NCBI RefSeq assembly: GCF_000430045.1
Contig: NZ_KE387023.1
Span: 342,253-374,737, forward strand
Direction of reading: 5' to 3'
DNA from: Calidithermus chliarophilus DSM 9957
GTDB taxonomy: Bacteria > Deinococcota > Deinococci > Deinococcales > Thermaceae
Length of the DNA stretch: 32,485 bases
Shown here piece by piece: positions 1 through 32,485 of this stretch. Each line of letters starts with the position of its first letter. The first letter of the stretch is position 1. The translations under genes were made by a program, and so were the position numbers. The notes under the pieces are model-generated. The model saw only the letters and a program-made list of their open reading frames with translations. It ran no database searches and had not been told where the DNA came from.

Positions 1-2
1 GC

Positions 3-374
3 CGGGCCTGGGCCGGGCTCGCCCTGGCGGTGGGTGCCGGGGTCGTGACCCTGCTGTGGGTGCGCCCCACCGAGCGCCCCGCCAGCGAGCCGTGGGTGCT
101 GTGGTTCGCCGCGGCCACGGTGCTGCTGGGCTGGGCCGCGCTGCTGGTGTGGATGTGGCAGAAGCCGCTGTCGAAGGCCGACGACGGCCGTCCGCTCGAG
201 TACGAGCGCCTGCTGGGGGCGAGGGCGTTGGTGGCCCTCGCCACGCTGCTGTTGGTGTGGACCACCGGCTTCCTGCCGCTGCTGGCGCTGGGCTGGGTCG
301 GGATCTTCGGGGCGGTGGCCGCGGCCACCGCTCAGGCTTGGGTCAGCGGCCCTTCAGAGACGCATAAGCCCTGA
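3..374 (+). CDS. Small integral membrane protein, 5' end outside window
   Basis: The frame is open from the left edge, so this is the C-terminal part of a protein; a GTG at 30 is possible as a start but the frame continues upstream without a stop. The visible ~123 residues hold about four hydrophobic stretches: one at the edge, one around VLWFAAATVLLGWAALLVW, and a long one near the end that could be two helices. A short polar, charged loop (KPLSKADDGRPLEYERLLG) separates the pairs. No family was recognised and no catalytic motif is visible. It stops 16 nt before the topoisomerase gene and could share a transcript with it. Coding use (G/C third positions) agrees with the neighbours, so the gene is real; its function is unknown. 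Confidence 0.6.
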   Translation, partial: RAWAGLALAVGAGVVTLLWVRPTERPASEPWVLWFAAATVLLGWAALLVWMWQKPLSKADDGRPLEYERLLGARALVALATLLLVWTTGFLPLLALGWVGIFGAVAAATAQAWVSGPSETHKP

Positions 375-390
375 CGGACAGCATGTTCTC

Positions 391-1392
391 ATGCTCGGCC
401 GCACCGATGGCTTGCAGGAGCACTACTACCGGCGCGAGGGCGACGCGGCCGGGAGCTTCCGCTACTACCTCCCCGACGGCCACGAGCTGACCGACCCGGC
501 CGAGCTCGAGCGCATCGCCAAGCTCGCGGTCCCGCCCGGCTACACCGACGTCTACATCTCCCCCGACCCCGACGCCGAGCTCCAGGCCTTCGGGCGCGAC
601 AAGGCCGGGCGCCTGCAGTACCGCTACCACCCCGACTTCCTCCAGGCCAACAGCGAGGCCAAGTGGCAGCGCCTGGTGCGCTTCGCCCGCTGCCTGGGGC
701 CGCTACGGGCCGCCAGCGGCGCCGACCTGCGGCGCAGCGGCCTCGAGCCGCGCAAGGTGATGGCCCTCATGACCCGCCTACTCTACGTCGCGCGTTTCCG
801 CGTCGGCTCGGACGCCTACGCCCGGGCGCACAAGACCTACGGGCTGACCACCCTGCGCCACTCGCACGCCCGGGTCGAGGGCAACACCGTGGAGTTCCGC
901 TTCAAGGGCAAGCACGGCATCTGGCAGCACAAGCTCACCACCGACCAGACCATCGCCAAGAACGTGGCCCAGCTCAAGGAATTGCCCGGCCCCTGGCTGT
1001 TCCAAGCGCTCGTCGAGGGCGGCCGGGCCCGCATCCGGGCCCAGCAGCTCAACGCCTACATCCGCGAGGTGATGGGCCCCTTCACCGCCAAGGACTTCCG
1101 CACCTGGGGCGGCACCCTGCTGGCCGCGGAGTTCCTGGCCGACCAGGGCCCGCCCCAGAGCGACCGCCAGGCCCGCAAGACCCTGGTCGAGTGCGTCAAG
1201 CACGTGGCCGCCGACCTCGGCAACACCCCCGCGGTGGTGCGCGCGCACTACGTCTGCCCCAAAGTCTTCGACTTCTACCTCGAAGGCCGCGTCCTCGACG
1301 ACTTCGAACCCAGCGCCACCCGCCGCAAGGCCAGCGGCGAGGACGGCCTCAACCGCTCCGAACTCGCCCTCAAGCGGCTGCTCGAGGCGTGA
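391..1392 (+). CDS. DNA topoisomerase IB (poxvirus-like bacterial type)
   Basis: The 333-aa protein has the length and layout of bacterial topoisomerase IB, which relaxes supercoils through a 3'-phosphotyrosyl intermediate. Catalytic residues are readable by comparison with the vaccinia and Deinococcus enzymes: Arg137 in FRVGSDAYAR, Lys174 in FKGKHG, Arg237 in KDFRTWGG, Asn278 in LGNTP and the nucleophile Tyr287 in VRAHYV. Asn278 stands where the viral enzyme has His265, as remembered for the Deinococcus radiodurans enzyme. The N-terminal ~90 residues carry the small DNA-binding domain (PPGYTDVYISPDPDAELQA). No clear Shine-Dalgarno is seen before ATG 391; a short inverted repeat (AGCATG TTCT CATGCT, 380-395) covers the start codon. 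It ends just before a heptamer array and faces malQ. Confidence 0.93.
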   Translation: MLGRTDGLQEHYYRREGDAAGSFRYYLPDGHELTDPAELERIAKLAVPPGYTDVYISPDPDAELQAFGRDKAGRLQYRYHPDFLQANSEAKWQRLVRFARCLGPLRAASGADLRRSGLEPRKVMALMTRLLYVARFRVGSDAYARAHKTYGLTTLRHSHARVEGNTVEFRFKGKHGIWQHKLTTDQTIAKNVAQLKELPGPWLFQALVEGGRARIRAQQLNAYIREVMGPFTAKDFRTWGGTLLAAEFLADQGPPQSDRQARKTLVECVKHVAADLGNTPAVVRAHYVCPKVFDFYLEGRVLDDFEPSATRRKASGEDGLNRSELALKRLLEA

Positions 1393-1470
1393 GAATGAGC
1401 GAGCCGTCAGCCTGGGGCTTGTGGCTTGCGGTTCGCCCCTCCCCACCCACGTCGAGGGCCGGGGGCCAAG

Positions 1471-1600
1471 GCGTCTTGCGTCTTGCGTTTTGCGTACGAC
1501 GTACGACATGCGTTTTGCGTTTTGCGTTTTGCGTTTTGCGTTTCGCGTTTCGCGTTTCGCGTCTTGCGTCTCGCGTCTTGCGTTTAGCTATGGGCTATCG
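1471..1600. repeat. Heptanucleotide repeat array 1
   Basis: Three GCGTYTT units are followed by a short GTACGAC stretch. Then comes an uninterrupted run of eleven 7-bp units from 1510 to 1586 (GCGTTTT x4, GCGTTTC x3, GCGTCTT, GCGTCTC, GCGTCTT, GCGTTTA), ending with GCTATGG and GCTATCG. Two related words, GTGGCTT and GCGGTTC, sit at 1421-1434. It lies between the convergent 3' ends of the topoisomerase and malQ genes. Because 7 bp is not a multiple of three, the array produces open but meaningless frames. Confidence 0.9.
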
Positions 1601-1615
1601 GCGCCCCGCGTTCCG

Positions 1616-3115
1616 TCACCGCCCCGTCGCCACCGCCAACGCCTTCAGCCGTCCGGCGTGCTCGAGGGCGAGGTCTTCGGGGGAGTAACGCCACGACCAG
1701 TAGCCGCCCACCTTGCCGGGGTAGTTCATGCGGGAGTCGGTGTCCAGGCCGAAGACGTCCTGCAGCGGCACCACGGCCAGCTTGGCCGGGCTCTTGAAGG
1801 CCAGGGTGATGAGCGCCCAGGGCACGTCGGCGGGGGAGTCGAAGGTGATGTCGTTGTCCTGGAGGTAGGAGCGCATGAACTCCTTCTCCTCCTCGGGGGC
1901 GGTCTTGTACCAGCCTAACGTGGTGTCGTTGTCGTGGGTGCCGGTGTAGGTGATGACGTTGCCGCTTTCGGGGTAGTTGTGGGGGAGGAAGGGGTTGGTC
2001 TCGTCGGAGAAGGCGAACTGCAAGATCTTCATGCCGGGGAAGCCGAAGCCGTCGCGCAGGGCCTCGACCTCGGGGGTGATCACGCCCAGGTCCTCGGCGA
2101 TGATGGGCGCGTCGCCCAGCGCGGCGCGCACCGCCTGGAACAGCGCCTCGCCCGGGGCCTTCACCCACTGCCCGTTGACGGCGGTGTGGGCGTCGCCGGG
2201 GATCTCCCAGTAGGCCTCGAAGCCGCGGAAGTGGTCGATGCGCACCAGGTCGCAGGTCTCGAGGCTCTGCCGGATGCGGGCGATCCACCAGCCGAAGCCC
2301 TCGGCCTGCATCACGTCCCATCGGTAGAGCGGGTTGCCCCACAGTTGCCCGGTCTCGCTGAAGTAGTCGGGCGGGACCCCCGCCACCACGCTCGGGGTGC
2401 CGTCGGGGTTGAGGTAGAAGTAGTGCGGGTTGGCCCACACGTCGCTGGAGTCGTAGGCCACGAAGATGGGCATGTCCCCGATGATGCGGATGCCCTTCTG
2501 CGCGGCGTAGGCCCGCAGCTCGGCCCAGGAGGCGTAGAAGAGCCACTGGGTCCACGCGTGCATCCCCACCTCCTCGGCCAGCTCGAGGCGCGCGGCCTCG
2601 AGCGCCTGCGGCTCCCGGCGGACGAGCTCGGGGCTCCACTCGTTCCAGGGCTTGCCGCCGAACTTGTTTTTCAGCGCCATGAACAGCGCGTAGTCGGCCA
2701 GCCAGCCCGCTTCCTTCTGCTCGAAAGCGGCAAAAGCGCTCTTGTCGGCCTCACCGGCCCGGGCCACGAAGCCCGCGTAGGCCCGGCGCAGCAGCGGCCA
2801 GCGGGTGTCGTAGAGCCAGCCGTAATCGACCTTGTGGGCGGGGTAGGCCGGGGGGTCTTCGGGCTCGAGCCAGCCCTTGGCGATGAGCAGCTCGGGGTCG
2901 ATGAGGTAGGGGTTGCCGGCGAAGGCCGAGAAGGACTGGTAGGGCGAGTCGCCGTAGCTCGTAGGCCCCAGCGGCAGCACCTGCCACCACCGCGCCCCCG
3001 TGCCCGCCAGCCAGTCGATGAAATTGCGAGCCTCCTGGCCCAGCGCGCCGATCCCCCAACGGCCAGGGAAGCTGGTAGGGTGGAGCAATATCCCGAAGCT
3101 GCGTTGTAAGTCCAT
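1616..3115 (-). CDS. malQ: 4-alpha-glucanotransferase (amylomaltase, GH77)
   Basis: The 499-aa protein is a full-length GH77 amylomaltase, which transfers maltodextrin segments between alpha-1,4-glucans and is cytoplasmic. The (beta/alpha)8 catalytic motifs are complete: nucleophile Asp294 in VRIDHFRG, acid/base Glu341 in IIAEDLG, and the third carboxylate in GTHDND (residues 392-397). The numbering is one off the remembered Thermus aquaticus enzyme (Asp293/Glu340). The N-terminal motif GILLHPTSFPG and WWQVLPLGPT are also typical. The start at 3115 is preceded by a TATGCT box six nt upstream and no Shine-Dalgarno, suggesting a leaderless mRNA. It shares 14 bp at its start with the branching enzyme gene at 23.4 kb; both act on glycogen or maltodextrin. 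It is monocistronic in this view. Confidence 0.96.
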   Translation of the reverse strand: MDLQRSFGILLHPTSFPGRWGIGALGQEARNFIDWLAGTGARWWQVLPLGPTSYGDSPYQSFSAFAGNPYLIDPELLIAKGWLEPEDPPAYPAHKVDYGWLYDTRWPLLRRAYAGFVARAGEADKSAFAAFEQKEAGWLADYALFMALKNKFGGKPWNEWSPELVRREPQALEAARLELAEEVGMHAWTQWLFYASWAELRAYAAQKGIRIIGDMPIFVAYDSSDVWANPHYFYLNPDGTPSVVAGVPPDYFSETGQLWGNPLYRWDVMQAEGFGWWIARIRQSLETCDLVRIDHFRGFEAYWEIPGDAHTAVNGQWVKAPGEALFQAVRAALGDAPIIAEDLGVITPEVEALRDGFGFPGMKILQFAFSDETNPFLPHNYPESGNVITYTGTHDNDTTLGWYKTAPEEEKEFMRSYLQDNDITFDSPADVPWALITLAFKSPAKLAVVPLQDVFGLDTDSRMNYPGKVGGYWSWRYSPEDLALEHAGRLKALAVATGR

Positions 3116-3121
3116 AGCCCC

Positions 3122-3127
3122 AGCATA
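3122..3127 (-). promoter_or_regulatory. Putative -10 box of leaderless malQ
   Basis: On the minus strand TATGCT lies 6 nt before the ATG at 3115, the spacing expected when transcription begins at the start codon. No convincing -35 box was identified. The 14 bp CATAGCCCCAGCAT (3113-3126, plus-strand reading) recur exactly at the start of the branching enzyme gene. Confidence 0.5.
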
Positions 3128-3304
3128 CCGGGTACGGTGGAAGCGTTTCTATAGCCTCGCCCAGAACGGACGCACCCCCACCGCGACGGCCGGGGTCGAT
3201 GCCGTGCCATCGCGGGACAGGCCCCCAGGCATCGGATATTTCCCAGCAAGCCACCCCGGGCCGAACGGGTTGCGCGAGGGGCATTTCGTTCATCCCGCCC
3301 GGAC

Positions 3305-3414
3305 GCCCAATTTGGAGGGGTGAACGGGCAAAATCGAACCGATCCCTGGTGAAGCCAATACCCGTCGTTTCTTTATCCAGACCGGATTGAACCCCTTCTC
3401 CACCCAAATTGGGC
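3305..3414. repeat. Inverted repeat in the long intergenic region
   Basis: GCCCAATTTGG at 3305-3315 is repeated inverted as CCAAATTGGGC at 3404-3414, with partly matching flanks (AGGGGT on one side, a related ACCCC stretch on the other). The 88 bp between hold no open gene that looks real. It could be a decayed MITE or a long-range RNA hairpin. The rest of 3116-3870 holds a promoter candidate, a hairpin next to the ribosome-binding site and otherwise nothing recognised; base composition is visibly more AT-rich than the genes. Confidence 0.45.
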
Positions 3415-3474
3415 CCCCGTTCGGAATACAGGATTAGGATTTTATAAAATATGGATGAGAACCAGGCAAAAAAT

Positions 3475-3483
3475 GCTATAATC
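3475..3483 (+). promoter_or_regulatory. Extended -10 promoter candidate upstream of the surface lipoprotein
   Basis: TGCTATAAT is a perfect TATAAT with an upstream TG in an AT-rich stretch. The -35 position (about 3455-3460, GATGAG) does not match consensus, which is tolerable for extended -10 promoters. Transcription from here would give a leader of roughly 380 nt before the ATG at 3871. Confidence 0.45.
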
Positions 3484-3834
3484 CTTGTGGTCGGGATAAT
3501 TGACGTTCGTATCGGCGGGCAAGGGAGTCCGGCTGTAGGCGTATTGGTCGTGGCATCTGTATAAAACCCAGCGAAGTCTAGTTGCCTACCAGGGAAGGAA
3601 GAAAGGGGGGACGGCGGGGCATTGTGACCCAATAGGCACACGCAACCCTCGGTGGTTGAGAACAGTCTTTCCCAATAGGAATGGCTGTATTCCGTAGATT
3701 TGTCGAAAAAATGGGAGATAGAGGCATTTGCGCTGCGCTGGAGGACGATTAGCTCGGCTCGAGGCAGCATGCGAGGGTATTAACACGGCATTGTGGCGGC
3801 ATGCCTGCCGGTCGTAACCCGGAACCTGTGCGGG

Positions 3835-3855
3835 GCAGGCCGATCAGGGGCCTGC
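3835..3855 (+). promoter_or_regulatory. Hairpin just upstream of the lipoprotein ribosome-binding site
   Basis: GCAGGCC (3835-3841) and GGCCTGC (3849-3855) form a perfect 7-bp stem with a 7-nt loop, ending 5 nt before the Shine-Dalgarno GAGGT (3861-3865), which is 5 nt from ATG 3871. A second small hairpin (CGGCA, TGCC loop, TGCCG) lies around 3797-3810. Such placement can modulate translation initiation; no known riboswitch class was recognised. Confidence 0.4.
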
Positions 3856-3870
3856 AAACCGAGGTAACCC

Positions 3871-6800
3871 ATGAATTCACTCGCCAAAGCCTGGCTTTTG
3901 CTGGTGCTGGTGGCTCTTCTCGCGGCGTGCGCCAAGAACGCGCCCAAAGCTACACAACCCGTCAACAACCCCAACGCGGCAGGCTTATCCGTGCCCATCG
4001 CGAGCTTCGTCATAAAGCCCAACCCTCCCAGCGGGGTCAATTTCACGCTCGAGGGCTGCAGGAACAACGGGGACATAACCTTCCCCCCCTCCGGGCCGTT
4101 CGTCTGTCCCGACGCCGCCTACACCACCGGCAACCTCGGGAAGGGCTGGAACGAACTCGACCTCGTACCCCACCGCGTCACCATCGACGCGGGGAACTCC
4201 GCCCCGGCCTCCAGCACCTACACGTTCGTCGTGGTCCTCGACGCCAAGAACGGCGGCCACCCCGGCTACGACGTCCTGTCCGAACCGACCCTCAACGCCG
4301 CGCTCTCCAACGCGGCGTGTTCCGCGGCCGTCGTCAGCGACGAAGGGATCGCCAACCCGGGGCTCGGGGGCATAGACGAGTCCCGCTACCGCCTGGTGAC
4401 CATTACCAACCAGCCGAAGAACACGACGTGCGTCTACGATTACTACGGCCGTCTGGCCCTGGGCTCCCACCTGTTCCCCGGCTCCTCCCTGCACGCCAAC
4501 TTGGCCCTGGTCGATCGGGACAAAAACGGGCAGCCCCTGAGCCCTCTCCAGATCACCACCCAGGGCATCGGCGCCAGGGACGTCTCGATCCCGGTCAAGG
4601 AGATCTTGCCCCAGGAACTCGACAAGACCATGGCGGGCTCGCAGGGCCAGGATCACATATGGGACCTCACCAAGGAGCCTAGCCCCGCCACCGTCAGCTT
4701 CGGCAACACCTGCGACGCCAACGAGCCCACGGCCAAGCAGGTCCAGATCAAGATCACCTGGGAACGCAAGCCGGCGACTTTGGGCAACATCACCGTCATC
4801 ACCAAGGTGTACGCCACCAACCCGGCCGCCCGGGTCATCACCGTACAGGTGAGCGACCAGATCCGTTCCGGCACCAGCGTGCTGGACACCGCAACAGGGT
4901 CAGCCGTGGACGTACCGGCCAACACCACCAACTACCTGGTACTGACCCACACCCTCACCGTCCCCAGCGGAACCTCCAACCTCAACGACGTCGCGACGGC
5001 GACCTACATCGACAAGATCACGGGGGTCCCCGTACCGGGCCAGACCACCGCCACCGCCACCGCCGACATCTCATTGGCCGCGCCCACCAACAGCACCGCC
5101 ACCATCTCCGACTCCGAGAGCATCACCGGCGCCGGGCTCACCTTCTCCGCCGACGCCTTCTCCGGCGCCTCGGGAAGCTTCGCGGGCTATACCGCCGGAA
5201 CCCCGACGACCGGCCCGGTCGTCTGGAACTCCAACACCCAGCCGGGGAGCGCGTCGGTGGTGTTCGACAAGCGGGTGTACGTGACCACCGCCACCTCCAC
5301 CAGCGGCAGCCTCTCCGACACCGCCACCCTCACCGCTTCCCACGGCTTCACCACCAGCGCCAACGCCAACATCAACGTCTCGGCCGACGTGCGGGTGAGC
5401 CTCACCATCAACAAGACGATCCCCAACGTGCTGCAAGCGGGCGAGACCCAGACCTTTAACTTCGCCGTTAAGGACTCCAACGGCGTGGTGGTCGATTCGC
5501 CGTCCATCACCTTCGGGCCCGGCGAAACCACCAAGTCGGCGACGGTGGGCAACCTGGCCCCCGGGAGCTACACGGTCTCCGAGACCACCGCCTCGGGCTG
5601 GGCCCCCCAGGGCGACCAGTCCGTGGGCATCAACCCCGTGTCCGGCGACCTCAGCACCTGCTCCGGCAAGGTCACGTTCAACAACCAGCTCCAACCGGCG
5701 CTCGCCAAGGCCAAGAAGGTCACGGTCCCCGCGGGCAACGAGGGCGATTGGGAGATGATCCTCACCGGCCCCGGCACCCCGGCGGGCGGGGAGAAGGTCA
5801 AGACCAACGCCAGCGGCGACGCGACGTTCACCACCGTGCTGCAGGAGGGCTCCTACACCATCACCGAGACCCTGAAAACCGGCTTCGACCAGACCGGCAC
5901 CAGCGGCGACTGCAGCTTCAGCGTGAAGTACCCGGCCGACGGCGGTAGGGTGTTCAGCTGCACCATCACCAACACCCAGCGCGGCAAGATCATCGTCAAG
6001 AAGGTGACCGACCCCAGCGGCAGCGCGCAGAGCTTCGAGTTCACCCCGAGCTACAACGGCGGGGCGAAATTCAGCCTGGGCGACGGCCAGTCCAACGACA
6101 GCGGCCTGCTGGCTCCCGGCACCTACTCGGTGAGCGAGGCCGTGCCGGCGGGTTGGGACCTCACCAGCGCGACCTGCGACGACGGCAGCGCGGTAGACGC
6201 CATCGGCCTGGGCGCGGGCGAGACCGTCACCTGCACCTTCAAGAACACCCAGCGCGGGCACCTCATCGTGGATAAGGTGACCGCGCCCGCGGGCGACCCG
6301 CAGAGCTTCAACTTCACCACCGGCGGCAGCGGCTACAGCGGCTTCAGCCTGACCGACGCGGCCGCCCCCAACGACCAGGAGCTCAAGCCGGGGACCTACT
6401 CGGTGACCGAAACCGTGCCCGCAGGTTGGGCTCTGACCAGCGCCACCTGCGACAACGGCAATCCGGTGAGCGCTATCGTGCTGGGCGCGGGCCAGACCGT
6501 CAAGTGCACCTTCACCAACACCAAAAACGCCACCATCATCGTCAAGAAGGTGATGGTAGGCGGCACGGGCTCGTTCAGCTTCAGCGGCACCCCCTCCGGC
6601 TCCATCAACACCAACGGCGGCACCCTCTCGGCCAGCGTGGCCCCCGGGGAGTACGTCTCCACCGAGACCGTGCCCGCGGGTTGGGACCTCACCGGCGTGG
6701 TCTGTGACGACGCCAACAGCACCGGCGATGCAGCGGCGGCCAAGGCCACCTTCAGGGCCGAGGCCGGCGAGACGGTGACCTGCACCTTCACCAACACCAA

Positions 6801-7920
6801 GCGCGGCAGCATCACCGTCGTCAAGAACACCGTGGGCGGGAACGGGACCTTCAACTACACGAGCAACTTCGGGGTCAGCGCCCTGACGACCGTGGGCGGG
6901 ACCGCCAGCCAGACCGCTACCAACCTCGTCCCCGGCTCCTACAGCATCAGCGAGAGTGACCCGGCGCCCGCCTTCGACTTCACCAGCCTGCAGTGCACCG
7001 ACCCCAGCGGCGGCACCACCATCCAGGGCCGCACCGCGTCCATCGACCTCGCCCCGGGTGAGAACGTCAAGTGCACCTACACCAACACCGCTCGAGGCAA
7101 GATCCTCGTCAAGAAGATCACCAAGCCCGCCGGGGCGTCGACGAGCTTCACCTTCAACACCAGCGGGGCTGGCTACAGCGGCTTCTCGCTGGCGGACGGC
7201 CAGACCAACGACTCCGGCTACCTGGTGCCCGGGACTTACACCGCCAAAGAACTGGTGCCGCTGGGTTGGGTGCTCACCGGGATCGGCGGCTCCACCGACC
7301 CCAACACCCCCTACAACTGCACCGTCACCGGCAGCGGCGGTAGCAGCGGCGTCGGCGACCTGAACACCCAGACCGTCACCGTCTCCCTCAAGCCCGGCGA
7401 CGTCGTGACCTGCGTGTTCGAGAACACGGGCCAGGGCGTGACCCGCACCCAGGGCTTCTGGGCCACGCACCCGCAGCTCGCCAACATCGCCTGGTTCGGC
7501 GGAACGGCGTTCGGGCACACGTTCCCCGGCGTGGCGTCGGCCGTCGGTGATGCCCTGCTGTGCGCGCGTCCGATCGACACGCTGGGCAAGCTGATGGGCG
7601 GCTTCTGGAGCGACATCTCCAAAAAGACCACCAACGCCAAGCGCTCCTCGCTCGACCAGGCCAGGATGCAGCTCCTGCAGCAGTTGCTGGCGGCGGAGTT
7701 GAACGCCTCGGCCTTCGGCAGCGTGCCCAGCACGGGAAGCTTCGCGGCGTGGGAGAGCGCCTACTGCGGCACTGACCAGAACGCCATCCAGACCGCCCAG
7801 CAGCAGGCCGCCTCCTTCAACAGCGCAGGCGATAGCGGCACCTTCACGCCCGGAACCTCGGCCGACAGCAAGACCGCGAGGTCGATAGCCGACCGGGCTT
7901 TCTGGGACACCCTCCCGTAG
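3871..7920 (+). CDS. Large surface lipoprotein with seven Cna-B/SpaA-like repeats
   Basis: The 1349-aa protein begins with a lipoprotein signal peptide (lipobox LLAAC, Cys20), so it is probably lipid-anchored and exported. Residues ~50-400 are beta-rich with no recognised family; part (~270-400) resembles DUF11-like adhesin modules. Seven prealbumin-fold repeats follow, starting near residues 509, 608, 704, 795, 886, 978 and 1075. Each has a Lys in the first strand (IIVKKV type), a Glu in the central motif (YSVSEAVPAGW type) and an Asn in the last strand (CTFKNT type), the K-E-N pattern of intramolecular isopeptide domains; most also have a Cys pair. The C-terminus (1190-1349) is a module opening TQGFWATHP, often found after such repeats. 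The start is set by GAGGT 5 nt upstream. The likely role is cell-surface structure or adhesion. No LPXTG sorting signal is present. Confidence 0.85.
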   Translation: MNSLAKAWLLLVLVALLAACAKNAPKATQPVNNPNAAGLSVPIASFVIKPNPPSGVNFTLEGCRNNGDITFPPSGPFVCPDAAYTTGNLGKGWNELDLVPHRVTIDAGNSAPASSTYTFVVVLDAKNGGHPGYDVLSEPTLNAALSNAACSAAVVSDEGIANPGLGGIDESRYRLVTITNQPKNTTCVYDYYGRLALGSHLFPGSSLHANLALVDRDKNGQPLSPLQITTQGIGARDVSIPVKEILPQELDKTMAGSQGQDHIWDLTKEPSPATVSFGNTCDANEPTAKQVQIKITWERKPATLGNITVITKVYATNPAARVITVQVSDQIRSGTSVLDTATGSAVDVPANTTNYLVLTHTLTVPSGTSNLNDVATATYIDKITGVPVPGQTTATATADISLAAPTNSTATISDSESITGAGLTFSADAFSGASGSFAGYTAGTPTTGPVVWNSNTQPGSASVVFDKRVYVTTATSTSGSLSDTATLTASHGFTTSANANINVSADVRVSLTINKTIPNVLQAGETQTFNFAVKDSNGVVVDSPSITFGPGETTKSATVGNLAPGSYTVSETTASGWAPQGDQSVGINPVSGDLSTCSGKVTFNNQLQPALAKAKKVTVPAGNEGDWEMILTGPGTPAGGEKVKTNASGDATFTTVLQEGSYTITETLKTGFDQTGTSGDCSFSVKYPADGGRVFSCTITNTQRGKIIVKKVTDPSGSAQSFEFTPSYNGGAKFSLGDGQSNDSGLLAPGTYSVSEAVPAGWDLTSATCDDGSAVDAIGLGAGETVTCTFKNTQRGHLIVDKVTAPAGDPQSFNFTTGGSGYSGFSLTDAAAPNDQELKPGTYSVTETVPAGWALTSATCDNGNPVSAIVLGAGQTVKCTFTNTKNATIIVKKVMVGGTGSFSFSGTPSGSINTNGGTLSASVAPGEYVSTETVPAGWDLTGVVCDDANSTGDAAAAKATFRAEAGETVTCTFTNTKRGSITVVKNTVGGNGTFNYTSNFGVSALTTVGGTASQTATNLVPGSYSISESDPAPAFDFTSLQCTDPSGGTTIQGRTASIDLAPGENVKCTYTNTARGKILVKKITKPAGASTSFTFNTSGAGYSGFSLADGQTNDSGYLVPGTYTAKELVPLGWVLTGIGGSTDPNTPYNCTVTGSGGSSGVGDLNTQTVTVSLKPGDVVTCVFENTGQGVTRTQGFWATHPQLANIAWFGGTAFGHTFPGVASAVGDALLCARPIDTLGKLMGGFWSDISKKTTNAKRSSLDQARMQLLQQLLAAELNASAFGSVPSTGSFAAWESAYCGTDQNAIQTAQQQAASFNSAGDSGTFTPGTSADSKTARSIADRAFWDTLP

Positions 7921-7947
7921 CGCATCGGCGGTATTACGGCTCCAAGC

Positions 7948-7983
7948 GGGCGGAGGGCCCGGCACGTGCCGGGCCCTCCGCCC
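7948..7983. terminator. Perfect bidirectional terminator palindrome
   Basis: Two 18-nt arms (7948-7965 and 7966-7983) are exact reverse complements centred on CACGTG, giving a very stable GC-rich stem between two convergent genes whose stop codons are 7920 and 7990. The T-tract is short on both sides (CCCTTGCCCT on plus), so it may act mainly as a transcript end or RNA-stability barrier. Confidence 0.75.
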
Positions 7984-7989
7984 TTGCCC

Positions 7990-9822
7990 TCAAGGCCTGG
8001 CCCAGACGTTCTGGAAGAAGTCCTTGAGGCCGCTGACCTCGCGGGGGTCGGCCACGTCGGGGTTGATGTAGGCCATCTGGGCGATGGCGGTCGGGGTGCC
8101 GAAGAGCATGCGGTAGTCGTCGGCGATCATCTCGGTCCTGCTCCAGTTGTAGCTCGAGTCCAGCCGCGGGTCGCCCGCGATGCCCCGGGCGTTGAGGTAG
8201 CTGCTCCAGTCGCCCTGGCGGGAGAGGTAGAGGTGGTAAAGCGTCCAGACGTGGCCGTACTCGTGGGCCAGGACGGCGTCGGGGCGGTCGGTGAAGGCGT
8301 AGCCCGCCTTGGCCTGGAGGTAAAGGGTGGCCCTGAAGCCGGTGTACAGCCCGCCCGACTGCGACACGCTGGTGGCGGTGGAGGAAGGGTAGGTGGTCTG
8401 CACCTTGACGGTCAGCGACGGGCCGACGCGCTCGAGCTCGTAGGCGTTGGGCCTGAGCAGGTCGTAGATCTGCTGCGCCGTCCAGCCGCTGACGTCGGAG
8501 AAGATCTGGATGGTGACGCCCTCGGGCGTGACCAACTGTTCCTTGACCCCCGGCGGCAGCGAGGTGCTGTTGCTGACGTTGACGCCCAGGCTGGCGCTGG
8601 CGGTGTTGCCCGAGGTGTCGGTAGCCCGGACGGTGAGGGTGTGGGCCCCGTTGCCGAGGCCGGTGGTGTCGAGGGTGAAGCTCCAATTGGCCGTGCCCTG
8701 CGCCAGCCGGTAGGCCCCGCCGTCCACGCTCAGCTCCACCTTGGCGACCGCGACGTTGTCGCTCGCGGTCCCGGCCACGCTCACCGTGCCGCTCAGCGTG
8801 GCGCCCGCGGCGGGGCTGGTGAAGCCGACGGTCGGGTTGGTGGTGTCGGGCGGGGTGTAGGTCAGGGAGAGCGCGGCGGTGCCCTTGTTGCCGGCGGCGT
8901 CGTAGGCGTTGACCACGACGGCGTTGGCCCCGGCCGCCAGCCCGCCGAGCGCGAAGCTGAAGTTCAGCGTGGCCGCGCTGGTGATGCTCAGGTTCTGCTC
9001 GGCCCCGCCGTTGAGCTGGTAGGTCATGCGGGTCACGGCGACGTTGTCGCTCGCCTGGCCCTGCACCGTGACGCTCGAGCTGCTCAGCGTGGCGCCGTTG
9101 GCCGGGCTCGAGATGCTCACGGTGGGCGCGGTGCCGTCGGGCGGGGGAGCGGGGGGGCTGTAGACCACGCCGACCGAGCTCGAGCCCACGTTCCCGGCCG
9201 CGTCGTAGGCGTTGACGGTGAGGGTGTTGCCGCCCGCGACCAGCCCGCTGGCGGTGAAGCTGAAGTCGACCGAGGCGCTCTTGCTGATGCTCAGGCTCTG
9301 CTCGGGGCCGCCGTTGAGGCGGTAGGTGAGCCTGCTGACGGCCCGGTTGTCGGTCGCCCTGCCCTGCACGGTGACGCTCGAGCTGCTCAGCGTGGCGCCG
9401 TTGGCCGGGCTGGAGATGCTGACGACCGGCTTGATGGCGTCGCCGCCGTTGCCCCGGTTCACCTGGACCGTGGCGGTGCCGAAGTTCCCCGCCGCGTCGT
9501 AGGCACTCACCGTCAGGAGGTTGTCGCCGGGTTTGAGCCCCGCCACCTTGAACCCGAAGCCGGCCTTCCTCCCGGGGCCGACCCTGACCTCCCGCTCGGC
9601 CCCGCCGTTGAGCCGGTAGGTCAGCCTGACCACTCCCTGGTCGTCGCTCGCCTCGCCGAGCACGTCCAGGTCGTCCTGCTCGAGGCTGACCCCGGTCGCG
9701 GGGTAGCTGATGACTACGGCCGGCTTGGCCTGGTCCGAACCCGGGGGTTCGGCGGTCTCAGGGGTGCGCTGGCCGCAAGCCACGAGCACGACAGCCAGCG
9801 CTGAGAGAAGATATTGCCTCAC
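7990..9822 (-). CDS. Lipoprotein with four Ig-like repeats and HEXXH metallopeptidase-like domain
   Basis: The 610-aa protein starts at GTG 9822, set by a strong GGAGG (minus strand, 9831-9827) four nt upstream. The signal peptide has a lipobox ending LVAC (Cys16). Four bacterial Ig-like repeats cover residues ~35-425, each with SPANGATLSSSSV-type starts and VNAYDAAGN-type ends. The C-terminal ~170 residues contain AHEYGHVW (His520, Glu521, His524) and, 40 residues later, SRTEMIADDYRML with Glu564 as a plausible third zinc ligand, i.e. a gluzincin-like site. Inference: an exported, lipid-anchored zinc peptidase or a relative, held out from the cell by Ig modules. No exact peptidase family was assigned. 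It converges on the Cna-B-type surface lipoprotein across one shared terminator. Confidence 0.8.
   Translation of the reverse strand: MRQYLLSALAVVLVACGQRTPETAEPPGSDQAKPAVVISYPATGVSLEQDDLDVLGEASDDQGVVRLTYRLNGGAEREVRVGPGRKAGFGFKVAGLKPGDNLLTVSAYDAAGNFGTATVQVNRGNGGDAIKPVVSISSPANGATLSSSSVTVQGRATDNRAVSRLTYRLNGGPEQSLSISKSASVDFSFTASGLVAGGNTLTVNAYDAAGNVGSSSVGVVYSPPAPPPDGTAPTVSISSPANGATLSSSSVTVQGQASDNVAVTRMTYQLNGGAEQNLSITSAATLNFSFALGGLAAGANAVVVNAYDAAGNKGTAALSLTYTPPDTTNPTVGFTSPAAGATLSGTVSVAGTASDNVAVAKVELSVDGGAYRLAQGTANWSFTLDTTGLGNGAHTLTVRATDTSGNTASASLGVNVSNSTSLPPGVKEQLVTPEGVTIQIFSDVSGWTAQQIYDLLRPNAYELERVGPSLTVKVQTTYPSSTATSVSQSGGLYTGFRATLYLQAKAGYAFTDRPDAVLAHEYGHVWTLYHLYLSRQGDWSSYLNARGIAGDPRLDSSYNWSRTEMIADDYRMLFGTPTAIAQMAYINPDVADPREVSGLKDFFQNVWARP
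9068..9411 (-). repeat. Intragenic direct repeat in the Ig region
   Basis: A 41-nt segment at 9068-9108 is identical to 9371-9411; the offset is 303 nt, exactly 101 codons, i.e. one Ig repeat. The surrounding repeat copies are also close. This marks recent duplication or gene conversion between Ig repeats 2 and 3 and is a likely site of length variation. Confidence 0.85.
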
Positions 9823-9854
9823 CTGTCCTCCAAAATGGAGATTTGATAGTTAAA

Positions 9855-9868
9855 CCCCGATAACGGGG
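9855..9868. promoter_or_regulatory. Small hairpin in the leader of the metallopeptidase gene
   Basis: CCCCG (9855-9859), a four-base loop and CGGGG (9864-9868) form a 5-bp stem, 33-46 nt upstream of GTG 9822 on the minus strand. It lies in a 294-bp intergenic stretch (9823-10116) that is AT-richer than the genes and also holds the terminator-like hairpin at 10008-10039. No convincing promoter box was identified there. Confidence 0.35.
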
Positions 9869-10007
9869 AATACAGCCCATCTAAACACGGGGGCTCGGGC
9901 TCTTTTTTAGAGACCGTTAAAGGCCTCCTTGACGTTGAAGAAACGAAGAGAAACCCCCGATAATTGCGCCATAAAGGCAAGTTTTCGTTTGGCTATCAAA
10001 GCAAGTC

Positions 10008-10039
10008 CACCCACCTTCAATAAAGAAGGTGGGTGTTTT
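10008..10039 (+). terminator. Intrinsic terminator-like hairpin on the plus strand
   Basis: CACCCACCTTC (10008-10018), loop AATAAA and GAAGGTGGGTG (10025-10035) form a perfect 11-bp stem followed by TTTT on the plus strand. Both flanking genes are on the minus strand. It could serve the hydroxybutyryl-CoA dehydrogenase transcript in the other direction, where the tail is only GACTTGCTTT, or end an unannotated plus-strand RNA. Confidence 0.6.
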
Positions 10040-10116
10040 AGAAAAAGACTCCGGTTTCGCGCGAGAACCATTAACTCGAGGTTTAGCTTCCCCGGCCAAT
10101 CGGGCTCGGGGGGAGC

Positions 10117-10989
<873 letters not shown>

Positions 10990-11046
10990 AGCAGTGACTC
11001 CTTCCCGCACGATTCTACCGAGCGGGAGGGGGGGCGGAGGGGGAGG

Positions 11047-11949
11047 CTAGCGGCTGCCCTCGGCCTTGAGCCTGGGGGCTTCGGCGCTCCTGACCTTGCC
11101 CAGCGTGTTGACCACCACCACCCCGACCAGCGCGACGGCCCCGCCCACCATCGACAGCAGCGCGGGCACCTCGCCCAGCCAGACGAAGGCGATCAGGGTG
11201 GCGATGAGGGGGTTGACGTAGAGGAAGCTCGTGACCCTCGAGGCGGGCGCCCTCGAGAGCGCGTAGGACCAGGTGATGTAGGACAGCCCCCCCGGCAGAA
11301 CCCCCAGGTAGACCACCGCCAGCGTGGCGGGGAGCGGGGCGGCCGCCACCTCCTGCGCCAGCCCGGGCAGGAAGACCAGCATCGGCAGCGTCCCCGCCCA
11401 GATGGAGTAGGCGGTGAATTGCAGCGCCGTGTAGCGGCGGTAGAAGGGCTTCTGCAGCACGAAGTACAGCGAGGTCGCCAGCGCGGCCAGCAGGATGAGG
11501 AGGGCCCCCGGCTGCAGCTCGAAGCCCCCGGGCTTGCCGAAGGCGATGAGCGCGACCCCCGTGAAGGCGATGGCGATGCCGGTCCAGCCCCACGGCGAGA
11601 TCTCCTCCTTGAGCAGGTGGCGCGACAGCAGCGCCGTGAACACCGGCCCGCAGGCGATGAGCAGGGCGGCGGGGCCGGCCAGCACCGTGACCTGCCCGAA
11701 GTTGAGCGCGGTGTGGTAGACGGTGATCCCCAGGAAGCTCACGGCGAAGATGCCCGGCCAGTCCTGGCGCCGGGGAAGCGGCATCCGCACGGCCAGCGCG
11801 TAGATCAGCAGGGTGAGCGAGGCCACCAGGAAGCGCAGCAGGGTGAGGTGGCCGGGGGAGTAGGCCTCGAGCCCCGCCCGAATCCCCGCGAAGGCCGAGG
11901 CCCAGGGCAGAAGGGTCAGCACAATCGCCAGCAACGTCCGGGAATCCAT
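11047..11949 (-). CDS. EamA-family (DMT superfamily) transporter
   Basis: The 300-aa protein has ten predicted membrane segments in two five-helix EamA repeats, the usual length and layout for drug/metabolite exporters. Characteristic pieces are [12 protein letters not shown] in helix 2, [29 protein letters not shown] in the first repeat (read as its parts) and [19 protein letters not shown] in the second. The substrate cannot be told from sequence; amino acid or metabolite efflux is common. The C-terminus is a short basic tail. A TAGACT box lies 6 nt before the ATG with no Shine-Dalgarno, so the mRNA is probably leaderless and the gene its own unit. Confidence 0.88.
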
Positions 11950-11955
11950 TGTCAG

Positions 11956-11961
11956 AGTCTA
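11956..11961 (-). promoter_or_regulatory. Putative -10 box (TAGACT) of the EamA gene
   Basis: TAGACT on the minus strand ends 6 nt before ATG 11949. The same hexamer precedes the DUF402, dciA, lysZ and transposase genes here at 5-8 nt, which supports a leaderless-promoter element. Confidence 0.5.
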
Positions 11962-12025
11962 ATGGAGTCCGGCCGATTTGATCGATAGCCGAATTCCATT
12001 TGGCGAACCCGCCCCTGGCCCCTCC

Positions 12026-12745
12026 TCAGCGCCGGTCCTCGGCGATCTCCTCCATGCGGGCCTCGGCGGCGGGCTGGGCGCTGGCCGGCCGCACCGGCGG
12101 GGCCTCGCCCCCCGGCCGCCCGGTCGCCAGCTTCTCCTGCACCAGGGCCTGCACGCGCCGCATGGACTCGTGGGCGAAGCGCCGCTGCAGGCGCCGCCCG
12201 AACAGCCGGAAGCCCAGCGCGTAGAAGGGGTTGCGGATGGTCCCGGTGCGGGAGAAGGCGTGGATGCGGAAAAACACCTCGCCGCTGTCGAGCCGCTTGG
12301 CGACGGTGAACTCGATCTGGCCGCGCTCGAAGTGGCCCTCGAGCGTGGCGTAGTCGTAGCCCCACACCCGCTCGAGGCCCTGCCGGGTCTCGCGCAGCTC
12401 GTCCACCACGCCCCCCACCCGCACGCCGAAGAAGAAGGTGAAGCCCAGGAAACGCCCCCTCAGCAGCATGACCCGCTGCTCGAGGGGCCGCTCGGGGAGG
12501 AAGATGCCGGTGATGAGGCCGGGCGGGGGGAAGCGGTACTCGCGCAGCACCTCCTGCGCCGCGCGGAAGGAGCCCCCGGGCAGGGGCTCGCCGGGCGGCT
12601 CGGGGGGCAGGTCGGCCTCGTAGTCGTCGATGTTCCAGCCCGCCTCGCGGGTGTACTCGCTGCGGCGGCTGAGGTCGAGGTTGAGCGGGCGCCGCTCGAG
12701 CGCCTCCAACCGCTCGCGGTAGCGCTCGCGGGGGGGCTCAGCCAC
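12026..12745 (-). CDS. DUF1990 (UPF0548) family protein
   Basis: The 239-aa protein matches the remembered DUF1990 pattern: WGYDYATLEGHFERGQIEFTV in the middle (read as parts VWGYDYATLEGH and ERGQIEF), and FRLFGRRLQRRFAHES at 180-195. The family is of unknown function, with a fold proposed to be SRPBCC-like. The C-terminal ~30 residues are a Pro/Ala/Glu-rich extension. The start GTG 12745 overlaps the end of the upstream gene by 8 bp, with GAGGAG placed about 7 nt before it, so translation is probably coupled. The N-terminus is rich in Arg and Glu. No signal peptide or membrane segment is evident. Its role is unknown; the pairing with a second protein of similar pattern suggests a heteromer or a split two-domain protein. 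Confidence 0.75.
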   Translation of the reverse strand: MAEPPRERYRERLEALERRPLNLDLSRRSEYTREAGWNIDDYEADLPPEPPGEPLPGGSFRAAQEVLREYRFPPPGLITGIFLPERPLEQRVMLLRGRFLGFTFFFGVRVGGVVDELRETRQGLERVWGYDYATLEGHFERGQIEFTVAKRLDSGEVFFRIHAFSRTGTIRNPFYALGFRLFGRRLQRRFAHESMRRVQALVQEKLATGRPGGEAPPVRPASAQPAAEARMEEIAEDRR

Positions 12746-13289
12746 GCCCCAGCTCCTCCGTGACGACCTCGACCTTGCCCAGTTGCCGCCCGCCGCTGTA
12801 CTTGACCACCCGCTTGCAGAAGGTCACCCACACCCGCTCCTGCACCATCTGCCCGAGCTTGAGGCTGGAGTAGGCCAGTTGCACCAGCCCGTCGCGCGAG
12901 CGCGCCCAGGACTCGATGCAAAAGCACAGCACCCCCGGCATCTCGGGGTCTTCCTCGAGGGTGAAGCGGATGTGCCCGGCCTCGGGGTGGCCCTTGAGCG
13001 TCAGCAGCGTGAAGGAGGTCTCCCCCACCTCCACCACCCGCACCGCCCCGTTCCAGGGCCCGAAGATGGTGATGTCGTACTCGTCGCCCACCTTCATGAC
13101 CCAGGGGTGGCCGTGCCGCTTCTCGAAGTCGGCCAGTTGCGCCGGGGCTAAGCTCGCCAGGTTGGCCTTGACGAAGGCCATGAGCTCTCGCGGCGCCATG
13201 CGGGCGTCGGAAAAGCGCACCTGGTAGCGCCGGTGGAACAGCGCGCCGGTGCCGTCCCTGGCCGGTTGTGCCTCCTTGCCTCCCACCAT
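12738..13289 (-). CDS. DUF1990-like protein, upstream partner
   Basis: The 183-aa protein shows a second DUF1990-like signature: FTLLTLKGHPEAGHIRFTL, then CFCIESWARS and ERVWVTFCKRVV near the end (compare TLxGHxxxGxxxF plus IxSxARS in the family). The open frame extends upstream to GTG 13388, which would add a basic, partly hydrophobic 33-residue stretch. ATG 13289 is preferred because TAGCCT lies 7 nt before it, as in other leaderless genes here, and no Shine-Dalgarno precedes the longer start. If the long form were used the hydrophobic stretch LGLLGALSLALMV could act as a signal or anchor, so the start is uncertain. It overlaps the next DUF1990 gene by 8 bp. Confidence 0.65.
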   Translation of the reverse strand: MVGGKEAQPARDGTGALFHRRYQVRFSDARMAPRELMAFVKANLASLAPAQLADFEKRHGHPWVMKVGDEYDITIFGPWNGAVRVVEVGETSFTLLTLKGHPEAGHIRFTLEEDPEMPGVLCFCIESWARSRDGLVQLAYSSLKLGQMVQERVWVTFCKRVVKYSGGRQLGKVEVVTEELGRG

Positions 13290-13296
13290 CAGGGCA

Positions 13297-13302
13297 AGGC
13301 TA
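13297..13302 (-). promoter_or_regulatory. Putative -10 box (TAGCCT) of the DUF1990 pair
   Basis: TAGCCT on the minus strand ends 7 nt before ATG 13289 and fits TANNNT. It supports the shorter start and a leaderless two-gene transcript. Confidence 0.42.
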
Positions 13303-13424
13303 AGTGCGCCGAGTAAGCCCAATCTGTGCGCCAGTTGAGCGCGGGCTGATTGCCGGACGAACGGAAGCGGGCCACCCGCGGCCCTCACCCCGCTTCCCGC
13401 GCGGGGTGTTCGCGGGAGCCGCTC

Positions 13425-13931
13425 TCAAGAGAGCACCTCGAGCCCCCACCCCAGCTCGATCCCCCGGCCCCTGAACATGGCCGGCAGGTCGTTGCCGTGC
13501 TCGGCCAGCGCGTTGATGAGCTCGTGCAGCGCGGCGGTGGCCCAGGCCGCCTGCCGGTGCGAGATCAGGCCAGCCTCGAGCGCGGCGAAGAGCTCCTCCG
13601 TGTCGAGCACGCGCACCGCCCGCTCCCGGGTGACGCCCAAGTCGAGGTAGAGGTCCTGCACGCTCCACACGCTCCCCTCGCGCCGCACGCTCACGATGTC
13701 CACGTAGTACTCGCACCAGTGCTCCCCCTGGTGCGGCGTGAAGCGGCACACCTGCCACCCCGGCCCCGGCAGGATGTGCGCCTGCCAGTAGCGGTAGAGC
13801 GGGTGGTCGTAAAACGGCCGCTCGACGTACAGGCCGTGGGGGTGCTCGAGGTAGACCCGCACCGGGAAAGTGCCCGCCTTAACGGTGTGCGTCCGCGCGG
13901 CGAGGTCATGGATTTGCACTTTCAGGCCCAT
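13425..13931 (-). CDS. DUF402 domain protein
   Basis: The 168-aa protein carries the DUF402 pattern: CEYYVDIVSV, then SVQDLYLDLGVTRE and VLDTEELFAALEAGLIS, the acidic DxxLD segment that binds divalent metal in this family. Relatives include FomD-like and YgaC-like nucleoside di/triphosphate phosphatases, so nucleotide or nucleotidyl hydrolysis is plausible but not shown. The N-terminal half (residues 1-75) is a beta-barrel-like region with HxHP and WQVCRFTPHQGEHW. There is no signal peptide. ATG 13931 is preceded by TAGACT at 5 nt, again leaderless style. Downstream of its stop comes the DUF1990 pair after 135 nt; a common transcript is possible but each has its own box. Confidence 0.75.
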   Translation of the reverse strand: MGLKVQIHDLAARTHTVKAGTFPVRVYLEHPHGLYVERPFYDHPLYRYWQAHILPGPGWQVCRFTPHQGEHWCEYYVDIVSVRREGSVWSVQDLYLDLGVTRERAVRVLDTEELFAALEAGLISHRQAAWATAALHELINALAEHGNDLPAMFRGRGIELGWGLEVLS

Positions 13932-13936
13932 GAACC

Positions 13937-13942
13937 AGTCTA
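13937..13942 (-). promoter_or_regulatory. Putative -10 box (TAGACT) of the DUF402 gene
   Basis: TAGACT on the minus strand ends 5 nt before ATG 13931. The spacing is at the short end, but the hexamer is identical to that before the EamA, dciA and transposase genes. Confidence 0.42.
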
Positions 13943-13954
13943 CCGGATGGGAGC

Positions 13955-13982
13955 GGTCAGCTATCAGCCCTCAGCCCTCAGC
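13955..13982. repeat. Short heptamer array (YATCAGC/CCTCAGC type)
   Basis: Four consecutive 7-bp units: GGTCAGC, TATCAGC, CCTCAGC and CCTCAGC. It belongs to the same composite family as the larger array that begins 90 bp further on. The DNA between them (13983-14071) holds a CCCCTCCCC-rich stretch and a C6/G6 hairpin. Confidence 0.75.
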
Positions 13983-14046
13983 GAAAGGCCCGTGGAGATC
14001 CCCTCCCCGTCCCTCCCCGCGCGCGGGTAGGGTTTATCCCCCCCAA

Positions 14047-14065
14047 CCCCCCTTGCTAAGGGGGG
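14047..14065. other. GC hairpin next to heptamer array 2
   Basis: CCCCCCTT (14047-14054), loop GCT and AAGGGGGG (14058-14065) form an 8-bp stem. No T-tract follows on either strand, so a terminator call for ilvE is weak. Confidence 0.4.
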
Positions 14066-14071
14066 GACAAG

Positions 14072-14225
14072 ACGTCTTGCGTCTTGCGTCTTGCGTCTTG
14101 CGTCTTGCGTCTTGCGTCTTGCGTCTTGCGTTTTGCGTTTGGCGTCTTGCGTCTTGCGTTTGGCGTTTGGCGTTTTGCGTTTGGCTATCGGCTATCAGCT
14201 ATCGACTATCGGCGCTCAGCGTTCA
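14072..14225. repeat. Heptanucleotide repeat array 2 (22 units in perfect phase)
   Basis: There are 22 consecutive 7-bp units without a phase break: one ACGTCTT and seven GCGTCTT, then mixed GCGTTTT/GCGTTTG/GCGTCTT, then GCTATCG, GCTATCA, GCTATCG, ACTATCG, GCGCTCA and GCGTTCA. The array ends three bases before the stop codon of ilvE (minus strand). It is the longest and most regular array in the window. Confidence 0.95.
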
Positions 14226-14228
14226 CCC

Positions 14229-15188
14229 CTAACCCACGTACGTCAACCACGCCTCGTACTTAGGGTTCTGCCCCTGCACGGCCTCGAGGTACGCCTTGCG
14301 CAAGCGCATGGTGTGCTCGCCCGCGACGCCCCGGCCGATGGGGCGGCGGTCGAGGAAGGAGACGGGGGTGACCTCGGCGGCGGTGCCGACCATGAAGACC
14401 TCGTCGGCCATGTAGAGTTGGTCGCGGGTGGCGCGCACCTCGCGCACCTCGTAGCCCAGGTCGCGGGCGATGGTCATGACCGAGTCGCGGGTGATGCCCA
14501 TGAGGTTGACGCCGTGCTCGATGGCGTAGAGGGTGCCGCCGCGGAGGAAGAAGATGTTCTCGCCCGAGCCCTCGGCCACGTAGCCCTCCTTGTCGAGCAG
14601 CAGGGCCTCGTCGGCCCCGGCGTGGTGGGCCTCGATGCGGGCGAGGGCGCTGTTGACGTAGTTGCCCCCGATCTTGGCCTTGCCGGGGAAGACGTTGGCG
14701 GGGAAGCGGGCCCAGCTCGAGGTCACCAGCTTGGCCCCCTTGCGCACGGCCTCGTCGCCCAAGTAGGTTCCCCACTCCCAGGCCGCGATCATCACCTCGG
14801 CGGGGTTGTTGGGCAGGGGGTTGACGCCCAGGCTCGTCGCGCCCATCCAGGCCAGGGGCCGGATGTAGCAGCTCTTGTAGCCGTTCTCGCGCACGACCTG
14901 CAAGATCCCCTCCCGGACGGCCTCGGGGGTGAAGGGGATCTCCATCATCATGACCTTGGCCGAGTGGAAGAGCCGTTCGACGTGCTCGTCGAGGCGGAAC
15001 ACCGCCGGGCCTTTGGGGGTCTCGTAGGCCCGGATGCCCTCGAAGACGCTGGTGCCGTAGTGCAGGGCGTGGGTCAGCACGCTGACCTTGGCCTCCTCCT
15101 GGGGCACCATCTGGCCGTTGAACCAGATCAGGCCCGCCTTCATCCGGGTCTCGCCGCCGTACGACTTGGGTTTGATCTCGGTGGACAT
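14229..15188 (-). CDS. ilvE: Branched-chain amino acid aminotransferase
   Basis: The 319-aa protein is a fold-type IV PLP aminotransferase of the IlvE family, catalysing the last step of Leu, Ile and Val synthesis (2-oxoacid plus glutamate). Visible marks are ALHYGTSVFEGIRAY (residues 41-55), Arg110 in CYIRPL, the PLP lysine Lys172 in GKAKIGGNYVNS, the Glu-containing EGSGENIFF and the phosphate-binding GITRDSV and GTAAEVTP loops. The length is normal. ATG 15188 is set by GGAGG four nt upstream (plus-strand CCTCC 15193-15197); a TAGGCT box at 15205-15210 would give a leader of only about 10 nt. An internal Met16 is possible but lacks a ribosome-binding site. The gene is followed directly by heptamer array 2. 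Confidence 0.95.
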   Translation of the reverse strand: MSTEIKPKSYGGETRMKAGLIWFNGQMVPQEEAKVSVLTHALHYGTSVFEGIRAYETPKGPAVFRLDEHVERLFHSAKVMMMEIPFTPEAVREGILQVVRENGYKSCYIRPLAWMGATSLGVNPLPNNPAEVMIAAWEWGTYLGDEAVRKGAKLVTSSWARFPANVFPGKAKIGGNYVNSALARIEAHHAGADEALLLDKEGYVAEGSGENIFFLRGGTLYAIEHGVNLMGITRDSVMTIARDLGYEVREVRATRDQLYMADEVFMVGTAAEVTPVSFLDRRPIGRGVAGEHTMRLRKAYLEAVQGQNPKYEAWLTYVG

Positions 15189-15239
15189 CGTTCCTCCATG
15201 TGCCAGCCTATCGCGGCCCTGGCGCAGCAGATGCCCCGA

Positions 15240-16046
15240 TCATACTTCTTTCAGCAGCGACTGTAGCGTTTCAGGCAGCAGGTGACGGTAAGCCGTCACA
15301 TCCTTCTGGCCCGTCTGGAGCTGCAGGAAACGGCGGGCGGTGTCCTGGAGCATGGGCAGGAGCTGGGGCTCGCGCACGACCTGCGGCAGCAGCTCGCGCA
15401 GTTGGGCCTCGAGGTCGCGCCCGGCCAGGTAGCGCGCGGCCAGCAGCATCTCCCCGTCGAGGCGGCTGCTCAGGGGGCGGCGGGTCAGGCGGCGGGCCTC
15501 CTTCTCGATGAGGGGGTCTTTGAGGAGCCGCTGGCAGCTCTTGCAGGGGTTCTCGGGGCTGGGGGAGCCGCAGACGACGCAGGGGGGGTGCGGGCTGGCC
15601 TTCTGCCGCCGCACCACGGCCCGGGCGGCCTTGTAGATGGCGCCCTGCAGGGCCTCGGGCATCTGCTGGGCCAGCGCCCGCAGGCGGTCCTCCTCCTCCG
15701 AGGAGAGGGCGGGCAGGGGCACGATCTCGGGCTGGGCCTTCTTCTTGCCCTTGCTCGGCCGCCCCACGCTGAAGCGCAGCTCGTGCACCGCGCCCGGCAG
15801 CTTCTCGCGGTAGCGCCGCAGGAACTCCTCGCGCATGTAGGTGAGCTGGTGGCCCACCACCGAGTCGGAAACGCGCACGTAGAGCACGCCGTCCTCCAGC
15901 CGCTCGGCTTCGGTGAGCTGGCTGAGGCTCTCGCCCGCGATCTCGGGCCACAACGCCAGCGCCGCGCCGCGCTTGAAGCCGGACTCGAGGCCGTGTTGCT
16001 TGAGGGCCTGCCCTAAGAGGTCGCTGATCAATCGAGGCTTGCCCAC
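15240..16046 (-). CDS. DciA-like (DUF721) protein with zinc-finger motif
   Basis: From GTG 16046 the protein is 268 aa. Residues ~5-95 are a DUF721/DciA domain (LISDLLGQALKQHGLESGF, then WPEIAGESLSQLTEAERLEDG read as parts, and VRVSDSVVGHQLTYMREEFL around the conserved LxxxxxxLLxxLN-type helix). DciA proteins load or assist the replicative helicase DnaB in bacteria lacking DnaC/DnaI. A Lys-rich linker (GRPSKGKKKA) leads to a CxxC-x8-CxxC motif (Cys156, 159, 168, 171) and a helical C-terminus, so this is longer than simple DUF721 proteins. The frame also reaches GTG 16130 and ATG 16127, but TAGACT 8 nt before GTG 16046 supports the shorter start. It is divergent from the arsR-like gene. Confidence 0.75.
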   Translation of the reverse strand: MGKPRLISDLLGQALKQHGLESGFKRGAALALWPEIAGESLSQLTEAERLEDGVLYVRVSDSVVGHQLTYMREEFLRRYREKLPGAVHELRFSVGRPSKGKKKAQPEIVPLPALSSEEEDRLRALAQQMPEALQGAIYKAARAVVRRQKASPHPPCVVCGSPSPENPCKSCQRLLKDPLIEKEARRLTRRPLSSRLDGEMLLAARYLAGRDLEAQLRELLPQVVREPQLLPMLQDTARRFLQLQTGQKDVTAYRHLLPETLQSLLKEV

Positions 16047-16054
16047 GGTTCCAT

Positions 16055-16060
16055 AGTCTA
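16055..16060 (-). promoter_or_regulatory. Putative -10 box (TAGACT) of the dciA-like gene
   Basis: TAGACT on the minus strand ends 8 nt before GTG 16046 and argues for that start over the longer frame. Confidence 0.42.
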
Positions 16061-16133
16061 TCGGCCGCCCGCCCCTTTCCAGGGCTGCGCCCGGCTGGAT
16101 TAAGACGGCCGGCCGGGTTTTATTCATCACAAC

Positions 16134-16161
16134 ATTTGATTATTTGAATATATTAATTTAC
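16134..16161 (+). promoter_or_regulatory. AT-rich promoter/operator region of the ArsR-SulP operon
   Basis: This very AT-rich stretch contains a TATATT -10 box (16149-16154) exactly 7 nt before ATG 16162. ATTTGA is directly repeated at 16134 and 16142. ArsR-family operators are often AT-rich sites of this kind overlapping the promoter, so autoregulation is likely, but no clean palindrome is visible. Confidence 0.5.
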
Positions 16162-16497
16162 ATGCCTTCCGCCCTGCACCGCTTCAAGGCCGAATTCTTC
16201 AAAGCCCTGGGCCACCCCGTGCGCCTCGCCGTCCTCGACGCGCTGCGCGAGGGTGAGAAGAGCGTGGGCCGGCTGGTGGAGGAGCTGGGCCTCGAGCAGT
16301 CCAGCCTCTCCCAGCAGCTCGGCGTCCTGCGCCAGCGCGGCTTCGTGGAAGCCCGCAAGGAGGGCACCAGCGTCTACTACCGCACCGCCGACCCCGACGT
16401 GTACGCCTTCCTCGACCTCGGGCGCGCCATCTTCGAGCGCCAGCTCGCCCAGTCGGGGGCCCTGCTGGCGCAGATCCGGGAAGAGGCCGGGGTGTGA
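16162..16497 (+). CDS. ArsR-family transcriptional regulator
   Basis: The 111-aa protein is a single winged-helix domain: FFKALGHPVRLAVLDAL (helix 1-2), VGRLVEELGLEQSSLSQQLGVLRQRGFVEARKEG (recognition helix and wing, read as parts) and SVYYRTADPDVY. It has no cysteine at all, so the classical ELCVCDL metal site is absent; it may sense another ligand or use a different site. The ATG at 16162 is chosen because it is 7 nt from TATATT and the ORF's upstream TTG lies inside the promoter. Its TGA overlaps the ATG of the SulP gene (TGATG), so the two are translationally coupled and the regulator most likely controls the transporter. Confidence 0.9.
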   Translation: MPSALHRFKAEFFKALGHPVRLAVLDALREGEKSVGRLVEELGLEQSSLSQQLGVLRQRGFVEARKEGTSVYYRTADPDVYAFLDLGRAIFERQLAQSGALLAQIREEAGV

Positions 16498-18203
16498 TGG
16501 CCGGGAAAAAGCCGTCCTGGGCCGGCAGCCTGGCCCTGCTCAACCCGCTCGAGGCCTGGCGCAGGGAGCTGCACGACTACAGCCTGGGCAAGTTCCAGCA
16601 GGACCTGCTGGCCGGGCTCACCGTGGGGGTGGTGGCCCTGCCGCTGGCCCTGGCCTTCGGCGTGACCAGCGGGGCGGGGGCGGCGGCGGGGCTGTTCACC
16701 GCCATCGCGGCCGGGGTGGTGGGCTCGGCCTTCGGCGGCTCGCGCTACAACATCACCGGGCCCACCGGGGCCATGACCGTGGTGCTGCTGCCCATCGTCG
16801 CGCAGTACGGCGTGGACAAGGTCTTTCTGGTGGGGATCATGGCCGGCCTCCTCCTGCTGGCCTCCGGGCTGCTGCGGCTGGGCCGCCTGGTGAGCCTGAT
16901 CCCCTACCCCGTGGTCACCGGCTTCACCAACGGCATCGCCGTGGTGATCTTCCTGCAGCAGGTCCCCGGGCTGCTGGGGGTGCCCACCCCCAAGGGCGAG
17001 CACGTCCTGGGCGTGACGTGGGAGGCGCTGCGGGGCTACTTCCAGCAGCCCCAATTCGCCACCGTCCTCCTGACCCTGCTCACCGTCGCGGTCATCCTGG
17101 CGTGGGGCCGCTACGTCAGGCGCGTCCCCGGCAGCATCGTGGCCCTCGCCGCGGTGACGCTGGTGAGCCTGCTGTTCCCGGAGGTCCCGCGCGTCGGGGA
17201 CATCCCCGGCACGCTCCCCGCGCCGCGCCTGCCGGAGTGGAGCCTCAGCGACGTGAGCCAGCTCTTCAGCCCGGCTCTGGCGGTGGCGCTGCTGGCGGGG
17301 ATCGAGAGCCTGCTCTCGGCGGTGGTGGCCGACAGCATGACCATCCGCGAGAAGCACGACCCCGACCGCGAGCTCATCGGCTCGGGCCTGGCCAACCTCG
17401 TGGCCCCGGTCTTCGGCGGGATCCCGGCCACCGGGGCCATCGCCCGCACCGCCGTCAACGTGCGCTCGGGCGGCCAGACCCGGCTCGCCGGCATCCTGCA
17501 CGCGCTGTTTTTGCTGCTGGTGGTGCTCTCGCTGGGCCCTTTGGCCCGGGTGATCCCCCTGGCGGCCCTGGCGGGCATCTTGATGGTCACGGCGGCGCGG
17601 ATGGTGGAGTGGGAGGCGGTACGGGCCATCCTGCGCTCGACCAAGAGCGACCTCAGCACCATGCTCGTGACCATGGGCGTGACGGTGGCCTTCGACCTGG
17701 TGCTGGCCATCGAGGCGGGGCTGGTGCTGGCCGGGGTCCTCTTCATCCAGCGCATGAAGAACGCCCTCAGCGTCGAGCCGATGGACCTCACCCCCTCGGT
17801 GCCCGCCCACCTGGCCGTAGACCACGACCTGCTGCGCGAGCGGGTGGTGGCCTTCCGGGTGGAGGGGCCGCTGTTCTTTGCGGCCGCCGGGGAGTTCATC
17901 CAGAGCCTGACCCAGGTCAAGGACGTGGACGTGCTGATCCTGCGCCTGCGCCGGGTCAAGGTCATCGATGCCAGCGGGGCCAACGCCCTCCTGACCATGA
18001 AGGAGGCCCTCGAGCGCAAGGGCGTGAAGTTCCTGGTCTCGGGCCTGCAGCCGCAGCCGAGGGCGGTGCTCGAGCGCATGGGGCTCCTCGACGAGGTCAC
18101 CGCCCACGGCCGCCACCTCTTCGAGACCACCGACGCCGCCATCGCCCACGCCTGGAGCCACGTCGAGCGCAGCCGCCCGGCCCGCCCCGGGCGCAGCGCC
18201 TGA
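16497..18203 (+). CDS. SulP-family anion transporter with STAS domain
   Basis: The 568-aa protein has the SulP layout: about ten to twelve membrane segments (residues ~40-420) and a C-terminal cytoplasmic STAS domain (~440-555, with VIDASGANALLTM). Typical motifs are FQQDLLAGLTVGVVALPLALAFG, NITGPTGAMT, GFTNGIAVVIFLQQ and FGGIPATGAIARTAVN (each seen as part of the helices). Family members carry sulfate, bicarbonate or other anions, some with sodium; the substrate is not decidable here. Start ATG 16497 overlaps the arsR stop; a GTG three bases upstream is the only alternative. Its operon partner regulator and the following TauE/SafE gene point to an inorganic or organic anion, with sulfur compounds a reasonable but unproven guess. 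Confidence 0.92.
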   Translation: MAGKKPSWAGSLALLNPLEAWRRELHDYSLGKFQQDLLAGLTVGVVALPLALAFGVTSGAGAAAGLFTAIAAGVVGSAFGGSRYNITGPTGAMTVVLLPIVAQYGVDKVFLVGIMAGLLLLASGLLRLGRLVSLIPYPVVTGFTNGIAVVIFLQQVPGLLGVPTPKGEHVLGVTWEALRGYFQQPQFATVLLTLLTVAVILAWGRYVRRVPGSIVALAAVTLVSLLFPEVPRVGDIPGTLPAPRLPEWSLSDVSQLFSPALAVALLAGIESLLSAVVADSMTIREKHDPDRELIGSGLANLVAPVFGGIPATGAIARTAVNVRSGGQTRLAGILHALFLLLVVLSLGPLARVIPLAALAGILMVTAARMVEWEAVRAILRSTKSDLSTMLVTMGVTVAFDLVLAIEAGLVLAGVLFIQRMKNALSVEPMDLTPSVPAHLAVDHDLLRERVVAFRVEGPLFFAAAGEFIQSLTQVKDVDVLILRLRRVKVIDASGANALLTMKEALERKGVKFLVSGLQPQPRAVLERMGLLDEVTAHGRHLFETTDAAIAHAWSHVERSRPARPGRSA

Positions 18204-18236
18204 AGCACCAAGCCCACAAGGCCCATAAAATCAGGC

Positions 18237-18989
18237 GTGCCGGAATTGAGCCCCCTCCACTGGTTCCTCGTCGCCCTGGCCGCGCTGATCGTGGGGGCCT
18301 CCAAGACCGGCCTTCCCGGCGGGGTGACGCTGGCCGTGGCCCTCTTCGCCCAGGTCTTCCCGGCCCGCGAGTCTACGGGCGCTTTGCTGCCGGTGCTGAT
18401 CTGCGCCGACGTGCTGGCGGTGTGGCTGCTGCATAGGCGCCCCGACTGGCGCCTGCTGCTGCGCCTGTTCCCCTGGACCGCGCTGGGTGTGCTGCTGGGC
18501 TGGGGGCTGCTGGGCCGCATCGACGACGCCGGGCTGCGGCTGGTCATCGGCGTGCTGATCGTGGGCATGACGCTCTACCAGCTCGCCCAGCGCTTCCGGG
18601 GGCGCCCGGCCGCCCCCGCCCCCTCCGGCGCCTCCCCGCTGTTCACCGCCGGCATGGGCACGGCGGCGGGGGTCACCACCATGATCGCCAACGCGGCCGG
18701 GCCCTTCATGGCCCTCTACCTGCTGGCGATGCGGATGGGGAAGCTCGAGTTCGTGGTGGTCAACGCCTGGTTCTTTCTGGCGGTCAACAGCTTCAAGGTG
18801 CCCTTCGCCGCCAACCTGGGCCTCATCACCTGGGACTCCCTGCGCTTCAACCTGCTGCTGGTGCCGCTGGTGCTGGCCGGGGCCGTGCTGGGCCGCTGGA
18901 TGCTGCGCCGCATCAACCAGCAGGCCTTCGAGCTGATGGTGCTGTGGCTGGCGCTGATCGGGGGGCTGCGGCTGCTGATGCCCGTGTAG
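18237..18989 (+). CDS. TauE/SafE-family membrane transporter
   Basis: The 250-aa protein has about eight membrane segments in two repeats, each with the family's Gly/Pro-rich motif: GASKTGLPGG at residues 20-29 and IANAAGPFMALYLL in the second half, plus NAWFFLAVNSFKVPF. TauE/SafE proteins are linked to sulfite, sulfonate or sulfoacetate export and related roles. The GTG start at 18237 lacks a Shine-Dalgarno but has TAAAAT (18226-18231) five nt upstream, compatible with a leaderless transcript of its own. It sits 33 nt after the SulP stop, so it may also be the third gene of that operon. No terminator is visible after it; the 165 bp to recF hold nothing recognised. Confidence 0.85.
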   Translation: MPELSPLHWFLVALAALIVGASKTGLPGGVTLAVALFAQVFPARESTGALLPVLICADVLAVWLLHRRPDWRLLLRLFPWTALGVLLGWGLLGRIDDAGLRLVIGVLIVGMTLYQLAQRFRGRPAAPAPSGASPLFTAGMGTAAGVTTMIANAAGPFMALYLLAMRMGKLEFVVVNAWFFLAVNSFKVPFAANLGLITWDSLRFNLLLVPLVLAGAVLGRWMLRRINQQAFELMVLWLALIGGLRLLMPV

Positions 18990-19154
18990 GGCGGTTCCTG
19001 CGAATGCCCTGCACAGCCGTCCCGGCCGCGGGGGGAAAACGTGCGCAGAGACCCGAAGAGCGCTTCGCCAAGACGCCGCCCGTCCTTCACGCGACGAACA
19101 ACAAAGCCCCGTGCCCTACACAGCCATCGGCGGCTTCTAACGAAGCCTACTCCC

Positions 19155-20177
19155 TCAGCCCCACACCCCCGCCTCGATGGGGATCATCCTGCCGGTGCTG
19201 GGCGCCTCGAGCCCCGCCAGGATGGCCTGAGGCAGGCTCTCGGCGTAGTTGAGCAGGGCCTGGCGGCGGCGGGCGTCGAGCTCGGTGTGCCACTCGTCCA
19301 CCAAGAGCAGCGGGGCCTCGTCGTGGTGGGCCCACAGCAGGCGGTGCTCGGCCAGGCGCAGGGCCAGGGTGATGCTGCGGGCCTCGCCGCGGCTGGCGTA
19401 CTTGCCGGCCTCGAGGCCCCCCAGCAGGATGTTGAGGTCGTCGCGGTGCGGGCCCACCGAGGTCACGCCGCGCTGGAGGTCGTCCTGCAGGCCGCTCTCC
19501 AGGGCCTGCAGGAAGTGGGCGGGGTCCACGGTCTCGAAGAGCTCGAGGCCGAGATCGCCGGGGGCGAGCTCGCTGTAGGCGTCGCGGGCCAGCGGCTTGA
19601 GCTTGCCCAGGATGCGGCGGCGCAGGTTGAGGATCTCGGTGCCGTACTTGACGAGCTCCTGGTTCCACACCCCGATCCCCGCCCCGCCCATCTTCAAGAG
19701 GGCGTTGCGCTGCTGCAGGGCGCGGTTGTACTGCGACAGGATGGCGCGGTAGCGGGCCGAGAAGCGCGAGAGCAGGAGGTCGAGGAAGCGGCGGCGCTCC
19801 TCGGGGGCGCCCAGGACGAGCTCGAGGTCGTCCGGGCCCAGCAGCACCGCGCCGGGGAGCTGCGCCAGCTCGCGCAGGCTGGCCGAGGACTCGTTGAGGT
19901 ACACCTCGCGCCCGCCCTGCGAGAGCCGGGTCTCGAGGCGGCTCGAGCCGAAGGTGGTCTCCACCTCGGCCAGCAGCCGGGCCTCGCCCTGCCCGAAACG
20001 CACCCGCTCCATCATGCCGTTCTTCAGCTCGCCGCCCAGGGCCAGGAAGATGGCCTCGAGGAGGTTGGTCTTCCCCTGCGCGTTCCCCCCCACCAGCGTG
20101 GAAAGCCCCGGCCCCGGCGCGAACTCGGCAGTCACCAAATTGCGAAAGTTGCTCTGCCGCAACCGCAAAAGACGCAC
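19155..20177 (-). CDS. recF: DNA replication and repair protein RecF
   Basis: The 340-aa protein is a full RecF, the SMC-like ATPase that guides RecOR/RecA loading at gapped DNA. Walker A is GGNAQGKT, followed by LLEAIFLALGG; the signature is YASRGEARSITLALRLAE (as parts) and Walker B is LLLVDEWHTELD. GPHRDD, a RecF hallmark, is present before it. GTG 20177 gives the N-terminus MRLLRLRQSNFRNL, which fits the remembered Thermus RecF start, and TAGCCT lies 7 nt upstream; the frame extends to 20213 but those codons overlap heptamer-like DNA. It is not beside dnaA/dnaN here. The region upstream is shared with the divergent ppa gene. Confidence 0.93.
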   Translation of the reverse strand: MRLLRLRQSNFRNLVTAEFAPGPGLSTLVGGNAQGKTNLLEAIFLALGGELKNGMMERVRFGQGEARLLAEVETTFGSSRLETRLSQGGREVYLNESSASLRELAQLPGAVLLGPDDLELVLGAPEERRRFLDLLLSRFSARYRAILSQYNRALQQRNALLKMGGAGIGVWNQELVKYGTEILNLRRRILGKLKPLARDAYSELAPGDLGLELFETVDPAHFLQALESGLQDDLQRGVTSVGPHRDDLNILLGGLEAGKYASRGEARSITLALRLAEHRLLWAHHDEAPLLLVDEWHTELDARRRQALLNYAESLPQAILAGLEAPSTGRMIPIEAGVWG

Positions 20178-20184
20178 GGAGTAC

Positions 20185-20190
20185 AGGCTA
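20185..20190 (-). promoter_or_regulatory. Putative -10 box (TAGCCT) of recF
   Basis: TAGCCT on the minus strand ends 7 nt before GTG 20177, supporting that start and a leaderless mRNA. Confidence 0.42.
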
Positions 20191-20260
20191 AACGTAAACG
20201 GCCAAACGCTCAATGACGAAGGATGCTTTTGGGCTGAGATGGGCCAGTGGCTAGTAGCGT

Positions 20261-20512
20261 GTGGCTCGCGGCTCGTCGAGGGTATAGGGTCGAGGCGTAC
20301 GACGTAGGACGTAATACCAGATTCGGTTAGTCCGGCGCCGAACGGCGCCGGACTAACCCGACCGAAGGGAGTGCTCTAGGATTCAAAAAGATAGCCTCTG
20401 GAAGTCTTTGGATTGGGTGACTATCTTTTTGAATCCGGTATAAGACGTACGACCGGCGTCTTGCGTCTCGCGTCTTGCGTTTTGCGTACGACGTAGGACG
20501 TACGACCCGTAT
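20261..20512. repeat. Heptanucleotide repeat array 3, split by a palindromic element
   Basis: The left part (20261-20313) holds seven 7-bp units in phase (GTGGCTC, GCGGCTC, GTCGAGG, GTATAGG, GTCGAGG, CGTACGA, CGTAGGA) plus CGTA. The right part (20443-20512) resumes with AGA, CGTACGA, a 4-nt break, then CGTCTTG, CGTCTCG, CGTCTTG, CGTTTTG and CGTACGA-type units. The DNA between (20314-20442) is the MITE-like element. It lies between the divergent recF and ppa genes. Confidence 0.9.
20314..20442. mobile_element. MITE-like palindromic element inserted in array 3
   Basis: Imperfect terminal inverted repeats ATACCAGATTC (20314-20324) and GAATCCGGTAT (20431-20441) match at 10 of 11 positions. Inside are two large hairpins: GGTTAGTCCGGCGCCG (20325-20340) against 20343-20358, and GGATTCAAAAAGATAG (20379-20394) against 20421-20436, each 16 bp perfect. 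Removing 129 bp (element plus one TA) joins CGTA to AGA and restores the heptamer phase, so the insertion apparently duplicated TA. No coding capacity. Its ends differ from the IS630 element at 23.5 kb, so that is not the obvious source. Confidence 0.75.
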
Positions 20513-20562
20513 CAGACGTACGACCTGCCCCCGGCGTCCGGCGTTCAACGATCACCGGCTGT

Positions 20563-20568
20563 TAGAAT
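20563..20568 (+). promoter_or_regulatory. Putative -10 box (TAGAAT) of ppa
   Basis: TAGAAT lies 9 nt before ATG 20578, with no Shine-Dalgarno between. The branching enzyme gene has the same box at the same distance. Confidence 0.42.
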
Positions 20569-20577
20569 GGCCTCGCT

Positions 20578-21114
20578 ATGAACCTCAAGGCGTTGCCCGT
20601 TGGCAAGAAAGCTCCCGAGATCGTCCACATGGTCATCGAGATCCCCCGGGGCTCGACCAACAAGTACGAGTACGACCCCGACCTCGGCGTGATCAAGCTC
20701 GACCGGGTGCTGCCTACCGCGCAGTCCTACCCCGGCGACTACGGCTTCATCCCCTCCACCCTGGCCGAAGACGGCGACCCCCTCGACGGCGTGATCCTCT
20801 CCACCTACCCCCTGCTCCCGGGCGTGGTGGTGGACGTGCGCATCATCGGCATGGTCGACATGCAGGACGAAAAGGGCGGCGACGCCAAGATTTTGGGCGT
20901 GGTGGCCGAAGACCCCCGCTGGGACCACATCAAAGACCTCGCCGACGTGCCCGAGGCCGCCAAGGCCGAGATCCAGAACTTCTTCGAGACCTACAAGGCG
21001 CTCGAGGCCCACAAGGGCAAGTGGGTCAAGGTCACGGGCTGGGAGGGCCGCGAGCGGGCCATGGCCGAGGTGCAGGCGTGCATCGAGCGGTATAAGGGTG
21101 TCGATAGTCGATAG
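20578..21114 (+). CDS. ppa: Inorganic pyrophosphatase (family I)
   Basis: The 178-aa protein is a soluble family I pyrophosphatase that hydrolyses PPi to two phosphates with Mg2+. The signature DGDPLD gives metal ligands Asp65, Asp67 and Asp70, the same numbers as in E. coli; EIPRGSTNKYEYD (21-33), YPGDYGFIP and KGGDAKI are also diagnostic. Remembered Thermus pyrophosphatase ends at the ARYKG equivalent (residue 174 here); the last four residues, VDSR, and the stop TAG are encoded by the heptamer repeat that starts at 21100. Two tandem terminators follow. It is divergent from recF and probably expressed alone. Confidence 0.97.
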   Translation: MNLKALPVGKKAPEIVHMVIEIPRGSTNKYEYDPDLGVIKLDRVLPTAQSYPGDYGFIPSTLAEDGDPLDGVILSTYPLLPGVVVDVRIIGMVDMQDEKGGDAKILGVVAEDPRWDHIKDLADVPEAAKAEIQNFFETYKALEAHKGKWVKVTGWEGRERAMAEVQACIERYKGVDSR

Positions 21115-21141
21115 TCGATGGTCGATAGCTGAACGCTAAAT
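21100..21141. repeat. Heptanucleotide array 4, overlapping the end of ppa
   Basis: Six 7-bp units in phase: GTCGATA, GTCGATA, GTCGATG, GTCGATA, GCTGAAC and GCTAAAT. The first two encode the final residues and stop codon of the pyrophosphatase. GTCGATA is the reverse-strand form of the CTATCGA-type units in array 5. Confidence 0.9.
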
Positions 21142-21155
21142 ACAAGAAGCTGTAG

Positions 21156-21185
21156 GGGCGGGCTCCCATGCCCGCCCTTTCTTTT
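21156..21185 (+). terminator. Intrinsic terminator of ppa
   Basis: GGGCGGGC (21156-21163), loop TCCCAT and GCCCGCCC (21170-21177) form an 8-bp GC stem followed by TTTCTTTT. It lies 42 nt after the ppa stop. Confidence 0.88.
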
Positions 21186-21187
21186 AT

Positions 21188-21220
21188 CCCCTCCCCGGCG
21201 CCGGGGAGGGGTGTCTTTTT
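21188..21220 (+). terminator. Second tandem terminator after ppa
   Basis: CCCCTCCCCGGC (21188-21199) and GCCGGGGAGGGG (21200-21211) are perfectly complementary and followed by TGTCTTTTT. Related but imperfect sequence (GGCGGGGAGGAGTGTTCTTTT) occurs near 32080-32100, so this may be a dispersed element. Confidence 0.75.
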
Positions 21221-21264
21221 CACTCGAGCCACCGGCCATGCCTACAGCGGCGCGGCGGGCCGTG

Positions 21265-23418
21265 CTACTTCTTCCGCTTGGAGAGCGCTTTAGCCTCGGC
21301 GATCCAGCCTTCGGCGTCCACCTTTACCCGCGCTTGCACGATCTCCAGGAGCTTGGCGGGTTTGAGCTTGGCGAGCTGGGCGAAGGTGAGCACGCCGGCT
21401 TCGTAGAGGCGATTCTGGTAGGTGGGGCCGATGCCCTTGATCTGGGTGAAGACGTCACGGGCTGCGGGTTCGGGCTTGGCGGTCTTGGCTTCAGGCTCGG
21501 CCTTGGCTTTGGCCGGCTTCGGCTTTTCGGCGGGCGCCTTGGCGCGGGTTCGGGTCACGTTGCTCGCCGAAGATGGAATGACCTCAGCCAATTGGGTCAT
21601 TTTTTTTTCGCCGGGCCCGGCCTGGGGTTCCTCGGGTTCCTGGGCCTCGTCGGAGTCGTAGACCACGGGCGGGGGCTCGTCCTCCTGCAGGCTGTTGCGC
21701 AGGCTCTGGTAGTCGGGGAGTTTGCCGTGGGCGGCCTTGTTGGCGGCGCGGCGGGCCAGGCGGGCGGGGTAGGTGGCCTCGAGCAGCTCCGCGACCAGGT
21801 TCTTCGTGCTCACGTCCTGGTCGCCGGCGGCGTAGAGGCTGGGGTCGGCCTCGGGGAAGGGGTTGTCGAGGGCCTCGAGCTCGGCCAGGCGGCCGATGTC
21901 GATGCGGTCGTCGCGCAGCATCTGGTAGATCTCGGCGAAGCGGGCGGCGTGGTCCTCGTAGCGCTCGCGGGCGTACTCGACCGCCTGGCCGGTGTCGATG
22001 AGGAAGGGCCAGTCGGAGGACTCCAGCAGCAGCAGCTCGCGCATGAGCTGGCGCAGGGCGCGGCGCTTGCCGTTCTGGTCGCGGCCGAAGCGCTGCACGG
22101 CGGCGACCATCTGGTACTCGGCGCGGTAGACCAGCCGCCAGAAGTCGTGGGTCTCGCGGTTGAGCCACACGTCGTGGTGGCCGCCGCGCCCCCAGCTCCC
22201 CTCGGGCAGCGCGGTGCGCACGGCCTTGCCGCGCACGGCCTCGCGGGCGGTCATGGCCTTGACGGCCTTGGAGCGGGCCAGCTCGCGGAAGACGGCCTCG
22301 AGCCAGGCCGGGCCCTCGTACCACCAGTGGCCGAAGAGCTCGGCGTCGTAGGCGGCGCAGATCACCCCGTCGGGGTGCTTCTGGGCCAGCCCCTCGACCA
22401 CGCTCACGAAGTGGCGGGCGTGCTCTTTGGTGCGCTTGAAGGCCTCGTCGGGGTAGTAGGGCTCCTTCTCGCCCAGGCCCGCCTTGCGGTGGGTGACGCG
22501 GTGGTGGTGCAGGCCGGAGATGGGGTCCTTGCGGTGGAACTCGCGGTAGGCCCCGTCGCCGGGGTAGCCGTAGTCGGCGCTCCACACCTGCAGCGCGGTC
22601 TCCTGGTTGCGGGCCATCACCCGCAGGCCCGACTCGAGCTCGTGCACCTGGTAGACCGCGTCGCTCGACTCGACGAGCTGGATGGACTCGAGCTGACCGT
22701 ACGGCCCGATCTGGGGCGGGAGGTTCTGCCCGCCCTGCACGAGGTGGGCGTCCACAAAGGTGTAGCGGATGCCGGCCTTGTACAGCAGCTCGTCCACCCC
22801 GGCCCGCATCCCCGGCTTGGCCCCCTCGACCGGGGGCTCCCAGTGGCCCTTGGGGCGGTAGGCCATCTCGGGCATCCAGTAGCCGGTGGCCTCGCGGCGG
22901 TAGTGGCGGCGGTAAGCGTCGGTCCCGGTCTTGATCTGGCCCCACAGCGCGGTGTCCGAGCCCAACAGCGGCGAGTAGCCGTGGGTGGCCGAGGAGGTGA
23001 TGACCTCGATCTGGCCCCGCTCCTGGGCCCGGGCGAAGAAGCCCACCACGTCGCCGCCCAGGCGCTGGTAGTGCTCGCAGGTCTCGTGCCAGTAGGCCGC
23101 CTGGTGGGCCGCCGAGGCCGCGAGGTCGGTGGCCTGGTAGCGCGCCAGGTCGTCCTCGGCCCGCATCAGCCGGTCCTGGCAGTACTGGAGGAAACCCTCC
23201 TTGACCTTGGCGTCGGCGAGCTGCTCGGTGAGGATCGGCGTGATGCCGATGGTCATGGGCGCCGGAACGCGGTCGGCCTCGAGGCGCTCCAACATCCGGG
23301 CGAGGGGCAGGTACACCTCGGCGATGGCTTCGTACAGGGTTTCCTCGCCGAAGGGCCACATCCCGTGCGCGCGCACGTACGGGAGGTGGGAGTGCAGGAC
23401 CAACACGAACCGCGTCAT
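21265..23418 (-). CDS. GH57 1,4-alpha-glucan branching enzyme with C-terminal HhH domain
   Basis: The 717-aa protein is a GH57 branching enzyme, making alpha-1,6 branches in glycogen. The N-terminal barrel opens VLVLHSHLPYVR; the nucleophile is Glu184 in WMPEMAYRP and the acid/base Asp358 in YDAELFGHWWYEG, close to the remembered Thermus positions (184 and 353). A helical domain (DUF1957-type) spans ~430-560. After that comes a ~75-residue Pro/Ala/Lys/Glu linker and a helix-hairpin-helix fold (residues 657-695, IKGIGPTYQNRLYEAGV). Such a tail is known in archaeal GH57 branching enzymes but, as I recall, not in the ~520-aa Thermus enzyme. A TAGAAT box lies 9 nt before ATG 23418. It shares 14 bp at its start with malQ. 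Confidence 0.94.
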   Translation of the reverse strand: MTRFVLVLHSHLPYVRAHGMWPFGEETLYEAIAEVYLPLARMLERLEADRVPAPMTIGITPILTEQLADAKVKEGFLQYCQDRLMRAEDDLARYQATDLAASAAHQAAYWHETCEHYQRLGGDVVGFFARAQERGQIEVITSSATHGYSPLLGSDTALWGQIKTGTDAYRRHYRREATGYWMPEMAYRPKGHWEPPVEGAKPGMRAGVDELLYKAGIRYTFVDAHLVQGGQNLPPQIGPYGQLESIQLVESSDAVYQVHELESGLRVMARNQETALQVWSADYGYPGDGAYREFHRKDPISGLHHHRVTHRKAGLGEKEPYYPDEAFKRTKEHARHFVSVVEGLAQKHPDGVICAAYDAELFGHWWYEGPAWLEAVFRELARSKAVKAMTAREAVRGKAVRTALPEGSWGRGGHHDVWLNRETHDFWRLVYRAEYQMVAAVQRFGRDQNGKRRALRQLMRELLLLESSDWPFLIDTGQAVEYARERYEDHAARFAEIYQMLRDDRIDIGRLAELEALDNPFPEADPSLYAAGDQDVSTKNLVAELLEATYPARLARRAANKAAHGKLPDYQSLRNSLQEDEPPPVVYDSDEAQEPEEPQAGPGEKKMTQLAEVIPSSASNVTRTRAKAPAEKPKPAKAKAEPEAKTAKPEPAARDVFTQIKGIGPTYQNRLYEAGVLTFAQLAKLKPAKLLEIVQARVKVDAEGWIAEAKALSKRKK

Positions 23419-23427
23419 AGCCCCAGC

Positions 23428-23433
23428 ATTCTA
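23428..23433 (-). promoter_or_regulatory. Putative -10 box (TAGAAT) of the branching enzyme gene
   Basis: TAGAAT on the minus strand lies 9 nt before ATG 23418. The adjoining CATAGCCCCAGCAT (23416-23429, plus-strand reading) is identical to 3113-3126 at malQ. Confidence 0.45.
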
Positions 23434-23551
23434 CCCTTAAGACTTCTCATGGAAACATTTCTACGACTGTCGCACAAAGTACGACCAGGACTATAGTTAC
23501 GGGCCTGGCCTGCCCTTAGCCCGTGCGGAGCAAATCTTAAGTATTTCCCCA

Positions 23552-24579
23552 TTAGATTTTTACCTCCACAGCCCCCAGTAGGTCCAAGGCTTGCAACAGG
23601 GCTTGCTTGAGGTGGGAGAGGCTAGCGTAATGGCGGCGGGGCAGAAGGTAGGCTTTGAGCTTTCTCCAAAAGGTCTCGATGAGGTTGAGCTGAGGGCTGT
23701 AGGGAGGCAAGAAGCGTAGATAGAGGTTTTGCGCTTGCCAGGTTGCCAGCCGAGCCTGGATCAGCTTGGCTTTGTGGAAGCTGGCATTGTCCAGCACCAT
23801 GACCGTGAGCTTGTTTTGCTGGCTGGCTTGTTGGGCCTGCTTCTCAAGAAAAGCCAGTACCGCTTCTTTCGTACATCTACCTTCCAGTACTGCATACTGC
23901 CCGTGCCTCCCAGCGTACGACCAGGCGCCGATGAGATTGATCCGCCCGGCGCCGCCAAAGTATCGGGGAACCCGGCGCTGGTGCGGCTGCCCCTTGAGCG
24001 TCCAGCTATAGCCTATCGGTAAGGTCAGGCCAAACCCACTCTCGTCCAGATACTTCAGAATGACCCGACCTTCGAGCGCCCCCTTTTCAGGGTGTCGAGC
24101 GCCGCTTCAGCCTGTCGCAGCAACTGGGGGTCGGGCTGACCGGCCACGACGTAGCGATCCCGTTTCCAGGCGTAACCCAGTTGCCGGAGGTTGCGTCGCA
24201 CGCTCTCCTCGTCTACCTGGATGCCAAACTCCAGGGCGATGGCTTCCGTCAACTGCCGCGCATTCCAACAGCGGTCTTCCGCCAGCTTATCCCGCATAAA
24301 CTGCAAGGCCTCTGCGTGGAGTTTGCGCCGATTGCCTTTCTGGGGACGATCCGCCAGTCCCTCGAACTTCCGGCTTACCCAGGCATTCAGCGCTGCGCCA
24401 ACCGTCCGCACGTGGCATCCGACATACCCGGCAATCCGGCTCATCTCCCAACGCTGGTTCGACAACCGAATCATCTGACTGCGCAGCCTCACCTTCTTGT
24501 TCATGTGGGGGCTTTGCTCGATAGCCCGCAGTTGTTCATCCTCTTCTTGGCTCAACTCAATGTACCGAAAGTTTCCCAC
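23552..24579 (-). CDS. IS630-family transposase in two frames (probable -1 frameshift)
   Basis: The first frame (24579-24055, GTG start, 174 aa) has helix-turn-helix regions (RLSNQRWEMSRIAGYVGCHV as parts) ending RGRSKVGSF. The second frame is open from 24106 to 23552 and has no ATG or GTG at its beginning; it carries the DDE catalytic set: Asp in LKYLDESGFG, Asp in MVLDNASFH and Glu in QLNLIETFW, with 37 residues between the last two. The fused product would be about 340 aa, normal for the family. The overlap contains AAAAGGGGG (minus strand 24087-24079), where a -1 slip joins the frames. Programmed frameshifting is likely, though a disabling mutation cannot be excluded. GTG 24579 is 6 nt from TAGACT. 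Confidence 0.85.
24079..24087 (-). promoter_or_regulatory. Candidate -1 slippage site in the transposase
   Basis: On the minus strand the run AAAAGGGGG lies in the overlap of the two transposase frames, 24 nt before the first-frame TGA. A -1 slip of ribosome or RNA polymerase here links the helix-turn-helix and DDE parts. Confidence 0.5.
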
Positions 24580-24603
24580 TGTAAAAGTCTATCGTGAGTG
24601 TAC

Positions 24604-25413
24604 TTAATGCACCACGGTGCCCGCCCCGGCCAGGGCCCTCTGGATGGGCTGCTCGAGCCGCGCGTCGCCGAAGATGACCCGGCCCACCCCGCCCTGCACC
24701 GCCTCCACCGCGCCGAGCACCTTCTTCTTCATGCGCCCCTGCGCCACGGCCATGTAGGCGGGGTCGTTGACCCGGGCGGCGGGGATCTCGCGGATGAGGC
24801 TCGACTCGTCGGGGAAGTTGGCGAGCAGGCCGGGGACGTTGGACAACAGCAGCAGGGCCTCGGCCTTGAGGCTCGTCGCCACCATCGAGGCCGCGGTGTC
24901 GCCGTCGGTGTTGATGGCGTCGCCCTCGTAGCTCACGGCCGGGGGGGTGAGCACGGGCATGTAGCCCGCCTCGAGCAGCAGCGTGAGCAGGGCGGTGTTG
25001 ACCCGCTCGACCGAGCCGGTGAAGTCGCCGCGGTGGATCTTGATCTTGCCGTTCTCCACGTACTTCACCGCGTCCTTGCGCCTGCCCTCGAAGACGCGCC
25101 CGTCGAGCCCCGACAGGCCCACCGCGTTCACGCCCTCGCGCTGCAGCAGCTCGACGACGCGCTTGTTCACCAGGCCGCAGTAGACCATCTCGAAGATCTC
25201 GAGGGTGCGCCGGTCGGTGAGGCGGCTGGTCATGCCGCCGGGGTGGGTGAGGAACTGCGGCGGGTGGCCCAAAGCCTCCGCGACCTTGTTCGTCTCCGAC
25301 GAGCCGCCGTGCACGAGGATGAGCCTGTGCCCCTGCTTCCACAGCGCGGCCGCGTCCTTGGCGACCGCTTCGTAGTTGATGCCTTCCGATCCCCCGACCT
25401 TGACGACGATCAC
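24604..25413 (-). CDS. lysZ: [LysW]-aminoadipate kinase
   Basis: The 269-aa protein belongs to the acetylglutamate kinase fold and closely resembles remembered Thermus LysZ, which phosphorylates the LysW-bound alpha-aminoadipate in the carrier-protein lysine pathway. Shared blocks are VKVGGSEGINYEAVAKDAA, LVHGGSSETNKVAEALGHPP, LTHPGGMTSRLTDRRTLEIF (each as part), VYCGLVNKR, AINTDGD and GRMKKKV. GTG 25413 gives the expected MIVVKVGG start; a TTG six bases upstream is less likely. TAGACT lies 7 nt upstream but overlaps the stop of the preceding gene, so operon expression is equally possible. The stop TAA coincides with the IS630 target site; the reading frame ends GTVVH, close to the family's usual end, so the enzyme should be intact. 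Confidence 0.92.
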   Translation of the reverse strand: MIVVKVGGSEGINYEAVAKDAAALWKQGHRLILVHGGSSETNKVAEALGHPPQFLTHPGGMTSRLTDRRTLEIFEMVYCGLVNKRVVELLQREGVNAVGLSGLDGRVFEGRRKDAVKYVENGKIKIHRGDFTGSVERVNTALLTLLLEAGYMPVLTPPAVSYEGDAINTDGDTAASMVATSLKAEALLLLSNVPGLLANFPDESSLIREIPAARVNDPAYMAVAQGRMKKKVLGAVEAVQGGVGRVIFGDARLEQPIQRALAGAGTVVH

Positions 25414-25423
25414 GCCCAAAAGT

Positions 25424-25861
25424 CTACCGCACCCCCAGCCGTATGGCAGCCCAGTGCAGGCCCCACAGCCACAGCGGCCCCAGCAGCGGGATCACCCCGG
25501 ACCCCCACCCCAGCATCAGGCCAATTAAGCCCGTCGATAGCCCGCCCCCCAGAATCCCCGCAGCTAGCCACAGCAGGCTCGAGTGCCCATCTATGCCCAG
25601 CGCCACGATCATCCCAAAGCCCGACAACAGCGCCACTATGCTGCCCCAAAACCACCCCTGCAGCAGCATGAGCAAGAAAGTAGGCCCGAAGGATACCTGC
25701 CGCAGGTAGCCCCAGAGGCCCGCCGTTAGGGCCGCGCTCGGGCAAATCGCCGATACCAACATCCCCAGCAGCTCCCCGGAGAATGAAAGGGTAGAAGCGA
25801 GGACCGCGGCGACCGGAAGGGCACTCAGGCCGCCCCAGAGCATCAGAAGTAGGAGTTTCAC
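25424..25861 (-). CDS. Small membrane protein, unknown
   Basis: From GTG 25861 the frame gives 145 aa, almost entirely hydrophobic, with about four membrane segments (LLLLMLWGGLSALPVAAVL, LTAGLWGYL, FLLMLLQGWFWGSIVALL, SLLWLAAGILGGGLSTGL) and ending LGVR. The frame is open further upstream, but there it only shadows the GNAT gene. A GGTGGGG stretch five nt before the GTG may serve as ribosome-binding site. It lies 27 nt after the GNAT stop and 10 nt before lysZ, so it is probably in their operon. No family was recognised. Confidence 0.6.
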   Translation of the reverse strand: MKLLLLMLWGGLSALPVAAVLASTLSFSGELLGMLVSAICPSAALTAGLWGYLRQVSFGPTFLLMLLQGWFWGSIVALLSGFGMIVALGIDGHSSLLWLAAGILGGGLSTGLIGLMLGWGSGVIPLLGPLWLWGLHWAAIRLGVR

Positions 25862-25887
25862 CCGTTCCCCACCCACATGCAGATGGC

Positions 25888-26337
25888 TCAGCCCCGCCCC
25901 TGGCGCGTGTACACGTCCGGGTCGTGGCGCTCCATGAAGCGGTCGGGGGCGGCCAGCGGCCTGAAGCCGAACTGCGCGTACAGGCCGTGCGCGTCGCGGG
26001 TCGCCAGCATCCAGCGCCGCAGGCCCTGGAGCTCGGGGTGGGCGGTGATGCACTCCATCAGCCACTTCGACAGCCCCTGGCCGCGGCGCTCGGGCAGCAC
26101 GTAGACGTCGGCCAGGTAGGCGAAGGTGGCATAGTCGGTCACCAGCCGCGCCCAGCCCACCTGCGCCTCGCCCTCGAAGACCCCGAAGGCCAGCGAGTTG
26201 CGGAAGGCCCGCTGCAGCACCTCGAGGGGGATCCCCAGCGACCAGTAGGCCTGGGTGCTGAGGTGGTGGTGCACCAGCGGCCAGTCGAAACGAGACAGGT
26301 CGGTGCTGACGGTGAAGCCGCCTCGATTCCACTCCAT
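25888..26337 (-). CDS. GNAT-family N-acetyltransferase
   Basis: The 149-aa protein has the GNAT core: VGWARLVTD (strand 4), YLADVYVLPERRGQGLSKWLME (strand plus the acetyl-CoA pyrophosphate loop RRGQGL, read as parts) and GLYAQFGFRPL near the end. Motif RGQGLS is a good acetyl-CoA site. The acceptor is unknown; resemblance is to small-molecule acetyltransferases with an N-terminal HHHLSTQAYWS segment. ATG 26337 is four nt after the stop of the upstream phosphatase gene, so the two are very likely cotranscribed; a TAGAGT hexamer there falls inside coding sequence and may be chance. Confidence 0.88.
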   Translation of the reverse strand: MEWNRGGFTVSTDLSRFDWPLVHHHLSTQAYWSLGIPLEVLQRAFRNSLAFGVFEGEAQVGWARLVTDYATFAYLADVYVLPERRGQGLSKWLMECITAHPELQGLRRWMLATRDAHGLYAQFGFRPLAAPDRFMERHDPDVYTRQGRG

Positions 26338-26341
26338 GCGC

Positions 26342-26866
26342 CTACTCTAGCGGGTAAAGCTCCGGGCGCAGGAAGGGCGGGAGGGCGAGCTCGAGGGTGT
26401 GCCGCCAGAACTCCACGCGCTCGACGCGGGCGAGGGTGAGGATGCCCACCGCGCCCAGACCCTTCTTGGTGTCCTTCTGGCCCACCAACTCGTCCATCAC
26501 CGGGCCCAGCTCCTCGCCCGCCCGCACCCGCTCGCCCACCGCCGGGGGGAGCAGCACGCTGCCGCCGCGGGCCACCCCCGCACGGCCGTCCTCGCGCAGG
26601 ACCACCGCCACGTTGAACAGCCACGCGCCCAGGTCGTTGAACTCCACGCCGGCCTCCAGGCCCAGCCCCCAGCTCGCTCCCGGGGTCCGCAGGGCGCCTT
26701 TCGCCCGGTTGTGGGCCCCGGTGAAGGTCTCCTCGTAGCCGATGGGCTGCACCCGCACCCCCGAAGCCACCTCCACGCCGCGCACCTCGAGGCCGCCGAA
26801 CACCTCCGCGAACACCCGGCGCACGGGCTCGAGCTTGGCCGGGTTGGTAGAACCTACGATCACCAT
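26342..26866 (-). CDS. Inosine/xanthosine triphosphatase (YjjX/DUF84 family)
   Basis: The 174-aa protein fits the non-canonical purine NTP phosphatase family that removes ITP and XTP. Its start VIVGSTNPAKLEPVRRVF is the nucleotide-binding strand-loop; PIGYEETFTGAHNRAKGAL and GLGLEAGVEF supply further conserved parts, and DELVGQKDTKKGLGAVGILT (as parts) the C-terminal signature. The length is normal. ATG 26866 is 6 nt from a TAGGAT box, with no Shine-Dalgarno, so a leaderless transcript heading the phosphatase-GNAT-membrane protein-lysZ run is plausible. Confidence 0.88.
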   Translation of the reverse strand: MVIVGSTNPAKLEPVRRVFAEVFGGLEVRGVEVASGVRVQPIGYEETFTGAHNRAKGALRTPGASWGLGLEAGVEFNDLGAWLFNVAVVLREDGRAGVARGGSVLLPPAVGERVRAGEELGPVMDELVGQKDTKKGLGAVGILTLARVERVEFWRHTLELALPPFLRPELYPLE

Positions 26867-26872
26867 GCCGGC

Positions 26873-26878
26873 ATCCTA
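26873..26878 (-). promoter_or_regulatory. Putative -10 box (TAGGAT) of the yjjX-like operon
   Basis: TAGGAT on the minus strand ends 6 nt before ATG 26866, in the region shared with the divergent ABC transporter promoter. Confidence 0.42.
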
Positions 26879-27001
26879 GCGCACCCGGCGGGTCGGGCGG
26901 GCTCGAGGCGCAGGCTGCCTTCATCCGCCCCGTGAAACCCGCCATCCACCGTTCGGTTGATATACCATTCAGGCTCCTGGACTAAACAGACCGCCAGTTG
27001 A

Positions 27002-27030
27002 TTTACGAGTTCGTCCACCGTCCATATAAT
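27002..27030 (+). promoter_or_regulatory. Promoter of the peptide ABC transporter operon
   Basis: TTTACG (27002-27007) and a perfect TATAAT (27025-27030) are 17 nt apart, a good housekeeping promoter. The start would be near 27037, giving a ~43-nt leader with GGAGG (27071-27075) 4 nt before ATG 27080. Unlike many genes here this one is clearly leadered, with a strong ribosome-binding site. Confidence 0.75.
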
Positions 27031-27079
27031 TTGCTCGGCGACTTCAGCCACAAATGTAGGAACAACCGGAGGAGGTTAA

Positions 27080-28954
27080 ATGAAATACCTCAGTAAGCTG
27101 GCAACGGTATGGATTGTTGGAGCAGGCTTGGCCTTCGCGGGGCCACAGGACAACACCCTGGTGGTGGGGGCCTCGCAAGAGCCTACGGTGCTGGGCGGGG
27201 ACTTCCTGAGCATCATCTCCAACCAGTCCATCAAGGCCGAGGTGGAGAACTACCTGCTCGTCCCGATGATCGGCATCGACGCCGACAGCAAGAACTTCCC
27301 CATCATGGTCACCGAGCTGCCCACGCTGGCCAACCGCCGGCTGCGCTCGGTGGACATCGGCGGGGGCAAGCGGCGCCTGGAGATGGACCTCACGCTCCGC
27401 TCCGACCTCAAGTGGTCCGACGGCACCCCCATCACCACCGACGACATCGCCTTCTTCAACGAGGTGGGCAACGCCAAGGGCATGCCGGTGCTCAACCCCG
27501 ACGTGTGGGAGCGGCGCAAGCTGATCGTCAAGGACAAGCTCAACTTCACCGTGACCTTCGAGCCCGCCTTCTACACCGACACCATCGGCGCGCCCATCGG
27601 CTACGCCCCGGCGCACGTCATGCGCCCCGAGTGGCAGAAGGTGCTGGCCCAGACCCAGAACCTCGACGCCAAGCGCGACGCGGCGCGCCTGAGCGAGATC
27701 TACCGCAGCTTCTTCCAGGCCTTCGGCTCCAACCGCGCCATCAACCAGGGCAAGATGGTCTGGTCCGGCCCCTTCCGGGTCACCCGCTGGGCCGCCGGCA
27801 GCACCATCGAGCTGACCCGTAACCCCAACTTCTGGATCACCCCGCCCGGCGGCGCGGACAAGTACGTCCAGCGGGTCACCTACCGCATCATCCAGAACAC
27901 CAACTCGCTGCTCGTGGCCATCCTGGGCGGCGGCGTCGACGCGACCTCGCGCGTGTCCATCACCCTCGACCAGGCCCGCAGCCCGCAGCTCACCAGCCGC
28001 GCCCCCGGCCGCTACGACATCTGGAGCGTCCCCGGCGCGGTGTGGGAGCACATCGACGTCAACAAGTTCACCAACGTCGAGCGCGTGAAGGAGCTGGGCC
28101 TCGACGACAAGCGCACCCGCCAGGCGCTGCTGCACGCCCTCGACCGCGACTCGTGGGTCAAGGCCTTCTTCGAGGGCTTCGAGCCGGTGTCCCACACCTG
28201 GGTCGCCCCGGTGAACCCGCTGTTCAACGACAAGGTGCGCCGCTACGAGTACAACCCCGACAAGGCCAAGGCCCTGCTGGCCGAGATGGGCTGGCGGCCT
28301 GGCCCCGACGGCATCCTCCAGCGCACCGTCGGCGGCAAGACCGTCCGCTTCGAGATCGAGTTCGTCACCACCTCCGGCAACGCCATCCGCGAGCGCACCC
28401 AGCAGCTCTTCGCCGAGCAGTGGAAGCGCATCGGCGTGGCGGTGAAGATCAACAACGCGCCCAGCGCCGTGGTCTTCGACGCCAAGTACCTCAACCGCGC
28501 GGTGGAGGGCACCTGGACCGGCATGACCATGTTCGCCTGGGTCTCGAGCCTGGCCGAGCTGGGCAACCTCTTCAAGTACAAAGACCTCAACACCGGCGCC
28601 ACCTTCATCCCCACCGCCGAGAACAACTTCACCGGCCAGAACATCGGCGGCTGGCGCAACGACGAGTACGACCGCCTGGCAGCCCAGGCCGTGGTGGAGT
28701 TCGACCCCGAGAAGCGGGCCGAGCTGTTCGCCCGCATGCAGGTCATCTGGGCCGAGGAGCTCCCCGCCCTGCCCCTGCGCTTCCGCGCCGACCCCCTGAT
28801 CACCAAGAAGGGGCTGGTCAACTACCTGGGTGCCACCTACTCCGGCGGCAACAACTACCCCAACTGGCTCCCCTGGGCCATCGGCTGGACCGCCCGCGGG
28901 GCCCAGAAGCTCTTCGACCAGGCCAAGTACGCCACCGCGATCAGCACCAAGTAA
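27080..28954 (+). CDS. Peptide-type ABC transporter substrate-binding protein (SBP_bac_5)
   Basis: The 624-aa protein has a signal peptide with likely cleavage after AFA (residue 20), then the family 5 binding-protein fold. The typical block LRSDLKWSDGTPITTDDIAF (as parts) is at ~107-125, and RQALLHALDRDSWVKAFFEG and the second-lobe YNPDKAKALLAEMGW follow. Such proteins bind oligopeptides, but relatives bind nickel, heme or sugars, so the ligand is open. It is in one operon with two permeases; a hairpin lies in the gap after it. No lipobox Cys is present, so it is periplasmic/soluble or anchored by another route. Confidence 0.93.
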   Translation: MKYLSKLATVWIVGAGLAFAGPQDNTLVVGASQEPTVLGGDFLSIISNQSIKAEVENYLLVPMIGIDADSKNFPIMVTELPTLANRRLRSVDIGGGKRRLEMDLTLRSDLKWSDGTPITTDDIAFFNEVGNAKGMPVLNPDVWERRKLIVKDKLNFTVTFEPAFYTDTIGAPIGYAPAHVMRPEWQKVLAQTQNLDAKRDAARLSEIYRSFFQAFGSNRAINQGKMVWSGPFRVTRWAAGSTIELTRNPNFWITPPGGADKYVQRVTYRIIQNTNSLLVAILGGGVDATSRVSITLDQARSPQLTSRAPGRYDIWSVPGAVWEHIDVNKFTNVERVKELGLDDKRTRQALLHALDRDSWVKAFFEGFEPVSHTWVAPVNPLFNDKVRRYEYNPDKAKALLAEMGWRPGPDGILQRTVGGKTVRFEIEFVTTSGNAIRERTQQLFAEQWKRIGVAVKINNAPSAVVFDAKYLNRAVEGTWTGMTMFAWVSSLAELGNLFKYKDLNTGATFIPTAENNFTGQNIGGWRNDEYDRLAAQAVVEFDPEKRAELFARMQVIWAEELPALPLRFRADPLITKKGLVNYLGATYSGGNNYPNWLPWAIGWTARGAQKLFDQAKYATAISTK

Positions 28955-28964
28955 GTCCCCGGCC

Positions 28965-28996
28965 GGGTTGGCCCGCAAGAGTCTGCGGGCCAACCC
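28965..28996 (+). promoter_or_regulatory. Intercistronic hairpin after the binding-protein gene
   Basis: GGGTTGGCCCGC (28965-28976) and GCGGGCCAACCC (28985-28996) form a perfect 12-bp stem with an 8-nt loop and no T-tract. Such hairpins often protect the binding-protein mRNA or attenuate read-through so that more binding protein than permease is made. Confidence 0.6.
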
Positions 28997-29154
28997 GCTC
29001 AGGCGGTTAGAGGCCCCCGGCCCGGCTTAATAGCCCTTTCGCCGCTGGCCCGCCTCGGCGAAGCAGCCGCCAACCGCGCCACCTATTTCGAGCCCTGAGT
29101 TTGCCGCTGAACAAAGCTGGAAGAGATTTTGTCCCAAGGAGGCTTCAGACTCGG

Positions 29155-30159
29155 ATGTTCGCTTACACGATCCGCCGTTTAGTCCAGATGATCCCGCTGC
29201 TGTTCGCCGCCTCGGTGGTGATCTTCGCCCTGCTGGCGTTGCAGCCGGGCGACCCGCTCGACGAGCTGCGGCAGAACAACCCCAACCTCACCGCCGAGCA
29301 GCTCGAGCAGCTCCGCAAGGCCTACGGCCTCGACCAGCCCATCTACGTGCGCTACTTCAAGTGGCTGGGCCGCGCCCTGCAGGGCGACCTCGGCCAGTCG
29401 CGCAGCTACGGGGTAAAGGCCGCCGAATTCGTCTTCGGCGAGCGCCTGCCCCGCACGCTGCTGCTGTCGGGGCTGGCCTTCGCGGTGGCGCTGCTCATCG
29501 CCATACCGGTGGGCATCTTCTCGGCGGTGCGGCAGTACAGCACCGCCGACTACGCCATCACCTTCATGACCTTCATCGGCTTCTCCACCCCGGTGTTCTT
29601 CCTGGGCATCATCCTGCTCTACCTCTTCACCGTGGTCGTGCCCGAGCGCACGGGGTTACCCGCGCTGCCTACCGGCCTGCCCAGCCTCTTCTGGAGCGAC
29701 GTCACCACCGGCAGCATCAGCTTCTTCGGCTTCATCGGCACCTGGGCGAGCCACCTGATCCTGCCGGTGATGACCCTGGCGCTGATCCAGATGGCCTCCT
29801 GGACGCGCTACATGCGCGCGAGCTTGCTCGAGGTCCTCAACCAAGACTTCATCCGCACCGCCCGCGCTAAGGGCTTAGCCGAGCGCAAGGTGCTCTACAA
29901 GCACGCCCTGCGCAACGCGCTCATCCCCATCGTGACCCTGGTGGGCCTGGCGGTGCCGGGCGTGCTGGGCGGGGCCATCATCACCGAGAACATCTTCTCC
30001 TACCCCGGCATGGGCCGCACCATCTTCGAGTCGTTGCTGGCGAAGGACTACAACGTGGCGATGGCCGCCCTGGCCATGCTGGCGGTGCTGACCGCGCTCT
30101 TCAACCTGATCGCCGACCTGCTCTACGCGGTCGTTGACCCGCGCATTCGCTACAGCTAG
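29155..30159 (+). CDS. Peptide-type ABC transporter permease (DppB-like)
   Basis: The 334-aa protein has six predicted membrane segments and the DppB layout: MFAYTIRRLVQMIPLLFA at the start, the periplasmic AYGLDQPIYVRYFKWLGRAL, GDLGQSRSYG, and the EAA loop NQDFIRTARAKGLAERKVLYKHALRNALIPIVT (as parts) that contacts the ATPase. The ORF extends to TTG 29101, but ATG 29155 begins the recognised N-terminus; GGAGG at 29138-29142 is 12 nt upstream, rather far. It follows the binding protein by 200 nt and precedes the second permease by 8 nt. Confidence 0.93.
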   Translation: MFAYTIRRLVQMIPLLFAASVVIFALLALQPGDPLDELRQNNPNLTAEQLEQLRKAYGLDQPIYVRYFKWLGRALQGDLGQSRSYGVKAAEFVFGERLPRTLLLSGLAFAVALLIAIPVGIFSAVRQYSTADYAITFMTFIGFSTPVFFLGIILLYLFTVVVPERTGLPALPTGLPSLFWSDVTTGSISFFGFIGTWASHLILPVMTLALIQMASWTRYMRASLLEVLNQDFIRTARAKGLAERKVLYKHALRNALIPIVTLVGLAVPGVLGGAIITENIFSYPGMGRTIFESLLAKDYNVAMAALAMLAVLTALFNLIADLLYAVVDPRIRYS

Positions 30160-30167
30160 AGGTGTGT

Positions 30168-31385
30168 ATGGCTATCGCTGCGCCTAAATCTTCCGCCTCC
30201 GCCGACACGGCCTTCGGCCTGTTCTGGCGGCGTTTCCGCAAGCACCGCCTGGCCGTGGCCTCGCTGGTGTTCATCGGCCTGCTGATCCTGATGGCCGTGT
30301 TCGCCCCCTTCATCGCCCCCTACAGTCCCACGGCCCAGCCCACCGGCGAGGACCTGGCCTCCAAGTACTTCCAGGGCCCCAGCCGCGAGCACTGGCTGGG
30401 CACCGACGACCTGGGGCGCGACGTGCTCTCGAGGATCATCTACGGCGCGCGTGTCTCGCTGCTGGTGGGCTTCATGGCCGCCATCTCGGGGGTGCTGCTG
30501 GGCACCATCCTGGGCACCCTCGCCGGCTACTTCTCCGGCCGCCCCTTCCGCTTCTACCTGGGCCCCCTCAACCGCCGCGAGGGCGGCTGGCAGCCGCCGC
30601 TGTTCGTGGCGTGGCGCGTGGCGTCGTGGGTGTTGTTCTACGGCCTGCTGCTCGGAGCGGCCCAGCTCGTCTGGACGCTGGGCGGCGACGACATCCGCGC
30701 GGGGCTGGGCGGGGACTGGAGCTTCGCCAACGTGCTCTCGCTGGTGGCCTCGAGCCTGGCCTGGGCCGCCATCGCCTGGGCGGCGGTGTGGGGCCTCAGG
30801 GGCAGCTTCCGCCTCGACCTCGACATCGCCATCAGCCGGGTGATCGACTTCATGCTCACCATCCCCGAGCTCCCGCTGCTGCTGGTGCTCTCGGCGCTGC
30901 TGCGCGACCCCGGCGCTTCGGTAGGGCAGTGGATCCAGGGGGTTTTCGGCGAGTCCACGTCGGTGTTCATCATCATCTCGATCCTGGTGATCTTCGGCTG
31001 GACCGGCAGCGCCCGGCTGGTGCGCGGGGCCATCCTCTCCCTGCGCGAGCAGGAGTTCACCACCGCCGCGCAGGCCCTGGGCGCCTCGGAGGCCCGGGTG
31101 ATGTTCCGCCACCTGGTGCCCAACACCATCGCCCCCATCATCGTCAACGTGACGCTGGGGGTGGGCGGGGCCATCGTGACCGAGGCCGCGCTTTCCTTCC
31201 TGGGCTTCGGCATCCAGCCCCCGGTCGCGACCTGGGGCAACATGCTCACCAACGCGCAGGAGTACATCTTCAGCGCCCCCTGGCTGGCGCTGGCGCCGGG
31301 CTTCATGATCTTCCTCACGGTGCTGGCGTTCAACTACCTCGGTGACGGCCTGCGCGACGCGCTCGACCCCCGCAGCCGCTTGTAG
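30168..31385 (+). CDS. Peptide-type ABC transporter permease (DppC-like) with central insertion
   Basis: The 405-aa protein is about 100 residues longer than usual DppC permeases. The N-terminal LFWRRFRKHRLAVASLVFIG, HWLGTDDLGRDVLSRIIYGAR (as parts) and the EAA loop EQEFTTAAQALGASEARVMF are standard. Between AGYFSG (residue ~124) and LDIAISRVIDFML (~217) lies a ~93-residue insertion with two additional hydrophobic stretches (WRVASWVLFYGLLLGAAQLVW and LAWAAIAWAAVWGL). The start ATG 30168 has AGAGGTG just upstream; a GTG two codons earlier is possible. No ATPase gene (DppD/F) is in the window, so the ATPases must be encoded elsewhere. Confidence 0.9.
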   Translation: MAIAAPKSSASADTAFGLFWRRFRKHRLAVASLVFIGLLILMAVFAPFIAPYSPTAQPTGEDLASKYFQGPSREHWLGTDDLGRDVLSRIIYGARVSLLVGFMAAISGVLLGTILGTLAGYFSGRPFRFYLGPLNRREGGWQPPLFVAWRVASWVLFYGLLLGAAQLVWTLGGDDIRAGLGGDWSFANVLSLVASSLAWAAIAWAAVWGLRGSFRLDLDIAISRVIDFMLTIPELPLLLVLSALLRDPGASVGQWIQGVFGESTSVFIIISILVIFGWTGSARLVRGAILSLREQEFTTAAQALGASEARVMFRHLVPNTIAPIIVNVTLGVGGAIVTEAALSFLGFGIQPPVATWGNMLTNAQEYIFSAPWLALAPGFMIFLTVLAFNYLGDGLRDALDPRSRL

Positions 31386-31389
31386 CTGT

Positions 31390-31395
31390 TACAGT
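31390..31395 (+). promoter_or_regulatory. Putative -10 box (TACAGT) of the 31402 gene
   Basis: TACAGT lies 6 nt before GTG 31402, directly after the permease stop codon, and supports that start. Confidence 0.4.
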
Positions 31396-31401
31396 GAAGC
31401 T

Positions 31402-31971
31402 GTGTACCGGCAGCCTCGAGAAGCCTTTGAAGCCCGGGTCCATACCCTCGTGCACCGCATCTACGGGCAGATCTACCTGATCCCCGGCAGCGGCACCGCC
31501 GACCTGCTCAACGCCGAGGGCAAGCTCTACTTGCCGGTGACCGGCGCCATGCTCTACGAGGCGGGCCACAAGCACCCGCCCGAGGTGGACGAGCTCAAGG
31601 CCAGCAGCGCCTTCGTGGCCCTGCAAAAGACCCACCTGCGCTGGCTGGTGGGGGGCCGCCCGGCCACGCCCCGCACCTCCAAGGGCATGCTCGAGCAGAA
31701 GCGGCTGGCGCTGCTGTACGGCTCCTACCTGCTGGCCGGGTCGCTGGAGATCCCCAAGGGGGTGCGCCTGTCCGACTACCTCTCCTCCGCCAAGCCCTTC
31801 CAGACGCTGTACGCGGCAGGGCTGTACCTCCTCGAGCCGCACAAGCCCGTCGTGGAGCTCGCCCCCTACGAGACCTTCGAGTTCGTGACGGTCAACCTGC
31901 ACCAGGCCGAGGGGGTGGTGGAAGCCCCTTCGGGACAGGGGCAGGACACGAGGCTGACGCTGTTCGGTTAG
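31402..31971 (+). CDS. Conserved-looking protein of unknown function
   Basis: The 189-aa soluble protein starts at GTG 31402, 17 nt after the permease stop; TACAGT lies 6 nt upstream, so it may have its own leaderless mRNA instead of belonging to the ABC operon. Visible stretches are RIYGQIYLIPGSGTADLLNA, LYLPVTGAMLYEAGHKHPPE, a basic LQKTHLRWLVGGR and a hydrophobic LALLYGSYLLAG that is too short and mixed for a clear membrane helix. No signal peptide, Cys cluster or known motif was recognised. Codon use agrees with the neighbours. No function is offered. Confidence 0.7.
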   Translation: MYRQPREAFEARVHTLVHRIYGQIYLIPGSGTADLLNAEGKLYLPVTGAMLYEAGHKHPPEVDELKASSAFVALQKTHLRWLVGGRPATPRTSKGMLEQKRLALLYGSYLLAGSLEIPKGVRLSDYLSSAKPFQTLYAAGLYLLEPHKPVVELAPYETFEFVTVNLHQAEGVVEAPSGQGQDTRLTLFG

Positions 31972-31999
31972 GTCGCCGATAGCCGGACGCCGGGCGCGG

Positions 32000-32173
32000 G
32001 TCGTACGTCCGGCGTCGTACGTCTTACGTCGTACGCAAGACGCAAAACGCTAGACGCCATGGCCCCCGGCCCTCGACGCCGGCGGGGAGGAGTGTTCTTT
32101 TCACCACAGGCCACGAGCCACGAGCCGCCAGCTATCGACTATCGACTATCGACTATCAGCTATCGACTATCGA
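32000..32173. repeat. Heptanucleotide repeat array 5
   Basis: Nine units in phase at 32000-32062 (GTCGTAC, GTCCGGC, GTCGTAC, GTCTTAC, GTCGTAC, GCAAGAC, GCAAAAC, GCTAGAC, GCCATGG) are the reverse-strand forms of the CGTACGA and GCGTYTT words. A second block at 32111-32173 has CCACGAG x2, CCGCCAG, CTATCGA x3, CTATCAG and CTATCGA x2. Between them a terminator-like GGCGGGGAGGAGTGTTCTTTT resembles the second ppa terminator. It separates the 3' ends of two convergent genes. Confidence 0.92.
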
Positions 32174-32181
32174 CCAACCCA

Positions 32182-32485
32182 CTACCGCTTCAGCAGATAC
32201 ACGGTCAGCTCGCGGTTGTTGCGCAGTTGGACCTGGAACTCGAAGGGCTGGTACTCGGCGGCCTCGACCCTAAGGGTGTACTCGCCGGCCTCGAGGCCCT
32301 GGAACAGCACCTCTCCCCCGCTCTGAGCACCGACCTCGGTGCCGCCGCGGCTGAGCCGGACCTGGGCGCCGGCGATGCCGGTGTTGACCTTGAGCAAGCA
32401 GGGGCACAGCGCGTCGTTGCTGACCACGCCCACGCGCTCCTGGGGGGCGGCGGGCGGGGTGGAGGGGGTGGGGGTGGCCGGGGTG
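32182..32485 (-). CDS. PEGA-type surface domain protein, 5' end outside window
   Basis: The frame is open to the right edge, so this is the C-terminal ~100 residues of a larger protein. The visible start is a Pro/Thr/Ala linker (TPATPTPSTPPAAPQE). The rest resembles a PEGA or carboxypeptidase-regulatory beta-sandwich: TGIAGAQVRLSRGG, then VLFQGLEAGEYTLRVEAAEY and a final strand ELTVYLLKR. Such domains follow extracytoplasmic or kinase modules after Pro-rich linkers. A Cys pair, CPC, lies near the domain start. The GTG at 32433 is an internal codon if the upstream linker is part of the gene. Confidence 0.65.
   Translation of the reverse strand, partial: TPATPTPSTPPAAPQERVGVVSNDALCPCLLKVNTGIAGAQVRLSRGGTEVGAQSGGEVLFQGLEAGEYTLRVEAAEYQPFEFQVQLRNNRELTVYLLKR

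Follow-up and report, generated by a model that had tools for sequence, protein, structure and literature searches.

The element at positions 20315-20440 of the window, by which we mean the whole stretch of 32,485 nucleotides of Calidithermus chliarophilus DSM 9957 that was analysed, is very probably one member of a MITE family of Meiothermus, Calidithermus and Allomeiothermus that is mobilised in trans, inserts at TNA, is built from exchangeable modules and carries a first hairpin that is inverted at the DNA level. Copies of the family share their ends, are flanked by duplicated TNA trinucleotides, differ from one another by modules, occupy sites that are empty in relatives, lie on stop codons in excess and carry flipped hairpin loops.

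Comparison with other copies sets the edges of the element in the window and gives it a length of 126 bp. The insertion and its surroundings read as follows:

20296..20311, + strand: left part of a heptamer array (CGTACGA CGTAGGA CG), by direct reading
20312..20314, unstranded: first copy of the target duplication, TAA
20315..20324, + strand: left terminal inverted repeat TACCAGATTC, from the comparison of end motifs among copies
20325..20358, + strand: hairpin 1, with arms 20325-20340 and 20343-20358 and a 2-nt AA loop; variable in sequence, covarying, and with an invertible apex
20359..20378, + strand: linker CGACCGAAGGGAGTGCTCTA
20379..20436, + strand: hairpin 2, with arms 20379-20394 and 20421-20436; little changed in sequence from copy to copy
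20431..20440, + strand: right terminal inverted repeat GAATCCGGTA
20441..20443, unstranded: second copy of the target duplication, TAA
20444..20452, + strand: right part of the heptamer array (GA CGTACGA), by direct reading

The arms of the two hairpins are the two perfect 16-bp inverted repeats noticed in an earlier sequence-only reading, and both are confirmed. That reading had described a 127-bp element at 20314-20442 with 10 of 11 matching terminal bases; the element and its terminal inverted repeats are real, but the edges were slightly off, and the ends match at 9 of 10 positions (TACCAGATTC against TACCGGATTC), the extra base on each side being part of the target duplication. Folding of the element as single-stranded DNA far exceeds that of shuffled sequences (z = -6.9, 0/200). 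Excision of the element together with one TAA restores CGTACGA-CGTAGGA-CGTAAGA-CGTACGA, so that the return of the flanking heptamers into phase, as had been claimed, is seen when TAA is the unit removed. The broader proposal, that a MITE inserted into a heptamer array already present and split it, is borne out by dozens more copies and by empty sites in relatives at other loci. A second copy of 211 bp (L245) lies in a CGTAAGA heptamer of another array elsewhere in the same genome, and a heptamer array is found within 100 bp of 19 of the 65 testable copies in genome G000. Arrays of CGTANGA and related heptamers (window 20485-20523; loci such as L245), as well as GCTATCA-like ones, are common beside the elements.

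The sequence-only reading had proposed a search for further copies, the lack of which was to count against it, and many were found. BLAST gives 40 strong matches to the element in its own genome, at 84-100% identity, and the motif TNATACCRGATTC has 203 exact ends there, against 0 for a reversed control pattern. Pattern counts together with individual loci formed the basis of an element census in which 101 elements were extracted from this genome, which holds roughly 100. The family end motif, present at both ends of elements, is TACCRGATTC. In a survey of 111 genomes of the phylum, the TNATACCRGATTC motif reaches high numbers in just three genera, all of one family (g1, to which the window belongs, g3 and g4), with the same ends in Meiothermus and Allomeiothermus and up to 351 exact ends in one g3 (Meiothermus) genome; it is absent from g2 and from all 27 g5 genomes, and outside the bacterial family it gives single matches or one pair only, one of the single matches being read at its locus and found to contain no element. 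Some related genomes carry few or no copies. The RecF protein of the window genome (Calidithermus) is 93% identical to that of Calidithermus roseus.

Elements are also carried by plasmids, in Meiothermus taiwanensis WR-220 and in Allomeiothermus silvanus DSM 9946, and in both cases they sit between annotated genes; the plasmid records gave one full and one partial match to the element, and the phage records searched gave none. A stretch of about 1 kb with an element at L249 (G000:C7:178600-179600) is 92% identical to L038 (G004:C2) across two genera, a likeness in which horizontal transfer is possible; G004 has just one pair of exact ends. Two further loci show unusual arrangements: L164 (G015:C69:24145-24179) is a minimal remnant with two TACCGGATTC ends within 29 bp and differing TNA flanks, while at L093 (G000:C3:2870984-2871274) two elements stand end to end with one TTA in common, as if the duplication made by the first had served as the target of the second.

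The copies define the target site. Among those found by BLAST, for which the flanks were not used, an identical TNA stands on both sides in 29 of the first 30, the lone exception having an IS end joined to one side. A larger set, whose search pattern partly used TNA, has TNA on both sides in 149 of 163 copies, with the same middle base in 136 of these 149, where about 26% would be expected if the two sides were independent; the matching duplications are TAA (45), TTA (36), TGA (29) and TCA (26). The target duplication is thus the trinucleotide TNA, here TAA at 20312-20314 and 20441-20443, although a 1-bp duplication with the ends ATACC...GGTAT yields an identical sequence and is indistinguishable from it by sequence alone. 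The TA duplication of the sequence-only reading is excluded, because the middle base varies between copies and nevertheless matches across the two sides. Insertion at TNA would proceed by a 3-bp staggered cut, with both the transposase class and the cut geometry being matters that we infer.

As a non-autonomous DNA transposon, the element would presumably be moved by a transposase supplied in trans that recognises the 10-bp TACCRGATTC ends. The window itself carries an IS630-type transposase (23552-24579, - strand, with DDE_3 and HTH_32 domains), split over two frames, and every TNA context places T and A at the boundary, as would be expected of a MITE that duplicates TA and is moved by an IS630/Tc1-mariner transposase. 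Such an origin is nevertheless highly improbable, since the duplicated unit is not the TA dinucleotide alone but extends over a variable, matching middle base, and since this IS630 lacks the end motif of the element; its different ends, already pointed out in the sequence-only reading, are confirmed in that the only two end-motif matches in the window are the element's own. The IS5/IS1031 group is characterised by TNA duplications and short inverted repeats, and the element, having both, fits it; from the TNA duplication, this would be our first guess for the transposase class. One genome with 170 exact ends and mostly uniform copies speaks for recent transposase activity. On the other side, ends unlike those of the element, for example CTAGAGGGTGTTA, were seen at the IS5-type loci read; the ends of the PF01609 loci that were read likewise differ, and no transposase gene there lies between a pair of element ends. 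We accordingly give somewhat less than even chances to a TNA-duplicating DDE transposase of IS5/IS1031 type, the sampled genomes having lost its autonomous copy or the searches having missed it there.

PF13359 transposases are absent from all 19 genomes searched, and PF13340 loci have ends other than those of the element. About 35 unpaired ends in five genomes belonged to no autonomous IS and turned out to be decayed or interrupted copies or chance matches, and a pair of ends 3.4 kb apart in G044 with matching TAA flanks proved to be two separate elements. On the mobilising transposase the earlier reading stands, with no same-ended IS among the transposases and unpaired ends examined; the TACCRGATTC ends and the TNA duplication now offer a precise handle for finding it. 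Other insertion sequences do meet the family at several loci. At L118 (G007:C1:3003440-3005500), a copy is seemingly interrupted at a TA in hairpin 2, followed by an ORF resembling an IS630-type transposase. Three separate loci, L028 and L079 in the window genome and L119 on the A. silvanus plasmid (297560-299600), share one junction, in which the right end of the element is broken off at GAATCCGGT and TAGGA[GC]TTACGCAG follows. In L119 this following sequence begins the IS701-like ISMesi2, and the recurrence of the junction suggests a site preference.

Insertion exactly at a stop codon is frequent: a gene's own TAA or TGA serves as the TNA, and after the duplication the gene still has its stop and the protein is unchanged. 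Since one strand of any TNA reads TAA or TGA, such insertions would regenerate the stop and be harmless. To count them, a home-made gene caller, based on codon usage and trained on the loci, delimited stop codons and intergenic regions. Insertions on stop codons number 8 of 47 in G000 and 6 of 40 in G011 (together 14 of 87, about 15%), compared with 74 of 1383 and 41 of 824 other non-coding TNAs (together 115 of 2207), which corresponds to odds ratios against intergenic TNAs of 3.9 (p = 0.003) and 3.6 (p = 0.014), respectively. The excess is approximately fourfold, a figure that rests on the gene caller; it comes from a test restricted to non-coding TNAs, which replaced an initial test on all TNA sites (35% versus 11%). 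Only 5 of the 87 insertions fall inside called genes, though about two thirds of TNAs do. Avoidance of genes is what selection would be expected to produce; the surprise is the surplus on stop codons relative to the other non-coding TNAs. Other insertions lie in intergenic repeat arrays, as in the window, and both orientations of the element are found next to genes.

Empty and filled sites are seen at two genes that were identified by eye, one gdhA-like (its C-terminus resembles glutamate dehydrogenase) and one rtcB-like. The stop codon of the gdhA-like gene carries an element at the same position in two species, G011 (156 bp) and G003 (125 bp), and the site is without an element in five others, where the stop reads TAA (G009, G013 and G015) or TAG (G006 and G017). 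At the stop of the rtcB-like gene, G011 has an insertion and G013 is empty, with TAG as its stop. Among the named relatives that were read, no orthologous empty site exists for the insertion in the window, as recF and ppa are not adjacent there. The G011 and G003 copies, the latter about 31 bp shorter, differ mainly in a single internal module; unless each arose from an insertion of its own, modules come and go in an element that stays where it is.

Copies range from 120 to 474 bp, which is too short to encode a transposase, and are built from the 126-bp core with as many as five hairpin modules added:

M1: about 32 bp, after 20370
M2: 38 bp, after 20366
M3: inside M2
M4: a 22-bp hairpin that takes the place of part of hairpin 1
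M5: about 42 bp, in 1-6 tandem copies, in Allomeiothermus

M2 occurs in tandem in one G044 copy. The interior is a series of interchangeable hairpin modules that have been gained, lost and amplified in tandem from copy to copy, and the family has the fixed end modules and variable number of internal modules that mark BOX-type elements. Two copies in G015 (L158 and L166) hold an additional stretch, AATCGCGTCTGCCACAAACACTCGCCTAG..., which looks like another hairpin module or a nested element.

The two hairpins of the core behave differently. Across 72 distinct copies, both sides of hairpin 1 vary at pair positions 4, 5, 6, 8, 11, 12 and 13 with pairing largely kept, and the covariation is well above shuffled expectation; hairpin 2 gives little covariation signal and is conserved in sequence. 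The four apex bases of hairpin 1 fall almost entirely into reverse-complement pairs (GAAC 43 and GTTC 25, GAAT 27 and ATTC 7, GGAC 5 and GTCC 2, plus GGAT 14), and the single-step intermediates GATC and GTAC are found in none of the copies extracted. In three pairs of copies (L012/L023, L018/L232 and L029/L248), the arms and the 78 terminal bases are the same and AA versus TT at the apex is the sole difference. Inversion can also extend to the whole stem, with GGTCAGTTCGTCCCC-ATTC-GGGAACGAACTGACC being the exact inversion of GGTCAGTTCGTTCCC-GAAT-GGGGACGAACTGACC, and in L020 a 5' arm of one type is paired with a 3' arm of a second type.

Loop flips that lack intermediates point to inversion of a palindrome at the DNA level rather than to selection on RNA. 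Template switching is known to produce compensatory changes and to invert whole loops, as described in the stems of RNA hairpins (PMC8794818), and the pattern of hairpin 1 is what would be expected if its arms were copied onto each other and its loops inverted in this way. The mutations reported there are sparse across rRNA and microRNA genes (PMC8794818), while here compensatory changes and inversions recur in many copies of one palindrome in one genome. Hairpin 1, a near-perfect palindrome, would remain paired independently of RNA selection through a DNA process that copies its arms onto each other and inverts its apex, the likeliest candidate, by our inference, being template switching at replication. 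Recombination between oppositely oriented copies could alternatively have given rise to the loop flips.

The same covariation, the placement at 3' ends and stop codons, and the mild excess of G-T over A-C among arm mismatches of hairpin 1 (25 versus 12 in distinct arm pairs), which would fit some RNA-level constraint, could also be expected of an RNA structure or regulatory cassette that selection maintains (at 3' ends, as an attenuator, a terminator or a stabiliser of mRNA) and that is moved only occasionally. Such a cassette is, however, difficult to reconcile with the flips that lack intermediates, with the occurrence of both orientations beside genes and with the scarcity or absence of copies in some related genomes. 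No Rfam family matches at its gathering score, long copies giving weak, chance-level matches, and the element contains no promoter- or terminator-like site. We hold an RNA under selection to be improbable, and a MITE with a palindrome inverted at the DNA level to be the better description.

Covariation in a hairpin is usually taken as proof of a functional RNA, and a mobile element that combines strong covariation with intermediate-free loop inversions suggests that a DNA mechanism can lie behind it; with about 100 copies per genome, the question is directly testable in a thermophile. The insertions on stop codons illustrate how a selfish element can multiply in a gene-dense genome without breaking genes, and the copies are in themselves a record of how DNA palindromes mutate. 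More tentatively, and with the balance of probability somewhat against it, the family may spread safely in compact genomes by targeting TNA, where a stop codon can be struck and exactly restored, and may carry a self-repairing palindrome that template switching in replication keeps paired and inverts from time to time, dozens of such flips being recorded in one genome.

Non-autonomous elements with terminal inverted repeats and target duplications are well known among bacteria, including Correia/NEMIS, Nezha, MITEAba12 and other MITEs (PMC6382973, PMC2229807, PMC3049150). RUP of Streptococcus pneumoniae, 107 bp long, is likewise a non-autonomous element with terminal inverted repeats and about 100 copies, and has been proposed to be mobilised by IS630-Spn1 (PMC2229807); RUP has TA-containing targets and ends in common with a resident IS, whereas the present element duplicates TNA and shares its ends with none of the ISs examined. 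BOX elements of S. pneumoniae (boxA-boxB(n)-boxC) are similarly built of constant end modules around a changing number of internal ones, some of them in tandem, and both families are short interspersed repeats with many copies per genome and strong secondary structure (PMC3049150). Unlike BOX, the present family has five different internal modules, a TNA duplication and inversion of the hairpin-1 apex; the likeness described here is one of organisation. In the open-licence papers searched, we found no report of modular hairpins combined with stop-codon insertion or loop inversion. The family is thus new within a known kind of element, a modular MITE that duplicates TNA, often on stop codons, and carries a palindrome recording inversion and arm correction.
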